NCBI GenBank assembly: GCA_017792345.1
Contig: CP051228.1
Location: 1,922,001 to 1,986,000, forward strand
DNA: 64,000 nt
Origin: Mesoflavibacter sp.
Lineage (GTDB): Bacteria; Pseudomonadota; Alphaproteobacteria; UBA8366; Aestuariispiraceae
Direction of reading: 5' to 3'
The notes under the pieces were generated by a model. That model saw only the letters and a program-made list of their open reading frames with translations. It did not search any database and was not told the DNA's origin. Both the position numbers and the translations under genes were made by a program. Shown here in pieces: positions 1 to 64,000 of the stretch (positions within the stretch are counted from its first letter, which is position 1; each line of letters begins with the position of its first letter).

Positions 1-387
1 TTCGCGCGGCGTCGCCCAGTAATCCTTCTTCCCGTAATTGATCGGGTCCAGGATATAGGCGTATTGATTCAGGTACTTATTGACGTATTGCAGTTGGTCG
101 ACCGGCGGATGGCCCTTCAGCTTGTTCAGGAAAATCCGCCATTTCGCGATATGGCAGGGCTCGGTCGCGGTGATCTGGCAGGCGCTCAGCTCCGTGCCCT
201 TCTCACCGCCATAGCGATCCAGGACGCCGGTCCATTTCTCAAACTTGTCGAGCTTGGTCGAGCTGATTTCCTTGGTGCCGAACAGGTTCACGCCGGCCGC
301 ATGGGCATCCGGCGCCGATAGGACCGGGGCGACCAAAAGCGCCGCGACGGCCGCGGCCATCATCAGGAAAGGCTTCCTGCGCAGCAT
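1..387 (-). CDS. BTLCP-type transglutaminase-like cysteine protease, partial
   Basis: The window holds the N-terminal 129 codons; the 3' end lies beyond position 1. Residues 1-30 form a Sec signal peptide ending APDAHA, so the product is probably periplasmic. The mature start matches bacterial transglutaminase-like cysteine proteinases (BTLCP, the LapG family): a W after FEK, two Cys around residues 69-78, KW, QLQYVNKYLNQ and the DYWATPRE block that normally just precedes the catalytic Cys. The catalytic Cys, His and Asp are therefore outside the window. LapG relatives cut surface adhesins under c-di-GMP control. The gene is divergent from a membrane HD-GYP-like sensor, which suggests functional linkage (inference). 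Confidence 0.85.
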   Translation of the reverse strand, partial: MLRRKPFLMMAAAVAALLVAPVLSAPDAHAAGVNLFGTKEISSTKLDKFEKWTGVLDRYGGEKGTELSACQITATEPCHIAKWRIFLNKLKGHPPVDQLQYVNKYLNQYAYILDPINYGKKDYWATPRE

Positions 388-612
388 GTCTCTCCGCTCC
401 AATCCTTTGGACCCAACCCATGGCCAGCCCCGACGGCACACGTTCCCCCGCCGCTGGCGACGGTAACCATATTTGATAATCCCGGCGGCTGCCAAGCGTA
501 TGGATCGGAATTTGCGCGAATATGGATAAAACGTCGGGGTGTACGTTGATGCGGAATTTGGGCATTATCCGCGTCGATACACGTATCCTTTTGGGATCAG
601 GGGGGATTACCG

Positions 613-2766
613 GTGAGCAGCACGACGAGTGACGGCGGCGCGAAGGACAGCGACAAGGCCGCCAAACCCGCCATGAGCGCGCGGATGAAGATGATTCTGA
701 CCGGCGTCGGGGTGGCCATCTTCGTCGCCGTCGGCATCTTCCTGATGCTGCAATTCAAGGCGTCGGAACAGGCGCGTGAAATGCGCCAGTGGCAGAGCCG
801 CATGTCGATCGTCATCGACAGCCGCTACACCGATATCGAGCGCTGGCTGGGCGAACAGACCGCCGATCTGCGCGGCATTTCCGACAATGCGTCGGTCCAG
901 CTCTACCTGACCGTCTTCCACGAGGCCGGCGGCGGCGGCGAGGAGGCCCAGGCGGAACTGGGCTATCTCGGCAACCTCCTGGAGGTCGTCGCGGATCGCG
1001 CCGGGTTCCGCAAGGACGATACCGGCCCGCAGGTCGGCGCCAACATCGCCAAGGAAGGCACCCACGGCCTGGCGCTGATCGACCTGAACTACGAATACAT
1101 CGTCCGGACCGACAATTTCCCCCAGATCAAGGGGCCGATCCGGACCTTCCTGGACAATACGGAAAAGGGTGTCTCCGCCGTTTCCGACATTTTCCTGAAT
1201 GCCGACAACAAGCCGTCCATGGCCTTCCTGGTCCCGGTCTATGCCATTCAGGCGGATGAGAGCGCGGAATCGCAGCTGGGGTATGTCCTGGGGATCAAGG
1301 AAATCGAGGAGGAACTCTATCCCCTGCTGGAACAGCCGGGCGCGACGGAGGAAACCGCCGAGACCCTGATCGTCCGCCAGGCCAAGAACCAGATCGAGTA
1401 TCTGACGCCGCGCCGCGACGGCACGCCGCCGCTGAAAAAGCCGCTGGCGGTCGACACGCCAAACCTGGCCAGCGCCTGGGCGGTCCGCACGGTCGGCGGG
1501 TTCACCACCGCGACCGACTATGCCGGCAACGAGGTCCTGGCAATCTCCCGCGCCTTCCAGCAGGTTCCCTGGACCCTGGTCCACAAGGTCGACACGTCGG
1601 AAGCGCTGAAGGAATCGCGCGAGCGCATCCAGCTGCTGATGATCGTCTTCGGCGCCATCATCGTCCTGGTCCTGATCGGGATGCTGGCGCTTTGGTACTA
1701 CGGCACGTCGCAGCGCGCGACCGAGGCGGCGCATAAATTCGAGGAACTGGCCAACCGCTTCCAGGGGCAGCGCAATTTCATGCACCTGGTGACGGACAGC
1801 CAGCCCAACGCCATCGTCATCCTGGACGAGTCCGGCCATTACCGCTGGTTCAACAAAACGGCGCTGGACCTGTCGCGGATGGACCGTAAGGACATGTTCG
1901 ACAAGCATGCCTCGGCCATTCTGGGGCCGGTCGAGGGCAAGCGCATCGCCGCCTGGGTCAAGGAGGCCCTGGCCAAGAATGAACGCCTGACCGTCACCCA
2001 TACGATGGAACTGGGCGAGGACGGCCCGAAGGTCTATCGCTCCGACTTCCAGCCGCTGCCGGCCCGCGAAGACTTCCCGCCGGGCGTGCTGATGGTCAGC
2101 CAGGACATTACCGAAAGCGTCAAGGAGCGTGAAAAGCGTGAGGCCGTGATGCGTCAGTTGGTCGGCACCTTGGTTTCCGTCGTCGACCGGCGCGACCCGT
2201 TCTCGGCCAACCATTCGGTTCGGGTCGGCGAGGTCGCCCGTGCCGTGGCCAAGGAAATGGATATCGATCACACCCTGTCCGAAACCGCGGCCATCGCGGG
2301 CAGCCTGATGAATCTGGGCAAGATCACGGTGCCGGAAGAGGTTCTGACCAAGCAGGGCGGCCTGACCGACGAAGAGATCAAGATGATCCAGCAATCGGTC
2401 CTGACCAGCGCCGAACTGGTGTCGAATATCGATTTCGACGGTCCGGTTTACGACACGCTGCGCCAGTTGCAGGAAAACTTCGACGGCAGCGGCACGCCGG
2501 ACGGTTTGTCGGGTCAGAACATCGTCGTCACCGCGCGCATCTCCGCCGTCGCCAACGCCTTTGTCGGCATGGTCAGCGCCCGCGCCTGGCGTGCCGGCAT
2601 GAGCTTCGACAAGTCGCTGGATATCCTGTTGTCCGACGGCAATAAAAAGTTCGACAGGTCTGTTGTGGTGGCGCTGGCTAACTATCTAGATAACCGAGGG
2701 GGACGTGACGAGTGGAAGAGTTACGGCGACCCGCCGGCCGAGGATGGTAAAGCCCCCGCCGAGTGA
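613..2766 (+). CDS. Membrane sensor with PAS and degenerate HD-GYP domain
   Basis: The 717-residue protein starts at GTG behind a strong AGGGGGG site. A membrane helix (about 26-47) is followed by a cache-like periplasmic sensor region, a second helix (about 339-362), a PAS domain (about 385-505) and a C-terminal HD-GYP-type helical domain (about 515-690). HD-GYP enzymes hydrolyse c-di-GMP. Here the first ligand His (about 534) is kept, but the HD dyad is replaced by Met-Asn in front of LGKITVP (566-567). The HHE motif reads LQE (619-621) and GYP reads GTP (627-629). Catalysis is therefore unlikely; a ligand-sensing or signalling role is inferred. It is divergent from the LapG-like protease gene. 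Confidence 0.88.
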   Translation: MSSTTSDGGAKDSDKAAKPAMSARMKMILTGVGVAIFVAVGIFLMLQFKASEQAREMRQWQSRMSIVIDSRYTDIERWLGEQTADLRGISDNASVQLYLTVFHEAGGGGEEAQAELGYLGNLLEVVADRAGFRKDDTGPQVGANIAKEGTHGLALIDLNYEYIVRTDNFPQIKGPIRTFLDNTEKGVSAVSDIFLNADNKPSMAFLVPVYAIQADESAESQLGYVLGIKEIEEELYPLLEQPGATEETAETLIVRQAKNQIEYLTPRRDGTPPLKKPLAVDTPNLASAWAVRTVGGFTTATDYAGNEVLAISRAFQQVPWTLVHKVDTSEALKESRERIQLLMIVFGAIIVLVLIGMLALWYYGTSQRATEAAHKFEELANRFQGQRNFMHLVTDSQPNAIVILDESGHYRWFNKTALDLSRMDRKDMFDKHASAILGPVEGKRIAAWVKEALAKNERLTVTHTMELGEDGPKVYRSDFQPLPAREDFPPGVLMVSQDITESVKEREKREAVMRQLVGTLVSVVDRRDPFSANHSVRVGEVARAVAKEMDIDHTLSETAAIAGSLMNLGKITVPEEVLTKQGGLTDEEIKMIQQSVLTSAELVSNIDFDGPVYDTLRQLQENFDGSGTPDGLSGQNIVVTARISAVANAFVGMVSARAWRAGMSFDKSLDILLSDGNKKFDRSVVVALANYLDNRGGRDEWKSYGDPPAEDGKAPAE

Positions 2767-2821
2767 GACGCGCCGGAAGTGAGGCGATATCAGTACGGCA
2801 ACAGCCGCAACGGCCCCGCCC

Positions 2822-3586
2822 TTGAAACGATCCCGCGCGCCTGACGGCGTGCGGCTGATCGCTGTCGGCGACATTCACGGTCATCTGAACTATCTGGACG
2901 ATCTTCTGGACGCGCTGGCCAGGATGCCCGCCCCGGCGGCAAAGGATCTGCGCGACCGCTTCGTGTTCCTGGGCGATTATATCGACCGGGGCCCGGACTC
3001 TGCGGGTGTCATCGACCGGCTTATCGAATTGCGTGAGGCTGAAGAAGCCGGGTTCGGTGACGGGGCGGTCTTCCTGCGCGGCAATCACGAGGAGATGATG
3101 CTGCGCTTCCTGAAAGACGGGGATATGCGGCTGGGCGGTGCCTGGATCGCCAATGGCGGGGACGAGACTCTGCGCAGCTATGGCGTCACCCCGCCGGCGG
3201 ATCCCTTCGACCTTACCGATTTCAATCGCTGCCGCCGGGATCTGGACGCGGCCCTGCCGCCGGCGCATCTGCAATTCCTGGAGACCTTGTCGCTGATCCA
3301 TCGCCACGGCGATTTCATCTTCGTCCATGCCGGTTTGCGCCCGGGCGTCGCTGTCGCGGATCAGGACGCGAAGGACATGATGTGGATTCGCGACGCCTTC
3401 CTGGACAGCCAGCATGATTTCGGCGGGCTGGTCGTCCATGGCCATTCACCCACCCCCGATCCTGAACTGCAACCGAACCGGATCTGCGTCGATACCGGCG
3501 CGGGCAAGGGCGGGTATTTGACGGCGGGATTGTTCTGGGGTACCGAAAAGACCTTCCTTCACGCGGGCCCGCGCGCTCCCTACTGA
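2822..3586 (+). CDS. PPP-family metallophosphatase (serine/threonine phosphatase type)
   Basis: The 254-residue product has the complete PPP motif set in order: GDIHG (residues 16-20), GDYIDRG, RGNHEE, FVHAG and VHGHSP, followed by DTGAGKGG. These supply the ligands for the two-metal centre, so the enzyme should be active on phosphoproteins or small phosphoesters. No signal peptide is seen, so it is probably cytoplasmic. The only fitting start is TTG, since no in-frame ATG or GTG lies upstream. It sits between the HD-GYP-like sensor gene and hldE on the same strand. A related protein at 61174-61980 has lost most of these residues. Confidence 0.85.
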   Translation: MKRSRAPDGVRLIAVGDIHGHLNYLDDLLDALARMPAPAAKDLRDRFVFLGDYIDRGPDSAGVIDRLIELREAEEAGFGDGAVFLRGNHEEMMLRFLKDGDMRLGGAWIANGGDETLRSYGVTPPADPFDLTDFNRCRRDLDAALPPAHLQFLETLSLIHRHGDFIFVHAGLRPGVAVADQDAKDMMWIRDAFLDSQHDFGGLVVHGHSPTPDPELQPNRICVDTGAGKGGYLTAGLFWGTEKTFLHAGPRAPY

Positions 3587-3624
3587 GCCGCGCCGGCGCC
3601 CATGATCACAAGGGCATTCCGGAG

Positions 3625-5100
3625 ATGACCGAGACCGATCTGGCGGCGACCCTGGAGCGGCTGGGCGGGGCCAAGGTGCTCTGCGTCGGCGATCTGATGC
3701 TGGACCGGTTCGTCGAGGGCAAGGTCGAGCGGATCTCCCCCGAGGCCCCGATCCCCGTCCTGTCGGTGCAGCGCGAACGCCCGGCCCTGGGCGGTGCGGC
3801 CAATGTGGCGCGCAATGTCTCGGCCCTGGGCGCGCACTGCACTCTGGTCGGCGCGGTCGGCGCGGATTCCGCCGCGGGGGAACTGGCTGCGATGCTGTCC
3901 GACCTGCCGGGCGTGACCGACGGCTCCGTCACCGCGCCGGACCGGCCGACCGCCGTCAAGACGCGCTACATCGCCGGCCGCGCCCAATTGCTGCGTACCG
4001 ACCGGGAGAAGACCGGCCCCTTCCCGCCGGAAACCGCCGCCGCCCTTCGCGAGGCCGCCCTGGCCGCGCTGCCCGGCGCGGGCGCGCTGATCCTGTCGGA
4101 TTACGGCAAGGGCGTCCTGTCCGACACGCTGGTCGCCGATCTGATCGCGGCCGCAAACCAGGCAGGTTGCCCGGTCATCGTCGATCCGAAGGGCCGGGAC
4201 TTCTCACGCTATCGCGGCGCCGATCTGGTCACCCCGAACCGGGCCGAACTGTCCCTGGCCAGCGGCATGCCCGCCGAGGGTGACGACGCCGTCCTGGCCG
4301 CCTGCCGCCATCTGGCCGAGAGCTGCGGTCTGGCCGGCATTCTGGCCACCCGGTCGGAGGAAGGCATGACCCTCTATCGCCGCGCCGCCGACGGAACCGA
4401 CAGCGCCGTCCATCTTGGAGCCCGCGCGCGGGAGGTCTTCGATGTGGCGGGCGCCGGGGACACGGTCGTCGCCGCGCTGGCCGCAGGTCTTGCCGCAGGT
4501 CTCGACCCGCGCAACGCCGCCGCCCTGGCCAACCGGGCGGCGGGAATTGTGGTCGCCAAGACCGGCACCGCCGTCGCCTATCCCGGCGAGATCCTGAACG
4601 ACAGTCACGAGGAACGCCTGGAGGCCGGGGAATCCAAAGTCCTGACCCAGGCCGAGGCGGTCGACCGCGTCGCCGCCTGGCGCCGGTCCGGCAAGTCGGT
4701 CGGCTTCACCAATGGCTGTTTCGATCTGCTGCATCCGGGCCATGTCTCGCTGATCGCCCAGGCCCGCGCCGCTTGCGACCGGCTGGTCGTCGGCCTGAAC
4801 AGCGATGCGTCGGTCGGCCGACTGAAAGGCCCCGACCGCCCGGTCCAGCCGGAATCCGCCCGCGCCGCCGTTCTGGCCGCGCTGGGCCATGTCGATCTGG
4901 TGGTGATCTTCGGTGAGGATACGCCGCTGTCCCTGATCACCGCGCTGGAACCGGACGTGCTGATCAAGGGCGCGGATTACACCAAGGACAAGGTTGTCGG
5001 CGCCGATGTCGTGGAGCGGCTGGGCGGGAAAGTCGTCCTGGCCGATCTGGTCGACGGTCATTCGACCACCAGGACGATCGCCAAGCTGAACCGGGGCTGA
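3625..5100 (+). CDS. hldE: Bifunctional heptose 7-phosphate kinase / heptose 1-phosphate adenylyltransferase
   Basis: The 491-residue length fits the two-domain HldE (RfaE) enzyme of ADP-glycero-manno-heptose synthesis for the lipopolysaccharide core. The N-terminal half is a PfkB/ribokinase-type kinase with GGAANVARN and the DVAGAGD signature (273-279, catalytic Asp 279). The C-terminal half is a cytidylyltransferase-like domain with GCFDLLHPGH (HPGH at 370-373) and a late HSTT motif. Both activities therefore look intact. The gene shares a strand with the phosphatase gene 38 bp upstream. No other heptose genes are visible in the window. Confidence 0.97.
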   Translation: MTETDLAATLERLGGAKVLCVGDLMLDRFVEGKVERISPEAPIPVLSVQRERPALGGAANVARNVSALGAHCTLVGAVGADSAAGELAAMLSDLPGVTDGSVTAPDRPTAVKTRYIAGRAQLLRTDREKTGPFPPETAAALREAALAALPGAGALILSDYGKGVLSDTLVADLIAAANQAGCPVIVDPKGRDFSRYRGADLVTPNRAELSLASGMPAEGDDAVLAACRHLAESCGLAGILATRSEEGMTLYRRAADGTDSAVHLGARAREVFDVAGAGDTVVAALAAGLAAGLDPRNAAALANRAAGIVVAKTGTAVAYPGEILNDSHEERLEAGESKVLTQAEAVDRVAAWRRSGKSVGFTNGCFDLLHPGHVSLIAQARAACDRLVVGLNSDASVGRLKGPDRPVQPESARAAVLAALGHVDLVVIFGEDTPLSLITALEPDVLIKGADYTKDKVVGADVVERLGGKVVLADLVDGHSTTRTIAKLNRG

Positions 5101-5109
5101 GTGGGGGAC

Positions 5110-5171
5110 CCTCTTCCCCAGAAGGGGAGAGGCAAGGACCGGCACGGGCGCGCTCCTGCGAAAGCAGGAGC
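5110..5171. repeat. Two short palindromic extragenic hairpins
   Basis: Two perfect or near-perfect hairpins lie just after hldE, which converges with mmcB. The first (5110-5132) pairs CCTCT/AGAGG and CCCC/GGGG around AGAA, with one bulged T. The second (5152-5171) is an 8-bp stem GCTCCTGC/GCAGGAGC closed by GAAA. Neither is followed by a T-run, so they look more like REP-type extragenic palindromes than intrinsic terminators, although they could still act on the ends of both convergent messages. Confidence 0.55.
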
Positions 5172-5259
5172 CTTGCCGGGTCGCATCTGAAGAGGGGCCG
5201 CGCAGGTTCCCGCTTCCGGAGGAACGCGGGTGGCGTTAACGCGTCATTCGGCTTCCTCC

Positions 5260-5724
5260 TCACCCCTCCATCAGGCGTGAACAGCGTTCCGCCGCCAGTC
5301 GGGCGAAACGCAGGGTCAGGGCCTTGCGGCGGCTGGCATTCATGCTGCCTTCCGCCGCCGGACGTTCGATCGACGCGCCATAGGCGTCGGCCAGGATCAG
5401 ACCGACCTCACCGGGTAGGATATCGACGGGGAAATCGGTCGGGACGGCGAAGTAGAACCGGTCGCAGAAAGGCAGATACTCGCCCCATTTGGAATCGGCT
5501 GCGTAATCCTCCAGCGAGGATTTCACTTCCACGATCGTCGTCTGCCCCTTCTTGTCCAACGCCATCACATCGACGCGCCGCCCGGTTTTCAACGGCACCT
5601 CGGTCAGACAGGACAGGCCCATCTCGCGCAGCAGGCGCATCGTGCCCCGCGTGACCGCCTGGGTCGCGTCCGGGCGGGTGCCGAAGCCAGGCGGCGGCGT
5701 GATATCAGGCAGGGATTCCGGCAT
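5260..5724 (-). CDS. mmcB: MmcB family DNA repair protein
   Basis: The 154-residue product matches the alphaproteobacterial MmcB family (PF06319), small proteins with a PD-(D/E)XK-like nuclease core. The visible core is RRVDVMALD followed by TIVEVKSS, then the ADSKWGEYLPFCD block. MmcB was linked to mitomycin C damage repair in Caulobacter; the biochemical role is unsettled. The ATG at 5724 is preferred over an upstream in-frame start because GGAGAGGAG lies about 8 nt before it. It is transcribed towards hldE, with palindromic hairpins between them. Confidence 0.85.
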   Translation of the reverse strand: MPESLPDITPPPGFGTRPDATQAVTRGTMRLLREMGLSCLTEVPLKTGRRVDVMALDKKGQTTIVEVKSSLEDYAADSKWGEYLPFCDRFYFAVPTDFPVDILPGEVGLILADAYGASIERPAAEGSMNASRRKALTLRFARLAAERCSRLMEG

Positions 5725-5793
5725 GGCGCGCTCCTCTCCGGGGCACCATAGACCAGACGATAAAGAAAACAAACACGGAACTAAGGCGAATGT

Positions 5794-6360
5794 CTACTCG
5801 TAGGATTTCTGGGCGATCCGCCGGTAACTCAGCCCCTGGCATTCATAGACGTCGCGGCTGGGATAGATCGACTTGTAAGCGGTCGGTCCGGTCAGTCGCA
5901 CGGCATCCATCGGGATCGACGGGAACTCGGCGCGCAACACACGGATCAGCACAGGATCGCGGCCGGAGATGCGCGTCTTGTCGTTCAGACGGGAAGGGTT
6001 TTCCGCCGCGAAGACCTGAAGCCGGTCATGCAGATAGGGCGCCTTTTCGCACAGCGCATCGGCTGTGGTTCGGTTCGGCAGGTCGATGACCGCCACAAGG
6101 CCGTCATTGATCCGGCCGGCGACGTTCATCAGCGGCCCGGCGACCAGCCGGACCGGCTCGCCGTCATCGGGTTGGCGCTTGTCCTCGGTGTCGGAAATCT
6201 CCTGCACCGCGTCCAGCACCTCCTCGCCGAACAACGGCATCAGGATGATCGGAAGCGCGCCGAAAAAGGCGATGATTGTATAGAGGATGAGGCGGTCGAT
6301 ACCCATTGGGTGCACTGCTTTCGGCGTCACGCGTTGTTTCCAGTCGTCGCTTTTCGGCAA
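5794..6360 (-). CDS. Hypothetical single-pass membrane protein
   Basis: No family is recognised. The 188-residue reading has one hydrophobic helix (about residues 23-43) followed by a soluble region of about 140 residues with two Cys and the block PVRLVAGPLMNVAGRIN. The topology suggests a membrane-anchored extracytoplasmic domain. The start is uncertain: the long form uses TTG at 6360, while an ATG at 6306 directly before the helix would give 170 residues. It lies upstream of mmcB on the same strand, 69 bp away. The existence of the gene is supported by sustained coding character; its function is unknown. Confidence 0.6.
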   Translation of the reverse strand: MPKSDDWKQRVTPKAVHPMGIDRLILYTIIAFFGALPIILMPLFGEEVLDAVQEISDTEDKRQPDDGEPVRLVAGPLMNVAGRINDGLVAVIDLPNRTTADALCEKAPYLHDRLQVFAAENPSRLNDKTRISGRDPVLIRVLRAEFPSIPMDAVRLTGPTAYKSIYPSRDVYECQGLSYRRIAQKSYE

Positions 6361-6710
6361 CCCCGCTACCCCGTTTTCTCTCCGGGGCCGGAGGCTTTGC
6401 GTCCCGCCGTTACCGACGGTTTGCCTTGATCGAAAGGCGCGACACCCGCGTCTTCCTACCGATGGGATATAGATAGCCTATCCCGCAGCGCAACACAGTG
6501 ACGAGGATCACAGGTAGAATTTTTTGTGACGCCTTGGAACTGGTGGCGGCGGTACCGATACCCGCAGAATGGGGCCGGCGAAGCGCATATGCGATTTCAC
6601 CCACGGAAGTGGGACGCAGGCCGTCGAAAGTCGGGAGAAAATGGCGCACCCCAACGGACGAAGTCCGAACTTACTATGGTCCGGGAAGCCGTGTGCGAAT
6701 GAAGTGAGAA
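6361..6710. other. 350-bp intergenic stretch without convincing gene
   Basis: It holds a short inverted repeat (GGGATA/TATCCC around 6464-6484) and several short open frames of low quality on both strands. No ribosome-binding site, family motif or terminator supports a gene. It would contain the promoter of the 5794-6360 gene and the 3' flank of the tRNA. Confidence 0.4.
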
Positions 6711-6787
6711 TGGCGCGCCCCGGAGGATTCGAACCCCCAACCTCCTGATCCGTAGTCAGGTGCTCTATCCAGTTGAGCTAGGGGCGC
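6711..6787 (-). tRNA. tRNA-Arg (anticodon ACG)
   Basis: A complete 77-nt cloverleaf is visible on the minus strand. The acceptor stem GCGCCCC pairs with GGGGCGC, followed by discriminator G and an encoded CCA end. The D arm carries AGCTC/GAGC, the anticodon stem is CCTGA/TCAGG with loop CTACGGA, and the T arm holds GGTTCGAATCC. The anticodon is ACG, which after deamination to ICG reads CGU, CGC and CGA. No flanking integrase or duplicated 3' end suggests use as an attachment site. Confidence 0.97.
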
Positions 6788-7342
6788 GCAGTGCGGCCGA
6801 CCGGTGATCGGCGGCGCGGCGCGGTTGATAGGCCAAGCGGCGGGGAATGGCAAGGGGTGATTTGCAGGAAAATGACAAAGACGCTGATCCGTCCGGTTTC
6901 GCCCGGCCCGCCCCGGTGCTCTTGCGGCGCGTATCTGTCGGGTCGCGGGGGTGAGACCGAGACGCAACGGCCGGGAAAAATCGCGCTAGTCCAATGGGAT
7001 TCGGCCTATCCCCCACCCAGAATGCGGGTTGTCCCCGAACGCGGGGTCAAGTAGTATCCGCGCTAAGTTTGCCGGGTCCGGCCGGGCGGCGCCGTTTATC
7101 GGTCGCCGCCGTATGGATCGCGGATAGAGTGGGACGGCGGTTTTGGGCGCGGCGCAGGGCGTGGCGGACCGGATCGCGTGGGGGCAGAAACCGCGTTGGG
7201 CTGAACGGGCGTTCCAACCAGGAAACTTCCGGCAGGGAGTTCTCCGAAGGGGCGGTCCGGCGGCGCATGCGGCGGTCCGAGAAAGGGTCCGGAGATCACG
7301 GACCCGAAGGAAGACAGGGCGGTACAAGGCATGGTGCAGGGC
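6788..7342. other. 555-bp intergenic stretch, no gene seen
   Basis: This GC-rich region lies between the tRNA and the lipoprotein gene. Long open frames cross it on both strands, but they share no family motif, have no suitable start, and run out of frame into the lipoprotein gene, as expected of high-GC DNA. It probably carries the promoters of the tRNA and of the lipoprotein; no clear box can be assigned. Confidence 0.4.
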
Positions 7343-8479
7343 ATGACGACTTCTTTCCGGATGTTTGGGCTGATCGGCGCGACCTGTGTCATGCTGACCG
7401 GATGCGACTCGCTGTGGCCGTCCCTGGACGCCCAGGACCCGGCCGGCGGATCCACCGCGGCCTCGCAGCCGACCACCGCACCCGCCCCGGCTCCGGCGGC
7501 GCAGCAGGCGACGGCCCAGCCGACCGTCTCGGCGATCCCGGCCAGTACCCAGGCGGTCTATTCCGGCACCACGGCGGTCGGCGAGCGGATCGCCCAGATG
7601 GATCAGGACCTGCGGCAATTGACCGGCCAGGTCGGCGACCTGAAGGGCCGGTTGAGCGGCATCCGCGCCAACAGCTCCAGCAACGCCACGACCTATCATT
7701 CCAACAAGGCCGCGATCACCTCGCGCCTGCAGCTCGGCACCACGCCGGGCAACCCGATCCTGGTCGAACAGTGGAACCAGGCCCAGAATTCCCTGGCCCA
7801 AGTCGAACAGACCATCCCGTCCCTGTCCAAGCTGCACAGCGACGCGTCGGATCAGGCGGCCTTCGGGAAATTCCTGTTGAGCACGGTTCAGGCGACCTAT
7901 GGCCTGTCCGGCGCGGTCGACGAAGACCATGCCCGCCTACGCGTTCTGGAAGACGCCGTGCACCAGGGTCTGGTCGATCTGGACCGGATGCTGACCGACG
8001 TCACGCAGGAGATCAATCGCCACAATCTCTATGTCTCGGCCGAGCGCGGGAACATGACGACACTGGCGGAAGGCATCAAGAACGGTCAGCTGTATGGCGC
8101 CAATATCGCCACCCGGTCGTTCCAACTGACCGAGAACGCGGCGGCGCGTGTCGCGGCGTCCGGCCAGGGCATCGACCCGTCGGCAGAGCCGCTGGTCATC
8201 ATCAAGTTCGACCGCGAGAACGTCCCTTATCAGCAAGCTCTGTTCAACGCGGTGAACCAGGCCATGACCGCCAAGCCGAACGCAGTGTTCGATCTGGTCG
8301 CCGTCAGCCCCGACCGCGGCAATGCGGCGCAGGTCGCACTGAACGGCGCGGCCGCCCAGCGTAATGCGGAAGCCGTGCTGCGCACCCTGACCAGCATGGG
8401 CATTCAGCCCGGCCGGGTGAACCTGCTGTCGGATTCGCAGGGCGTCGCGCAGAACGAGGTTCACCTCTACGTCCGCTGA
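7343..8479 (+). CDS. Outer-membrane-type lipoprotein of unknown function
   Basis: The 378-residue product (ATG at 7343; a second ATG at 7331 adds four residues) begins with a lipoprotein signal ending in the lipobox LTGC, so Cys 21 should be lipidated. A low-complexity Ala/Thr/Pro/Gln linker (about 30-70) is followed by a helical, coiled-coil-prone region. The C-terminal domain of about 110 residues has the pattern of OmpA-like/MotB folds: a strand VIIKFDRENV, then a helix with RNAEAVLRTLTSMGI. Peptidoglycan contact is conceivable but inferred. The gene stands alone, followed by a DUF4864 gene on the same strand. Confidence 0.75.
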   Translation: MTTSFRMFGLIGATCVMLTGCDSLWPSLDAQDPAGGSTAASQPTTAPAPAPAAQQATAQPTVSAIPASTQAVYSGTTAVGERIAQMDQDLRQLTGQVGDLKGRLSGIRANSSSNATTYHSNKAAITSRLQLGTTPGNPILVEQWNQAQNSLAQVEQTIPSLSKLHSDASDQAAFGKFLLSTVQATYGLSGAVDEDHARLRVLEDAVHQGLVDLDRMLTDVTQEINRHNLYVSAERGNMTTLAEGIKNGQLYGANIATRSFQLTENAAARVAASGQGIDPSAEPLVIIKFDRENVPYQQALFNAVNQAMTAKPNAVFDLVAVSPDRGNAAQVALNGAAAQRNAEAVLRTLTSMGIQPGRVNLLSDSQGVAQNEVHLYVR

Positions 8480-8597
8480 GGCATCGGCCGAGACCGCATA
8501 TCCCGGCCGTCCCATCCGGATTTCCACCGTTTGTGATCCTACCGGCCTTCCGGCGCGTATCCCTTTGCAGGGGCCCAACCACGCCGGAGGCCGTATC

Positions 8598-9023
8598 ATG
8601 CGGATCGTCTTCGTCTTCCTGTTCGTCGCCGGGCTGGCGGCGGTCGGCGCGATCACCGCGCGGGCACAGGACAATGCGGGCCAGCAGGCCGTCGCGACCA
8701 TCATCCAGAATCAGCTGAACGCCATGGCGGCGGGCGACCGCGTGGAAGCCTATTCCTATGCCGCGCCCTTCATTCAGCAGAAATTCCAGAACCCCGACAT
8801 CTTCATGGAGATGGTGACCCGCGGCTATGCCCCGCTGATCGCGCCCCAGGCGGTGGAGTTCCAGCGCTTCGAGGTGTCGGGAGGGCGCGCCACCCAGGCG
8901 GTCATGCTGGTCGCGCGGGACGGGTCGGCCTGGATGGCCACCTATTTCATGCAGCAGATGGAAGACGGAAGCTGGCGCATCGCCGGATGCCAGCTTGAGA
9001 AACTGCCGGGCGGGGCCGTCTGA
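8598..9023 (+). CDS. DUF4864 exported protein
   Basis: The 141-residue product has a Sec signal peptide (about residues 1-24, ending ARAQ) and a cystatin/NTF2-like DUF4864 domain with the typical helix QNQLNAMAAGDRVEAYSYA, a central FMEMV-RGYAP block and the closing strand SWRIAGCQL. The family is exported and has no established activity. The ATG at 8598 is chosen because GGAGG stands about 10 nt upstream and the resulting N-terminus is a proper signal. It follows the lipoprotein gene by 118 bp and converges with the DUF882 gene. Confidence 0.85.
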   Translation: MRIVFVFLFVAGLAAVGAITARAQDNAGQQAVATIIQNQLNAMAAGDRVEAYSYAAPFIQQKFQNPDIFMEMVTRGYAPLIAPQAVEFQRFEVSGGRATQAVMLVARDGSAWMATYFMQQMEDGSWRIAGCQLEKLPGGAV

Positions 9024-9051
9024 CCGCCGCCCGCAGGATCACATCGATCTG

Positions 9052-9624
9052 TTACCAGGTCCGAACCGGACCGGTATCGACATGGACGAAGTCGTTCTTG
9101 CGATACAGGCCGACGCCGCCCGCCTTCAGACCGCGCGCCACCGGATAGACGTTTTCCGCCCGGATGCCCGGAACCCGCACATCTACCGCCATGCCGCGCA
9201 TGTGATAGCTTTTCTTGGCGACGCCGCCGCTATTGGCGGCCAGGGCCGCATTGGTGGCCGGTGCGCGATAGGCAGAGATGATTTCAAACGGCCCTTTGGT
9301 ATCCAGCTTGTGGCGCAGACGCACCAGCAGCTCCAACAGACCCAGATCCATATCCACGGCTTCGCCGGTCCGCCAATCCCGCAGGATATTGTTGACCTCG
9401 GCCAAGGCGCCCTGGTCATAGACCCCTTCCTTGCGGAAGGTCAGCGCCAGCTTTTCGCCGGTATGAAGGTGGACGAAGGAGAGGCGCGCCACCCCTGGAA
9501 GCCGGATCGGCGCCGCGGCGGAGGCGGTGCCCATCGTGATTCCCGGGATCGTGCCCGAAACCGCGGCCGCACTGACGAGGCCCGCGGCGCCGCTGATGAA
9601 GCGGCGTCGATCAATGAGTGTCAT
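9052..9624 (-). CDS. DUF882 / YcbK-like murein peptidase (M15 fold), Tat-exported
   Basis: The 190-residue product starts with a twin-arginine signal (RRRFISGAAG), then a peptidase M15-like DUF882 domain. The predicted zinc ligands are visible: His and Asp in YHMRGMAVDV and a His in FVHVDTG near the C-terminus. YcbK/MepK relatives cut crosslinks in peptidoglycan, including those made by L,D-transpeptidases. That fits its place directly downstream of an L,D-transpeptidase gene on the same strand (92-bp gap). Confidence 0.88.
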   Translation of the reverse strand: MTLIDRRRFISGAAGLVSAAAVSGTIPGITMGTASAAAPIRLPGVARLSFVHLHTGEKLALTFRKEGVYDQGALAEVNNILRDWRTGEAVDMDLGLLELLVRLRHKLDTKGPFEIISAYRAPATNAALAANSGGVAKKSYHMRGMAVDVRVPGIRAENVYPVARGLKAGGVGLYRKNDFVHVDTGPVRTW

Positions 9625-9716
9625 GAAGCGCTTGCTCCGAAAGTCAGCGATCTCCCTCCATATCCCGGAATGTGATCACAGGGCAATATGTATTTTCCGC
9701 ATACGTCCGCGCCGTG

Positions 9717-11348
9717 TCATGCGCCCAACGCGGCCCGCAGAATGCCGTCCCGGTCGTAAACATCGGGCCGGAAGCGCACGGCATGAAGCGGATCCGACAA
9801 GTCCGCGCCGGGCGGCACCCAGGCGGTCAGATAGGTCAGATGCACCGGCACGGTTTCCTTCATCAGAACCCGGACAGGCTTGTCGCGCGCCATCGCGTCG
9901 GCAATCCGTTCTGCCGTCCAGTCCGGCTGATCGCGCAGCAGCGCCTGGGCCAGCACGTCCGGCTTGGATACGCGGATGCAGCCGGAACTGAAGGCCCGTT
10001 CGGGGCGGGCGTAAAGCTCCTTCGCCGGGCTGTCGTGCAGATAGACATTGTGGGTGTTCGGGAACATGAACTTGACCCGGCCCAGCGCATTGTCGTCACC
10101 CGGACGCTGCTGGATCTGATAGGGGAAGCCGCGCGCCTCGACCGTCGCCCAATCGATCTGGGACGGGTCGATTTCCTTCGGATTGTCACCGCCGGTGAAG
10201 AAGCGATAGCCGAACTTCTCGATGACCGTCGGGTCTTTCTTGATTTTCGGGATCATGTCCTTGACCAGAATGCCGGGCGGCACCGTCCAGGTCGGGCTGA
10301 AATCGATGTAGCGGATGCGGTCGGAAAAGACCGGTGTGCGCCGGTAGGGCCGGCCGACGACGACCGCCATACTGAGTTTCGGCGCGCCGTCTTCCCAGTA
10401 ATCCAGTTGGAAATCCGCGATATTCACATGGACATGGCGGCTGCCGAAATTGTCCGGCAGCCAGCGCAGCCGTTCCATGTTCAGGGCCGCGGTTGTCACC
10501 CATTCGGCCGCGTCGCGATTCAGGGTGGCCAGGGTCTGCTTGCCGACCACCCCGTCCGCGGCAAGGCCGTACCGGGTCTGGAAGGCCGCGACCGCCGCCT
10601 GTAGGCCCGGGCCATAGGCCGAGCCAACGGCGCCGTCGATGGGGATGCCGAGATAGATCAGCCGGTCCGCGATCGCCGGCAGGCGCGCATCCTCCATGCC
10701 GGGCTTCAGCGTCGGGCCGTCCGGCACGGTCGGCGGCGGATCCTCACTGGCCTTGACGCGCCAGGCGGTATAGGCCGCACGCAGATTGCGGTAACGGTCG
10801 GATTGCGGCGCCATGGCGGCCAGCGCGGCGCGCGGATCCTTCGCCAATCCCAGCTTCAGCAGGACCGAATCCGGCTGCGTGTCGCGCGGATAGACGAACA
10901 GGTCCGGTTCCGCCCGTTTCGGATCGGCGCGGCCGCTTTGAATGTCGATCCCGTAGCGCGCGGCCGAGAAACTGTAGGCGAGTTCCCGGTGTTCCGGGCT
11001 GGCGTCCCAGTTGGGCAGGCGCGACGGGTCGTAATCGCGCGGGTCCAGGGCATCGGTATCGGCATGGGCCAGCCCGGCCAACAGGGCATCGGCATGGCCT
11101 GCCGGACTGTCGGCGCCGAACCAGAAGGCGGCATAGTTGCGCAGGGCATAATGCCGGGCGACCCCGTCGCGCAGATAGTCGCTGACCGCCGCCCGGATCA
11201 GGGGATCGCTCCCGTCGACCAGCAGATCCGCCAGCCTGTCGGGATCGGCCGTTCCCGAAGACGCATCGGCCCGGCGCTGAAACAGTCCCGATCCGAATGC
11301 CGCGCCCAACAGCGCCGTGCCGCCGCCCAGAACCTGTCTGCGATCCAT
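9717..11348 (-). CDS. L,D-transpeptidase of the YcbB (LdtD) type
   Basis: The 543-residue protein has an N-terminal Tat-like signal (DRRQVLGGG), an N-terminal helical region, a peptidoglycan-binding domain (VAAFQTRYGLAADGVVGKQT) and a YkuD catalytic domain. The catalytic motif runs from His 438 in VYLHDSP to FSSGCIRVSKP with nucleophile Cys 457. Such enzymes form 3-3 peptidoglycan crosslinks in the periplasm. ATG at 11348 is preferred over one eight codons upstream because GGAGG lies five bases before it. An intrinsic terminator ends only 25 bp upstream of this start, so the gene either has a very short leader or is attenuated. Confidence 0.93.
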   Translation of the reverse strand: MDRRQVLGGGTALLGAAFGSGLFQRRADASSGTADPDRLADLLVDGSDPLIRAAVSDYLRDGVARHYALRNYAAFWFGADSPAGHADALLAGLAHADTDALDPRDYDPSRLPNWDASPEHRELAYSFSAARYGIDIQSGRADPKRAEPDLFVYPRDTQPDSVLLKLGLAKDPRAALAAMAPQSDRYRNLRAAYTAWRVKASEDPPPTVPDGPTLKPGMEDARLPAIADRLIYLGIPIDGAVGSAYGPGLQAAVAAFQTRYGLAADGVVGKQTLATLNRDAAEWVTTAALNMERLRWLPDNFGSRHVHVNIADFQLDYWEDGAPKLSMAVVVGRPYRRTPVFSDRIRYIDFSPTWTVPPGILVKDMIPKIKKDPTVIEKFGYRFFTGGDNPKEIDPSQIDWATVEARGFPYQIQQRPGDDNALGRVKFMFPNTHNVYLHDSPAKELYARPERAFSSGCIRVSKPDVLAQALLRDQPDWTAERIADAMARDKPVRVLMKETVPVHLTYLTAWVPPGADLSDPLHAVRFRPDVYDRDGILRAALGA

Positions 11349-11372
11349 GAATGCCTCCGTCGCACCTTCCAC

Positions 11373-11403
11373 AAAAAAAACCCCGTATCGGATCGATACG
11401 GGG
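11373..11403 (-). terminator. Intrinsic terminator directly upstream of L,D-transpeptidase start
   Basis: A perfect 10-bp stem CCCCGTATCG/CGATACGGGG with a 3-nt loop (11381-11403) is followed on the minus strand by eight T residues (11373-11380). It would end transcripts from the small gene at 11570-11767. Because it lies 25 bp before the transpeptidase start codon, it could also act as an attenuator of that gene. Confidence 0.9.
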
Positions 11404-11569
11404 CTAGTCTCTCACGAGTTTGCGCCGGTCGTACAGGGAGATCCGGCGCAGGGCGGTGGAGCGTCGGCGTACCGACGCTCCGGGGGGGATGGGCCGTCGC
11501 GGCCACCCGGCGAGCTTCATGCCGGGCGAAGGGGGCGATACCGCGACGGTGTTCCGTTCGCGCGACCTG

Positions 11570-11767
11570 TCAGCAGGCCACGCAGTTCGGCGCGCGACCG
11601 GTCAGGGTCAGATACGGACGCGCCGTGAATAGGTTTCTGAACGCCTCCGCGACGGCGGTACCGGCGTCGTGGAAGGCCTTGCTGCGGAGCCGGCCGGCAC
11701 GGGCCAGGCCCTCGCGGATTTCCGCGTCAGTCGGATGGCGGCGCAACAGAGCTTCGGTCTCGCTCAT
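11570..11767 (-). CDS. Small hypothetical protein (65 aa)
   Basis: The reading has an N-terminal helix-rich block SETEALLRRHPTDAEIREGL, then LARAGRLRSKAFHDAG, and ends NCVAC. The pattern resembles short alphaproteobacterial proteins of unknown role; I cannot name a family. A good Shine-Dalgarno (AAGGAAAGG) precedes the ATG by about 10 nt, and an intrinsic terminator lies about 170 bp downstream, so a separate short transcript is likely. No membrane segment or signal is seen. Confidence 0.55.
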   Translation of the reverse strand: MSETEALLRRHPTDAEIREGLARAGRLRSKAFHDAGTAVAEAFRNLFTARPYLTLTGRAPNCVAC

Positions 11768-12051
11768 AACGAAGATCCTTTCCTTCGGTTTGCGCCCGCC
11801 CTTCGATCCTGGGGGATCGGATTGCGGGTGTCTGGGTATGGCGTTTGTTCCGCCGTGGTAAAAAACTTAACAAGTCGGGCGTTCTTTTTTAATCTGGTGG
11901 ATGGTCCAAGCATCTATTCTTTGACGGAATAGGTTGGGCCGTATATAAACCGATCCGTAACGCAACGGACACAAATCAGGGAGTTGCCGGCCCGGCGAGG
12001 CGAAAACGCCAGCCTGGCGCTATCGGCCTTTCGGGGGAGCGTCGCAGGAAA

Positions 12052-12966
12052 ATGGATAGAGCGGGTGAAATGGCCGTCTTCACCAAAGTGGTGGAAGAGG
12101 GAAGCTTCTCCAGTGCCGCGCGGGCGCTGAAACTGACGCCGTCGGCGGTCAGCAAACAAATCGGGCGGTTGGAAGACCGGCTGGGCGTGCGATTGTTGAA
12201 CCGCACGACACGGCAGCTTTCGGCGACAGAGGAAGGCGATGCCTTCTATCAACGCTGCGTGCGCATCCTGACCGATATGGAAGAGGCGGAACTGGCGGTC
12301 AGCCAGCGCCATTCCGCACCACGCGGCACCTTGCGCGTCAATTGCGGCGTCGCCTTCGGCAAGCACCAGATCAGTCCGCTGATCCCGGAATTCCTGGATC
12401 GCTATCCCGAGGTCAATGTCGAGATGACGCTGACCGACGCGCTGGCCGATCTGGTGGAGGAAGGCCAGGACGTGGCGATCCGCTTCGGCAAGCTGCAGGA
12501 TTCCTCCATGGTCGCGCGGCAATTGGCGGTCAGCCGCCGGGCGATCTGCTGTTCCCCGGACTTTCTCGAACGGTTCGGCGAACCGAAACACCCGTCGGAA
12601 CTGGTGAATTACAACCGCCTCGCCTTTGCCATGGCGATCCATCTGAACGAATGGATTTTCCGCCTGCCCGACGGCACGGAATACCCGGTGAAGGCGGAAG
12701 GCAATTTCACCGCCAACAATGGCGAGACGATCCACGAAATGGTATTGGCCGGGCTGGGCATCGCGCGGCTGGCCGAATTCCTGGTCGCGCCGGAGGTCAA
12801 GGAAGGCAAGCTGGTCCGCATCCTGACGCCGTTCTATCGCGACGTCGAAGTGCCGATCAACGCGGTCTATCCGACTCGCCGGCACCTGTCGCCCAAGGTG
12901 CGAGCCTTCGTCGACTTCCTGGTGGAAAAATTCAACCCCGTGCCGCCATGGGAGTCCTTGACCTGA
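12052..12966 (+). CDS. LysR family transcriptional regulator
   Basis: The 304-residue length and layout are typical. An N-terminal winged helix-turn-helix (about 4-62; FTKVVEEGSFSSAARALKLT then SAVSKQIGRLEDRLGVRLL) is followed by a LysR substrate-binding domain. The wording of the helix region matches the AaeR/DmlR-type subgroup that often controls oxidoreductases or transporters. It stands alone here with no divergent target gene, so its regulon cannot be inferred. AGGAAA precedes the ATG. Confidence 0.93.
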   Translation: MDRAGEMAVFTKVVEEGSFSSAARALKLTPSAVSKQIGRLEDRLGVRLLNRTTRQLSATEEGDAFYQRCVRILTDMEEAELAVSQRHSAPRGTLRVNCGVAFGKHQISPLIPEFLDRYPEVNVEMTLTDALADLVEEGQDVAIRFGKLQDSSMVARQLAVSRRAICCSPDFLERFGEPKHPSELVNYNRLAFAMAIHLNEWIFRLPDGTEYPVKAEGNFTANNGETIHEMVLAGLGIARLAEFLVAPEVKEGKLVRILTPFYRDVEVPINAVYPTRRHLSPKVRAFVDFLVEKFNPVPPWESLT

Positions 12967-13135
12967 GGCGTCCGGGCCGCCCGGACGGCACGGGGCTGAA
13001 AGTTGGGATGGGATAGAAGTGTCTTCAGGGATAGGGCCCGTTTAGACGCTTCACCGCTCCGCAGAGCGATAAGGCGAGACTAGGCCCCGCCCCACAGCCC
13101 CGCATTGACGTGAATCAAACGGTTCGAGAAAGCCG

Positions 13136-13777
13136 TCAGGCGGACTTAACCGCGTTCAGGAAGGCCGCGATTTTCGCCGGATCCTTCTTGCCCGGTGCGC
13201 TTTCCAGGCCCGACGAGGCGTCGACACCGGGACAGCCGGTCATGCGGATCGCCGATTTCACATTGTCCGGGGTCAGGCCGCCGGCCAGCAGCCACGGCAC
13301 GGGCCAGCTGCGCCCCTCCAGCACCGTCCAGTCGAAGGTCTCGGCATTGCCGCCGGGTCGCGTCGCATCCGCCGGCGGCTTGGCGTCGAACAGCAACCGG
13401 TCGCAGACCTTGGCGTAGCGGTCGGCGGCGGCCAGATCCTCGGCATCGCGCACCTTGATCGCCTTGTGCACTTCGCGGCCCGTGCGGGCTTTCAGCCCGG
13501 CGCAGCGGTCCGCCGGCTCCTCGCCATGCAGCTGGATCGCGTCCAGTGGCACCCGGGCCAGAACCTGATCGATCAACTCGTCATCGGGGTCCACGAACAG
13601 GCCGACGCGGAGGACGCGTTCCGGCACGCGTCCGGCCAGCATCGCCGCCTCGTCGACGGAGACCGCGCGCGGGCTGGGCGGAAAGAACACAAGCCCGATC
13701 AGCGCCGCGCCATGCCTGACGGCGGCTTCCATCGCCTGGGGATCGGTGATCCCGCATATTTTCGCATCGACTGCCAT
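13136..13777 (-). CDS. trpF: Phosphoribosylanthranilate isomerase
   Basis: The 213-residue TIM-barrel protein starts DAKICGIT, the TrpF signature with the catalytic Cys. It continues with LIGLVFFPPSPRAVS, the VGLFVD strand, IQLHGEE and a C-terminal phosphate-binding block GGLTPDNV followed by GVDASSGLE. It converts N-(5-phosphoribosyl)anthranilate to CdRP in tryptophan synthesis. The start at 13777 is chosen over the longer frame because the family begins right here. Trp genes that often follow it (trpB, trpA) are not downstream. Confidence 0.95.
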   Translation of the reverse strand: MAVDAKICGITDPQAMEAAVRHGAALIGLVFFPPSPRAVSVDEAAMLAGRVPERVLRVGLFVDPDDELIDQVLARVPLDAIQLHGEEPADRCAGLKARTGREVHKAIKVRDAEDLAAADRYAKVCDRLLFDAKPPADATRPGGNAETFDWTVLEGRSWPVPWLLAGGLTPDNVKSAIRMTGCPGVDASSGLESAPGKKDPAKIAAFLNAVKSA

Positions 13778-13847
13778 GGCGGGATAGATAGAGCGGGATG
13801 CCGCGCGCCGCAAGCAAGACAACCGCGAAGGGCGCGAAGGAGTCGCA

Positions 13848-14012
13848 AAGGACGCCAAGTCGGTTTAACGCGGAGGGCGCGGAGGGATCGCAGAGAACGC
13901 GGAGGAAGAGTCTTCTTTAAGATCTGGCTCGGAACCCACCGCATCAAGAGTCTCTCCGCGAACTCAGAGACCCCACCGCGTCCTCTGCGTTCAAAAATCC
14001 CTTAGCGTCCTT
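13848..14012. repeat. Imperfect inverted-repeat element between trpF and pyrF
   Basis: Nested arms face each other across about 165 bp. AAGGACGCCAAG (13848-13859) pairs with CTTAGCGTCCTT (14001-14012), one mismatch. AACGCGGAGGGCGCGG (13867-13882) pairs with CCGCGTCCTCTGCGTT (13976-13991), two mismatches. The interior has further related GCGGAG/CTCCGC modules. It has no coding content. It looks like a small dispersed extragenic repeat or MITE-like unit, which is an inference from structure only. Confidence 0.6.
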
Positions 14013-14035
14013 GGCGGTTCGACTTACGCCTTACG

Positions 14036-14809
14036 TTACGCCCCACCCAACTCGTCCGCGATGGCCTTGGCGGCGGCGGCGGGGTTCTCGGCGCCGGTGA
14101 TGGGGCGGCCGATGACGATGAAATCGGCGCCTTCGGCAATTGCTTCGGACGGGGTCATCACCCGTTTCTGATCTCCCAACGCGGCGCCGGCGGGTCGGAT
14201 GCCCGGGACGATCAGTTTGAAGTCGGGGCCGCATTCGGCACGGATGGCGGCGATTTCCTTTGATGAGCAGACGACGCCGTCCAGCCCGGCGTTCCGCGCC
14301 AGGGCGGCGAGGCGCACGGCCTGATCCTTCGACGGGCCGGCCTGGCCCACGGCAGAGAGATCGGCATCGTCCAGGCTGGTCAGCACGGTCACGGCGATCA
14401 GTATCGGGCGCACGGTGCCGAGCTGTTCGGCCTCGAAATTGGCGGCGTCCAGCGCGGCTTTCATCATCGCCGGCCCGCCGCCGGCATGGACGTTCAGGAT
14501 CGACGGGCCCAGCGGCATGACGGAGCGCACCGCGCCCGCCACCGTGTTGGGGATGTCGTGAAATTTGAGGTCGAGGAACAGGCGTTGCTGCGCCGGGGCC
14601 TCGCCGCGCGGCGTTTCTTCCGGCCCGGCGCGCACCACCTTGCGGACCCCGTCCGGCCCGGCGGCGTTGAAGAATTCCAGCCCCAGCTTGATGCCGCCGA
14701 CATGGCCCGCGAGCTGCCGCGACAGGGCGACGGCCTTGTCCGTATCCGGCGTGTCGAGGGCGACGAGAACCCTGTCCTTCGGTTTGACTGGCGTGGTCAT
14801 CCGGGTCAT
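14036..14809 (-). CDS. pyrF: Orotidine 5'-phosphate decarboxylase
   Basis: The 257-residue TIM-barrel enzyme converts OMP to UMP, the last step of de novo pyrimidine synthesis. It shows VLVALDTPD at the N-terminus, the active-site block LDLKFHDIPNT with catalytic Lys and Asp, LTSLDDADL, and the phosphate-binding VPGIRP and FIVIGRPIT segments. ATG at 14809 is supported by GGAGGAG about 9 nt upstream; longer frames lack this. It is followed downstream by the repeat element and trpF on the same strand. Confidence 0.96.
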   Translation of the reverse strand: MTRMTTPVKPKDRVLVALDTPDTDKAVALSRQLAGHVGGIKLGLEFFNAAGPDGVRKVVRAGPEETPRGEAPAQQRLFLDLKFHDIPNTVAGAVRSVMPLGPSILNVHAGGGPAMMKAALDAANFEAEQLGTVRPILIAVTVLTSLDDADLSAVGQAGPSKDQAVRLAALARNAGLDGVVCSSKEIAAIRAECGPDFKLIVPGIRPAGAALGDQKRVMTPSEAIAEGADFIVIGRPITGAENPAAAAKAIADELGGA

Positions 14810-14881
14810 CGGCGGGTCTCCTCCTTGATTGTGGCGGGCGTCGTCATACACCGCTTTGCCCGCAATCGCCAGCCACGGCGG

Positions 14882-15772
14882 TCAGGCGGTTTCCGCCTCT
14901 TTCAGCAGCCAGTCGGAGAAGGCGCGGATCTTCGGACGGTCGGCGCGTTCCTGGGGGCAGACGATCCAATAGGCGAAGTCGCTGGGCAGCGAGAAATCGA
15001 AGGGTTTGACCAGAAGCCCCTGTTCCAGCGCGTCATGGGCGATGGCGCTGCGGCCCAGCGCCACGCCTTCCCCCGCGATCGCGGCCTGCAGGACCAGGTT
15101 CGAGAAATTGTAACGCGGCCCCTTGTCCGGATTGACGCCCGTCACCCCCGCCGCTTTCAGCCAGACCCGCCAGTCGGTTCGGATATCGTCGTGCAGCAAG
15201 GTGTGCTGGGCCAGATCCTCCGGCTTTTCCAGCGGCTTTTCCGGATCCTCCAGCAGGCGCGGGCTGCAGACGGGGAAGACTTCCTCGGTCATCAGGCGGA
15301 TTTCGTGCAGGTCGTTATACCCGCCCGTGCCCCAGCGGATGGCGAGGTCGATATCCTCCGCGTCGAAATCCGTCAGCTCGTAATCGGCGGACAGACGGAT
15401 GTCGATCTCCGGATGGTCGGCGCGGAACCGCGCCAGACGCGGCACCAGCCAGGCCGACGCGAAGGACGGCAGGCAACTGACATTCAGCGGCCCGCTCTCG
15501 TCCTGGCGTTTGACCCGGTCCGCGCCGTCGGCGATCAGATGCAGCGCCTGACGCACCGTGCCGGCAAAGGCCTGCCCCTCCTCCGTCAGCAACAGCGCAC
15601 GGTTCAGACGGCGAAACAGGCGCACGCCCATCGCGTCCTCAAGCTGCTTGATCTGATGGCTGATCGCGGCCTGGGTCACATAAAGTTCTTCGGCCGCCTC
15701 CGTGAAGGACAACAGCCGGGCCGCGGCTTCAAAGGCGGGTAAGGGCTTCAAAGGGGGCAGACGGGCGCTCAC
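14882..15772 (-). CDS. LysR family regulator, GcvA subgroup
   Basis: The 296-residue protein opens with PPLKPLPAFEAAARLLSF and the helix-turn-helix QAAISHQIKQLED, the characteristic start of GcvA-like LysR proteins. A type 2 periplasmic-binding fold effector domain follows. GcvA controls glycine cleavage in E. coli, but this subgroup is large and no gcv gene is in the window, so the target is unknown. It is divergent from the DUF1127 gene across a 194-bp AT-richer spacer, which probably contains both promoters. Confidence 0.9.
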   Translation of the reverse strand: MSARLPPLKPLPAFEAAARLLSFTEAAEELYVTQAAISHQIKQLEDAMGVRLFRRLNRALLLTEEGQAFAGTVRQALHLIADGADRVKRQDESGPLNVSCLPSFASAWLVPRLARFRADHPEIDIRLSADYELTDFDAEDIDLAIRWGTGGYNDLHEIRLMTEEVFPVCSPRLLEDPEKPLEKPEDLAQHTLLHDDIRTDWRVWLKAAGVTGVNPDKGPRYNFSNLVLQAAIAGEGVALGRSAIAHDALEQGLLVKPFDFSLPSDFAYWIVCPQERADRPKIRAFSDWLLKEAETA

Positions 15773-15966
15773 GACGGTCTCCGTTCGGATAAATTTTCGT
15801 AATTCGATAAATGAAAATATATCCGTTGTCCGGAAAACGAAACCCCCCTATTTCTCCCCCTGTCGGGCAACGGTGCCCGGGATGAACAAGACTTTCGGAT
15901 AAACTACACCTCTGTGACATCCGGTCATGTCATCTGTGAACGGCAGTTTGCTATAGGAGAAAGACA

Positions 15967-16224
15967 ATGGCGAACACGCAGCAAATGTACGGGGCCGGCA
16001 GCCCGTTTGCGCCGCTGGCTTATCTTCTGGTCGAAGCGACGGATGCGGCCCTCGAAGGCCTGCGCTCGATCGCGGTCAACCCGATCGCGACCCTGGCGCA
16101 ACTTCAGGCGCGCGCCGAACAGCGCCGCCGTCTGGCCGAAATGGAAGATCACCTTCTGGCGGATATCGGCCTGAACCGCGCCGAAGCCGACCGTGAAGCG
16201 AAAAAGCCGGTCTGGGTCGCGTAA
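15967..16224 (+). CDS. DUF1127 small protein
   Basis: The 85-residue product ends in the DUF1127 (YjiS-like) motif: RRRLAEMEDHLLADIGL then NRAEADREAKKPVW. Short members of this family in alphaproteobacteria affect phosphate and carbon metabolism or RNA turnover, apparently through RNA binding by the Arg-rich segment. The N-terminal 45 residues are specific to this protein. AGGAGAA stands about 6 nt before the ATG, and a strong intrinsic terminator follows, so it forms a monocistronic unit. Confidence 0.9.
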   Translation: MANTQQMYGAGSPFAPLAYLLVEATDAALEGLRSIAVNPIATLAQLQARAEQRRRLAEMEDHLLADIGLNRAEADREAKKPVWVA

Positions 16225-16263
16225 GTCCCCAACGCACCCCCCAAGTACCCAGACCAGCGCCGA

Positions 16264-16294
16264 AGCCCCCGAGCCCTCCGCCCGGGGGCTTTTT
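16264..16294 (+). terminator. Intrinsic terminator of the DUF1127 gene
   Basis: An 8-bp stem AGCCCCCG (16264-16271) / CGGGGGCT (16283-16290) is followed by TTTTT. It lies 40 bp after the stop codon of the DUF1127 gene. Confidence 0.9.
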
Positions 16295-16487
16295 GGCGTC
16301 TGGACGGCGCGGAACACGCGCATATTCAGATTAAACGCGGGGCGTGCGGAGGACGACAACCAAAGCTGCGTCCTCCGCACGCCCAATTGTCCGCCACCCC
16401 GACGGAGACCAGGGTCCAGGGAACAGGGCACAGGGCCCTGCATGCCCCTTCCGGCTTTCGCTGGATTGACCCTGGCTTAGCAGCGCC

Positions 16488-17180
16488 TCAACTGACGATC
16501 TGCCAGCTGCCGTCCGGGTTGCGGCAGGCGGTGCCGTAGACTTCCTGAACCTGGCGTCCGATCGTGCCCGTGGTGACATATTCGCGGCAATAGCGGCCGT
16601 TGCCGGTCTGCCAGGTGCGGGTCGGGGTGATCGATTGCTGCGTCGGATAGCCGGTGCCGTGCCGGTTCGGGTCCTGCCAGACGACCGGCTGGCCGTCGGG
16701 CACACGCTCCAGCGTCTGGCTGACGCAGCGGCGGTCGCTGGCATCCATGCTGCTGCCGATGCTGTTCCCGGCAATCAGGCCGATGACGGCGCCGCCGATG
16801 ATCGCGGCGGTCTTGCCGTCGCCCTTGCCGAATTGGGAGCCCAGGGCCGCGCCCGCCGCGCCACCGACCAGCGCGCCGATCAGATCGCTGTTGCAGCCGA
16901 AGCCGCTGCCGCTCAGGGCGGTGCCGCCGCCATAGTGCTGCTGCGGTTGGCCGTAATAGTAGTTGTTGGTCACATTCCGTTCGTACCGGCGCTCCACATG
17001 CCGGTGATTGTGGCGGTGACGGTCGCGATAATGATCGTGTTGGTAATGTTTCGCGCGCCAGCCATGGGCCGGGGCCCAATGGGGCGGGTCGGCAAAGGCG
17101 GCCGCCGGAAACAGGCCGAGGCCCAGAATGGCGGCGGTGACGAAACCGGTAACACGCTTCGAAATACGGGTGCGGGTCAT
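16488..17180 (-). CDS. Glycine-zipper surface protein (17 kDa antigen-like)
   Basis: The 230-residue product has a Sec signal peptide (about 1-31, ending AFA-DP), a His/Arg/Tyr-rich low-complexity segment (about 35-75) and a glycine-zipper segment (about 98-145; GALVGGAAGAALGSQFGKGD then IGGAVIGLIAGNSIG). The C-terminal 80 residues have the SWQIVS ending and the GRYCREY block of Rickettsia 17-kDa surface antigen relatives. The mature protein has no lipobox, so an envelope or periplasmic location is inferred. GGGAG precedes the ATG. Function is unknown. Confidence 0.85.
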   Translation of the reverse strand: MTRTRISKRVTGFVTAAILGLGLFPAAAFADPPHWAPAHGWRAKHYQHDHYRDRHRHNHRHVERRYERNVTNNYYYGQPQQHYGGGTALSGSGFGCNSDLIGALVGGAAGAALGSQFGKGDGKTAAIIGGAVIGLIAGNSIGSSMDASDRRCVSQTLERVPDGQPVVWQDPNRHGTGYPTQQSITPTRTWQTGNGRYCREYVTTGTIGRQVQEVYGTACRNPDGSWQIVS

Positions 17181-17269
17181 GATCTGACTCCCAGTTGCCG
17201 TTTATTCTGGGAGTAACGACGGGTCAGGACCGACATTCCGTCGAAATAGGGCCAGGAAACTAATGGCCC

Positions 17270-17319
17270 AAAAATGCCGACGGCACCGGCACGCGCCTTT
17301 GGGGCGCGCAGCCGGTGCC
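17270..17319 (-). terminator. Probable intrinsic terminator of the ornithine decarboxylase gene
   Basis: Nested stems GGCACCGGC/GCCGGTGCC (17282-17290, 17311-17319) and CGCGCC/GGCGCG form a long hairpin 35 bp past the decarboxylase stop codon. On the minus strand it is followed after a few bases by TTTTT (17270-17274). Confidence 0.7.
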
Positions 17320-17353
17320 ATGGCCGCCCACTGACTTCAGATAAGCCGGGTCC

Positions 17354-18601
17354 TTAGATGCAGACGGCGTCCAGCGGGGGGAAACCGTTGAAGCCGACCG
17401 AAGAATAGGTCGTCGTATAGGCACCTGTACCCAGGATCCAGATGCGGTCGCCATCCTGCAGGTTCATCGGCAGGCTGTAGGCGGTCTTCTCATACAGGAC
17501 GTCGGCGCTGTCGCAGCTCGGGCCCGCGATCACGACCGGGCCTTCCGGGCCGCCGCAATCCGGGGTTTCGAAACGGTAGCGGATGGATTCGTCCATGGTT
17601 TCGGCCAGGCCGGAGAATTTGCCGATATCGAGATAGACCCAGCGGCGGTCGTCGCCGTCGCCTTTTTCCGAGACCAGCACGACTTCCGCCGCGATGCAGC
17701 CCGCATCGGCGACAAGGCCGCGGCCCGGTTCGGCGATCAGAGCGACATTCAGGTCGCCGAAATGGGTCAGCGCGAAGGCCCGGACGGTTTCGGCATAGTC
17801 GCGCGGATCGCGGGCGACCGAGCGGATCATGGTGGCGGGGAAACCGCCGCCCAGATTGACCAGACCGATTTCGACGCCGCGTGCCGCCAGACGGTCGATC
17901 AGCGCGCGGGCGCGGGCGAAGCAGCGGTCCCAGGCACCCAGGTCGCCCTGCTGCGAGCCGACATGGAAGGAAATGCCCGGACGCTTGAAGCCCAGTTCCA
18001 CGGCGCGGACCAGAAGCTCTTCGGCCATCGTGTCGGCGCAGCCGAATTTTTTGCCCAGCGGCCATTCGGCGCCGGTACCGTCCACCAGGACGCGGCAATA
18101 GACGCCGGTCCCCGGCGCGGCTTCGGCCAGTTTCTCTAGTTCGGCTTCACTGTCGAAGGCGAACAACGGCACACCGGCGGAATGCGCGAAGGCGATGTCG
18201 GAACGGCGCTTGATCGTATTGCCGAAGGATAGGCGCGACGCGGGGATGCCCAGCGCCAGGCATTGTTCGATCTCACCGCGGCTGGCGACGTCGAAATTGC
18301 TGCCCTCGGCGGCCAGGCGCGCGAGAAGCTGCGGCGCCGGGTTGGCCTTCACTGCATAGTGGATGCGCGCCGGGGACAGGGCATCGGCCAGCACGCGGTA
18401 GCGGTCGGCGACGGCGTCCAGGTCCATGACCAGGGTTGGCCGGTCGAAACGGGCCTCGGCCATGAACTCGGCCAGACGGCCGGTCAGAGCGGTCGGCGCG
18501 GGCTGACCGCCCTCGATGACACGCAGGCGGGTGCGGGCACCCAGATCTTCGGAAACAATAGCGGTCTCGGCGGCCGCACGGCCGCCCGTCACAATACCCA
18601 T
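17354..18601 (-). CDS. PLP-dependent ornithine/lysine decarboxylase (alanine racemase fold)
   Basis: The 415-residue enzyme is a group IV (eukaryotic-type) decarboxylase. It has the PLP lysine in HYAVKANP (Lys 85), SFGNTIK, the glycine-rich NLGGGFPA loop, AEPGRGLV and the substrate-site Cys in GPSCDSADVL (Cys 363). Alphaproteobacterial relatives make putrescine from ornithine and some also use lysine; the sequence alone does not settle specificity. Start 18601 is supported by AAGGGAG about 10 nt upstream. A structured leader with an overlapping 17-codon ORF precedes it, implying translational or attenuation control. Confidence 0.92.
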   Translation of the reverse strand: MGIVTGGRAAAETAIVSEDLGARTRLRVIEGGQPAPTALTGRLAEFMAEARFDRPTLVMDLDAVADRYRVLADALSPARIHYAVKANPAPQLLARLAAEGSNFDVASRGEIEQCLALGIPASRLSFGNTIKRRSDIAFAHSAGVPLFAFDSEAELEKLAEAAPGTGVYCRVLVDGTGAEWPLGKKFGCADTMAEELLVRAVELGFKRPGISFHVGSQQGDLGAWDRCFARARALIDRLAARGVEIGLVNLGGGFPATMIRSVARDPRDYAETVRAFALTHFGDLNVALIAEPGRGLVADAGCIAAEVVLVSEKGDGDDRRWVYLDIGKFSGLAETMDESIRYRFETPDCGGPEGPVVIAGPSCDSADVLYEKTAYSLPMNLQDGDRIWILGTGAYTTTYSSVGFNGFPPLDAVCI

Positions 18602-18642
18602 ATCCCGGCACTCCCTTCCGGATGGGGTTCCGTCGTCCTCAT
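18589..18642 (-). CDS. Upstream ORF (17 aa) overlapping the decarboxylase start
   Basis: ATG at 18642 has its own Shine-Dalgarno (AAGGGGA, about 6 nt upstream) and encodes MRTTEPHPEGSAGIWVL. Its stop codon lies 13 nt inside the decarboxylase gene in another frame. The decarboxylase ribosome-binding site lies inside this ORF, so translating one should affect the other. The peptide is not known to me; a regulatory leader is inferred from its position. Confidence 0.5.
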   Translation of the reverse strand: MRTTEPHPEGSAGIWVL

Positions 18643-18860
18643 GGGGTGTCCCCTTGGGGATCGAGCGAAACCCGAGCTGTCCAAAAAGGACGCCTCCGTC
18701 GTTACATACACCCATCCGGCGATCCAACTCGGACCGGGGGACAGGATCGGGGCGGGCCGGGATATCCCAGAACTATTCGGGAGGCCTCTCCCGATCGCAG
18801 GGGCCAGTGGCACGTGCGTCGAGCGTCAACACGAGATCGCATATAAAGCCGATCGCGCCC
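18602..18860 (-). promoter_or_regulatory. Structured 5' leader of the decarboxylase gene (speF-motif candidate)
   Basis: The minus-strand transcript would contain a 7-bp hairpin around CGGGAG/CTCCCG (18778-18793), a GTCC-TTTTT-GGAC hairpin near 18675-18690, a CGGG-TTTCG-CTCG hairpin, and a CCCC-AA-GGGG hairpin just before the 17-codon ORF. Alphaproteobacterial ODC genes are known to carry the conserved speF RNA element. I assign this region to it only by position and structure. A TGAGA/TCTCA palindrome at 18863-18874 could be an operator. Confidence 0.5.
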
Positions 18861-18984
18861 GGTGAGATGTCTCATTTACGGAGAGGAGGAATGCGAAAAA
18901 TGCATGACGCGCGCGACCGAAATCGTGCTGCTCGGACGGCTGTCATTTTGGTGTTTGGCCGGCTGTTGTTTAGCCAACTCTTGT

Positions 18985-20316
18985 TTAGCCGGGGCTGGTC
19001 TTCTTGTCGGAATGCACGATCCGAACCTCCCGTTGCGGGAAGGGTATTTCGATCTGATGTTCCTGCAGGGCCTTCCAGATCATGAAAAGCAGGTCGGCAC
19101 CGACGCGGTTCTTGCCGTCGTCGACCCCTTCCATCCAGAACTCGACGAGGATTTCGATACCGTTGTCGCCGAAGCTCGAGATTTCGGCATCCGGCCGTTC
19201 CTCGATCGGCAATTGCGGGCCGGACAGAACCTGTGGGTGGGAGGCAACGACTTCTCGTACGACCTGAAACAGCTTCTCCAGATCGGTCCCATAGGCGACG
19301 GAGAAATAGAGCGGATAGCGCTGTTTCTTATTGTAATGGGTCCAGTTGACGAAGGCGGTGGTGATGAACCTCTCGTTCGGGACCATGATGTCCTTGTTGT
19401 CGAAGGTCTGAAGCGTCGCGGAGCGCATGCTCAATTCGCGCAATACGCCGGACCGGCCGTCCTCGAGTTCGATGAAGTCGCCGATCGCAATCGATCGGTC
19501 CAGAAGGATGATGATCCCCGAAATGAAGTTCGATGCGATCTGCTGCAAGCCGAAACCCAAGCCGACGCCGATGGCGCCCCCGACGACGACAAGCGCGGTG
19601 AGGTCGATACCGGCGATCTGCAGAAACAGAAGCGCAACGACCATGAACAGGAGGATCTGGAAGCTCTTGAGAGCGAGTTCGCGGGTCGTGTCGTCATGGG
19701 TGACGCGGCGCCGGATGAAATTCTGCCCCGTGGCATTGGACAGTCGGCCGAGCCAAAACAGGAGCGCCCCGAAAATGACGGTCCGGATAATCCCGTAGGC
19801 CGTGACGGAAATGCTGCCGAGATCGAAATGGATGCCCTCGGCCACGGCAATCGCATCGTCGAGAAGGCCGATCGCATAAAAGATCGTGATCGGCACCAGA
19901 ACGATCAGGGTGAAATACTTCACCGCGCCTTCGCGCGTCACCTTGGTCGCGATGACATAGAGCAGCGACAGGAAGTTCATGCCCTGGACAAGCTGGACCA
20001 GCCAGGTCCGGTCGAAGAACTCGCCGCTGAGAACGACGGCGACGCCCAGAAGCGCAGCACTCATGGCGGGGAACAGCAGTTCGCGCGTGTAATAGGCCAC
20101 CGCGCCGACCCGGTCGACGATCCTGCGCGCGGCGGGCGCGTCGCCCGGCTCCGTCACGGTCGGGGCGGGAAGCCGCTGCCGGATGGCACGGGACAGAATC
20201 CAAGCGGCGGCGATCGTCACGGCGATCGTGGCGACCTGGTAGTAGAATGTCCGGCGTGTGAGCGTTTCAACGACGAGGTCGCTGACGGTTTCGAGCCAAA
20301 TCAGACCTTCGGGCAC
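18985..20316 (-). CDS. MscS-family mechanosensitive channel
   Basis: The 443-residue protein has five or more membrane helices followed by the MscS core: the pore helix GGAIGVGLGFGLQQIASNF, then SGIIILLDRSIAIGDFIEL and the beta domain with VLRELSMRSATLQTFDNKD and VPNERFI. The channel opens under membrane tension to release solutes. The predicted start is GTG at 20316 behind AGAGAGG; an in-frame upstream start would add an implausible Arg-rich tail. It precedes the decarboxylase gene by about 380 bp and is probably a separate unit. Confidence 0.9.
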   Translation of the reverse strand: MPEGLIWLETVSDLVVETLTRRTFYYQVATIAVTIAAAWILSRAIRQRLPAPTVTEPGDAPAARRIVDRVGAVAYYTRELLFPAMSAALLGVAVVLSGEFFDRTWLVQLVQGMNFLSLLYVIATKVTREGAVKYFTLIVLVPITIFYAIGLLDDAIAVAEGIHFDLGSISVTAYGIIRTVIFGALLFWLGRLSNATGQNFIRRRVTHDDTTRELALKSFQILLFMVVALLFLQIAGIDLTALVVVGGAIGVGLGFGLQQIASNFISGIIILLDRSIAIGDFIELEDGRSGVLRELSMRSATLQTFDNKDIMVPNERFITTAFVNWTHYNKKQRYPLYFSVAYGTDLEKLFQVVREVVASHPQVLSGPQLPIEERPDAEISSFGDNGIEILVEFWMEGVDDGKNRVGADLLFMIWKALQEHQIEIPFPQREVRIVHSDKKTSPG

Positions 20317-20641
20317 GGCGCCTCTCTCGGATAGCGTTTCGGAACGAAACCTTATCGCGTGCCCGCAGCGCGTGGAAGCCGCGCCTTGTATCCGCGGCGT
20401 GGATTTGCGCATCCCGTTGCCCGATAAGTGCGCCGACCCCAACGCACAGACCGAGATCTCGGATCAGCCAAGGAGAATTGGTTCAAATCAACCCCGGACC
20501 GTAGGAGCCAAGTCAACCCGACCCGCACGCGCCCTGCCCGCTTTCGGGGGCATCACAGACGTATCTAGAACCGGGCGGGTTCGGATGGGGTTGGCCACGA
20601 GCGGCCATTCCCGAAAACTGGAGGAAGTTTGTGGTCTCACG

Positions 20642-20767
20642 TCAGGTCTCTTCGACCCTAGGCATGGAGGTCCGTAATGTTTCCGCCGAATCGGCCATGC
20701 CTTCAGCTGTAAGCATTTCCGAAACAATCGCCAGATAAACCTCCGGGTCTTCTGCTACACTCTTCAA
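20642..20767 (-). CDS. Possible third ORF of the AbiE-like operon (41 aa)
   Basis: A TTG 5 nt after the AbiEii-like stop codon opens a frame of 41 codons (KSVAEDPEVYLAIVSEML, then TAEGMADSAETL). GAGGGA, overlapping the upstream stop, could serve as ribosome-binding site. The helix-rich, acidic sequence looks protein-like and the base composition matches the upstream genes, but no family is recognised and the start codon is weak. Confidence 0.35.
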   Translation of the reverse strand: MKSVAEDPEVYLAIVSEMLTAEGMADSAETLRTSMPRVEET

Positions 20768-20772
20768 GAGGA

Positions 20773-21648
20773 TTATCCCTCGACTCTTAGCCCCAACGCG
20801 CGCAGCCACACATCGATCTGCCCAAAGGCGTCTTGTTGCCATTGCTCCGGCGTGCGTTCTTCCAAAATGTCGGTTTCTTCGACGAACTGTTTGACACTCG
20901 TCGGCCCGTAGCCATCCACGTCATCAAACTTGGCGGCGATACGTTCAAACCCAAGTTTGCCACTCGGATGATTAAGCAGGGGCCGACAAGCCTCAGCGAG
21001 TGCTTCGATACCGTCAGGGTAGTTTCGGATGCAGTAATAGATATCATAGGCATCCTTCTGCTTGTGGCGACCATCGATGGCATGCCCTTTCATCGCCAGC
21101 AGTGCCGGTATCGAACAGACAGCTACTTCGACGGAGTTGTTACCCCCGTTAGGCATAGGCCCTGCTATCGCCACCATCTGATAGAAGTGTCGAGCAAGAT
21201 CTGCACCGTCGGCTCTTTGCACGGCAAAATCACTGATTATCGGCGGAACGTTTTTTACGATTTCAGCGTCTCGGGGCATTAAGAAATCAACGATGACATC
21301 GATTGGCCCGCCTCCGTCTGCTGCAGAGACCTGGCGAACAAGTTGGAAACGGCGCAAATCTTTTCGCTGCTGGTAGCCATGGTCTCTAAGAGAGTCGATC
21401 AGATTGGCGTATTCGCCATCTCCGAGAGCTTCCGCGTCCAAGCTAAGGTCAACATCAAGTGTACCAACGTGCGCCATATCGGCATCCCCGAGAAGCAACC
21501 AAGGTACAGCGCCGCCGACAACGGCGAACTTGCCGCGAAAACTTCCCAGGATTTGACCTATCTCTATGAGAACTGTTTTAACAGCGGCAGTGGTTCGGTC
21601 GTCATAATCGGCTGCCGATTGTGGTTCTGGCGGTTTTACTTCTGCCAT
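20773..21648 (-). CDS. AbiEii/AbiGii-like nucleotidyltransferase (toxin candidate)
   Basis: The 291-residue protein has the DNA polymerase beta-type nucleotidyltransferase signature: a GG loop (VVGGAVPWLLLG) followed by TLDVDLSLD with the paired acidic residues, and the late KQKDAYDIYYC helix typical of AbiEii-like proteins. AbiEii toxins of type IV toxin-antitoxin/abortive infection systems transfer nucleotides to tRNA or other targets. The start overlaps the end of the AbiEi-like gene by 13 bp, as expected for a coupled antitoxin-toxin operon. GC content is visibly lower than in neighbouring genes. Confidence 0.8.
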   Translation of the reverse strand: MAEVKPPEPQSAADYDDRTTAAVKTVLIEIGQILGSFRGKFAVVGGAVPWLLLGDADMAHVGTLDVDLSLDAEALGDGEYANLIDSLRDHGYQQRKDLRRFQLVRQVSAADGGGPIDVIVDFLMPRDAEIVKNVPPIISDFAVQRADGADLARHFYQMVAIAGPMPNGGNNSVEVAVCSIPALLAMKGHAIDGRHKQKDAYDIYYCIRNYPDGIEALAEACRPLLNHPSGKLGFERIAAKFDDVDGYGPTSVKQFVEETDILEERTPEQWQQDAFGQIDVWLRALGLRVEG

Positions 21649-22718
21649 TTCAGCTCCTCCCCACGAAGATGGTCTGCTGCTTCCCGGCCTCGCTCGCCTG
21701 CCGCCGTGAGGTCGAGATAAGTCCGAACGGGACTCGTGCAGATGATTCCTGGGGTTGGCTCTGTCGTATCGGTGAGAAGCCAGTCGTCCTTCAGAAGAGT
21801 AATGACAACGTTCTCGCCCTTAGTTGTCGAAGACAGTCTAAGTTCTTCCTTCAACCGCTCTAGCCCAAGGTCATCAGCGTAGAAGAAGTGTGACCCAGTC
21901 CTGGCATACGGAGCCAGCCAGTTCGCAGCGGAGAATGAAGCCAATAGGGCATGTGCTTTATCAGTCCCCGCACGAAGCAGCCGACGTACAGCTTCATCAA
22001 ACGAACTGCCATGTAATGGCGTATAGAACCGGAGCCTCTTACCAGCAGGCGGTTCGTAGTCATCTTGCCACGCATCAAGCAAAGCGTCCGGCTCCGCGAG
22101 AAACATGCCATTGGAATCAGCCTGCGCCCATTCACGATCCAACAATGCGGCTCTCACGTTACTAACATGACCAAGACTAACGTCAGCTTCCTCCGCTAGT
22201 TCGGCTACGCGCCATGCACGCTCAGGATCACGAAGCATTACGAGCAAGACATGAGCTGCTTTGGCCTTAAAAAGGGACTTCAATTCTCGCCTCTCGGCCG
22301 GGGGGGCACTCCCAGTAAGTCGCTCAATAAAGACCCCGTCGAAAGTAATGTAAGCATTACCCTGAAGGTCCATAAAACCAACGTCATGCTCACGGCACAG
22401 CGCCTGCGAGTCAGGGGATAAGTACGGCGCGACAAAGATGGGGGTCGCGCTACCTTCTACATGTGCAACGTAATTGCGCAGTTGAAGAATCGCAGACCTG
22501 ACGTGCCGGGGTTGACCGTTGGCCTTCACCTCACAGACGAGCATACGTGGACGATCAAACGCATATAGGTGCACAAGGATATCGATCTCTTGGCCGCCTC
22601 GAAGCGCCTCCAGCTCGATGCCCTCCAGCTTAATGAAAGACATCTGGCCTAAAAGCTCTTTCAGCTTCCTGGCCACCTGATGTTCTAGCTCTTTCATTGG
22701 TTCGAGCGTTTTCAGCAT
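21636..22718 (-). CDS. AbiEi-like antitoxin / transcriptional regulator
   Basis: The 360-residue protein has an N-terminal region with a PD-(D/E)XK-like pattern (GQEIDILVHL then MLVCEVKANG), a central winged helix (AELAEEADVSLGHVSNVRAA) and a C-terminal segment typical of the long AbiEi form (type IV toxin-antitoxin regulator). AbiEi proteins repress their own operon and neutralise the toxin. It overlaps the nucleotidyltransferase gene. Inverted and direct repeats of GGTGAA lie 40-90 bp upstream of its start. Codon use is less GC-rich than the flanks, suggesting horizontal acquisition. Confidence 0.75.
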   Translation of the reverse strand: MLKTLEPMKELEHQVARKLKELLGQMSFIKLEGIELEALRGGQEIDILVHLYAFDRPRMLVCEVKANGQPRHVRSAILQLRNYVAHVEGSATPIFVAPYLSPDSQALCREHDVGFMDLQGNAYITFDGVFIERLTGSAPPAERRELKSLFKAKAAHVLLVMLRDPERAWRVAELAEEADVSLGHVSNVRAALLDREWAQADSNGMFLAEPDALLDAWQDDYEPPAGKRLRFYTPLHGSSFDEAVRRLLRAGTDKAHALLASFSAANWLAPYARTGSHFFYADDLGLERLKEELRLSSTTKGENVVITLLKDDWLLTDTTEPTPGIICTSPVRTYLDLTAAGERGREAADHLRGEELKWQK

Positions 22719-22759
22719 GTGTTGAATATGTCTGTTGCAGTGAAATCTGTCAATTTAGC

Positions 22760-22810
22760 TTCACTAAAACGCCCCATTTCAGCGTTTGGTGAAAACGGTG
22801 TTCTGGTGAA
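22760..22810. promoter_or_regulatory. GGTGAA inverted/direct repeats upstream of AbiEi-like gene
   Basis: TTCACTAAAACG (22760-22771) faces CGTTTGGTGAA (22783-22793), and a third GGTGAA half-site lies at 22805-22810. The AT-rich block sits 42-92 bp upstream of the antitoxin start codon, the expected place for an autorepression operator of an AbiE-type operon. Confidence 0.5.
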
Positions 22811-23326
22811 AAATCGATGCTTGAGGCTGTTCAGATCACCTTCAAAAAGAGGCAAAACTCTCTATTTTACAATTATGTAGACGATTCTATGTGCATTCCC
22901 ACCAACCCGCTAACGAAGCTAGACACATCTATTTGGGGGATTTCGGCCTTTTGTAAGGCTCGGGATCATCCGAATCCAAACCCTCCTCTCCAAGCACCAG
23001 CCCTGGATCAATGTCCGTCTCCTTCGGGTCATTACCCGAAATCGCCTTCGCCACAGATATGGTCTCCCTTCACGTTGCATTGCCCGGGAATGGGCCCTCC
23101 GAATGGCGCGGGGGAGGCGGGGCGAGGCGCGGCGACGTGCCTTGGCTTTGAGATCGGTGTGTGGGCGAACTATCCTCTGTACTGGTGATCGCGGGCTTAC
23201 CGTTGGTGTTGCGCCCAGAATTGGGCGAAGCTGGCCGGACATGGTTGAGTTTGCGATGCGTTTCGGTAGAGGCGGGCGAACAAGTCGGGCTTTCCGGCTG
23301 TTGGCCCCGTCAGCAGGGGAAGCAGC
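22811..23326. other. Intergenic stretch between the AbiE-like island and the decarboxylase gene
   Basis: Base composition shifts from AT-rich (up to about 22940) back to the genomic GC-rich level, marking the likely island edge. The only gene-like item is a short minus-strand ORF at 22929-23054. No tRNA, integrase or clear direct repeat marks an attachment site. The promoter of the decarboxylase gene at 23327 must lie in the last part, but no box is convincing. Confidence 0.4.
22929..23054 (-). CDS. Possible small acidic protein (41 aa)
   Basis: A GTG start with AAGGGAG about 8 nt upstream opens a frame reading AKAISGNDPKETDIDPGL, then VLGEEGLDSDDPEPYKRPKS before TAG. The Asp/Glu/Pro-rich composition is plausible for a small soluble protein, but there is no family match and codon bias is only moderate. 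It may equally be a non-coding remnant at the island edge. Confidence 0.3.
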   Translation of the reverse strand: MAKAISGNDPKETDIDPGLVLGEEGLDSDDPEPYKRPKSPK

Positions 23327-25618
23327 ATGAAGTTTCGTTTTCCGATTGTGATCATCGATGAGGATTTCCGGTCCGAGAATTCTTCGGGTATCGGCATTCG
23401 GGCGATCGCACAGGCGATCGAGGAGGAGGGCTTCGAGGTTCTGGGGGCCACGAGCTACGGCGATCTGTCGAAATTCGCGCAGCAGCAATCCAGGGCGAGC
23501 GCGTTTGTCCTGTCGATCGACGACGAGGAATTCACGCCGGGCCCCGAAATCGATCCCGCCATCGAGAACCTGCGGAGCTTCATCGAGGAGGTTCGGTGGA
23601 AGAACACCGAGGTCCCGATCTACGTCTACGGCGAAACCAAGACCAGCCGCCACATTCCGAATGACATTCTGCGCGAATTGCACGGCTTCATTCACATGTT
23701 CGAAGATACGCCGGAATTCGTCGCCAGGCACATAGTCCGCGAGGCGAAGAGCTATATCGAGGGCATTCAGCCGCCCTTCTTCAAGGCGCTGTTGGACTAT
23801 GCGGAAGACGGATCCTATTCCTGGCATTGCCCCGGCCATTCCGGCGGGGTCGCCTTCCTGAAAAGCCCGATCGGGCAGATGTATCATCAGTTCTACGGCG
23901 AAAACATGCTGCGCGCCGATGTCTGCAACGCGGTCGAGGAACTGGGGCAGCTGCTGGATCACAATGGCGCTATCGGCGATTCCGAAAGGAATGCCGCGCG
24001 GATCTTCAACGCGGATCACTGCTTCTTCGTCACCAACGGCACATCGACGTCCAACAAGATGGTTTGGCACCATACGGTGGCGCCGGGCGATGTGGTGGTC
24101 GTCGACCGGAACTGCCACAAATCGATCCTGCACGCGATCATCATGACCGGGGCGGTGCCGGTGTTCCTGAAGCCGACCCGCAATCACCACGGCATCATCG
24201 GCCCGATCCCGAAGTCGGAATTCGAGCCGGACTCGATCAAGGCGAAGATTCGGGCGAACCCGCTTCTGGAGGGTGTCGATCCGGACACGGTCAAACCGCG
24301 CATCCTCACGCTGACCCAGTCGACCTATGACGGCGTGATGTACAATACCGAGGCGATCAAGGGGTTGCTCGACGGCTATGTCGACAATCTGCATTTCGAC
24401 GAGGCCTGGCTGCCGCACGCGGCCTTTCACCCGTTTTACCAGACGTATCATTCCATGGGGCGCAAGCGGCCGCGCATGAAGCGGTCGATGACCTATGCCA
24501 CCCAATCGGTTCACAAGCTGCTGGCGGGCATCAGCCAGGCAAGCCATGTGCTTGTTCAGGATTCTCAGGAGGCCAAACTGGACCGGCACCGGTTCAACGA
24601 GGCGTATCTGATGCATATCAGCACCAGCCCGCAATACAGCATCATCGCCAGCTGCGATGTGGCCGCCGCCATGATGGAACCGCCCGGCGGCACCGCCCTG
24701 GTGGAAGAGAGCATCTACGAAGCCCTGGATTTCCGGCGGGCGATGCGAAAGGTCGATGAGGAATTCGGCGCGGATGACTGGTGGTTCCAGGTCTGGGGAC
24801 CCGAAGGACTGGCCGAAGAAGGGATCGGCCTCACCGAGGATTGGGTGTTGAACCGGACGGACGCGGCCGGGGCGCGGGTAACCGCCGGACAGGACTCCTG
24901 GCACGGTTTCGGCGACATCGCGCCGGATTTCAATCTGCTAGACCCGATCAAGGCCACGATCGTCACGCCCGGCCTGAAGCTGGACGGCCATTTCGAGGAT
25001 TGGGGCATCCCGGCCTCCATGGTCAGCAAATACCTGGCGGAGCATGGCGTCGTGGTCGAGAAGACCGGGCTCTACAGCTTCTTCATCATGTTCACGATCG
25101 GGATCACCAAGGGGCGGTGGAACACGCTTCTGACGGCACTGCAGCAGTTCAAGGACGATCATAAGCGGAACCAGCCGATGTGGCGCTGCATGCCGGAATT
25201 TTGCACGAAGCATCCGCGCTACGAACGCATGGGGCTGCGGGATCTGTGTGATCACGTCCATCAGCTTTATGCCAAGCACGACGTCGCGGTGCTCTCCACC
25301 GAGATGTATCTCAGCGACCTGACGCCGGCGATGAACCCGGGCACCGCGTTCTCGCAGATCGCCCGTGGGGCCACGGAACGCGTGCCGATCGACGATCTTG
25401 AAGGACGCATCACGACGAACCTCATCACCCCGTACCCGCCCGGCATCCCGCTTCTGATACCGGGCGAAGTCTTCAATCGAAGGATCGTGGAGTATCTTCA
25501 GTTCAATCGCGACTTCTCGCGGGAATGCCCCGGATTCGAGGTGGATATCCATGGCCTCGTTCAGGAGAAGCAATCGGACGGCACCACAGATTACTTCGCG
25601 GACTGCGTGGTAACCTAA
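23327..25618 (+). CDS. Orn/Lys/Arg decarboxylase, AdiA-like
   Basis: The 763-residue enzyme belongs to the fold-type I basic amino acid decarboxylases. A receiver-like wing domain (about 1-130) precedes the PLP domain with SWHCPGHSGGVAF, TNGTSTSNK, FDEAW and the PLP lysine in SVHKLLAGISQASH (Lys 397), then a C-terminal domain with YPPGIPLLIPGE. Length and active-site layout are closest to biodegradative arginine decarboxylase (AdiA, 755 residues), which yields agmatine and consumes a proton. Lysine or ornithine cannot be excluded. It converges with the CPBP gene, with one base between the stop codons. Confidence 0.9.
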   Translation: MKFRFPIVIIDEDFRSENSSGIGIRAIAQAIEEEGFEVLGATSYGDLSKFAQQQSRASAFVLSIDDEEFTPGPEIDPAIENLRSFIEEVRWKNTEVPIYVYGETKTSRHIPNDILRELHGFIHMFEDTPEFVARHIVREAKSYIEGIQPPFFKALLDYAEDGSYSWHCPGHSGGVAFLKSPIGQMYHQFYGENMLRADVCNAVEELGQLLDHNGAIGDSERNAARIFNADHCFFVTNGTSTSNKMVWHHTVAPGDVVVVDRNCHKSILHAIIMTGAVPVFLKPTRNHHGIIGPIPKSEFEPDSIKAKIRANPLLEGVDPDTVKPRILTLTQSTYDGVMYNTEAIKGLLDGYVDNLHFDEAWLPHAAFHPFYQTYHSMGRKRPRMKRSMTYATQSVHKLLAGISQASHVLVQDSQEAKLDRHRFNEAYLMHISTSPQYSIIASCDVAAAMMEPPGGTALVEESIYEALDFRRAMRKVDEEFGADDWWFQVWGPEGLAEEGIGLTEDWVLNRTDAAGARVTAGQDSWHGFGDIAPDFNLLDPIKATIVTPGLKLDGHFEDWGIPASMVSKYLAEHGVVVEKTGLYSFFIMFTIGITKGRWNTLLTALQQFKDDHKRNQPMWRCMPEFCTKHPRYERMGLRDLCDHVHQLYAKHDVAVLSTEMYLSDLTPAMNPGTAFSQIARGATERVPIDDLEGRITTNLITPYPPGIPLLIPGEVFNRRIVEYLQFNRDFSRECPGFEVDIHGLVQEKQSDGTTDYFADCVVT

Positions 25619-25619
25619 G

Positions 25620-26747
25620 CTAGAAGGCGACCACGATCGTGGCGAGGACGCCGAGCCAGTAGTGCAGGACGATGACGCCGATAAGGTTCTTCTGTTTCAG
25701 ATAGACATAGCCGAAGACAATGCTGGCCACGAAGGTGATCAGAACCGCATCGATCCCGAATGTGATATGCAGCGAGGCAAAGATGATGCTGGTCAGAAGG
25801 ATGGCGCGATGGCCCTTGCTGTCGTTCAGGAACTTCTGAAACAGACCTTGCAGCAGACCGCGCGAACCGACCTCCTGAAAGACGGTATGCGCGAAGTATT
25901 GGATCAGGAAGAAGCCGTTCACGACCACGCCCATGTCGCTGCCGGGGCTGTCCTGTTTGAAGTAGATCAGATAGATCGCGGCCGGGATAGTGATGCCGAT
26001 GCAGATCAGGACGGAATCCCGGAACGACGTCCATAACCCTTCGCGCCGGATCCCCAGATCGGCCAGGGGAATCTTCATGAATTTGATGATCAGCAGGCAC
26101 GGCACCGCCAGGAAGAACACGGTCTGCCAGGAGAATCCGGGATCGTAGACGTCCTTCACATATTCTTCGGCGACGAGATAGAACAGCACCGTGGAGATCA
26201 GGAAGATCGAGATCGTGAAAACCAGAAACTGCCCGAACTGGTTCTGCAGTTTTTGAATTTCCAGTTCCCGCCGCAGCGACGACAGCATGGCGTCGCTCAT
26301 CGACCGGGCCCGGTTCACGACGACGCGGGATAGGGCGCTTTTCAGTTCGCCGATGACCGGGCTTGCCTCGGGGACGGCCTGAAGCGCCTCGGCCGGCACG
26401 AAGACAAGCTCGCATTTGGTGTTGGCCCGGACCGTGGTCGCGCGTTTTCCGCCCGCCAGAAAAGTCAGTTCGCCGATACAGTCGCCCGGCTCGATGGCAT
26501 TGAGGTCGAGTTGGTCGCCATTGTACGCCTCCCGTGCCGCGATGGCGGTTCCGGAGACCAGCAGATAGAGATCGGCGCTTTCCTCGCCTTCCCGGATGAT
26601 CACGTCGCCGGGCTGCAGATCTTTGGCCTGCGCCACCGTGGCAATCGTCTCAACGGCATCCGGGCTCAGATGGGCCGCAATCGGATGCGCTTTCAGCCTT
26701 TCGATGATCAGCCGCTGCGAGTCTTTGGTCCGGTTGGCATTTTCCAT
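25620..26747 (-). CDS. cNMP-binding domain fused to CPBP intramembrane protease
   Basis: The first 150 of 375 residues form a cyclic-nucleotide-binding domain (LQPGDVIIREGEESADLYLL, IEPGDCIGELTFLAGGKRAT). The rest has about seven membrane helices with CPBP (Rce1-like) motifs: FQEVGSRGLLQG as the Glu/Arg motif, SLHITFG with the His ligand and HYWLG. The Glu pair usual in the first motif is here Gln-Glu. The RATTV phosphate-binding cassette is close to the usual RxA form, so nucleotide binding is plausible. The fusion suggests a membrane protease gated by a cyclic nucleotide or related ligand (inference). Confidence 0.82.
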   Translation of the reverse strand: MENANRTKDSQRLIIERLKAHPIAAHLSPDAVETIATVAQAKDLQPGDVIIREGEESADLYLLVSGTAIAAREAYNGDQLDLNAIEPGDCIGELTFLAGGKRATTVRANTKCELVFVPAEALQAVPEASPVIGELKSALSRVVVNRARSMSDAMLSSLRRELEIQKLQNQFGQFLVFTISIFLISTVLFYLVAEEYVKDVYDPGFSWQTVFFLAVPCLLIIKFMKIPLADLGIRREGLWTSFRDSVLICIGITIPAAIYLIYFKQDSPGSDMGVVVNGFFLIQYFAHTVFQEVGSRGLLQGLFQKFLNDSKGHRAILLTSIIFASLHITFGIDAVLITFVASIVFGYVYLKQKNLIGVIVLHYWLGVLATIVVAF

Positions 26748-26929
26748 GCGATTCTTTGACCAAAATCCGACGGCGATGGCAATTCAAAGCGTACATTCAA
26801 GACCGGATTGTCCGGTCGCGGGCGGCGGTCGGAACCGCGCGTTGGACCATTCCCGGTTTCACCGGTATCGTGGCCGGGGACATCGCGCCGCGCCCGCGAA
26901 ATCCCGTGCCGATAGGATAAGCCAGACAC

Positions 26930-28498
26930 ATGCAGGGCGATGCGGCACCCAGTCGAGAAGCGGACACGGCATTGAGCAGCAGTCATAGAGTTCTTATCGT
27001 CAATGCCTATTTCAATCCGTGGCGCAAATCGACTCCGACACGGTGGTTTATTCCGCGCGCCATGGCGCCGTTCTACCTTGCCGGTCATTTCGACCGGGAC
27101 CGGGTCGACGTTCGGGTCTGGGACGAGGTATTCGACGGCGCCTTGCTGGATTCCCGCCTGTACGCATGGCCCGATCTGGTCGTGTTCACCGGCCTGACCT
27201 CCGCTTTCGACCGCGCGCATCAGCTGTCGGCTTATTTCCGTAACGCCAACCCGGCCGTCGCGACGGCGATCGGCGGGCCCATCGCCCGGGCGCTGCCCGC
27301 TCTCTGCGCCGAGACCTTCGATTATGTCAGCCAGGGGGATGTGGAGGATGTCGCCGACATCGTCCGGGACGTTTTCGGCGCGGATTGCGTCAGCGAAACC
27401 GGGGCGCCGCGTTTCGATCTGGCCCGCCCGTCGATGGGCGTGGGATATCTGGAGACCACGAAGAACTGCAATTTCGCCTGTTCCTTCTGTTCCCTGACCG
27501 GGGAGCGGCGGGCCTATACCGCCCATAGCGATGAATCCATCGAACGGCAGCTCGACGCCATGCAGAACGTGCTGGGCGTGATGGTGCTGGACAACAATTT
27601 CTATGGGAACAGCCGGTCCAGCTTCCGCCATCGTGTCGAGCTGATCGGGGAACGCTGGCGGCGCGGGCAATTCCGCGGCTGGGGCGCGCTGGTGACCGGC
27701 GATTTCTTCAAACGGCCCGAGAATGTGGAACTGATGGCCCGGAACGGCTGCAAGGCCGTCTTCTCCGGGGTGGAGACCTTGGATCCGGCCGTCCTGAAGA
27801 CCTTCAACAAGAAACAGAGCCTGATGTCGGATCCGCGCGCGCTGACGCGCCTATGCGCCGACCATGGCATGTTTTTCGATTACGGCATGATCGCCGATTT
27901 CTCGCAGCAGACGGTTGCCCAGGTGGAAGAACAGCTGACCGGGGTGTTGAACGACCACACCATTCCGCTGCCCAGCCTGCTGACCCTCACGATTCCCATT
28001 CTGGGAACGCCCTATTTCGATGCCGCCGCGCGCGACGGACGATTGATGCCGAATGTCAGTTTGAGCGATCTGGACGGGCAGAAAATCGTCGAATGGCCGA
28101 AGGAGCCGCTGGAGAAAGTCGTGCCCTATGTAGCGGACCTGCTGCGCTTCCGCGGCAGGAAGGCGGCGCTGGCGCGGCATGCCTTCCGGCATGCCTGGCA
28201 TTGGCGGCGTCAGTTCGATTGGGATCAGACCGCCCTGGCGCTCATCCGGCCGCTGCATCGTTTCGGCGGCAGCATCGATGTCAATCTGGGCAGCCTGCGC
28301 CAGATGCGCCAGTCGTTCCGGGAGGCGCCGTTGACCTATTGCGCGATGACCGATCGTCCCCGGTCCTTCTACACGCCGCAAATGCCGATGCCGGCGAAAT
28401 TCGAAAAATGTTTCACCCCGCTTCGGGTGACCGATGCCGAGGGGGTGCTGACGGACACGATCCAGAAGGCCCGGGAACGCGCATTGGCCGCCGCATAA
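26930..28498 (+). CDS. Radical SAM protein with N-terminal B12-binding-like domain
   Basis: The 522-residue protein starts with a Rossmann-like region (about 20-150; VLIVNAYFNPW, LVVFTGLTSAFDRAHQLS, TAIGGP) of the kind found before B12-dependent radical SAM domains. It lacks the DxHxxG cobalamin ligand motif. The radical SAM domain carries the CxxxCxxC cluster motif CNFACSFC and later GVETLDP. It should generate a 5'-deoxyadenosyl radical; the substrate is unknown. Neighbours are envelope and lipid genes, so a role in lipid or cell-surface modification is possible but unproven. Confidence 0.85.
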   Translation: MQGDAAPSREADTALSSSHRVLIVNAYFNPWRKSTPTRWFIPRAMAPFYLAGHFDRDRVDVRVWDEVFDGALLDSRLYAWPDLVVFTGLTSAFDRAHQLSAYFRNANPAVATAIGGPIARALPALCAETFDYVSQGDVEDVADIVRDVFGADCVSETGAPRFDLARPSMGVGYLETTKNCNFACSFCSLTGERRAYTAHSDESIERQLDAMQNVLGVMVLDNNFYGNSRSSFRHRVELIGERWRRGQFRGWGALVTGDFFKRPENVELMARNGCKAVFSGVETLDPAVLKTFNKKQSLMSDPRALTRLCADHGMFFDYGMIADFSQQTVAQVEEQLTGVLNDHTIPLPSLLTLTIPILGTPYFDAAARDGRLMPNVSLSDLDGQKIVEWPKEPLEKVVPYVADLLRFRGRKAALARHAFRHAWHWRRQFDWDQTALALIRPLHRFGGSIDVNLGSLRQMRQSFREAPLTYCAMTDRPRSFYTPQMPMPAKFEKCFTPLRVTDAEGVLTDTIQKARERALAAA

Positions 28499-28526
28499 AG
28501 ACCGCGGGTTTTCGGCGTCCCGGGGT

Positions 28527-29618
28527 TCAGCCTTGTGCGTTGGCGCCGCGACGGGCCGGCCGGGCTTGGTGGGTCGACCGGGTCTGGTGGGCCGACTGGG
28601 CGGCGATCGCATTGTCGATGAACTGCTGCGCGCAGGCGGCCCAACTGTATCGCATCGCCCAGGCGCGGCACCGATCCGCGGGGATGTCGAGCGCATCCAG
28701 AGCAGCCTGCCGCAGATCGTCGGATAGGGCGCCCGCCCTGCCGTCGCCGATCACGTCGCGGGGGCCCATGACGGGGAAGGCGGCGACGGGCACGCCGCAG
28801 GCCAGGGCTTCCAGCACGACCAGCCCGAACGTGTCCGTCAGGGACGGGAAGACAAAGACGTCGGCGCTGCAGAAATGCCGTACCAGATCTTCGCCGGTTT
28901 TCGGGCCGGTGAAGATGACATCTGGATAATCCCGCTTCAGACCGGCCAGCAGCGGGCCTTCCCCGACCACCACCTTCGTGCCGGGTAGATCCAGGTCGAG
29001 GAAGGCGCCCAGATTCTTTTCGACCGCAAGGCGCCCGACATTCATGAAGATCGGGCGCGGCAGGTCCGGCGGCAGGACCGAACCTTCCATCGGACGGAAA
29101 AGGTCGGTGTCGACGCCCCGCGACCAGATCATGAGGTTGCGGAACCCTTTGGCGGCCAGATCCTGCTTCAGGGTTTCGGTCGCGACCATGCAGCCGTCGC
29201 CGGAATTGTGGAACCGGCGGAACCACGCATAGAACCACTGGATCGGCAGGGGAAAACGGGCGACGGCATATTCGGGGAACCGCGAATGATAGCCCGTCGT
29301 GAAAGGCATGCCGATGCTGCGCGCCGCCGACGCCGCAAGCAACCCCAGCGGCCCCTCGGTCGCGATATGCAGATGTTCGCATTGATGGTCGAGGATGCGC
29401 CGGCGGACCGTCTTGCGGCGGGTCAGGGACAGGCGGATATCGGGATAGGTCGGGCAGGGGATGGTCGTGAATTCATGCGGCGCCAGGATTTCGACCCGGA
29501 CATCCATCTTTTCCAGCTCGTGGATGGTGGCTTCCAGGGACCGGACGACGCCGTTTATCTGCGGCCGCCACGCATCCGTCACGATCAAAAGGGACGTTTG
29601 CTCAGGGTGCGGAGGCAT
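28527..29618 (-). CDS. GT4 family glycosyltransferase
   Basis: The 363-residue GT-B enzyme has the N-terminal acceptor domain (TDAWRPQINGVVRSLEAT, FTTGYHSRFPEY) and the C-terminal nucleotide-sugar domain with FMNVGRLAVEKN and the acidic motif DTFGLVVLEALACGVPV. The pattern resembles GDP-mannose- or UDP-sugar-dependent lipid glycosyltransferases of the diacylglycerol/sulfolipid type. The gene overlaps the upstream LpxH-like gene by 17 bp, so the two are co-translated and probably act in one membrane-lipid or lipopolysaccharide pathway. The last 25 residues are His/Arg/Ala-rich and probably disordered. Confidence 0.87.
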   Translation of the reverse strand: MPPHPEQTSLLIVTDAWRPQINGVVRSLEATIHELEKMDVRVEILAPHEFTTIPCPTYPDIRLSLTRRKTVRRRILDHQCEHLHIATEGPLGLLAASAARSIGMPFTTGYHSRFPEYAVARFPLPIQWFYAWFRRFHNSGDGCMVATETLKQDLAAKGFRNLMIWSRGVDTDLFRPMEGSVLPPDLPRPIFMNVGRLAVEKNLGAFLDLDLPGTKVVVGEGPLLAGLKRDYPDVIFTGPKTGEDLVRHFCSADVFVFPSLTDTFGLVVLEALACGVPVAAFPVMGPRDVIGDGRAGALSDDLRQAALDALDIPADRCRAWAMRYSWAACAQQFIDNAIAAQSAHQTRSTHQARPARRGANAQG

Positions 29619-30420
29619 CGACGACCTGGGATGCCGGAATGTCGCTGCGCAGGTTGCGCGGATGCGTCAGCTCGGTCCAGAAAATCACTTCCAGCCTGCC
29701 GTCGTCATGTTCCACCACCGCAGAACAGCTTTCCACCCAATCGCCGGAGTTGACGTAATGGATACCGTTCATGTCGCGGCTTTCGGCATGGTGGATATGC
29801 CCGCAGATGACACCCTGAACGCCACGCTGCCGGACCGCGGCTGCCACGACGGTTTCATACTGGCCGATGATGTTGATGAAGGTCTTCACATGCCGTTTCG
29901 CAAAGGCGCCGAGGGACCAATAGTTCAGGCCCATGCGCTTGCGCAGGATGTTGAGCCAGGTATTGGATTTCAGGCAAAGCTCGTAGAACCAATCCCCGAG
30001 ATAGGCCATCCATTTTGCGTTCTGCATGACCACATCGAAGGAATCGCCGTGGATGACGAGATACCGGCGGCCGTCCGCGGTCTCGTGAATGACTTCCTCG
30101 GCGACGTGGATGTGATCGGCCAGCGGATCGGTGAAATCGTGGACGAATACATCGTGATTTCCGGGGATATAGAACAGTTCCGCGCCCATGCGTCCCTTGT
30201 GAAGGACCGTATCGACGACAGCTTCGTGCGTATCCGGCCAGTACCAGGATTTCTCAAGGCGCCAGGCGTCGATGATATCGCCGACCATATAGATCCGTTC
30301 GCAATCGTGGGCTTTCAGGAAGTCGACAAGCAGTTCGGCCTGACAATGCTGGGTCCCAAGATGAACGTCCGAAATGAAAATGGACCTGACAGTCCGGCTC
30401 TCCGATCCCACTAAAGTCAT
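29602..30420 (-). CDS. LpxH-like UDP-2,3-diacylglucosamine hydrolase / metallophosphoesterase
   Basis: The 272-residue product has the calcineurin-like metal site in order: ISDVHLGT, MVGDIIDAW, IPGNHD, VIHGDSFD and CGHIHHAE, ending NSGDWVES. This arrangement matches the LpxH-related subfamily paired in alphaproteobacteria with a downstream GT4 gene. LpxH cleaves UDP-diacylglucosamine to lipid X in lipid A synthesis. Because many alphaproteobacteria use LpxI for that step, another phospholipid or sugar-nucleotide substrate is possible. Its 3' end overlaps the glycosyltransferase gene. Confidence 0.85.
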   Translation of the reverse strand: MTLVGSESRTVRSIFISDVHLGTQHCQAELLVDFLKAHDCERIYMVGDIIDAWRLEKSWYWPDTHEAVVDTVLHKGRMGAELFYIPGNHDVFVHDFTDPLADHIHVAEEVIHETADGRRYLVIHGDSFDVVMQNAKWMAYLGDWFYELCLKSNTWLNILRKRMGLNYWSLGAFAKRHVKTFINIIGQYETVVAAAVRQRGVQGVICGHIHHAESRDMNGIHYVNSGDWVESCSAVVEHDDGRLEVIFWTELTHPRNLRSDIPASQVVDASAP

Positions 30421-30643
30421 CCCGGCAATAATTATCTCTGGTTGGCGAATCGATTAAACCCTGCCCTGTGATTTCGTCATAGGCCAGCAGATATCTCAGG
30501 CCGTTCAGGGCAGTGGCCTGATATCGAAGACCGGACAGGCCGATCTGTTCGTCAATGCGTTTTGGCCCGACGCCGTCGAAGAAACTCTGGAAACTTTGCT
30601 GTCGCTCTCTGTATGGTTGCCGCCATCGAACTGGGGGCACGCG

Positions 30644-31288
30644 ATGACATCAATACTGGACAGGCTTACCGAAATGGCGGTCGTGCCGGTGATCCGGGTG
30701 CCCGAGGCGTCGCTCGCCCTGACGGCGGCCGAATGGCTGTCGGAGGCCGGGATCGGTACGGCAGAGATCACGCTGACGACACCGGACGCGCTCACCGTCG
30801 TGCGCAAATTGCGCGACGAGACGGATTTGCTGATCGGCGTCGGGACGCTGCGTCACGCCGATGACGCCCGCCGGGCCATCGACGCGGGCGCCCATTATCT
30901 GGTGTCCCCGGGGGCGGTGGCGGGACTGATCGATGCCGCCGGGCCGGTCCCCGTGCTGATGGGGGCCCTGACACCGACGGAGGTCACCGCCGTACACAAT
31001 GCCGGCGCCGCGGGCGTAAAGGTCTATCCCGCCTCCGCTTGTGGCGGGGCGTCCTATCTGAAGGCACTGTCCGCGGTGTTTCCTGACATCACGCTGGTTC
31101 CGACGGGCGGCGTGACCCCGTCGAATGTCGCCGATTACTTGGCTTCAGGGGCGGCCTTTGTCGGGATCGGCGGCAATCTGGTCGATGTTCCCGCCCTGCG
31201 CAAAGGCGACCGTGCGGCCATCCAGGCCGCCGCCCGGGAGGCGCTGGACGCCGCTGCCCGCTTCCGGGCGGGGAGGGTCGGCGCATGA
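30644..31288 (+). CDS. eda: 2-keto-3-deoxy-6-phosphogluconate / 2-keto-4-hydroxyglutarate aldolase
   Basis: The 214-residue TIM-barrel class I aldolase shows PVIRVPEAS, the GTAEITLTTPDA strand with catalytic Glu, GVGTLRHADDA, FVSP-like LVSPGAV, the Schiff-base lysine region GVKVYPAS, and LVPTGGVTPSNV. It splits KDPG to pyruvate and glyceraldehyde-3-phosphate. ATG at 30644 fits the family start and lies behind a GGGGG-rich site; the longer frame adds 16 atypical residues. It overlaps kdgK by ATGA and opens the uronate catabolic cluster. Confidence 0.94.
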   Translation: MTSILDRLTEMAVVPVIRVPEASLALTAAEWLSEAGIGTAEITLTTPDALTVVRKLRDETDLLIGVGTLRHADDARRAIDAGAHYLVSPGAVAGLIDAAGPVPVLMGALTPTEVTAVHNAGAAGVKVYPASACGGASYLKALSAVFPDITLVPTGGVTPSNVADYLASGAAFVGIGGNLVDVPALRKGDRAAIQAAAREALDAAARFRAGRVGA

Positions 31289-32217
31289 CGGCCCCCAATC
31301 CCGATATCATATGCTTCGGCGAACCGATGGTGGAGTTCACCGAACTGCCGAATGGTGACTTCCGCCGCGGCATCGGTGGGGATACCACGAACACGGCGGT
31401 CGCCGCCGCCCGGCAGGGCGCTTCCGTCGGGGTCCTGACGGCCCTGGGCGCGGACGACCCTGGGGATGCCATTCTGCGGTTGCTGGAGACCGAGCGCGTC
31501 GATGCCGGCAGGGTGATCCGCAACCCGACGGCCAAGACCGCCATTTTCTTCGTCTATCCCAGCCCGTCCGGCCGCAACTTCAACTATTACCGATCGGGAT
31601 CGGCGGCCAGTCTGATCCAGCCGTCCGACATTCCGGAAGACTATGTCGCGGGCGCGAAGGTGCTGCATGTTTCCGGTATCAGTCAGGCGATCAGCCCCAG
31701 TGCCTGCGATGCCGTCTTCCACGCCATGGAAATTGCCCGCGCGGCCGGAACCCTGGTTTCCTACGATTCCAACTTGCGTCTGTCCCTGTGGCCCAAGTCC
31801 CGGGCGAGGGCGGTCATCCGCGAATCCATCCGTCAGTGCGACATCGCCTTTCCCAGTGTCGACGATACGACGGAACTGACCGGCGAGAGCGACCCGGACC
31901 GGATCGTCGATGATCATCTGTCCGCCGGTGCGAAGATCGTCGCCCTGAAACTTGGCGCGGAAGGGTGTCTGGTAGCCACTGCGCAAGAGCGGCTGCGCCT
32001 GCGGCCGCACCGCGTCGACCCGATTGACGCGACCGGTGCCGGCGACACGTTCGCAGGCGCCTTCCTGGCGTCCTATGTCGCGCACGGCGACGCCTTTCGG
32101 TCGGCACGCTATGCCAATGCGGCGGCGGCCCTTACGACGACCGGATACGGTTCCATCACGCCGATCCCGGATCGGGTGCGTGTGGAAAAGTTGATGGAAT
32201 TCGAAACCGTCGCCTGA
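31285..32217 (+). CDS. kdgK: 2-keto-3-deoxygluconate kinase
   Basis: The 310-residue PfkB-family sugar kinase has the N-terminal FGEPMVEF, GGDTTNTAVAAARQG, the acceptor region YYRSGSAAS typical of KDG kinases, and the GAGDTF catalytic signature (DATGAGDTFAGAFL). It phosphorylates KDG to KDPG, the substrate of the overlapping upstream eda product. The start codon overlaps the eda stop (ATGA). It converges with the gntR-type gene, three bases apart. Confidence 0.94.
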   Translation: MTAPNPDIICFGEPMVEFTELPNGDFRRGIGGDTTNTAVAAARQGASVGVLTALGADDPGDAILRLLETERVDAGRVIRNPTAKTAIFFVYPSPSGRNFNYYRSGSAASLIQPSDIPEDYVAGAKVLHVSGISQAISPSACDAVFHAMEIARAAGTLVSYDSNLRLSLWPKSRARAVIRESIRQCDIAFPSVDDTTELTGESDPDRIVDDHLSAGAKIVALKLGAEGCLVATAQERLRLRPHRVDPIDATGAGDTFAGAFLASYVAHGDAFRSARYANAAAALTTTGYGSITPIPDRVRVEKLMEFETVA

Positions 32218-32220
32218 CGG

Positions 32221-32943
32221 TCAGGTCGACGTACCGAGTGTGTCGAGGACGCTGCTGTAGCGCTTCAGGCTGCGATCCAGATGGGCGCGCATGGCGTTCC
32301 GCGCCGCGCCGCCGTCGCCCGCGACGATCGCCTTGTAGATGCTTTCATGCTCGGCATGAACCATGCGCAGGAAGGACAGGTCTTCGGGAATGTCGGGGGC
32401 GATCACATGCAGCTTCGAATGGGGGATAATCTGAGCGCCGATATGTTCTTCGATCTGAACGAAGAAGGGATTCTGCGCCGCGCGGGCGATGGTCAGATGG
32501 AAGTGATAGTCGGGTAAGACGAACCCCTTGGCGTCCAGTGCATGGGCGGCCAGTTCGTCGAAACGCGATTTCAGTTCGATCAGGTCTTCCTGCGTCCGCC
32601 GTTCCGCCGCCAGGCCCGCCGTCTCGGTTTCGATCACCCGGCGGAACTCCAGCATGTGAAGTACACCTTGCAGATCGCCGGGATCGAACGGCTCCAGCCG
32701 CTTCGCGGTTTGGTTCGTGACAAAGGCACCGACGCCCTGGCGCGTCACCAGAATACCGTCCGCGCGCAATCCGGAAATCGCCTCCCGGACCACGGTCCGG
32801 CTGACCTGATAACGCTTAATCAACTCGTTCTCGGACGGCAGCTTGTCGCCCGGCGCGAAGGTGCCGTTGGCAATCTGCTCCCTGAGTTCGGCGACCAGTT
32901 GCGCCGACAGGCTCTGTTTCGGTTCCAGTTTTGTCATCGACAC
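32221..32943 (-). CDS. GntR-type regulator, FadR subfamily (uronate cluster)
   Basis: The 240-residue protein has an N-terminal winged helix (LREQIANGTFAPGDKLPSE, LIKRYQVSRTVVREAISGLR) and an all-helical FCD ligand-binding domain with metal-ligand residues in the HFHLTIARA and HEHIYKAI-like (HAEHESIYKAI) segments. FadR-subfamily repressors such as KdgR/UxuR/ExuR control hexuronate genes. Its place between kdgK and the TRAP genes, and a TNGTNNNACNA site in the divergent promoter, point to local control by a uronate intermediate (inference). Confidence 0.9.
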   Translation of the reverse strand: MSMTKLEPKQSLSAQLVAELREQIANGTFAPGDKLPSENELIKRYQVSRTVVREAISGLRADGILVTRQGVGAFVTNQTAKRLEPFDPGDLQGVLHMLEFRRVIETETAGLAAERRTQEDLIELKSRFDELAAHALDAKGFVLPDYHFHLTIARAAQNPFFVQIEEHIGAQIIPHSKLHVIAPDIPEDLSFLRMVHAEHESIYKAIVAGDGGAARNAMRAHLDRSLKRYSSVLDTLGTST

Positions 32944-33060
32944 CTTTATCCGGCCGGATGCGGCTCTCCTGCGCTCGATTTACTCAACATAGCGGAGTCG
33001 CTCAAGACTACCCAGTTTCGCGCGTCCGATCCTATCGGGATGACCGGCTTATCATCCAAC

Positions 33061-33081
33061 TTGTATGACAACATAATATGT
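33061..33081 (+). promoter_or_regulatory. FadR/GntR-type operator in the dctP promoter
   Basis: TTGTATGACAA (33061-33071) fits the FadR-subfamily consensus TNGTNNNACNA. It runs into a perfect palindrome ACATAATATGT (33071-33081) that contains a -10-like CATAAT. The site lies 60-80 bp before the dctP start and between the divergent regulator and transporter genes, so binding should block initiation. Confidence 0.6.
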
Positions 33082-33139
33082 GATAGGTGAGGCGCATAAC
33101 AAGAACGAAGTACATCCCGAAAATCAGGAGGAGGCATCC

Positions 33140-34135
33140 ATGTCGATCAGTTGGAAAGGCGTAAAACGTTTGATTCTGGCCGGTTCCCTGGTCACCGCGG
33201 CGGGTATGACCGCAGGCATCGCCCAGGCGGCGGAAACCCTGAAATGGGCCCATGTCTATGAAACCAGCACGCCCTATCACAATTGGGCGGTCTGGGCGGC
33301 GGGCGAGATCAAGGCGCGCACTGAGGGCCGTTACGAAATCGAAGTCTATCCGGCGGCGTCCCTCGGCAAGGAAAACGACATCAACGAGGCGTTGAGCCTC
33401 GGAACGGTCGACATGATCTATACCGGATCAACCTTTGTCGGGCGTGTGCATGGTCCGCTGGCGATCCCCAGCGCGCCCTTCATGCTGCGCGATTTCGACC
33501 ATTTCAACGCCTATGCGAACAGCGACCTTTTCCGGGAAATGGGCGAGGCGTTCAAAGGCAAATCCGGTCATCAGATCGTATCCCTGACCTATTACGGGCG
33601 CCGCATGGTGACGTCGAACGAGGCAATCCGCAGCCCGGCCGACATGAAGGATATGAAGCTGCGCGTTCCGCCGGCACCGCTGTTCCAGATGTTCACGGAA
33701 TCCGTCGGGGCCAATGCGACGCCGATTGCCTTCTCAGAAGTCTATCTTGCCCTATCGCAGGGCGCGGTCGACGGTCAGGAAAACCCCCTGCCGACGATCC
33801 AGTTCAAGAAGTTCTATGAAGTCCAGAAATACATCAGCCTGACCGGCCACATCATCGACAGTCTCGTGACCGTCGTGTCCGGGTCGCGCTGGAACTCCTT
33901 GTCCGACGAAGACAAGGCGATCTTCGGGGAAGTCCTGAAGGAAGCCGCGGCCAAGGCCGGCGCCGATATCCTGAAGGCGGAAAACGAACTGGTCGCGTGG
34001 TTCAAGGACAAGGGCGTCACGGTGATCGAGGACGTCGACCGCGAAGCCTTCCGCGAGGCCGCGATGAAAGTTCATAACGGTCAATACGCGTCCTGGGACA
34101 AGGACATCTACGACCGCTTCCAGGCCATTCAGTAA
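33140..34135 (+). CDS. dctP: TRAP transporter solute-binding protein DctP
   Basis: The 331-residue protein has a Sec signal peptide (about 1-31, ending AQA-AE) and a DctP domain: LKWAHVYETSTPYHNWAVW, the YPAASLGKENDINEALSLG loop, and the substrate-binding Arg segment MKLRVPPAPLF. It captures the organic acid in the periplasm for the DctQM permease. ATG at 33140 follows GGAGGAGG. Position in the kdu/kdg cluster suggests a uronate or unsaturated oligouronide ligand; the family itself covers many acids. A strong hairpin follows the gene. Confidence 0.93.
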   Translation: MSISWKGVKRLILAGSLVTAAGMTAGIAQAAETLKWAHVYETSTPYHNWAVWAAGEIKARTEGRYEIEVYPAASLGKENDINEALSLGTVDMIYTGSTFVGRVHGPLAIPSAPFMLRDFDHFNAYANSDLFREMGEAFKGKSGHQIVSLTYYGRRMVTSNEAIRSPADMKDMKLRVPPAPLFQMFTESVGANATPIAFSEVYLALSQGAVDGQENPLPTIQFKKFYEVQKYISLTGHIIDSLVTVVSGSRWNSLSDEDKAIFGEVLKEAAAKAGADILKAENELVAWFKDKGVTVIEDVDREAFREAAMKVHNGQYASWDKDIYDRFQAIQ

Positions 34136-34158
34136 GTTTGGCTTGGCCTCCCGGGGTA

Positions 34159-34191
34159 CCGGGCCGGCATTCCCCATGGATGCCGGCCCGG
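34159..34191 (+). other. Intercistronic hairpin between dctP and dctQ
   Basis: A perfect 12-bp stem (34159-34170 with 34180-34191, including CGGGCCGGCAT/ATGCCGGCCCG) has a 9-nt loop and no T-run. It lies 24 nt after the dctP stop codon. Such hairpins commonly protect the binding-protein part of the message, giving it higher yield than the permease part (inference). Confidence 0.7.
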
Positions 34192-34249
34192 ACCTTCCGA
34201 TCAAACCGGGAGAGGATTTCGGCTCGCAGATGGTTTCAAGGGTCCCCCG

Positions 34250-34855
34250 ATGCCAAAGACAGACAACGAAGAGATTGCGGCCGTCCTGGACGGCGAGATG
34301 TTCCTGGAAGACGTCGAGAAGAACTTCGACTGGCGCAGCATTCCTCTCGAAGGCTGGGCCTGCATTCCGATTTTCTGGTTCCTGGCCGGCGTCGTGTTCT
34401 GGCAGTTCTTCACACGATATGCCTTGGACAGCGCGGCCGTCTGGACCGAAGAAGTCGCCCGTCAGTTGCTGATCCTGCTGACCTTCTTCGGCGCTGCCTA
34501 TGCGCTGCGCACCCGGGCCCATATCAGCATCAACTATTTCGCCCTTCAGCTGCCGGGCCGCGTTCAGCGGGTCCTCAAGGATTTCGTCGGGCTGCTCCAA
34601 CTCGCCTTCTATGGCTACAGTTTGATTCTGTGCCTGAAGATCGCCGAAGCGACGCAGTTCCAGATGCTGATGGCCGTCGATCTGTCGAAATCGGTGGTCT
34701 ATCTCGCCGTCGCCGCCAGTTTCGGGATCATGACGCTGCGCTGCGCGCTGGACCTGTTTCAGTCGTTCAGAGCTCCTAGGAACGGCGCCAATAGAGCCAG
34801 CTCTTCCTTGCCCGGCGACGCGACGGTGGCGAAGGCCCAGGGAGGCGAACGATGA
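34250..34855 (+). CDS. dctQ: TRAP transporter small permease DctQ
   Basis: The 201-residue protein has four membrane helices in the DctQ pattern with VFWQFFTRYAL, WTEEVARQLLILLTFFGAAY and the RAHISINYF motif. It pairs with DctM to form the sodium-coupled membrane part of the TRAP importer. The N-terminal 35 residues are acidic and cytoplasmic; the C-terminal 30 are Ala/Ser/Gly-rich. Its last codons overlap the dctM start by 4 bp. Confidence 0.9.
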   Translation: MPKTDNEEIAAVLDGEMFLEDVEKNFDWRSIPLEGWACIPIFWFLAGVVFWQFFTRYALDSAAVWTEEVARQLLILLTFFGAAYALRTRAHISINYFALQLPGRVQRVLKDFVGLLQLAFYGYSLILCLKIAEATQFQMLMAVDLSKSVVYLAVAASFGIMTLRCALDLFQSFRAPRNGANRASSSLPGDATVAKAQGGER

Positions 34856-36129
34856 TCGCCGTTCTGTTCCTTTCGGCGCTCGTCCTGCTGCTGATGGGCG
34901 CGCCGGTTGCGGTGGCGCTCGGCGGCGGGTCGCTGATCTTCATCATGGTATCCGGTCAGGTGCCGGATCTGGTCGTCCTGCACCGCATGGTCGGCGGTGT
35001 CGACAGTTTCCCCCTGCTTGCGGTGCCTTTCTTCATTCTGGCCGGGAATCTGATGAACTCCGCCGGTATCACCGTGCGCATTTTCGATTTCGCCAAATCC
35101 ATCGTCGGCTGGCTACCGGGCGGTCTGGGTCATGTGAATGTCGGCGCCAGCGTGGTCTTCGCCGGCATGTCCGGGGCGGCGGTCGCAGATGCCGGTGGCC
35201 TCGGCTCCATCGAGATCAAGGCCATGAAGGACGCCGGTTACGACACAGAATTCTCGGTCGGCATTACCGCCGCATCCTCGACGATCGGGCCGATCATTCC
35301 GCCCTCCCTGCCGATGGTGATCTATGGCGTCCTGGCCTCGGCCTCGATCGGCAAGCTGTTCGCCGCCGGGTTCATCCCGGGCCTGCTGATGGCGGTGTCG
35401 CTGATGATCATGATCGCCGTCATCGCCCGCCGCCGGAACTATCCCGTCGATGCGGCCTTCCGGCTGTCCAACCTGATCTTCCGGACGCGGGACGCCTTCC
35501 TGTCGCTGATGACGCCGGTCATCGTCGCGGGCGGTATCATCACCGGCATACTGACCCCGACGGAAGCCGCCATCGCCGCGGCGGCCTATGCCCTGTTCCT
35601 GGGATTGTTCATCTATCGCTCCCTGACGTTGAAGAGCCTGGCCTGGGTCACGATCCGGTCGATCGAGACCACGGCCGTGGTCCTGTTCATCGTCGCGGCG
35701 GCATCGATCTTTGCCTGGATCCTGACCAGCAACAATGTCGCGGTAAACATCGCGAAGACCATGCTGACCCTGACCGACAGCAAGGTAGCCCTGACCCTGA
35801 TCATCCTGGTCCTGCTGCTGGTCGTCGGGTGTTTCATGGAGACCATTGCGGCGATGATCATCCTGGTGCCGGTGCTGCTGCCGATCGCCTTGCAGTTCGG
35901 CTTCGATCCGACGCATTTCGGGGTCGTCATGGTGCTGACGCTGATGATCAGCCTGCTGACCCCGCCGGTCGGGGTTGTCCTCTATGTCCTGTCCAGCATC
36001 TCCGGCCTCAGTTTCGAGCGCTGCGTCGCGGCCACGGCCCCCTTCCTGGTGCCGTTGCTTGTGGTCCTGCTGCTGGTCGCCTTCATACCGGAGCTGTCGC
36101 TCTGGCTGCCCAATCTCGTTTTCAAGTAA
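34852..36129 (+). CDS. dctM: TRAP transporter large permease DctM
   Basis: The 425-residue protein has about 12 membrane segments and the DctM signatures: LLMGAPVAVALGGG, LLAVPFFILAGNLMNS, VFAGMSGAAVADAGGLG, AASSTIGPIIPPSLPMVIYG and a C-terminal LLTPPVGVVLY. It carries the cation-coupled transport pathway. The start overlaps dctQ (ATGA), and kduI follows 29 bp after the stop, so transport and catabolism are one transcription unit. Confidence 0.94.
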   Translation: MIAVLFLSALVLLLMGAPVAVALGGGSLIFIMVSGQVPDLVVLHRMVGGVDSFPLLAVPFFILAGNLMNSAGITVRIFDFAKSIVGWLPGGLGHVNVGASVVFAGMSGAAVADAGGLGSIEIKAMKDAGYDTEFSVGITAASSTIGPIIPPSLPMVIYGVLASASIGKLFAAGFIPGLLMAVSLMIMIAVIARRRNYPVDAAFRLSNLIFRTRDAFLSLMTPVIVAGGIITGILTPTEAAIAAAAYALFLGLFIYRSLTLKSLAWVTIRSIETTAVVLFIVAAASIFAWILTSNNVAVNIAKTMLTLTDSKVALTLIILVLLLVVGCFMETIAAMIILVPVLLPIALQFGFDPTHFGVVMVLTLMISLLTPPVGVVLYVLSSISGLSFERCVAATAPFLVPLLVVLLLVAFIPELSLWLPNLVFK

Positions 36130-36158
36130 CTCCCATCCCTGTGAAGAGGAGAAGTCCC

Positions 36159-36989
36159 TTGAACGTATTCCGCTCCAGCCATCCGCAAGACGTCACCGGT
36201 CTCGATACGTCCCAACTGCGCGACCGCTTCCTGATCGACACGATCTTCCGGGACGGTCAGATCACGATGTCCTATGTCCAGGACGACCGGATGATCGTCG
36301 GGGGGGCGGTGCCGGGCGGCGATCCATTGACTCTCGATGACGCGTCCCTCGAGGTCCAAGACGGCACGCTGTCGCGCCGGGAGTTCGGGGTCATCAATCT
36401 TGGCGGGCCGGGGTCGATCGTCTTCGATAACGATCGTGTCGACATGGATGCGCGGGACGGCCTCTATATCGGTGCCGGTGTCCACAACATCCGGTTTGCC
36501 AGCAAGGACGCGGCGGACCCGGCCCGGTACTACGTTGCCTCGACCCCGGCGCACCGGGCGCATGCGGCGTGTCATATTCCCTTCGAAAAGACCCGTACCA
36601 TCCATCTGGGCGACCCGGCCAAGGCGAATGTCCGCACCATCCATCAATATGTTCATCCCGAAATCTGCGATTCCGCGCAATTGCTGATGGGGATGACGCT
36701 GCTGAAGGAAGGCAGCAACTGGAACACCATGCCCTGCCATACCCATGACCGCCGCATGGAGGTCTATTTCTACTTCGACATGGCACCGGAGGAGCGGATA
36801 TTCCATTTCATGGGCGAGACCGATGAGACCCGCCATCTGGTCATCGCACCGGAACAGGGGGTCATCGCGCCTAGCTGGTCGATCCATTCCGGGGTCGGGA
36901 CGTCGAACTACAGTTTCATCTGGTCCATGGCCGGCGAGAATCAGGTGTTTGACGACATGGATCACATCCAGACGGCGGCGCTGCGGTGA
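36159..36989 (+). CDS. kduI: 5-keto-4-deoxyuronate isomerase (5-dehydro-4-deoxy-D-glucuronate isomerase)
   Basis: The 276-residue cupin-type enzyme starts at TTG behind AGAGGAGAAG and matches KduI throughout: SHPQDVTGLDTSQLRDRFL near the N-terminus and the zinc-binding MPCHTHDRRMEVYFYFD block. Length agrees with the E. coli enzyme (278). It isomerises the 4-deoxy-5-keto uronate formed by spontaneous opening of unsaturated uronate into 3-deoxy-D-glycero-2,5-hexodiulosonate, which KduD then reduces. Its stop overlaps the kduD start. Confidence 0.95.
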   Translation: MNVFRSSHPQDVTGLDTSQLRDRFLIDTIFRDGQITMSYVQDDRMIVGGAVPGGDPLTLDDASLEVQDGTLSRREFGVINLGGPGSIVFDNDRVDMDARDGLYIGAGVHNIRFASKDAADPARYYVASTPAHRAHAACHIPFEKTRTIHLGDPAKANVRTIHQYVHPEICDSAQLLMGMTLLKEGSNWNTMPCHTHDRRMEVYFYFDMAPEERIFHFMGETDETRHLVIAPEQGVIAPSWSIHSGVGTSNYSFIWSMAGENQVFDDMDHIQTAALR

Positions 36990-37747
36990 CGGTTTCCCTG
37001 TTCGATCTGACCGGCAAGGTCGCTGTCGTGACCGGGGCGGGGCGCGGCCTCGGGCAGGGCATCGCCGTCGCCCTCGCCGCAGCGGGGGCCGACATTCTGG
37101 GCGTGCAGCGTGGCCCGATGGCGGAAACCCGGTCGGCGGTGGAAGCCGTCGGCGGCCGCTTCGAGGCCTTGCAGGCCAGTGTGGCCGGTCAGGACGCGGC
37201 ACCGGATGTCATCCAGGCCGCCTTGGACGCATTCGGCCGGGTCGACATTCTGATCAACAATGCCGGGATCATCCGGCGTGCCGACACGCTGGACCTGACC
37301 GAAGAAGACTGGAACGACGTTCTGGACGTCAATCTGACGGCGGCGATGTGGCTGTGCCAGGCGGCGGCGCGGCACTGGGTCGCGGCGGAACAAGGCGGCA
37401 AGATCATCAATATCGCATCGATGCTGTCGTTTCAGGGGGGTATACGGGTAGCCGGATACACCGCGTCGAAAAGCGGGCTTCTGGGCCTTACCCGGCTGCT
37501 GGCCAATGAATGGGCGCAAAAAGGCATCAATGTGAATGCCATCGCGCCGGGTTACATGAAGACGGACAACACCGCCGCCTTGCGCCAGGACAAGCAACGA
37601 AACGCGGAAATCCTGGCCCGCCTACCGGCGGGGCGCTGGGGCGAACCGGGGGATCTGGGGGGCGCCGCCGTCTTCCTGGCCTCGTCCGCCGCCGATTACG
37701 TGCATGGCGCCGTGGTACCCGTGGACGGCGGCTGGCTGGCCAGGTAA
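36986..37747 (+). CDS. kduD: 2-dehydro-3-deoxy-D-gluconate 5-dehydrogenase (short-chain dehydrogenase)
   Basis: The 253-residue SDR starts at GTG overlapping the kduI stop codon. It has the cofactor loop TGAGRGLGQGIA, NNAGII, the catalytic Ser in IASMLSFQGG and YTASKSG with catalytic Tyr and Lys, then GYMKTDNTAALR, characteristic of KduD. It reduces 2,5-diketo-3-deoxygluconate to 2-keto-3-deoxygluconate with NADH. With KdgK and Eda, also in this window, this completes the route to central metabolism. It ends the cluster. Confidence 0.94.
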   Translation: MTVSLFDLTGKVAVVTGAGRGLGQGIAVALAAAGADILGVQRGPMAETRSAVEAVGGRFEALQASVAGQDAAPDVIQAALDAFGRVDILINNAGIIRRADTLDLTEEDWNDVLDVNLTAAMWLCQAAARHWVAAEQGGKIINIASMLSFQGGIRVAGYTASKSGLLGLTRLLANEWAQKGINVNAIAPGYMKTDNTAALRQDKQRNAEILARLPAGRWGEPGDLGGAAVFLASSAADYVHGAVVPVDGGWLAR

Positions 37748-37882
37748 CGGGTCTTAAAATGGGCCTTGGCCGGCTTTTCGCGACCGGGTCGGCGAGGATC
37801 GGTCGGGCGCGGCAGGCCGTCCGGTCCGACCGTCGCCGAGCGCACTGGACAGGCGTCCCTCAAGAATCAATTGCCAACGACT

Positions 37883-37899
37883 ATGTTGCATCGCAACAT
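37883..37899 (+). promoter_or_regulatory. Palindrome ATGTTGC-N3-GCAACAT before nasT
   Basis: A perfect 7-bp inverted repeat with a 3-bp centre ends 5 bp before the nasT ATG. The same core, TGTTGC-N3-GCAACA, recurs at 61113-61127, and a half-site GCAACAT is at 39713-39719 before the nas leader. It could be an operator for an unidentified dimeric regulator, or a start-proximal RNA hairpin affecting nasT translation. Confidence 0.45.
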
Positions 37900-37904
37900 T
37901 AGGC

Positions 37905-38501
37905 ATGACCAACGCCGAAACCAGCAGATTGCGCATCGCCGTAATCGAGAAAGATCGCGACCGGGCCATGATGATCGTGGACGGGCTGCGCGAGGCCGGA
38001 GAGTATGAAGTTTCGGTCATTGGCGAGGAATCCGGTTTCGCCCGGCGCATCGAAGACCTGAAACCGGATGTCGTCCTGATCGACTTGGAGAATCCCAGCC
38101 GCGACGTGCTGGAAGGGTTGGCGCTGGCCTCCACACCGCTGGACCGGCCGGTGGCCATATTCGTCGACCGCAGCGATACACAACTGACCCGCGCGGCGAT
38201 CGAAGCCGGGGTCAGTGCCTATATCGTCGACGGATTGCGCAAGGAACGTATCAAGCCCGTGCTGGACGCGGCGATCGCGCGATTCGGCATGATCAGCCGG
38301 ATGCGCAAGGAATTGGATGCGACCAAGGCGGCCCTGGCGGAACGCAAGACCATCGATCGCGCCAAGGGCATCCTGATGCGTGCCCGCGGCCTGTCGGAGG
38401 AGGAGGCCTATACCCTGCTGCGCCGGACGGCAATGGATCAGGGCCGCAAGATCGGCGATGTGGCGAGTGCCATCGTCACCGCGGCGGAGTTGCTGCGATG
38501 A
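37905..38501 (+). CDS. nasT: NasT, ANTAR-domain antitermination regulator
   Basis: The 198-residue protein has a receiver-like domain (about 9-125; RIAVIEKDRDRAMMIVDGL, DVVLIDLENPSRD) and a C-terminal ANTAR RNA-binding domain (about 135-195; ERKTIDRAKGILMRARGLSE, AYTLLRRTAMDQGRKIGDVA). In NasST systems, free NasT binds paired hairpins in the nas leader RNA to prevent termination, and NasS holds it when nitrate is absent. It overlaps nasS by ATGA, and the cognate leader is recognisable at 39761-39836. Confidence 0.95.
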   Translation: MTNAETSRLRIAVIEKDRDRAMMIVDGLREAGEYEVSVIGEESGFARRIEDLKPDVVLIDLENPSRDVLEGLALASTPLDRPVAIFVDRSDTQLTRAAIEAGVSAYIVDGLRKERIKPVLDAAIARFGMISRMRKELDATKAALAERKTIDRAKGILMRARGLSEEEAYTLLRRTAMDQGRKIGDVASAIVTAAELLR

Positions 38502-39679
38502 GCTTGCGGCGGCTGGAATGCGGCTTCATCCCGTTGATCGACAGCGCGCCGCTGGTCATCGCGCGCGAACTGGGCTTCGCGCGGGAGGAGGGGCTGGACC
38601 TGCAGCTCCAGGCACAGCCGTCCTGGTCGGCGGTGCGCGACAAGCTGGCGCTCGGCCGGCTGGACGCGGCGCATCTGCTGGCCCCGGTGCCGATCGCGAT
38701 GTCGATGGGGCTGGGCGGCATGGCGCTGGCGCTTGATGCGCTGTCCGTCCTGTCGATGAACGGCAATGTCGTCGGCGTCTCCAGCAGACTGGCGCGCCGC
38801 ATGGCCGATGCGGGCGCGCCCGGTGATTTCCGCTCGGCGGCCGAAATCGGCCGCGCCCTGATCCGGGTCTGCGACAAGCCGCTGACCGTCGGGGTGCCGT
38901 TCCCATTCTCGATGCATGCGGAACTGCTGTATTACTGGCTCGGCGCGCTGGGTCTGAAAGCGCCACAGGATCTGATCGTCCGGACCGTGCCGCCGCCCCA
39001 GATGGCGGAGGCCATCGAAGCGGGCACGATCGAGGCGTTCTGCGTCGGGGAGCCCTGGGGATCCGTTGCGGTCGCGCGGGGCTGCGCCGAACTGATTCTT
39101 CCCGGTGCCGCGATCTGGAACTTTGCGCCTGAAAAAGTGCTGGCGGTACGCAAGGGCTGGGCGGAGCGCGAGATCGAGGCGACGTCCGGTCTGATGCGGG
39201 CGGTATGGCGCGCGGCGCGCTGGCTGGGCGATTCCGCCAATGTCATGACGGCGGCAGAGATCATGTCCGGCGCCGACTACCTCAACCTTTCCTCTGAAAT
39301 GGTCGAACGCACGCTACAGGGGCGGCTGCTCGTCAACGCGTCGGGGGAAGAAAGGGTGACACCCCGCTTCATCGAATTCTTCGACGGTGCGGCAACTTTC
39401 CCCTGGCGCAGTCAGGCGGTCTGGATCGCCACCCGGCTGGCGCGTCGGAACGGGCTTGATCTGGAAGAGGCGGCGGCGGTGGCGCGGGGTTGTTTCCGCC
39501 CGGATCTGTACCGGACCTGCCTGGATTCTGCAGGCGCCGACATGCCCGGCGCGTCGGAAAAACTGGAAGGCGCTTTGGACATGCGCTCCCCCGTCGCATC
39601 GTCGACCGGCGAGATGTATCTGGGGCCGGATCTGTTCTTTGACGGGCGCGTTTTCGACCCGATCGTCATTTCGGTCTGA
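38498..39679 (+). CDS. nasS: NasS, cytoplasmic nitrate sensor
   Basis: The 393-residue protein has the NrtA/CmpA-type nitrate-binding fold but no signal peptide, the hallmark of NasS. Family segments include LECGFIPLIDSAPLVIA, FPFSMHAELLYYWL and VPPPQMAEAIEAGTIEAFCV with GEPW. It binds nitrate or nitrite in the cytoplasm and releases NasT. It overlaps nasT by 4 bp, which fits the stoichiometric NasT-NasS complex. It is closely related in layout to NrtA, encoded just downstream. Confidence 0.94.
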   Translation: MSLRRLECGFIPLIDSAPLVIARELGFAREEGLDLQLQAQPSWSAVRDKLALGRLDAAHLLAPVPIAMSMGLGGMALALDALSVLSMNGNVVGVSSRLARRMADAGAPGDFRSAAEIGRALIRVCDKPLTVGVPFPFSMHAELLYYWLGALGLKAPQDLIVRTVPPPQMAEAIEAGTIEAFCVGEPWGSVAVARGCAELILPGAAIWNFAPEKVLAVRKGWAEREIEATSGLMRAVWRAARWLGDSANVMTAAEIMSGADYLNLSSEMVERTLQGRLLVNASGEERVTPRFIEFFDGAATFPWRSQAVWIATRLARRNGLDLEEAAAVARGCFRPDLYRTCLDSAGADMPGASEKLEGALDMRSPVASSTGEMYLGPDLFFDGRVFDPIVISV

Positions 39680-39760
39680 GGCGGTTTCGAATTTTCCAGT
39701 TGATTTCGCACTGCAACATGATACGGTGATCGAACGGTTCGGGCAAAGGTGTCCGGGTCC

Positions 39761-39796
39761 AATCTCTACGCTGAGAATGATTGAGCAAAGCTGCTC
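39761..39796 (+). promoter_or_regulatory. ANTAR-type antiterminator hairpins in the nas leader
   Basis: Two short hairpins stand 6 nt apart. The first is TCTC (39763-39766)/GAGA (39773-39776) with hexaloop TACGCT. The second is GAGC (39783-39786)/GCTC (39793-39796) with hexaloop AAAGCT, matching the A1/G4 loop rule known for ANTAR targets. The first loop keeps G4 but has U at position 1. The 3' arm of the second hairpin is also used by the downstream terminator stem, so the two structures exclude each other. Confidence 0.8.
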
Positions 39797-39836
39797 GTCC
39801 ACCGCGACAGGTGTCGCGGAAGACGTGCGGCTTTTT
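39790..39836 (+). terminator. Regulated intrinsic terminator in the nas leader
   Basis: GCTGCTCGTC (39790-39799) pairs with GACGTGCGGC (39822-39831), and CCGCGACA (39802-39809) pairs with TGTCGCGG (39812-39819), with small internal mismatches. TTTTT follows (39832-39836). It lies 54 bp before nrtA. Its 5' arm overlaps the antiterminator hairpin, so NasT binding upstream should prevent it from forming. Confidence 0.88.
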
Positions 39837-39889
39837 CATTTTCATTGGCTCGGCGCAGGGAAGCGCGGGCCCGAAACCAGGAGAGCGTT

Positions 39890-41254
39890 ATGAAGCTCCG
39901 TCCCCTGATCACCGGTATCGTTCTGTCCATCGCAGCGACCACCGCCCACGCGGAAATGCTCGATGTCGAAAAGGACGAACTGACATTCGGATTCATCAAA
40001 CTTACAGATATGGCGCCCCTCGCGGTGGCTTACGAGAACGGCTATTTCGAGGATGAAGGCCTGTTCGTCACGCTGGAAGCCCAGGCGAACTGGAAGGTCC
40101 TGCTGGACGGCGTCATCGACGGCAAGCTGGACGGCGCCCACATGCTGGCCGGTCAGCCATTGGCCGCGACCATCGGTTTCGGAACCGAAGCCCATATCAT
40201 CACGCCCTTTTCCATGGATCTGAACGGCAACGGCATCACCGTGTCGAACGAGATCTGGGCGCTGATGAAGGAACACATTCCGCATGACGCGGACGGAAAG
40301 CCGGTCCACCCGATTTCGGCCACCGCGCTGAAGCCGGTCGTCGAGAAATACCGTGCGGAAGGCAAGCCGTTCAACATGGGCATGGTCTTCCCGGTCTCGA
40401 CCCATAATTACGAGCTGCGCTACTGGCTGGCCGCCGGCGGGTTGAAGCCCGGCTATTACAGCCCCGAAAACGTCACCGGCCAGATCGAAGCGGATGTTCT
40501 GTTGAGCGTTACGCCGCCGCCGCAAATGCCGGCGACATTGGAGGCCGGCACCATCTATGGCTATTGCGTCGGCGAGCCCTGGAACCAGCAGGCGGTCTTC
40601 AAGGGGATCGGGGTTCCGGTCATCACGGATTTCGAAATCTGGAAGAACAATCCGGAAAAGGTCTTCGGCATCACCGCCGAGTTCGCCGAGAAATACCCGA
40701 ACACGACCCTGGCCCTGACCAAGGCGCTGATCCGTGCGGCCCAATGGCTGGACGAGAACGACAACGCCAACCGGCCGGCGGCGGTCGAGATCCTGTCGCG
40801 TCCGGAATATGTCGGCGCCGATTACGAAGTGATCGCCAATTCCATGACCGGCACCTTCGAATACGAAAAGGGCGACAAGCGCGAGGTCCCGGACTTCAAC
40901 GTCTTCTTCCGCTATCACGCGACCTATCCGTACTATTCCGACGCCGTCTGGTACCTGACCCAGATGCGCCGCTGGGGCCAGATCGCCGAGGCCAAGCCGG
41001 ATGGCTGGTATGACGAAGTCGCCCGCAAGGTCTATCGCCCGGACATCTATCTGGAGGCCGCGCGCCTGCTGGTCGAGGAAGGCCAGGTCCAGGAGGCGGA
41101 CTTCCCCTGGGACAGCGACGGTTATCGCGAACCGCAGGACGAATTCATCGACGGCATCGCCTTCGATGGCCGCCAGCCCAATGCCTATCTGGAAAGCTTC
41201 CCGATCGGCCTGAAAGGCGGCCAGACCGTCAAGGGAGGAAGCGTCGGCGGCTAA
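39890..41254 (+). CDS. nrtA: Nitrate ABC transporter substrate-binding protein
   Basis: The 454-residue protein has a Sec signal (about 1-21, ending AHA-EM) and the NrtA/CmpA/NasF fold: [59 protein letters not shown] and GEPWNQ. It captures nitrate (and possibly nitrite) in the periplasm. ATG at 39890 follows AGGAGAG and comes right after the regulated leader, so it is the first structural gene of the nas operon. A strong intercistronic hairpin separates it from the permease gene. Confidence 0.95.
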
Positions 41255-41262
41255 GCCCGACC

Positions 41263-41294
41263 GCCCGGCCGGCCGGATACGGGGCCGGCCGGGC
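41263..41294 (+). other. Intercistronic hairpin between nrtA and nrtB
   Basis: A perfect 12-bp stem GCCCGGCCGGCC (41263-41274) / GGCCGGCCGGGC (41283-41294) with an 8-nt loop lies 8 nt after the nrtA stop. There is no T-run. It probably stabilises the nrtA message relative to the downstream permease and ATPase genes. Confidence 0.7.
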
Positions 41295-41345
41295 ATCCGC
41301 CATTCGTTTCACCGCTCCACATTCCAGTGCTTTGAGGAAGAACCC

Positions 41346-42431
41346 ATGTCCGCCATCGCCGACGAAGATTTCGCCGACGCAGCCGGGAAACAGGCCCGCC
41401 GGGAAAAGCTGTTTGCCCGCATCAACAAGATCGATACCTATCTGAAAGTCCTCGGTCTCGGCTGGGGCACGCCGATCCTGCGTGCCGCCGCCGGGGACAA
41501 TCCGAAAGCCCAAGGTCGCGAAGTGCTGCGCCAGCTGGGTGTGCCGCTGGCCGCGATTCTGGCCTTCCTGATGCTCTGGGCGCATCTTGCCCCGCAGGTT
41601 CAGACATCGCTGGGCGCCGTGCCCGGACCGGCGCAGGTCTGGGAGCAGATGCTCTCCCTCCACGAGGATGCGACCCGCAAGGCCGAAAAGGAATCCGCAT
41701 TCTACGAACGCCAGGAAGAGCGCAACGAGAAGCTGATCGCCGCCGGCAAGGAAGACCGCGTCAAATGGCGCGAGTTCACCGGGGCGCCCAGCTATTACGA
41801 TCAGATCTGGACGTCGATCCAGACGGTGTTTTTCGGCTTCCTGCTGGCGACCGTGGTCGCGGTGCCGATCGGCATCATCTGCGGCCTGTCCCCGACGGCC
41901 AGCGCGGCGTTCAATCCGCTGATCCAGATCTTCAAACCGGTCTCGCCGCTGGCCTGGCTGCCGATCGTCACCATGGTCGTCTCGGCGGTCTATGTGACCA
42001 ATGACGGGCTGTTCTCGAAATCCTTTCTGAACTCCGCCATCACGGTGACGTTGTGTTCCCTGTGGCCGACGTTGATCAACACGACCCATGGCGTTGCCAG
42101 CATCGACAAGGATCTGGTGAACGTCTCCCGGGTTCTGAAGATGTCGACCTGGTCCAAGATCACGCGTCTGGTCCTGCCGTCGGCCCAACCGCTGATCTTT
42201 ACCGGGCTGCGCCTCAGCCTGGGCGTGGGCTGGATGGTGCTGATCGCCGCCGAAATGCTGGCCCAGAACCCGGGGCTCGGGAAGTTCGTCTGGGACGAAT
42301 TCCAGAACGGTTCGTCCCAGAGCCTGGCCAAGATCATGGTCGCGGTCTTCACCATCGGGGTCATCGGCTTCCTGTTGGACCGGATGATGTACGCGATCCA
42401 GACCCTTCTGACCCACACCAACAATCGGTGA
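41346..42431 (+). CDS. nrtB: Nitrate ABC transporter permease
   Basis: The 361-residue protein has an acidic-basic cytoplasmic N-terminus, a first helix near residue 70, a charged periplasmic insert (about 110-150) and a BPD-type permease domain (YYDQIWTSIQTVFFGFLLAT, then the EAA-like loop VLKMSTWSKITRLVLPSAQP). It is the channel of the nitrate importer with NrtA and the fused ATPase. Residues 100-150 are longer and more charged than in small SsuC-type permeases, as is typical of NrtB. GAGGAAG precedes the ATG. Confidence 0.94.
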   Translation: MSAIADEDFADAAGKQARREKLFARINKIDTYLKVLGLGWGTPILRAAAGDNPKAQGREVLRQLGVPLAAILAFLMLWAHLAPQVQTSLGAVPGPAQVWEQMLSLHEDATRKAEKESAFYERQEERNEKLIAAGKEDRVKWREFTGAPSYYDQIWTSIQTVFFGFLLATVVAVPIGIICGLSPTASAAFNPLIQIFKPVSPLAWLPIVTMVVSAVYVTNDGLFSKSFLNSAITVTLCSLWPTLINTTHGVASIDKDLVNVSRVLKMSTWSKITRLVLPSAQPLIFTGLRLSLGVGWMVLIAAEMLAQNPGLGKFVWDEFQNGSSQSLAKIMVAVFTIGVIGFLLDRMMYAIQTLLTHTNNR

Positions 42432-42436
42432 TCGTC

Positions 42437-44095
42437 ATGGCTATTCTGGAACTGAAAAAGTGCAGCAAGAGCTTCGGCGAGGGTGCCGCGCGCGAGGACG
42501 TGCTGACGGATATCGACCTGTCGGTGCGTGAGGGAGAATTCGTCGCGATCCTCGGCTTTTCCGGTACGGGGAAGTCGACGCTGATCAACCTGATGAGCGG
42601 TCTGGTCCTGCCGGACAGCGGCGAGGCCCTGTTCAAGGGGGACCGGATCGAAGGGCCGGGGCCGGAGCGGGGATTGGTTTTCCAGTCCTATTCGCTGATG
42701 CCCTGGCTGACGGTCCGCGGCAATATCATGCTGGCCGTGGATGCGGTTCATAAAGGACTGTCCAGGGCGGACCGCCAGGAGATCGCGGCGAAATACATTG
42801 CCATGGTCGGTCTGAACCACGCGGCAGACCGGCGGCCGGCGGAATTGTCCGGCGGCATGCGCCAGCGCGTCGCCGTGGCCCGTGCCCTGGCGATGAACCC
42901 GGAAGTGCTGCTGCTGGACGAGCCATTGTCGGCGCTGGACGCGCTGACCCGGGCGAACCTGCAGGACGAGATCGAACGGATCTGGGAGGCCGACCGCAAG
43001 ACGGTGGTCCTGATCACCAACGATGTCGACGAGGCGCTGCTGCTGGCCGACCGGATCGTGACGCTGACCCCCGATGGCACCATCGGCGATCAGTTCACGG
43101 TCTCGCTGCCCCGACCGCGCGACCGGGCGGCGATGAACCACAATCCGGCCTTCAAGGCGCTGCGCGCGAAGGTCACCCAATACCTGATGGCGGTCGGAAT
43201 CGCTTCGAAGATCGACGGCACGCGTCTGCTGCCCGATGTCGTCCCGATCCACGGCGTCCCGAAGGCGGTGGCCGATGCGGCCCATTCCTTCAACGACGAG
43301 CGCTATCTGCAGTTCTCGCAGCTTCATAAGGTCTATCCGACGCCGAAAGGTCCCCTGACGGTGGTCGAGGATTTCGAACTGACCATGAAGAAGGGCGAGT
43401 TCGTATCCCTGATCGGGCATTCGGGCTGCGGCAAGTCGACGGTCCTGACCATGACAGCCGGCCTGAACGATATCTCCAAGGGCGCCATCATTCTGGACGG
43501 AACCCATGTGACCGAGGCCGATCCGGAACGGGCCGTCGTCTTTCAGTCGCCCAGCCTGTTCCCCTGGCTGACCGCCCGGGAGAATTGCGCGGTCGGCGTC
43601 GACCGGGTCTATCCGAAAGCGTCGCAGGAGGAACGCCAGGACGTCGTCGAATACTATCTGGAACGGGTCGGCCTGGCCGATGCGATGGACAAGCCGGCGG
43701 CCGAACTGTCGAACGGGATGAAACAGCGTGTCGGGATCGCCCGGGCCTTCGCCCTGTCGCCGAAACTGCTGCTGCTGGACGAACCCTTCGGGATGCTGGA
43801 CAGCCTGACCCGATGGGAGTTGCAGGAAGTCCTGATGGAGGTCTGGTCCCGCACGCAGGTGACGGCGGTCTGTGTCACCCATGATGTCGACGAGGCGATC
43901 CTGCTGGCCGACCGCGTGGTGATGATGACCAACGGGCCGCGCGCCCGGATCGGCAAGATCATGGATGTGACCCTGCCGCGACCGCGCAGCCGCAAGCATC
44001 TGCTGGAACACCCCGACTACTACGCCTACCGCGAAGAGCTCCTGACTTTTTTGGAGGAGTATGAGCACGGCGCCGAGAAGAAGGAGGCGGCGTGA
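42437..44095 (+). CDS. nrtC: Nitrate ABC transporter ATPase, NrtC-NrtD-like tandem fusion
   Basis: The 552-residue protein carries two full ABC ATPase domains. The first (about 1-240) has FSGTGKST, LSGGMRQRVAVARA and LLLDEPLSALD. The second (about 285-550) has HSGCGKST, LSNGMKQRVGIARA and LLLDEPFGMLD. Both include the switch His/Asn region: ITNDVDEALLL in the first and VTHDVDEAILL in the second, so domain one has Asn where His is usual. Known cyanobacterial NrtC fuses an ATPase to a binding domain; here both ATPases are joined. It starts six bases after nrtB and overlaps nirB. Confidence 0.92.
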   Translation: MAILELKKCSKSFGEGAAREDVLTDIDLSVREGEFVAILGFSGTGKSTLINLMSGLVLPDSGEALFKGDRIEGPGPERGLVFQSYSLMPWLTVRGNIMLAVDAVHKGLSRADRQEIAAKYIAMVGLNHAADRRPAELSGGMRQRVAVARALAMNPEVLLLDEPLSALDALTRANLQDEIERIWEADRKTVVLITNDVDEALLLADRIVTLTPDGTIGDQFTVSLPRPRDRAAMNHNPAFKALRAKVTQYLMAVGIASKIDGTRLLPDVVPIHGVPKAVADAAHSFNDERYLQFSQLHKVYPTPKGPLTVVEDFELTMKKGEFVSLIGHSGCGKSTVLTMTAGLNDISKGAIILDGTHVTEADPERAVVFQSPSLFPWLTARENCAVGVDRVYPKASQEERQDVVEYYLERVGLADAMDKPAAELSNGMKQRVGIARAFALSPKLLLLDEPFGMLDSLTRWELQEVLMEVWSRTQVTAVCVTHDVDEAILLADRVVMMTNGPRARIGKIMDVTLPRPRSRKHLLEHPDYYAYREELLTFLEEYEHGAEKKEAA

Positions 44096-46533
44096 TGGCC
44101 GAGAAACTTGTCGTCATCGGCGCCGGGATGGCGTCCGGCCGGATGCTGGAGCATCTCTGCGAGGGCGATCCGGACCGCTATTCGGTGACCCTGTTCGGGG
44201 AGGAGCCGCGCGGCAACTATAACCGGATCATGCTGTCGCCCGTCCTGTCGGGGGAAAAGACCTACGAGGAGATCGTCACCCATGATGCCGACTGGTACGC
44301 GGCAAACCGGGTCGATTGCCGCTTCGGCGAAGCGGTGACCCGGATCGACCGGGACCGGAAGGTGGTCGTCAGCGCGTCCGGCGAAACGCCTTACGACAAG
44401 TTGCTGATCGCGACCGGGTCCAGCCCCTTCGTCATTCCGGTGCCGGGCAGCAAGCTGGACGGGGTCGTGACCTATCGCGATCTGGATGACACCAACGCCA
44501 TGATCGCGGCGGCCGGGTCGGGCCGCAAGGCGGTGGTGATCGGCGGCGGGCTGCTGGGTCTGGAAGCCGCCGCCGGATTGCAGGCGCGCGGCATGGATGT
44601 CACCGTCCTGCACCTGATGGGCCATCTGATGGAACGCCAACTGGACGAAGCCGCCGGATACCTGTTGAAAGCCGAGTTGGAACGGCGCGCCATTCGCGTC
44701 CATGTCCTGGCCAACACCCATGAGATCCAGGGCAAAGACCGGGTCACCGGCGTCCGGCTGGACGACGGCACGGTCTATCCCGCCGATATCGTGGTCATGG
44801 CGGTCGGGATTCGTCCCAATGTCGAACTGGCCAAATCGGCCGGGCTGGCGTGCGGTCGGGGCCTGCATGTCGACGATGCGATGGTTACATCGGACGCCGA
44901 TATCCTGGCGGTCGGCGAATGCGTCGAACATGGCGGTACATGCTATGGCCTCGTCGCGCCGCTCTATGACATGGCGCGGGTCGCGGCGCAGACGCTTCTG
45001 GGCCAGGATGCGGCCTATCGCGGCAGCATCACGTCAACCAAGCTGAAGGTAACTGGGATCGACCTGTTCTCCGGCGGCGACTTTTCCGATGGCGAAGGAC
45101 GGGAGGAGATCGTCTATCGCGATCCCGGCGCGGGTGTCTACAAGCGCCTGGTTCTGGTCCAAAACCGGATCGTCGGGATCGTGCTCTACGGCGATACGGC
45201 CGATGGCGGCTGGTTCTTCGGCCTGTTGAAGGACGGCACCGACATTTCCGACATGCGCGACACGCTGATCTTCGGTCCGGCCTATGCGGGGGGATCGCCG
45301 CTGGACCCTATGGCGGCCGTTGCAGCCTTGCCGGATGATGCGGAAATCTGCGGCTGTAACGGCGTTTGCAAGGGAACCATCGTCCAGGCCATCGGGGCCG
45401 GGGCGACCGATCTGGATGCCGTCCGGACGGTAACCAAGGCCTCCGGGTCCTGCGGGACCTGTACCGGTCTGGTGGAACAGGTGCTGGCCCTCACCCTGGG
45501 GGATGCGTTCCAGGCGCCGGCGGCCCGGCCGGTCTGCGGCTGCACCGATTTGACCCATGAGGAAGTGCGGCGGCTGATCAAGTCGCAGGATCTGAAAACC
45601 ATGCCGGCCGTGATGCAGGCCTGTGGCTGGAAAACGTCCTGCGGCTGCCATATCTGCCGCCCGGCCCTGAACTATTACCTGCTGTCCGATTGGCCGTTGG
45701 AATACCGCGACGATCCGCAAAGCCGTTTCGTCAACGAACGGCATCACGCCAACATTCAGAAGGACGGCACCTTCAGCGTGGTGCCGCGCATGTGGGGCGG
45801 TATCACGACCCCGGACGAACTGCGTGCCATTGCCGATGCGGCCGATAAATACAGCGTGCCGACCGTGAAAGTGACCGGCGGGCAGCGCATCGATCTGCTG
45901 GGCGTGCGCAAGGAGGACCTGCCCGGCATGTGGGCGGATCTGAATGCCGCCGGACTGGTATCGGGTCATGCCTATGCCAAGGGGTTGCGGACGGTGAAGA
46001 CCTGCGTGGGGACCGATCATTGCCGGTTCGGGACGCAGGATTCGACCGGGCTGGGCATCAAGATCGAACGCCGGCTCTGGGGTTCTTGGACGCCGCACAA
46101 GGTCAAGATGGCCGTGTCCGGCTGCCCGCGGAACTGCGCCGAAGCGACCTGCAAGGATGTTGGCGTCATCTGTGTCGACAGCGGCTTCGAGATCGGCGTG
46201 GCCGGCGCGGCGGGCATGGATGTGAAGGCGACCGAACCCCTGGCGAAGGTTGCGACGGAAGAAGAGGCGATGGAACTGATCGTCGCCTTTGTCCAGCTCT
46301 ACCGCGAAAACGCCAAATACCTCGACCGGCCCTACAAATGGGTCGCGAAGGTCGGGATGGATTGGGTGCGCGAACGGGTCGTCGAGGATGCGGAGAACCG
46401 GGCCGACTTGGTGCGGCGCTTCGACCTGTCGCAGTCGGTTTATCAAAAGGACCCCTGGGCGGAACACGCCGCGCCGCGAATGCGCCCATCCTACCGCCCG
46501 CTGGCGGATCTGACACTGGAGGCGGCGGAATGA
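44092..46533 (+). CDS. nirB: Assimilatory nitrite reductase [NAD(P)H], large subunit
   Basis: The 813-residue protein has an FAD/NAD(P)H domain (about 1-400; VIGAGMASGRMLEHL, GNYNRIMLSPVL), two BFD-type [2Fe-2S] regions (from Cys 420 and from Cys 482), and the siroheme/[4Fe-4S] domain with Cys 638, Cys 644, Cys 678 and Cys 682 (CVGTDHC, GCPRNC). It reduces nitrite to ammonium with six electrons. GTG 44092 and ATG 44095 both overlap the ATPase stop. nirD follows with ATGA overlap. Confidence 0.96.
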   Translation: MMAEKLVVIGAGMASGRMLEHLCEGDPDRYSVTLFGEEPRGNYNRIMLSPVLSGEKTYEEIVTHDADWYAANRVDCRFGEAVTRIDRDRKVVVSASGETPYDKLLIATGSSPFVIPVPGSKLDGVVTYRDLDDTNAMIAAAGSGRKAVVIGGGLLGLEAAAGLQARGMDVTVLHLMGHLMERQLDEAAGYLLKAELERRAIRVHVLANTHEIQGKDRVTGVRLDDGTVYPADIVVMAVGIRPNVELAKSAGLACGRGLHVDDAMVTSDADILAVGECVEHGGTCYGLVAPLYDMARVAAQTLLGQDAAYRGSITSTKLKVTGIDLFSGGDFSDGEGREEIVYRDPGAGVYKRLVLVQNRIVGIVLYGDTADGGWFFGLLKDGTDISDMRDTLIFGPAYAGGSPLDPMAAVAALPDDAEICGCNGVCKGTIVQAIGAGATDLDAVRTVTKASGSCGTCTGLVEQVLALTLGDAFQAPAARPVCGCTDLTHEEVRRLIKSQDLKTMPAVMQACGWKTSCGCHICRPALNYYLLSDWPLEYRDDPQSRFVNERHHANIQKDGTFSVVPRMWGGITTPDELRAIADAADKYSVPTVKVTGGQRIDLLGVRKEDLPGMWADLNAAGLVSGHAYAKGLRTVKTCVGTDHCRFGTQDSTGLGIKIERRLWGSWTPHKVKMAVSGCPRNCAEATCKDVGVICVDSGFEIGVAGAAGMDVKATEPLAKVATEEEAMELIVAFVQLYRENAKYLDRPYKWVAKVGMDWVRERVVEDAENRADLVRRFDLSQSVYQKDPWAEHAAPRMRPSYRPLADLTLEAAE

Positions 46534-46871
46534 GCGAATGGATCGATATTGGGGAAATGGATGCAATTCCCCGCCGCGGCGCCCGGGTGGTGAAGACGGC
46601 GGCCGGCTGCGTCGCGATTTTCCGGACCGAGGCGGACGAGGTCTTCGCGCTGGACGATCGCTGTCCGCATAAGGGCGGGCCGCTGAGCGACGGGATCGTG
46701 CACGGCAAATCGGTAACCTGCCCGCTGCACAACTGGGTCTTCGACTTCGACACCGGTCGCTGCACAGGGCCCGATGAAGGCGCGGTGGCGGTGTATCCGG
46801 TCCGGGTCGAGAACGGGCGTATCCTGATCGATGCCGCCCGCCTGCGGGCCCGGATCGGCGAGGCGGCCTGA
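46530..46871 (+). CDS. nirD: Nitrite reductase [NAD(P)H], small subunit (Rieske-type)
   Basis: The 113-residue protein is a Rieske domain with the complete ligand set: Cys 45 and His 47 in DRCPHKGG, and Cys 64 and His 67 in TCPLHNW. Many NirD proteins lack these residues, so this form should bind a [2Fe-2S] cluster. It is the partner of NirB in nitrite reduction. It overlaps nirB by 4 bp, and nasA starts two bases after its stop. Confidence 0.95.
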   Translation: MSEWIDIGEMDAIPRRGARVVKTAAGCVAIFRTEADEVFALDDRCPHKGGPLSDGIVHGKSVTCPLHNWVFDFDTGRCTGPDEGAVAVYPVRVENGRILIDAARLRARIGEAA

Positions 46872-46873
46872 CC

Positions 46874-49498
46874 ATGGCGGTGAAGACCGTTTGCCCATAT
46901 TGCGGCGTCGGCTGCGGTATCCTGGCGGAGATCCGCGACGGTCAGGTCACGGTCAAGGGCGATCCCGACCATCCGGCGAATTTTGGGCGCCTGTGCTCCA
47001 AAGGGGCGGCCCTGGGCGAAACCCTGGACCTGGAAGGCCGGCTGCTGACCCCGATGGTCGACGGCAAATCCGCGACCTGGGAGTCGGCGATCGAAAAAAC
47101 CGCGCGGGCATTTCGCGAGGCCATCGACACGCACGGTCCCGACAGTGTCGCGATCTATGCGTCCGGCCAGATGCTGACCGAAGATTATTATGTCGCCAAC
47201 AAGCTGATGAAGGGGTTCGTCGGCAGCGCCAATATCGACACGAATTCGCGCCTGTGCATGGCGTCCACCGTTGCCGGGCATATCCGGGCCTTCGGGTCCG
47301 ATACGGTGCCCGGCGTCTATGAGGATCTGGAACTGGCGGACCTGGTCGTGCTGGTCGGATCCAACCTCGCCTGGTGTCATCCGGTCCTGTATCAGCGCAT
47401 CGCGGCGGCCAAACAGGCGCGGCCCGGCATGCGGGTGGTCAATATAGACCCGCGCCGGACCGCGACATCCGATCTGGCGGATATCAGCCTGTCCATCGCG
47501 CCCGGCGGGGATCTTGCCCTGTTCGCCGGGCTGCTGGATCATCTGGCACGGACCGGTCGCATCGATGCCGATTACTGCCGCGCCCATGTTTCCGGCCTGA
47601 CGGAAGCCTTGGCGGCGGCATCGGAAATCGACCTGTCCCAAACCGGTCTGACCGCACCGGAATTGCAGGCGTTCTACGACTTGTGGGCGGGGACGGAAAA
47701 GGTCGTGACCGTCTTCAGCCAGGGCGTCAATCAGGCCATCGACGGCACCGACAAGGTCAATGCCATCCTGAACGTCCATCTGGCGACCGGGCGGATCGGC
47801 CGGCCCGGCATGGGACCGTTTTCCGTCACCGGTCAGCCAAACGCGATGGGTGGCCGAGAGGTCGGCGGGCTTGCGACCATGCTGGCCGCCCATCTGGATA
47901 TCGCCAATCCGGAACATCGCGCGGCCTTGCAGAATTTCTGGCAATCCCCTGCCATGGCCTCCACGCCGGGCCTGAAGGCGGTAGACCTGTTCCGGGCCTG
48001 CCGAGAGGGCAAAATCAAGGCGCTTTGGATCATCTCCACCAACCCGGCGGTGACCCTGCCGGAGGCGGATTCGGTTCGCGACGCGATCCGCGCCTGTCCC
48101 TTCGTCGCGGTGTCGGACATTACCGCGGAGACCGATACGGCGCCGCTTGCCGATGTTCTGTTCCCGGCCGCCGGCTGGGGGGAGAAGTCCGGGACCGTCA
48201 CCAATTCGGAACGCCGCATCAGCCGCCAACGGGCTTTCCTGCCGGTCCCCGGTGCCGCGCGGCCTGACTGGCGGATCCTATGCGATGTCGCGGCCGCCAT
48301 GGGCTGGGGGAAGGCCTTTGCCTATGACCGGCCGACGGATATCTTTCGCGAATATGCCGCCCTGACCGGCCTGTCCGCCCGCTTCGGACGCGACCTGGAC
48401 CTGACCGGGCTGGTCGAGGCGGATTATGATGCCATCGAGCCCGTGCAATGGCCCCAGCGCGAGGGCGGCGACGGTGGCGGCGGACGGTTCTTTGCCGAAG
48501 GCGGGTTCTTCACGCCCGACCGGCGGGCGCGGATGATCCCCAGTGTCGCGACCCCCTTCGCACGCGCTACAAGCACGGCGTTTCCGCTGCGCCTCAACAC
48601 CGGCCGCGTCCGGGATCAATGGCATACCATGACGCGCAGCGCGAAATCGCCGCGGCTGAACCGGCACACTGCCGAACCCTATGTCGAAATTCATCCCGGC
48701 GACGCGGCCGAGAAGGCCATTGCGCCGGCCGATCTGGTGCAGGTCGACAATCCGTATGGTCGGGTCGTGGCGCGGGCACTGATTTCGGAAAATACCCCGC
48801 GCGGCAGCATCTTCCTGCCGATGCACTGGAATGGCCATTGGGCCAGCGCGGGACGGACGGACGCGTTGGTGCCCGGCGACACGGATCCGCATTCGGGGCA
48901 ACCTGCCCTGAAAGCATCGGTCGCCCGGATCGAAAAGCTGGCGGTCGCCTGGTACGGTTTCGCGGTCTGCCACAGCCGCTTTGATCCGGCCGCCTCCTAT
49001 TGGGCCCGGGCACGGTCCGGCGGCGGCTGGCAGGCGGAACTGGCGGGAACCGAAACGCCGGATGACTGGATCGGTTATGCCCGGGCGCTTTTCGGTCTGC
49101 ACAAGGATGTTTCGGTGCTGAGTGCCATGGACGCGACCCGCGGCACGGCCCGTGTCGCCTTCCATACCGACGGGCGGGTCCAGGCGGCCTTGTTCGCGGC
49201 GCCGGAACCGGTCGCGGTGTCGCGCAGTTTCGTGGCGGATGCCTTGAAGGGCTCGGCCCGGCCCGCCGATGTATTGGCCGGGCGCCCCGGTGCCGGACGG
49301 CCGGATTCCGGCCCGATTGTCTGCAGCTGTTTCGATGTCGGGGTGAACACCATCCTGGCCGCCATCGCCGACCGCGGGCTGGTCGATATCGACGCCATCG
49401 GCGCGGCGTTGGGGGCGGGCACGAATTGCGGGTCCTGCCGTCCCGAACTCTCGGGGCTTCTGATGCGCAGCAGCCCCAGCCGGGTGGCGGCGGAATGA
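46874..49498 (+). CDS. nasA: Assimilatory nitrate reductase catalytic subunit with C-terminal BFD domain
   Basis: The 874-residue molybdoenzyme starts with the [4Fe-4S] motif CPYCGVGC (Cys 7, 10, 14) and LCSKG, followed by bis-MGD-binding oxidoreductase domains (NTNSRLCMAS-like NIDTNSRLCMAS, VNQAIDGTDKVNAILNVHLA, GQPNAMGGREVGG). The molydopterin dinucleotide-binding domain comes next (LNTGRVRDQWHTMTRS). The last 65 residues are a BFD-like [2Fe-2S] domain (CSCFDVG, Cys 817/819; GTNCGSC). It reduces nitrate to nitrite in the cytoplasm. It overlaps the next gene by ATGA. Confidence 0.96.
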   Translation: MAVKTVCPYCGVGCGILAEIRDGQVTVKGDPDHPANFGRLCSKGAALGETLDLEGRLLTPMVDGKSATWESAIEKTARAFREAIDTHGPDSVAIYASGQMLTEDYYVANKLMKGFVGSANIDTNSRLCMASTVAGHIRAFGSDTVPGVYEDLELADLVVLVGSNLAWCHPVLYQRIAAAKQARPGMRVVNIDPRRTATSDLADISLSIAPGGDLALFAGLLDHLARTGRIDADYCRAHVSGLTEALAAASEIDLSQTGLTAPELQAFYDLWAGTEKVVTVFSQGVNQAIDGTDKVNAILNVHLATGRIGRPGMGPFSVTGQPNAMGGREVGGLATMLAAHLDIANPEHRAALQNFWQSPAMASTPGLKAVDLFRACREGKIKALWIISTNPAVTLPEADSVRDAIRACPFVAVSDITAETDTAPLADVLFPAAGWGEKSGTVTNSERRISRQRAFLPVPGAARPDWRILCDVAAAMGWGKAFAYDRPTDIFREYAALTGLSARFGRDLDLTGLVEADYDAIEPVQWPQREGGDGGGGRFFAEGGFFTPDRRARMIPSVATPFARATSTAFPLRLNTGRVRDQWHTMTRSAKSPRLNRHTAEPYVEIHPGDAAEKAIAPADLVQVDNPYGRVVARALISENTPRGSIFLPMHWNGHWASAGRTDALVPGDTDPHSGQPALKASVARIEKLAVAWYGFAVCHSRFDPAASYWARARSGGGWQAELAGTETPDDWIGYARALFGLHKDVSVLSAMDATRGTARVAFHTDGRVQAALFAAPEPVAVSRSFVADALKGSARPADVLAGRPGAGRPDSGPIVCSCFDVGVNTILAAIADRGLVDIDAIGAALGAGTNCGSCRPELSGLLMRSSPSRVAAE

Positions 49499-50487
49499 GC
49501 CGGCTGGCCGACTTCGTCCGCATCCTGGGACGCGGTCCGTCGCGGGCGCGCAGCCTGACCCGGGACGAGGCACGGGAGGCCATGACGCTGATCCTGTCCG
49601 GCGCGGCGGAACGCGAGGCGGTGGGCGCGCTTCTGATGTTGATGCGGTATCGCGGCGAGACGGCGGCGGAGATCGCCGGTTTCGTCGACGCGGCCCGCGC
49701 GGGCCTTGGCGATTGGGCTCAGGCATCGGCCGATCTGGACTGGCCCAGCTATGCCGCCGGGCGGTCGCGCGGCCTGCCCTGGTTCCTGCTGTCGGCGAAA
49801 CTGGTGGCCGGGGCCGGGTATCGAACCGTGCTGCATGGCTGGAATTCGCATCAAGGGACCGGCGCCGATGTGCGGGCGGCGCTGGCCGGGCTGGATATCC
49901 CCGTCGCGGACACGCCGGCGGCCCTGGCGAACGCCCTGGATGGCAGCCGGATCGCCTATCTGCCGTTGGAGGCATTGTCACCGGATCTGTTCGACCTGTT
50001 GCGCCTGCGGGACAGTCTGGGCTTGCGGTCGGCGGTCAACACGGTGCTGCGCGTTCTGAACCCGTGCCGGGCGACGGCGGGCGTCCAGGGGGTCTTTCAT
50101 CCGCCCTACCGGGATCTGCAGCAGGAAGCGGCGCTGCTTCTCGGCCAGCCGCGGGTGATGATCCTGAAAGGTGGCGGCGGAGAGTTCGAACGCCACCCGT
50201 CGAAATCGGTCGAACTCTACGGCGTGCTGGACGGTGTCGCGGTGTCCGAAACCGCGATGCCCCTGACGGCGGACAAGCGCCGGCTGGCGGATACGGCACC
50301 CGACGCCCGCGATCTGCCCGCATTGTGGCGCGGCGATTTGGACGATCCTTTCGCGGAGGCGGTGGTAATCGGCACCGCGGCGGCGGCCCTCCTCGCCGCC
50401 GGTCATGCCGGCGATATGGCCTTGGCGCAGCGTGAGGCGGTCCGGCTTTGGCGGAACCGCGCCAATCCGGAAAGGAAATGCGCATGA
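49495..50487 (+). CDS. TrpD2-like protein (anthranilate phosphoribosyltransferase fold) in nas operon
   Basis: The 330-residue protein has the helical N-domain of the glycosyltransferase family 3/TrpD fold (LTRDEAREAMTLILSGAAE, AVGALLMLMRYRGETAAEIA) and a C-domain with NTVLRVLNPCRATAGVQGVF and LKGGGGEFERHPSKSVELYG. The KHG motif of true TrpD is absent, as in the TrpD2/YbiB group, whose E. coli member binds nucleic acid. Overlaps of 4 bp with nasA and with the CysG-like gene tie it to nitrate assimilation. Its role there is unknown; molybdopterin or RNA-related functions are guesses. Confidence 0.82.
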   Translation: MSRLADFVRILGRGPSRARSLTRDEAREAMTLILSGAAEREAVGALLMLMRYRGETAAEIAGFVDAARAGLGDWAQASADLDWPSYAAGRSRGLPWFLLSAKLVAGAGYRTVLHGWNSHQGTGADVRAALAGLDIPVADTPAALANALDGSRIAYLPLEALSPDLFDLLRLRDSLGLRSAVNTVLRVLNPCRATAGVQGVFHPPYRDLQQEAALLLGQPRVMILKGGGGEFERHPSKSVELYGVLDGVAVSETAMPLTADKRRLADTAPDARDLPALWRGDLDDPFAEAVVIGTAAAALLAAGHAGDMALAQREAVRLWRNRANPERKCA

Positions 50488-51563
50488 AGACATTTCCGAT
50501 GTTCATCAAGACAACCGGGCAACGCGTTGCGATCGTCGGCAACAGCGAGGCGGCGGCGGCAAAACTGCGGCTGCTTCTGAAGACCGATGCGACGATCGTT
50601 CTTTTCGCACCGGATCTCGACCCTGATCTGGCGCGGCTGGTTTCTGCGAACAGGGTCGAGCATCTGACCCGATGGCCGGACGCCGCCGATCTGTCGAGAT
50701 TCCGAATGGCCTTTGTCGCGACGCGGTGCGCCGGGGCGAACCGGACCTTCGCGCGACTGGCGGCGGAGATGGGGGCACTGGTCAATGTGGTCGATGATCC
50801 GGATGCGTCCATGGCCTATACGCCGTCCATCGTCGACCGCGATCCGGTGGTGATCGCGATCGGGACGGAAGGCACTGCGCCGCTTCTGGGGCGCCGGATC
50901 AAATCACGGATCGAAACCCTGCTGGATACCCGGATCGGACGGCTTGCCGCGCTGGCGGGCCGCATGCGCGGTCGGGTCGCGGCGCAAGTGGCGCGCCGGG
51001 ATCGTCGCGCTTTCTGGGCCTGGGTTTTCGACGGCGCGCCCGGGGAAGCCCTGGCGCAGGGAGATGAGGCCGGCGCCCGCCGGATGATCGAGTCAGCCCT
51101 GGCCGCGAACGGCAGGTCGGGCGGGGAGGCCCTGGCGGAAACAGTCGGGGCCCGTAGCGGTCGGGTGACCGTGATCGCCGCCCCGCCCTCGGGGCAAGCC
51201 GACCTGATCCCGGTCCGTGCCGTGCGGAAACTGCAGGAAGCGGATGAGATCTGGCACGCCCCCGCAACCGATCCCATGGTCCTCGACTATGCCCGGCGCG
51301 ATGCGCATTGGACCGAGATCCGGAAAGGCGATCTTCGCCGGAATGCGCGGTCGGACGCGGCCGCGACCGCCGTCCGCGCGGGGCGGAACATCGTGATCCT
51401 GCTGGACCGGGACGGTTTGGCCTATCACCGGGACGGGCTTCTGCGCCTCCGCCTTGCCGTTGGTTGGTCGGCGTTCGAATTCCTGGCAGCCGCCGGTCGG
51501 GAACGGCTCGACACTGTCGGAGCCGGCGATGTGCCGCCTCCCTCCATCGTCCGCGTCGCCTGA
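50484..51563 (+). CDS. CysG-like siroheme synthase with eroded methyltransferase domain
   Basis: Residues 1-210 match precorrin-2 dehydrogenase/ferrochelatase (VAIVGNSEAAAAKLRLLL, NVVDDPDASMAYTPSIVDRD, APLLGRRIKSRIETLL). The usual GGG of the NAD loop is GNS (19-21). Residues 226-359 align in order with a uroporphyrinogen methyltransferase start (RVTVIAAPPSGQADLIPVRA, KLQEADEIW, LDYARRD). The VGAGPGDP SAM motif is lost and only about 134 of some 240 residues remain. The first domain should serve siroheme for NirB; a separate methyltransferase is then needed elsewhere. It overlaps the TrpD2-like gene (ATGA). Confidence 0.82.
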   Translation: MKTFPMFIKTTGQRVAIVGNSEAAAAKLRLLLKTDATIVLFAPDLDPDLARLVSANRVEHLTRWPDAADLSRFRMAFVATRCAGANRTFARLAAEMGALVNVVDDPDASMAYTPSIVDRDPVVIAIGTEGTAPLLGRRIKSRIETLLDTRIGRLAALAGRMRGRVAAQVARRDRRAFWAWVFDGAPGEALAQGDEAGARRMIESALAANGRSGGEALAETVGARSGRVTVIAAPPSGQADLIPVRAVRKLQEADEIWHAPATDPMVLDYARRDAHWTEIRKGDLRRNARSDAAATAVRAGRNIVILLDRDGLAYHRDGLLRLRLAVGWSAFEFLAAAGRERLDTVGAGDVPPPSIVRVA

Positions 51564-51661
51564 CGGGCTGAGTGCAATGTGAAAATATCGTCTCGTGGAT
51601 GATCTTTGTGCGAAGTATGGTGACTGCCACTTAACGGGGTTGCAGTTGCAAGGCAGAGGTC

Positions 51662-53281
51662 ATGGCGGGAAAGCGTGTTCTAATCTCCGGTGCCCGGGTT
51701 TATACGGCGGATCCGGCGGCCCTTTGGGCGGAAGCGGTCGTTCTTCAGGACGACCGTATCCTCTATGTCGGCGACCGGGAAAGCGCCGTTCGCGCGGCGG
51801 GCGACGATGCGGAGCGGATCGACGCGGCGGGCGGTCTGGTCGTGCCGGGCTTTGTCGATGGCCATGTTCATCTTTCGATGACGGGTGCGGCGATGCGCCG
51901 GGCGCAATTGCGCGGCGCGGGCAGTATCGACGAGATCCGCCGCCGGGTGCGGCAATGGGCCGATGAGCATCCCGACGCGCCGCGCGTGCTCGGCACTGCC
52001 TGGGTCCATGGCGACGTCCCGAACGGACAACCGGACAAGAGCATGCTGGACGACATCGTGCCGGACCGCCCGGTCTATCTGGATGCGTTCGATTTCCATT
52101 CGACCTGGGTCAACTCGGCGGCGCTTGAGGAACTCGGAATCACCGATCAGACCCCCGATCCCGTCGGCGGCGAAATTGTCCGCGATCCGAAAACCGGCGT
52201 GGCGACCGGCTGGCTGCAGGAAACGGCGACCACGAATCTGGTCTGGCCGCTGCTGAATACGGTGTCGGATGATGAGCTGGACCTGCAGGTGACGGCGGCG
52301 CTGGACGCCTTTGCCCGGGCGGGGATCACCTCCATCGTAGAAATGGCGTTGGAGGAGCAGGCGCTGGAATCCGTTGCGCGGATGCAGGCATCGGGCCGGC
52401 TGTCGGCACGCGTCGTCGGCCATATCATCATGTGGCGGACCGGCGACCTGGAGGAGGAACTGGCGCAGGTCGCCCGTGCGGCGGAACTGGCGGCGCAGTA
52501 TCAGGGCGACATGCTGCGCGTCACCGGTATCAAGTTCATCGGCGACGGGACCATAGACGGCTGTACCGCCGCGCTGAGCCAGCCTTATACCGACGGCACC
52601 AACTGCGATCCGATCTGGCCGGCCGAGGCGCTGACCCCCATGGTCGCGGCGGCGGACAAGGCCGGGCTGCAGGTGGCCATCCACGCCATCGGCGACGCGA
52701 CCATCGACAATGCGATCGATGCGATCGAGAACGCCGCCCGGGTCAACGGAACGGCCGGCCGGCGTCACCGGATCGAGCATCTGGAATATGCACGGCAGGA
52801 TCAGATCGACCGGATCGGCGCGCTGGGAATCACCGCGTCGATGCAGCCGGTGCATGTCGACCCGGCCTATCTGAAGAACTGGCTGGAGAAACTGGGTCCC
52901 GAACGGGGCGCCAACGGCTTCGCCTGGCCGCTTTACATCAAGGCCGGCGCGCCGCTGGCCTTCGGGTCGGACACGCCGACCGCCCCTTACGAGGCCCTGC
53001 CGAACATGTATATCGCGTCGACCCGGCGCTCGCCGAGTGACGCGTCGGTCGAACCCCACCGCCCGGACTGGGCGCTGCCGATGGAGGACGCGATCCGTCA
53101 CGGCACCCGCGAACCTGCCTGGGCCGCCCATCTCGACCATATTACCGGCACGCTGAAAGCGGGGATGGCCGCCGATATCGTCATCCTGGACCGCGATTTC
53201 TTCGCCGAAGGCCCCGCCGCCCTGCTGCAGACCGACGTCCGCCTGACGATGATCGACGGCAGGATCGTCTATTCGGCGTAG
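51662..53281 (+). CDS. Amidohydrolase family protein (YtcJ-like)
   Basis: The 539-residue product is a metal-dependent amidohydrolase of the YtcJ/amidohydro_3 type. It shows VVPGFVDGHVHLS (His-x-His), KFIGDGTIDG, AIHAIGDATIDNAID, RHRIEHLEY and FGSDTPTAPYEALPN, covering the expected metal and catalytic positions. Substrates in this family are cyclic amides or N-acyl compounds and are not predictable here. It has no signal peptide. It starts 98 bp after the CysG-like gene, with a different upstream context, so it is probably a separate unit. Confidence 0.88.
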   Translation: MAGKRVLISGARVYTADPAALWAEAVVLQDDRILYVGDRESAVRAAGDDAERIDAAGGLVVPGFVDGHVHLSMTGAAMRRAQLRGAGSIDEIRRRVRQWADEHPDAPRVLGTAWVHGDVPNGQPDKSMLDDIVPDRPVYLDAFDFHSTWVNSAALEELGITDQTPDPVGGEIVRDPKTGVATGWLQETATTNLVWPLLNTVSDDELDLQVTAALDAFARAGITSIVEMALEEQALESVARMQASGRLSARVVGHIIMWRTGDLEEELAQVARAAELAAQYQGDMLRVTGIKFIGDGTIDGCTAALSQPYTDGTNCDPIWPAEALTPMVAAADKAGLQVAIHAIGDATIDNAIDAIENAARVNGTAGRRHRIEHLEYARQDQIDRIGALGITASMQPVHVDPAYLKNWLEKLGPERGANGFAWPLYIKAGAPLAFGSDTPTAPYEALPNMYIASTRRSPSDASVEPHRPDWALPMEDAIRHGTREPAWAAHLDHITGTLKAGMAADIVILDRDFFAEGPAALLQTDVRLTMIDGRIVYSA

Positions 53282-53434
53282 AGCATGGTGTGCCCGGACG
53301 CGACGATTGCCGCTGCTCCACTGATCGAAGCAACGATCAGTGAAGCCGATCATCATCTCTAATGCTGGCACAAGGTGGTCGGCGCGTAGATAAGACAACG
53401 CACGTAACGGTCACCCGACACCGTTCAGTCCAGC

Positions 53435-54829
53435 CTATTTCAGCATCGTGTTCGTCAGCGCCGCATTGCCGCGCCGGCGCAGCAGGTCGGCGGTGTCGGA
53501 ATTGGTGATCAGTTCGACCAGGCGCACCGTGGTCGCCAGATGGGCGGCAGCTTCCGGTTTGTGGTCGGGATCGACCTTGGGCAGTTTCTCGATGATCTTG
53601 GCGGCGTATTTCTCAAGGTCCTTGCGCAACTGGCCGACCTTGCTCTGACAGGCCGATTGCAGGCCGATCTGTTCGGCGATGCGGGACGCCTCACCCAGGG
53701 CGCGGGCGCGGCGCTCGGCGACCTCGAATTTCTTCTCGTCCGGGAAGGTGGTGAAATTCGGGGACCCATTGCCCCTGTTCGGCAGCATGTCCAGGATCAC
53801 GTCCTGGGCCGTGGCCAGAACCAGATTCTCGACCGCCGCGCTGACCTTGCCCCGGCAGCCATACATGCGCTGTCCCCATTCGCCGTCGCGCCGGATGCCG
53901 ATATCGCTGGTGATGCCCTTGAAGGCGGCGGCGAAGCGCTTGGCCTTGGCGATCACGTCGGTTTCGGTGGCGTTGGCCGCGTCGGCCGCCTCGGCCACTG
54001 CGTCGGCGTCCTTTTCCAGCGCGGTGATGACGATGTTGCCCGCGACGCCCAGATCGGTATTGGCGGTCAGCGTGTCGTCCAGCTTGCGCGACAGGGCGCG
54101 GAAGACCTTCAGGACCGGGAAGGGCTGCAGAAGCCGTCCGATCAGCGCCAGCAGCAGATAGACCTCATGATCCGGCGCCTCCGACACGACCCGGTCGTAA
54201 TGCCGTTTGACGATGGTCACCTGTTCCGGCGTGAAGTTTAGGATCGGCTTGCGCGGCAATTGATCCTTCAGCGATTCGACGATGTCAGCGATCTCCAGCA
54301 CCGACGCCATTTCGCGGATATCCTCCAGCCGCCGGGTTCCGCCGATCTTCTTGGCCGCCGCGCGGATCTCCCCTGGATCGGTGCCCAGGCCGGCGTCCCA
54401 ATCCTTCAGCGCCTTGGCGGCCATGGTCCAAAGCTGCGACGCGGCCGTCATCTTCGAATCCTCGTCGCCCTTTTTCTGGGCGGACACGAACGTGTCGGCG
54501 ACCGGCTCCCATTCCTTGCCGATCAGGTCCAGCAGCAGTTTCCACATCGGCCCGATGGACGCGCGGGCGATCTTGCCGGTGACCTTCGGATCGGGATCGC
54601 GGAAATCCAGCATGTCTTCGAAGGGCAGGCACAGGACACGCTGCGGCGTGAAGATGCGCGGTGCCCGGATTTCCGCCAGGCGCGGGCGCAGCAGCGCCAT
54701 GATCGCGTCATGGGGAATGCCGAAACGGTTCTCGCCCCGGTCCAGCTCGATCTTGGCCGCCAGCGTCTTCAGCTCCTTGTCGGGAAGCTGATACAGGAAA
54801 GCTTGCAACTGTTCCGCAGCGTTGCTCAT
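53435..54829 (-). CDS. Conserved-looking hypothetical protein (464 aa), second of a pair
   Basis: I do not recognise a family. The protein is soluble by sequence (no signal or membrane helix), mostly helical, with repeated Ala/Leu-rich amphipathic helices. Distinct blocks include ENRFGIPHDAIMALLRPRLA, DFRDPDPKVTGKIARASIGP and FTPEQVTIVKRHYDRVVSEA. Three Cys occur. Its ATG overlaps the stop codon of the upstream unknown gene (TAATG), so the two are translationally coupled and likely form a complex or pathway. It converges with the amidohydrolase gene. Confidence 0.8.
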   Translation of the reverse strand: MSNAAEQLQAFLYQLPDKELKTLAAKIELDRGENRFGIPHDAIMALLRPRLAEIRAPRIFTPQRVLCLPFEDMLDFRDPDPKVTGKIARASIGPMWKLLLDLIGKEWEPVADTFVSAQKKGDEDSKMTAASQLWTMAAKALKDWDAGLGTDPGEIRAAAKKIGGTRRLEDIREMASVLEIADIVESLKDQLPRKPILNFTPEQVTIVKRHYDRVVSEAPDHEVYLLLALIGRLLQPFPVLKVFRALSRKLDDTLTANTDLGVAGNIVITALEKDADAVAEAADAANATETDVIAKAKRFAAAFKGITSDIGIRRDGEWGQRMYGCRGKVSAAVENLVLATAQDVILDMLPNRGNGSPNFTTFPDEKKFEVAERRARALGEASRIAEQIGLQSACQSKVGQLRKDLEKYAAKIIEKLPKVDPDHKPEAAAHLATTVRLVELITNSDTADLLRRRGNAALTNTMLK

Positions 54830-55977
54830 TAAGGCTCCTTACGGAACTGCGAAAGCTTGTCCTTGGTATCCTGATCGAGGTCCGAATCGATCCGGTGCTG
54901 GCTGGTCCGGCCCCAGCGCGTCTGGCTCTGGCGCAAGGTCTCCCACATTTCAACCTGACCGCCGACCGCCTCCTCGGGCATGATCGGCAGATGCTGGGCG
55001 AAGATCTCCAGTGTATCGCGCTGCAGGAACCGGTCGCCGGCCCGCGCCGCGTTCCACATGTCGATCACCCGCTGCCAGCCGTCGATCATCAGCGCCATGC
55101 GTTCGACGTGATGCTTCAGCTTCTTTTCGGTGTTCTCGAAATCGCGCAGCGGTTCCGCCATGTTATTGGCCATCTGGTCCAGCGCCTTCAGATGCGCGCG
55201 CGCCAATTCCGCCGCGCCGCGGGCGGCGGTCACGGTACGCTGCGCCATTTCCGCGGTTTCCGGCGGCTCCTGGATCAGCCATTTCCCCAATTCGGCCGCC
55301 AGTCCTTCCAGAGTAACCAACAGGGTCATCAGATAGCCCGCGACATTGCCGTCCGGCGATCCGACAGGCGCGATCCGGTCCGCCCAGCCTTCCAGCCGGG
55401 CATAAATCTTGTCGCCCCGTTCGCCGATCGACTGCGCGTAGCCGCCCAACGCGTCGCGCGCCAGCTTCATGCCTTCCGCCGTCGCGATTGTCCGTTCGGT
55501 CAGATCCTTGGCGCCCGGATGGTTCGGCGCCAATTGCCCGATCGCCATGCGCAGCAGGCTCAACAGGATCATCGCCGGCTGTTCCTCGTCGGCCAGCCGT
55601 TCCTGCTTGGCGCGCTTGGCCAAGGCCGGACCGCCCAGGCCGGTCATCGCGACCCGGTTCGCCGTCTGGCGAATCTTGGACGGGGAAATCTCGCGCAGAT
55701 GCGCTAGTTCCTCGTGCAGGGCCCGGTCGTGCACGGTCAGGTTGATGACCTCCGGCAGCACCTTATAGGGAATGACATAGGTTTCCGCCCCGCCCGCAAG
55801 GCCGGGGATCAGGATTTCCAGCGACCCGCCGGTCGGCCGTCGCAGCCGCGCATAGCTCAGGACCGACGTCGTGAACGGGAGGTAAGTGCCGCGCTTCAAG
55901 AAAGTCGCGGGCAGCAGGGGTGTTTCACCCCGACGTTTTGTTTTTGGCGCAGTTTCGCCGTTGGCCGGCCTGCCCAT
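54829..55977 (-). CDS. Conserved-looking hypothetical protein (382 aa), first of a pair
   Basis: No known family is recognised. The N-terminal 30 residues are basic and polar (TKRRGETPLLPATFLKRGTY). A short beta-rich segment follows (SLEILIPGLAGGAETYVIPY), then a long helical region with coiled-coil-like stretches (RTVTAARGAAELARAHLKAL, LRDFENTEKKLKHHVERMA) and a polar C-terminus rich in Gln, Asp and Lys. No signal peptide or membrane segment is seen. It is followed by the coupled 464-residue gene (TAATG overlap) and lies divergent from the GNAT gene. Confidence 0.8.
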   Translation of the reverse strand: MGRPANGETAPKTKRRGETPLLPATFLKRGTYLPFTTSVLSYARLRRPTGGSLEILIPGLAGGAETYVIPYKVLPEVINLTVHDRALHEELAHLREISPSKIRQTANRVAMTGLGGPALAKRAKQERLADEEQPAMILLSLLRMAIGQLAPNHPGAKDLTERTIATAEGMKLARDALGGYAQSIGERGDKIYARLEGWADRIAPVGSPDGNVAGYLMTLLVTLEGLAAELGKWLIQEPPETAEMAQRTVTAARGAAELARAHLKALDQMANNMAEPLRDFENTEKKLKHHVERMALMIDGWQRVIDMWNAARAGDRFLQRDTLEIFAQHLPIMPEEAVGGQVEMWETLRQSQTRWGRTSQHRIDSDLDQDTKDKLSQFRKEP

Positions 55978-56048
55978 CGACCCATTCCTCCGTCCCTGGG
56001 TGCGGTCCCAGGGTAATATCTACCTTGCGGCAATCGACCTAAACCGTC

Positions 56049-56759
56049 GTGCCGCTATGGCGCAAGCCTCGTGTTTACCATAATTCGCGTTTGGTGCAGA
56101 ATATCTTAACGCCCCTGTCCGGCGGCGACCTCGGCGCCGCGCCCAATGCGGGATTCCCAGCCGTGCCCCAGCCAGAGAACAGCCAGGATCCGCCGCCGAT
56201 TCCGCCCGGCATGATTCTGCGGGAGGCCGGACCCGACGACACTATCGGTTTGCTGCGCCTGGGGCGGGAATTGCTGTCCGAAACCGATCATTTCGTCCGC
56301 CGGCCGGAGGAACGGGCGGCCGATCTGTCCGACATGCGCCGGATCGTCGACTATTACGCCGTGACGCCGGGCTGGACGATGATCAATGTCTGGGATGGGA
56401 CGGAGGCGGTGGCCGAAGGGGTTCTGTCCGTCGGCGGGTTGGCGCGGACTGCCCATGTCGGCACGCTGGGGATCGGCATTCTGCGGCGTCATTGGGGTCG
56501 CGGCCTGGGCCGCCGGATGATGGCGGACCTGGAGCGGCGCGCCGCCGAATACGGTGTGGAGCGCCTGGAATTCACCGTTCTGGCCCATAACCGCCGCGCG
56601 CGGGACTTCTATGGACGACTCGGTTATTCTGAGGACGGACGGCGCGTCCGGTCGGTGCGATACGCCCCGGATTCGCCGTCCGAACCGGTCCGGTATGGCG
56701 ACGAGATCGCCCTGTCGAAATGGATCGGGCCCGCCGATTGCATAACGATCGGCGATTGA
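56049..56759 (+). CDS. GNAT family N-acetyltransferase
   Basis: The acetyltransferase core is clear from MILREAGPDDTIGLLRLGRE onward: HVGTLGIGILRRHWGRGLGR holds the acetyl-CoA loop (Q/RxxGxG/A type), and VLAHNRRARDFYGRLGYSE is motif B. The substrate is unknown; the layout resembles ribosomal-protein or small-amine acetylases. The start is uncertain: the longest frame begins with GTG at 56049 (236 aa), while starts at 56094, 56163 or the ATG at 56208 would drop a non-conserved N-terminus. It begins a same-strand run with the next two genes. Confidence 0.82.
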   Translation: MPLWRKPRVYHNSRLVQNILTPLSGGDLGAAPNAGFPAVPQPENSQDPPPIPPGMILREAGPDDTIGLLRLGRELLSETDHFVRRPEERAADLSDMRRIVDYYAVTPGWTMINVWDGTEAVAEGVLSVGGLARTAHVGTLGIGILRRHWGRGLGRRMMADLERRAAEYGVERLEFTVLAHNRRARDFYGRLGYSEDGRRVRSVRYAPDSPSEPVRYGDEIALSKWIGPADCITIGD

Positions 56760-56782
56760 TCGGTCAGGGTTGGAGTGCATCC

Positions 56783-57217
56783 ATGGTCTGGAATCTGTTC
56801 GGCGGAAAGAAGAAGGCGGAGGCCAAGGCGAAACTGCGTGCCAAGAACGCGATGCCGCCGGTCATGGCGCCGAACGAGACCGCGACCCCGCCGGACCGGC
56901 TGCGCGCCGCGCAGGCCGATCAGGTCGACGCCCTGACGGTCATGGCGGCGATTGAAAGCGCGAAGCGGGAATTGGCGGAGCGCGAGACCACTCTGCGCCG
57001 CCAGGCCCACGCCCGGGCGAATGCGGGCCTGGCCGATCCGGCTGAGGACCCGGCCCAGGCGGCCGCCCGCAAGAAACAGTTGATCCAGGCCGCCATGGCC
57101 GTGCACCGTCTCAAGCAATCCTCATTCGACGGACTGGATACCCAGTCGCGCGACAGGCTGCGGAAAATGGCGGAAAGCGCGCTGGGCGTCGGGCAGGGTC
57201 CGAAAAAGAGATCGTGA
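56783..57217 (+). CDS. Hypothetical coiled-coil protein (144 aa)
   Basis: No family is recognised. The N-terminus is Lys/Ala-rich ([20 protein letters not shown]). A long amphipathic helix follows ([20 protein letters not shown] and [20 protein letters not shown]), probably a coiled coil, and the tail is basic. There is no signal or membrane helix. TGGAGTG before ATG 56783 supports this start over the longer frame. It lies 23 bp after the GNAT gene and 13 bp before meaB, so the three are likely co-transcribed. Confidence 0.65.
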
Positions 57218-57230
57218 CGGCGGGGCGGGT

Positions 57231-58229
57231 ATGACGGATCCGGTTCAGACGCTTGCGGCGCGGCTGCGCGCCGGCGACCGGCGCGCCCTGGCGAAGGCGG
57301 TGACGCTGGTCGAATCCGCGCGCGCCGATCACCGCGAAATGGCCGAGGCGCTGATCGCCGAGATCATGCCCGATACCGGAACCGCGATGCGCGTCGGCAT
57401 TTCCGGTGTGCCGGGGGTCGGCAAATCGACCTTCATCGAAGCCTTTGGAACCCATGTCACCGCCTTGGGCCATCGGATCGCCGTTCTGGCCGTCGATCCC
57501 AGTTCGAAACGCGGCGGGGGATCGATCCTGGGCGACAAGACGCGCATGGAATTGCTGTCGCGCAATCCGGACGCCTTCATCCGGCCGTCCCCGGCAGGGG
57601 AAACCTTGGGCGGCGTCGCACGGCGCAGCCGCGAAAGCATTCTTCTGTGCGAGGCGGCCGGATTCGATGTGATCCTGGTCGAAACCGTCGGGGTTGGGCA
57701 GAGCGAGACTGCGGTTGCCGAGATGACGGATCTCTTCTTGCTGCTGCTGCTGCCCGCCGGCGGCGACGAGTTGCAGGGCTTGAAGAAGGGAATTGTCGAG
57801 CTGGCCGACATGATCCTGGTGAACAAGGCCGACGGCGCGCTGGCCGATCAGGCGCGGCGCACCGCCGCCGATTATCATGGCGCCTTGCGGTTGCTCAGCA
57901 AGGCCGGTGCGGACTGGACCGTGCCGGTCCTGCCGGTTTCCGCCCAGACCGGCGACGGCATCGCCGACGCCTGGACGCGGATGGAGGCCTTCCGGTCGAT
58001 GATGGCGGAAAGCGGGGCGCTGGCCGCGCGGCGATCACAACAGGCGCGCAACTGGCTGTGGGATGAACTGATGGCGGAAATGGCGCAGCGCCTGAAGGCC
58101 GATCCGTCGGTCCGCGATCTGTTGCCGCAGATTCAGAAGGCCGTCGCCGACGGTGACACCCCGGCCCCGGTCGGTGCCCGGCGGCTGATCGCCGCGCTGT
58201 TGGACGGTCGCGCCGGGAATGTGCTCTAG
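57231..58229 (+). CDS. meaB: MeaB/ArgK-family GTPase, methylmalonyl-CoA mutase chaperone
   Basis: The 332-residue G3E GTPase has Walker [10 protein letters not shown], the [20 protein letters not shown] block, Walker B-like [12 protein letters not shown] and the guanine-specificity motif NKADG. MeaB protects and reloads adenosylcobalamin mutases, mainly methylmalonyl-CoA mutase; older names link it to amino acid transport. No mutase gene is in the window. The last codons overlap the convergent proline iminopeptidase gene by 4 bp. Confidence 0.93.
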
Positions 58230-59176
58230 AAACTGGACTTCAGCGCATCCATCGTGTCGACCAGCGCGCGCATGATCCCGGGTTCCGTCGCCGAATGCCC
58301 GGCATCGTCGACGATTCGCAGCCGCGCCTCCGGCCAGGCCTGTACCAGATCATAGGCGGAGGTCGGCGGGCACACGACGTCATAACGCCCCTGGACGATG
58401 ACACCGGGAATGCCGGTCAACCGCCCGGCATCGTCCAGCAACTGGTTCTCGCCCACGAACAGGTTATGGGCGAAGTAATGCGCCTCCAGCCGGGCCAGCG
58501 GCAGGGCGGCGTCGCGGAACCCGACGGACCGGATGCTGTCGGCATTGGGACGCAGGGTCGAACAGACCGCCTCATAGCGGCTCCAGATTTCCGCCGCGCG
58601 GCCATGGACCGCCTCGTCCGGATCGTTCAGGCGCGCATTATACGCGGCCAGCGGATCGGCCCGTTCCGCCGGTTCCAGATGTCCCAGAAAGCGGGCGTGC
58701 TCTTCCGGAAAGAAGGTGCCCATGCCATGCAGGAACCAGTCGATCTCCTTCTTCCGGCACAGGAAGATGCCGCGCAGGACCATGGACAGGACGCGGTGCG
58801 GATGCGCCTGGGTATAGGCCAGGGCCAGGCTGGACCCCCAGGACCCGCCGAAGACGATCCAGCGGTCGATGTCCAGCATCTCCCGCAGCGCCTCGATATC
58901 CTCGATCAGGCGGCCGGTATCGTTGTTCCGGATTTCCGCCGCCGGCCGCGATCGTCCGGCCCCGCGCTGATCGTGCAGCACGATGCGATAGGCGTCGGGA
59001 TCGAAGAACCGGCGATGTCCGGGCGTCGTGCCCGCGCCGGGGCCGCCGTGCAGGAAGCAGACGGGAATCCCGTCAGGGTTGCCGCTTTCTTCCCAATAAA
59101 TACTATGAGGCGCCTCGACCTCCAGATGGCCGCGTCGATTCGGTTCGATGGCGGGATAAAGCCGATCTCGGGACAT
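58226..59176 (-). CDS. pip: Proline iminopeptidase (S33 family)
   Basis: The 316-residue alpha/beta hydrolase has the family HGGPG oxyanion motif ([11 protein letters not shown]), DQRGAGRS, the nucleophile elbow [10 protein letters not shown], and the later Asp and His positions ([20 protein letters not shown]). It releases N-terminal proline from peptides in the cytoplasm. Length and order of motifs match the bacterial Pip group. The promoter region is shared with the divergent SNase-like gene (14-bp spacing between start codons). Confidence 0.95.
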
Positions 59177-59190
59177 GAAGGGTCCTGTCG

Positions 59191-60045
59191 ATGAGGAGTT
59201 TCAGGAAGGGCGCTTTCGCGGTGCAGTATGCCGATTGGGATCGGGCAGGGCAAAGCCGTTTCTCGCGCCGCGCCGCCCTGACCGGCCTTGTCGCCGCCGG
59301 CGCGCTGGCATTCGGCGGCGGTCGGGTGTGGGGCGCGGCCCCGGCGGGGGCGTTGAGTTTTCTGGCGGAGGCCGCCGCGGCGGAGGACGGCCGCATGCTG
59401 CGGCTCGCCGACGGGCGGCGGGTGGTTTTGCCGCATATCCTGCCGCCCGGTCCGGACCGCCATGAGGCAATGGCGGATACCGCGCCGATCCGGGCCGCCG
59501 CACGGATTCTGGCGGATCTGGCCCTGGGCCGGGTGCTGCGGATCGACCTGTCGGACCCGGCGCAGGACCGGCATGGCCGGCTGCGGGCGCGGGTCGCGGT
59601 CGACGGTATGGATCTGGCGGAAAGCCTGTGTGCGGCCGGCATGGTGCGCGTCTTCCCGGAACCGGGGGCGGAACCGGACCGGATCGCGGCCCTGATCGGG
59701 GCGGAAACGCGGGCGCGGATGGCGGGCAACGGGTTCTGGTCGGACGGATACTTCGCCGTCCAGGCGGCCGACCCGCCGGATTTCGCGGTCGACCGGTTTG
59801 AGATCGTCTCCGGGATCGTGCGGAAGGTGACGCCGGTCGGTGACCGCGACCATCTGGAATTCGGCCCGGATTGGCGCGTCGATTTCACCGCCGGTCTCGA
59901 CCGCTCGCTGCGCCGGGAGCTGGCGGCGCGGGGCGAGCCTGTCGACACATTGCCGGGCAGGGCGGTTACCGTCCGCGGCTGGCTGCGGTCCTGGAACGGA
60001 CCGTTCATGGAAATCCGGGATCCGACCGGGATCACGCTTCCATAA
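59191..60045 (+). CDS. Exported SNase-like (thermonuclease fold) protein, degenerate active site
   Basis: The 284-residue protein has an N-terminal Tat-like signal (SRRAALTGLVAAGALAFGGG, about 24-43). A staphylococcal nuclease-like OB domain follows (MLRLADGRRVVLPHILPPG, and the conserved DRHGRLRARVAVDG, LAESLCAAGMVRVFPE). The position of the catalytic Arg/Glu in the first motif (usually RLxGIDxPE) reads VLPHILPPG, so nuclease activity is doubtful. The C-terminal 110 residues form a second OB-like region. It converges with rpoH and overlaps it by 14 bp. Confidence 0.72.
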   Translation: MRSFRKGAFAVQYADWDRAGQSRFSRRAALTGLVAAGALAFGGGRVWGAAPAGALSFLAEAAAAEDGRMLRLADGRRVVLPHILPPGPDRHEAMADTAPIRAAARILADLALGRVLRIDLSDPAQDRHGRLRARVAVDGMDLAESLCAAGMVRVFPEPGAEPDRIAALIGAETRARMAGNGFWSDGYFAVQAADPPDFAVDRFEIVSGIVRKVTPVGDRDHLEFGPDWRVDFTAGLDRSLRRELAARGEPVDTLPGRAVTVRGWLRSWNGPFMEIRDPTGITLP

Positions 60046-60916
60046 GCAGGTCCATCGGCCGGTCGACGCGCCGTTCGATGGATACTTTCAGCTTCTGCAG
60101 GGCACGATGCTCCAACTGGCGGACGCGTTCCTTGCTGACGCCCAGAACCTTGCCCAATTCTTCCAGCGTCGCGCCGTCCTCGACCAGGCGGCGGCGGCGG
60201 ATGATGGTCTGCTCGCGGTCGCTCAATTCGCCGATCGCCTCGCGCAGCCAGCGCGACCGGCTTTCGGCGTCCTTCAGGCCGGTCACGACCTCTTCCGGGC
60301 TTGGCCCCTCGTCGGGCAGGAAGCCCATCCAATCCTCGTCGCCATCTTCGCCGACCTGGGCGTTCAACGACTGATCGCCGGCCGACAGACGGCTTTCCAT
60401 TTGTTCGACATCGCCGATATTGACGTTCAGTTCCTCGGCAATGGTCCGGCGCTGGTCGGGGGTCAGCTGCGTCGCCGACGCGTCGGCGATTTTCGCCCGC
60501 AGGCGGCGCAGGTTGAAGAACAGGGATTTCTGGGCGGCGGTTGTGCCGGTCCGAACGATCGACCAGTTGCGCAGCACGTAATCCTGCATGGCCGAGCGGA
60601 TCCACCAGCTGGCATAGGTGGAAAAGCGCACATCGCGTTCCGGCTCGAACCGGGCGGCGGCCTGCATCAGGCCGACATTGCCCTCCTGAACCAGATCGCC
60701 CATCGGCAATCCGTAATTTCGGAAACGCGCCGCCATGCTGATCACCAGCCGCGTATAGCAGCTGACCAGTTCGTGCAGCGCGGCTTCGTCGCCGTCGTCG
60801 CGCCAGCGCCGACCCAGCTCCATTTCCAGCTCCCGCGACAGCAGGGGCTGTTTCATGGATTGTCGGATAAAACGGATATTGGCGCGTTGCGTTGCCGGAT
60901 CGTCGAGATGTGCCAT
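60032..60916 (-). CDS. rpoH: RNA polymerase heat-shock sigma factor sigma-32
   Basis: The 294-residue factor has region 2 (DLVQEGNVGLMQAAARF and FSTYASWWIRSAMQDYVLRN), the RpoH box QKSLFFNLRRLR, and a region 4 helix-turn-helix (LEELGKVLGVSKERVRQLEH). It directs transcription of heat-shock genes. ATG 60916 is supported by AGGAGC upstream and by the family's usual N-terminus. The last residues overlap the convergent SNase-like gene. Several alphaproteobacteria carry two or more rpoH copies; whether this is the main one cannot be told here. Confidence 0.96.
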   Translation of the reverse strand: MAHLDDPATQRANIRFIRQSMKQPLLSRELEMELGRRWRDDGDEAALHELVSCYTRLVISMAARFRNYGLPMGDLVQEGNVGLMQAAARFEPERDVRFSTYASWWIRSAMQDYVLRNWSIVRTGTTAAQKSLFFNLRRLRAKIADASATQLTPDQRRTIAEELNVNIGDVEQMESRLSAGDQSLNAQVGEDGDEDWMGFLPDEGPSPEEVVTGLKDAESRSRWLREAIGELSDREQTIIRRRRLVEDGATLEELGKVLGVSKERVRQLEHRALQKLKVSIERRVDRPMDLLMEA

Positions 60917-61112
60917 GGTCCTGCTCCTTTCCGTGCGCCACGACAAAATGGCGCCGGATCCGCGTCGACGTCTCTGCCAGGATGGCAGGACGCTCTTGAC
61001 CCCCCACAAAACGATACGGATCGTTCATGACAACGGATCATGAAATGACGAGGATTACAGCAGGGTGTGACGCATTCGTGATCGGATAAGTGTTTTTCCG
61101 ACCCGGCATAGA

Positions 61113-61127
61113 TGTTGCGGCGCAACA
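61113..61127. promoter_or_regulatory. Perfect palindrome TGTTGC-N3-GCAACA upstream of rpoH
   Basis: A 15-bp perfect inverted repeat lies about 200 bp upstream of the rpoH start and 47 bp past the end of the pseudo-phosphatase gene. Its half-site TGTTGC equals that of the palindrome before nasT. It may be an operator for rpoH or a coincidental repeat. Confidence 0.4.
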
Positions 61128-61173
61128 ATCTGTCGCGTGCCGACCGTTCCGTTCCGGCCAGGATCAAATTAGA

Positions 61174-61980
61174 TCAGACCAGCAGGTGTTCCAGGATGTC
61201 GCCCTCCGCGCTCAACAGCACGGCCGCGAGTTGTCCGCCGCGTCCGGCACCGGCGTCCAGCGACAGGGTATGCTTGCCCTCGACGATGCCGCCGGCTTTC
61301 GGGTCGAAGCCGCGCACCACCCGGCGGAAACCGCGATAGGGCTGGTCGATCTCCTCGAAGCTGCGGGACGCCCACCAGAAGGCGTCGGTCTGCCGCGCCA
61401 AGGGCTTTTCGATATCCAGCCCGGCATGAACGAACAGCAGCGATCCGTCCTCGGTATAGGCCGCCCGCTTGATCGCGTTCATCAGCGCGTCATGGCCGGG
61501 CAGGGCGCGCGCGGTCTCGCGCAGCTTGTTGGTCCAATAGGTCAGGGCCAGCGTGCCTTCCTCGGCCTTCTTCAATCCCTCTTCCAGGTCGAAACCCAGG
61601 CCGGCGAGCTGCGCCGCGATGCCGCGTTCGCCCATCCAGGACAGGATCGCGCGCGGATTGGGCGCGAATTGAAGCTGCATCAGCTTCCACCACATCTCTT
61701 CCTGCGCGCCGCGCAGAAAGACGATATCGTCGACATGGCGATAGGGATAGAAGGATAGGAACCAGCGTCGGAAGCTCAGCAGTTCTTCCAGCACCCCGGG
61801 CCCCTGAACGCCATAGCCGAAATAATTGCCCAGATAGACGATCCGGTCGCCCTGACGGGTATCGGTGACGATCCGATCGTGGATTTGGGTCAGCGCGTCG
61901 ATATCGCCATGGATCGCGCCGATCGCCCAGATCCGGTCGACGGCGCGCAATACGGTGAATCGATCCGACGATTGGCTCAT
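61174..61980 (-). CDS. PPP-family metallophosphatase homologue lacking metal ligands
   Basis: The 268-residue protein follows the PPP fold in order but with key losses. GDIHG is GAIHG (Ala 22 for Asp), GDxxDRG is GNYFGYG (Asn 52, Gly 55 and Tyr 56), and RGNHEE is RGAQEE (Ala 92, Gln 93). FVHAG and GAGRGGQ remain. At least three metal ligands and the catalytic His are gone, so it should be inactive as a phosphatase and may act as a pseudoenzyme or binding protein. ATG 61980 fits the family start. It lies upstream of rpoH and downstream of carD on the same strand. Confidence 0.8.
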   Translation of the reverse strand: MSQSSDRFTVLRAVDRIWAIGAIHGDIDALTQIHDRIVTDTRQGDRIVYLGNYFGYGVQGPGVLEELLSFRRWFLSFYPYRHVDDIVFLRGAQEEMWWKLMQLQFAPNPRAILSWMGERGIAAQLAGLGFDLEEGLKKAEEGTLALTYWTNKLRETARALPGHDALMNAIKRAAYTEDGSLLFVHAGLDIEKPLARQTDAFWWASRSFEEIDQPYRGFRRVVRGFDPKAGGIVEGKHTLSLDAGAGRGGQLAAVLLSAEGDILEHLLV

Positions 61981-62102
61981 GGAAGGATGGAAACCGGGTT
62001 GCCTAAAGAATACCGGCGGGCGACCCCCGCCTGTGCGGACCCTAGTCGAGATTCTCCGGCGGTGGAAGCATCCAGGCGCCGTCCGGACATCCCGTGAATC
62101 GA

Positions 62103-62130
62103 AACGGGCCCCGGAAAAGACCGGGGCCCG
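62103..62130 (-). terminator. Hairpin terminator downstream of carD
   Basis: A perfect 11-bp stem ACGGGCCCCGG (62103-62113) / CCGGGGCCCGT (62120-62130) with a 6-nt loop lies 39 bp after the carD stop. On the minus strand only TTT follows, so termination may be partial or Rho-assisted. Confidence 0.75.
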
Positions 62131-62168
62131 TGCGATGCCGTGCCGTATTGGCGCGACGAAACTCCGGA

Positions 62169-62672
62169 TCAGGCCGCGGCCTTCTCCATCATTTCTTCCA
62201 GTTTCAGCGCCGCTTCTTCTTCGCCCAGATCTTCGACCGCGGCGAATTCGCGGGCCAGACGGTCCAACGCCGCCTGGTAGAGCTGACGCTCGCTGTAGGA
62301 CTGGTCCGGCTGATTGGCGTTGCGGAACAGGTCGCGCACGACCTCCGCGATCGCCACCGGATCGCCGGAATTGATCTTGGCTTCGTATTCCTGGGCCCGG
62401 CGCGACCACATGGTGCGGCGCACGCGGCTCTTGCCCTTCAGCGTCTTCAGCGCGCTTTTCATCATCTCCGGGGACGACAGTTTGCGCAGGCCCGATTTGT
62501 CCGCTTTCGCCACGGGAACGCGCAGGGTCATCCGGTCCTTGTCGAACTCGATGATGATGAGTTCGATTTTCTGACCGGCGATCTCCTGGTCTTCGACGCC
62601 CAGTACCTTCCCAACCCCATGGGTCGGGTAGACGACGAAATCACCCTTCGAATAGGCACTTTTCTGAGACAT
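62169..62672 (-). CDS. carD: CarD/CdnL-type RNA polymerase-binding regulator
   Basis: The 167-residue protein has the N-terminal Tudor-like RNA polymerase-interacting domain (YSKGDFVVYPTHGVGKVLGV) and a C-terminal helical DNA-binding domain (MKSALKTLKGKSRVRRTMWS, then RRAQEYEAKINSGDPVAIAE). CdnL in alphaproteobacteria stabilises open complexes at rRNA and other promoters and is growth-rate related. AAGGAAG precedes ATG 62672. The upstream fdxA gene is on the same strand, an order common in alphaproteobacteria, with an intervening terminator. Confidence 0.95.
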   Translation of the reverse strand: MSQKSAYSKGDFVVYPTHGVGKVLGVEDQEIAGQKIELIIIEFDKDRMTLRVPVAKADKSGLRKLSSPEMMKSALKTLKGKSRVRRTMWSRRAQEYEAKINSGDPVAIAEVVRDLFRNANQPDQSYSERQLYQAALDRLAREFAAVEDLGEEEAALKLEEMMEKAAA

Positions 62673-63042
62673 TCCTACTTCCTTATACCCTACCGTCACA
62701 TCCATCCATGTGGCCGCATCGGTCCCGCCGCGGGCGATCGCCCGCCTTTGAGGTTCCGATCGCGGATGCCGAACCCGGCAGTGGTATTTCCCGGGCCGAC
62801 GGTCGTCTCCGGGAAATTCCGACCGAAAATCCCTGCGTCGAAACCGGTGCGGGATCGAACGTCGGGATCGTCAGCCTTTGGAAAGTACCGTCGTGAACTC
62901 GACGGCATCGGCCCTATCGCAGCCAAGTGCAATCGCGGCAGGAAGCCGGAAACTCTCCATATCTAGATAGAATATATCACAAAATCTGCGGTTTTCCGAG
63001 TCCGGAATCGCGATTTTTGCGGGATTTTTGTGCACCGCACGC
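62673..63042. other. 370-bp spacer between fdxA and carD
   Basis: The part next to carD should contain the carD promoter; a CCGC/GCGG-rich inverted segment lies near 62725-62750. An AT-richer stretch around 62960-63030 holds repeated ATTTTTG/GATTTTTG motifs. Open frames crossing it share no known motif and overlap fdxA out of frame. No gene is supported. Confidence 0.4.
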
Positions 63043-63061
63043 AAAAAAGCCGGTCGCCGGC
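63043..63061 (-). terminator. Intrinsic terminator of fdxA
   Basis: GCCGG (63049-63053) / CCGGC (63057-63061) with a 3-nt loop is followed on the minus strand by six T residues (63043-63048). An overlapping stem CGCCGGCG/CGCCGGCG extends the structure to about 63079. It lies 28 bp after the fdxA stop. Confidence 0.85.
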
Positions 63062-63088
63062 GTATGAAATCGCCGGCGCCGAGCGGTG

Positions 63089-63427
63089 TCAGCTTCCGTC
63101 GCCGGGATTGGCCGAGAAGTAGTTCTTGAACTTGTCCGGAACGCCTTGCCATTCCTCGGCGTCCGCGGGCGGCGTGCCGATCTGGGTGATGTTCGGCCAC
63201 ACTTCGGAATACTGTTTGTTCAGCTCCAGCCACTTCTCGGCATTGGCTTCGGTATCGGGCAGAATCGCCTCGGCAGGGCATTCCGGTTCGCAGACGCCGC
63301 AATCGATGCATTCGTCCGGATGGATGACCAGCATATTCTCGCCTTCATAGAAGCAATCCACGGGACAGACTTCCACACAATCCATGTGCTTGCATTTGAT
63401 GCAGTCTTCCGTGACGACGTAAGTCAT
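63089..63427 (-). CDS. fdxA: 7Fe ferredoxin FdxA
   Basis: The 112-residue protein has two cluster motifs: Cys 9, 12/17 and 21 in [19 protein letters not shown], and the [12 protein letters not shown] block. This is the FdxA pattern of one [3Fe-4S] and one [4Fe-4S] cluster. The C-terminal helix [20 protein letters not shown] is typical of the alphaproteobacterial form. It is a low-potential electron carrier in the cytoplasm. It is divergent from the DUF938 gene (120-bp spacer). Confidence 0.97.
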
Positions 63428-63547
63428 GTCGATCCCTTCCGTATTCCCGACCTGCTGAGCGTGTGGCGGACAGCCATTTCTTTACACGCCCCCGTCTGAT
63501 ATTAGACTGAGGTCCGTCTGCGCAACTTTTTTCAACAGGTCCGTGAC

Positions 63548-64000
63548 ATGTCGTCCACCGGATCGCGGCGCCACGCGCCCGCGACGTTGCGCAACAGGGA
63601 TGCCATCCTATCCCGGTTGACCGATCATCTGCCGCAAACCGGCACGGTTCTGGAGATCGCCTCCGGGACCGGGGAGCACGCGGCCTATTTCGCGCCGCGC
63701 CTGCCGGACGGACTGGTCTGGTGCCCCAGCGATTTCGACCCGGCCGCGCTTGCGGATATCGACGGCTATGCCCGCGAAACCGGCTGCGCGCGGATCGCGC
63801 CGGCGCAGCGGCTGGATGTCGCAGGGCCGGACTGGACGCCGGACCGGCCGGTCGACGCGATCTTCTGCGCCAACATGATCCATATCGCCCCCTGGGCGGC
63901 TGCGTGCGGCCTGATCGGCGGTGCGGGGCGGCTGCTGCCGCCGGGCGGGCCGCTGCTGATCTATGGGCCGTTCTCCCGCGACGGCCGCCATACCGCGCCC
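63548..64000 (+). CDS. DUF938 SAM-dependent methyltransferase, partial
   Basis: The visible 151 codons begin MSSTGSRRHAPATLRNRDAI, the conserved DUF938 opening, followed by the SAM-binding motif VLEIASGTGEHAAYFA, the SDFDPAALADI segment with the acidic ribose ligand, and the FCANMIHIAPWAA and YGPFSRDGRHTAP blocks. The family is a Rossmann-fold methyltransferase of unknown substrate. The frame is open through the window edge; about 50-60 codons are expected beyond. ATG 63548 fits the family start. Confidence 0.9.
   Translation, partial: MSSTGSRRHAPATLRNRDAILSRLTDHLPQTGTVLEIASGTGEHAAYFAPRLPDGLVWCPSDFDPAALADIDGYARETGCARIAPAQRLDVAGPDWTPDRPVDAIFCANMIHIAPWAAACGLIGGAGRLLPPGGPLLIYGPFSRDGRHTAP

Follow-up and report, generated by a model that had tools for sequence, protein, structure and literature searches.

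The nas locus of this genome leaves a gap of about 210 nt between the end of nasS and an nrtA-like gene at 39890 of the window, i.e., the whole stretch of 64,000 nucleotides that was analysed. This gap raises the question of whether it encodes a NasT-responsive antitermination leader and which hairpins make up the target. The accessible text of earlier studies on ANTAR proteins establishes a target of two hairpins, P1 and P2, with a loop rule and exclusion of a terminator (PMC3369931, PMC8934654, PMC7496416). A C-G pair closing the loop belongs to the SELEX consensus described there for NasR (PMC7496416), and the P1-P2 linker is given in the accessible parts as 5-12 nt in eut (PMC3369931) and 2-25 nt in an actinobacterial survey (PMC8164766). 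For Paracoccus denitrificans, the accessible text of PMC3795266 describes that NasS-NasT dissociates on nitrate and that NasT shifts the nasA leader RNA. We conclude that the NasT-type switch in the nrtA leader of the window is real. As a literature search of titles and abstract openings found no report of a three-hairpin ANTAR target, we regard this leader as a new form of the known ANTAR antitermination leader, with a third, middle hairpin (PM) outside the usual two-hairpin description.

The nas locus and its leader

The open reading frames and family searches gave the order nasT-nasS-leader-nrtA, all on the forward strand. nasT (37905-38501) is a 198-aa open reading frame for an antiterminator protein with a receiver-like and an ANTAR domain, the latter scoring 81.6 bits against PF03861 (cut-off 27.3) at G000:C1:1960322-1960477, corresponding to window positions 38322-38477. 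Residues Y169, R173 and M177 of NasT were invariant in five of five NasT rows and match, by spacing alone, Tyr164, Arg168 and Met172 of EutV as given in the accessible part of PMC8934654. nasS (38498-39679) is predicted to encode the NrtA-like nitrate/nitrite sensor that holds NasT. Its product starts with MSLRRLECGFIPLI, matches the SsuA family weakly and under the family cut-off, and is 36% identical to the neighbouring NrtA over 362 aa. By eye it has no obvious signal peptide, so that, as in a NasS-NasT system, an ANTAR protein gene adjoins one for an NrtA-like protein devoid of an export signal. An earlier note on this DNA had placed nasT just upstream of the leader; nasT does lie upstream, but nasS sits between the two. 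The nrtA-like gene (39890-41254) encodes a nitrate-binding protein with a signal-like N-terminus by eye and is probably the first gene under control of the leader. It is followed by a block of genes on the same strand (41346-49498), comprising an nrtB-like open reading frame (41346-42431), a fused two-ATPase nrtCD-like one ending at 44095, nirB (44092-46533), a small Rieske-type nirD-like open reading frame and a nasC-like nitrate reductase gene (46874-49498). The nrtCD-like and nirD-like names derive from the translations; six of the eight nas-cluster proteins were submitted to the family search, and among the downstream proteins searched NirB alone passed the curated cut-off.

The nas cluster is patchy among the relatives (G001-G013): close NasS homologues were confined to G003 among the five other genomes of the genus and to G011 among the remaining eight of the family, and G006 has a homologue at 38% identity. 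Elsewhere in the window, a c-di-GMP-I-GGC riboswitch aptamer (RF03167, 67.4 bits, gathering threshold 59) lies on the reverse strand at 6352-6434, adjoining a 188-aa open reading frame (5794-6360, reverse strand) and near tRNA-Arg(acg) at 6711-6787.

Three hairpins precede nrtA on the forward strand. P1 (39741-39754; GGGC AAAGGT GTCC) has a strict A1/G4 hexaloop and a stem that extends outward. PM (39763-39776; TCTC TACGCT GAGA) keeps G4 and has T at loop position 1. P2 (39783-39796; GAGC AAAGCT GCTC) again has the strict A1/G4 hexaloop, and its 3' part is used by an intrinsic terminator (39790-39836) with an inner hairpin at about 39802-39819 and a U-tract (TTTTT) at 39832-39836. In this terminator the arm GCTGCTCGTC (39790-39799) opposes GACGTGCGGC (39822-39831) with one U.U mismatch and one G-U pair, so that P2 and the terminator have 39790-39796 in common. 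A C-G pair closes all three loops (C39744-G39751 in P1, C39766-G39773 in PM and C39786-G39793 in P2). The hexaloop of P2, the position of its 3' arm inside the 10-nt terminator arm and the end of the T-run at 39836 had all been claimed by the earlier note and were borne out. That note had also taken 39763-39776 for a P1 departing from the loop rule, which might define a variant target. The loop does depart at position 1, but the hairpin is the middle and not the first one; a scan for A1/G4 hexaloops turned up the strict hairpin upstream of it, and the interval of the note (39761-39836) cuts off the real P1.

The dual-hexaloop targets of eutP, nasF and amiE have the same A1/G4 loops, C-G closure and P2 exclusive with a terminator, and the linked ANTAR protein gene of the window completes the likeness. 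Those targets, in contrast, have two hairpins; in the window a further hairpin is interposed, and 28 nt separate the 4-bp core of P1 from that of P2. This linker lies beyond both published ranges, which are reached only stepwise (8 nt from P1 to PM, 6 nt from PM to P2), so that with PM in place each neighbouring pair stands at a canonical short linker. Since PM is at a canonical distance from P2, it is probably a true part of the target, to which it would add a hairpin instead of being an aberrant P1.

The leader (39741-39845) folded at -46.1 kcal/mol (z -4.0), and none of 200 shuffles was equally good. When transcripts starting at 39731 or 39736 were folded length by length, P1 appeared first, then PM and then P2, and at ends from 39798 to 39822 each of the three had a pair probability of at least 0.99. 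The probability of P2 was 0.85-0.89 at end 39828; from end 39832 it was 0, and the terminator was then the structure of minimum energy. This loss of P2 upon completion of the terminator gives good support to the mutual exclusivity that had been proposed, and it implies that something bound to P2 earlier must hold the switch open. PM fell to 0.74-0.81 at end 39790 and again at 39832-39836. A fold of 39680-39800, which includes upstream sequence and excludes the terminator, had no excess stability (z 0.31; 121 of 200 shuffles equally good). P1 and P2 were formed in it, and PM was displaced by pairing of 39724-39728 with 39769-39773. PM is therefore reliable only if transcription begins downstream of about 39728, and its role depends on the transcript start.

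A possible, uncertain leader promoter (TTGATT, 16 nt, TACGGT) lies at 39700-39727. It scores 7 of 12, second to another pair 52 nt upstream with 8 of 12, and a generic promoter scan gave no promoter on the leader strand of the window. In 44 of 64 leaders from related loci (see below), the best -35/-10 pair, with a TTGA box, begins 43-49 nt ahead of the P1 loop; the mean score over the leaders is 7.25 vs 6.75 in shuffles. The leader may be driven by a separate promoter located between nasS and P1. Rfam searches at gathering and relaxed thresholds returned nothing over the leader at the curated threshold; the two matches below it, with E 1.7 and 2.5, were to one microRNA and one sRNA family.

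Layout of the leader in nasTS loci

The three-hairpin layout recurs. In the sister genome G011, whose NasS is 68% identical, the order is the same, with GGGC-AAAGGC-GTCC, the long hairpin TTCTCTC-CATGCG-GAGAGAA at the PM position (drawn with a tetraloop by RNAfold) and GAGC-AAAGCC-GCTC. We further collected 86 nasTS loci, 80 of them named nasT loci and six from relatives. The named loci are by title mostly Rhodobacteraceae and allied genera, which we take to be Rhodobacterales. A long-spaced P1 and P2 could be assigned automatically in 68 of the 86. The remaining 18 were left out. L029 and L039 lie at the end of a contig, the searched pattern was absent from L007, L008, L058, L063 and L066, a strict P1 is lacking in L086 and L104, and in nine leaders of the Paracoccus type or similar the third hairpin does not fit the pattern. 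After removal of L004, which is almost a copy of the window, L006, which belongs to another lineage, and L045, whose assignment was wrong, 65 leaders were analysed, and distance and promoter counts refer to 64, as L056 was omitted as well.

Only leaders with both a P1 and a P2, chosen according to the loop rule, entered the set, and PM was chosen by its stem alone; the conserved loop letters of P1 and P2 are thus there by construction and are not evidence. Among letters not imposed, position 2 was A in P1 of 64/65 and in P2 of 53/65 leaders. The P1-P2 loop distance was 41-55 nt (median 48), and the PM centre lay at a median of 28 nt past P1 and 20 nt before P2. The P1-P2 linker folded with a mean z of -1.06, with 31 of 65 below -1.

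In an alignment of 32 rows, hand-picked from the 68 assigned loci, 90.6% of the cells were paired, and 36 cells in the three helices together had two-sided changes vs 11.8 in shuffles. As the sequences are related, this and the other counts overstate independence. Two-sided changes were present in P1 (three of five pairs) and in P2. PM was the least well paired helix (80.2% of cells), with a loop length that differs among rows. Further pair types, one of five measures, were no more frequent than in shuffles (17 vs 16.2).

Two side observations were made in these leaders. In 13 of the 64 (e.g., L061, L073 and L094), the stretch past P2 contains CCTCCTC or CTCCTCCC, similar to an anti-Shine-Dalgarno sequence. 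Locus L032 (WNWL01000008.1), from a record labelled Oceanobacillus sp., has a like leader and a nasT 70% identical to the alphaproteobacterial type, and the record is possibly a mislabelled or mixed assembly.

The nasTS-nasA region of P. denitrificans is like the window in gene order, and NasT-dependent expression is known for it. In strain DSM 413 there are, as in the window, three hexaloop hairpins with G4; the third loop is GACGAT (G1), whereas P2 of the window is strict A1/G4, and, unlike in the window, no run of five T occurs within 450 nt after nasS. The accessible text of the publications on this system (PMC5424462, PMC3795266) describes two hairpins, HI and HII, and does not speak of a three-hairpin target. 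HI, a 37-bp element located 137 bp upstream of nasA, is reported there as needed for expression and growth on nitrate (PMC5424462). Placed by coordinates on DSM 413, the published strain being PD1222, HI spans PM together with the greater part of P2, and HII lies just before the terminator. HI is the best existing hint that PM matters, yet it also includes P2.

Loop distances across the phylum

NasT was detected at E<=1e-20 in 135 of 397 genomes from the phylum. The survey set of 182 loci comprised 100 of these 135, chosen by hand and mostly omitting family f31 (taken as the named-loci group), as well as the 80 named loci and two more near the window. Two hexaloops with an overlapping terminator were found on the nasT strand in 116 of the 182 and on the opposite strand in two; the nasT strand of 66 loci gave no motif. 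Three of 131 motifs were dropped by eye because they lay in genes or skipped a nearer P1 (L161, L172 and L192, with distances of 48, 56 and 50 nt), and L163 (distance 49) was kept despite a weak linker hairpin. The loop distances of the remaining 128 motifs fell mainly into two classes, with 55 at 17-28 nt, 70 at 40-54 nt and three at 32-37 nt. Short-class leaders (e.g., in families f28 and f66) are like the window in their strict P1, a P2 with G4, an overlapping terminator and the regulator family, but differ by the loop distance of 17-28 nt and a linker of 2-15 nt. Three short calls came from the named loci. By eye, L046 and L094 are three-hairpin leaders whose P1 call had fallen on the middle hairpin; in L104 the middle loop is strict A1/G4 and the first, by eye, relaxed (C1/G4), so that the roles of its hairpins seem swapped.

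A motif was present in 38 genera among the 100 loci, of which 20 had the short class only, 12 the long class only and six were mixed or intermediate; this tally still includes the three doubtful motifs and treats distances of as much as 110 nt as long. L170 (f66, before a nirB-like gene) has a spacing of 34 nt and no clear middle hairpin. A class search gave a hit at E<=0.001 in 20 of 289 genomes; outside the seed, strong hits were confined to G124 and G284, each of which has NasT hits. In the own genome, a search with model R1 yielded a single strong hit; this was the leader of the window, itself a member of the model seed. The next three hits (E 6.4e-4, 0.0098 and 0.047) resemble coding sequence by eye and were set aside.

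A second ANTAR gene of the own genome (L002, G000:C1 around 122615, reverse strand) is AmiR-like by look. Two tandem terminators each follow ANTAR-type hexaloop sequences by eye, and the downstream gene resembles a periplasmic binding protein of the urea/amide type, also by eye. As in the window leader, hexaloop hairpins precede an overlapping terminator there; unlike in the window, the spacing is classical (about 27 nt loop to loop by eye).

The middle hairpin and a model of the switch

The locus likely carries a NasS-NasT antitermination leader for nitrate uptake and assimilation genes with a three-hairpin ANTAR site as its target. In this switch PM would serve either as a third, looser NasT contact or as a keeper of the working distance between P1 and P2.

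A mere spacer is a real, if somewhat doubtful, possibility. PM would then fold up the linker and bring P1 and P2 to a distance that NasT can bridge, its own loop remaining untouched. The lack of A1 in the PM loop of the window fits this explanation, as does the effect of linker length in eut described in the accessible text of PMC3369931 and PMC8934654. Some long-class leaders have non-ANTAR middle loops at the equivalent place as well, namely L142, L143 (GGCATAA), L165 (tetraloop CGAC) and L221 (AATA), the plain loops of the latter three favouring a spacer. The loop letters of PM argue against it: in the 65 leaders, G4 was present in 42 PM loops (12.6 expected from dinucleotide shuffles) and A1 together with G4 in 27 (3.7 expected). 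Strict A1/G4 middle hexaloops occurred in 7 of 52 long linkers (0.9 expected) and, outside the named loci, in 5 of 18, the latter having been 6 of 21 (0.34 expected) before the doubtful motifs, L192 being one of the six, were dropped. These five all belong to f66 and all precede nirB-like genes, with other genes at the f66 loci served by two-hairpin leaders. Strict middle loops were also seen by eye in L158 and L174, and the swapped arrangement of L104, where the middle loop is the strict one, also speaks against a spacer.

It is improbable that the leader is an ordinary two-hairpin target with 39763-39776 as a P1 of variant loop and the upstream hairpin as an incidental structure. The canonical 6-nt linker to P2 and the published HI, which leaves out the upstream hairpin, would agree with such an arrangement. 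Nevertheless, the upstream hairpin has a strict loop, a C-G closing pair and two-sided changes, and a strict hairpin at similar spacing was assignable in the 68 loci described above.

We also consider it quite improbable that PM is a chance hairpin of the linker without a role. Short hairpins are indeed common, as under a lenient stem definition all 65 linkers held a middle hairpin and 57 would be expected to from shuffles, and PM was absent from the window fold once upstream sequence was included. By a stricter score, however, a decent middle hairpin was present in 43 of 52 and 16 of 18 long-class linkers vs 18.2 and 6.0 expected, and the position and loop letters of PM are conserved.

That the terminator, lying between nasS and nrtA, is a plain end of the nasTS operon and the hairpins are unrelated to nrtA control is hardly credible in view of the overlap of hexaloops and terminator on the nasT strand vs the other strand and of the NasT dependence of the P. 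denitrificans leader in the accessible text of PMC5424462 and PMC3795266.

For the NasS-NasT switch with its three-hairpin site, studied relatives suggest that nitrate is sensed by NasS and the RNA bound by NasT. Without nitrate, NasS would hold NasT, and as the 3' arm (39822-39831) emerges, the terminator would open P2 and transcription would stop. With nitrate or nitrite, NasS would let go of NasT, which would bind the strict hexaloops of P1 and P2. Bound NasT would keep P2 folded, so that 39790-39799 is not free for the terminator and the genes from nrtA onward are transcribed.

A more far-reaching proposal, which we put forward tentatively and regard as rather unlikely, is that NasT targets form two classes one hairpin step apart. 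At the three-hairpin sites NasT, oligomeric once released, would be handed from P1 over PM to P2, with PM as a relaxed contact of lower affinity for which G4 is needed and position 1 is free. If so, many ANTAR targets would be overlooked or misnamed in searches confined to hairpin pairs with short linkers.

A published crystal structure revises the older model of how an ANTAR protein reads RNA, and the natural strict, relaxed and plain middle loops offer material on how an ANTAR dimer or oligomer does so. ANTAR regulons are found by the short-linker two-hairpin definition. Should the long class with its three hairpins prove real, the first hairpin is likely to be missed or misplaced in searches of this kind, as happened in the earlier note.
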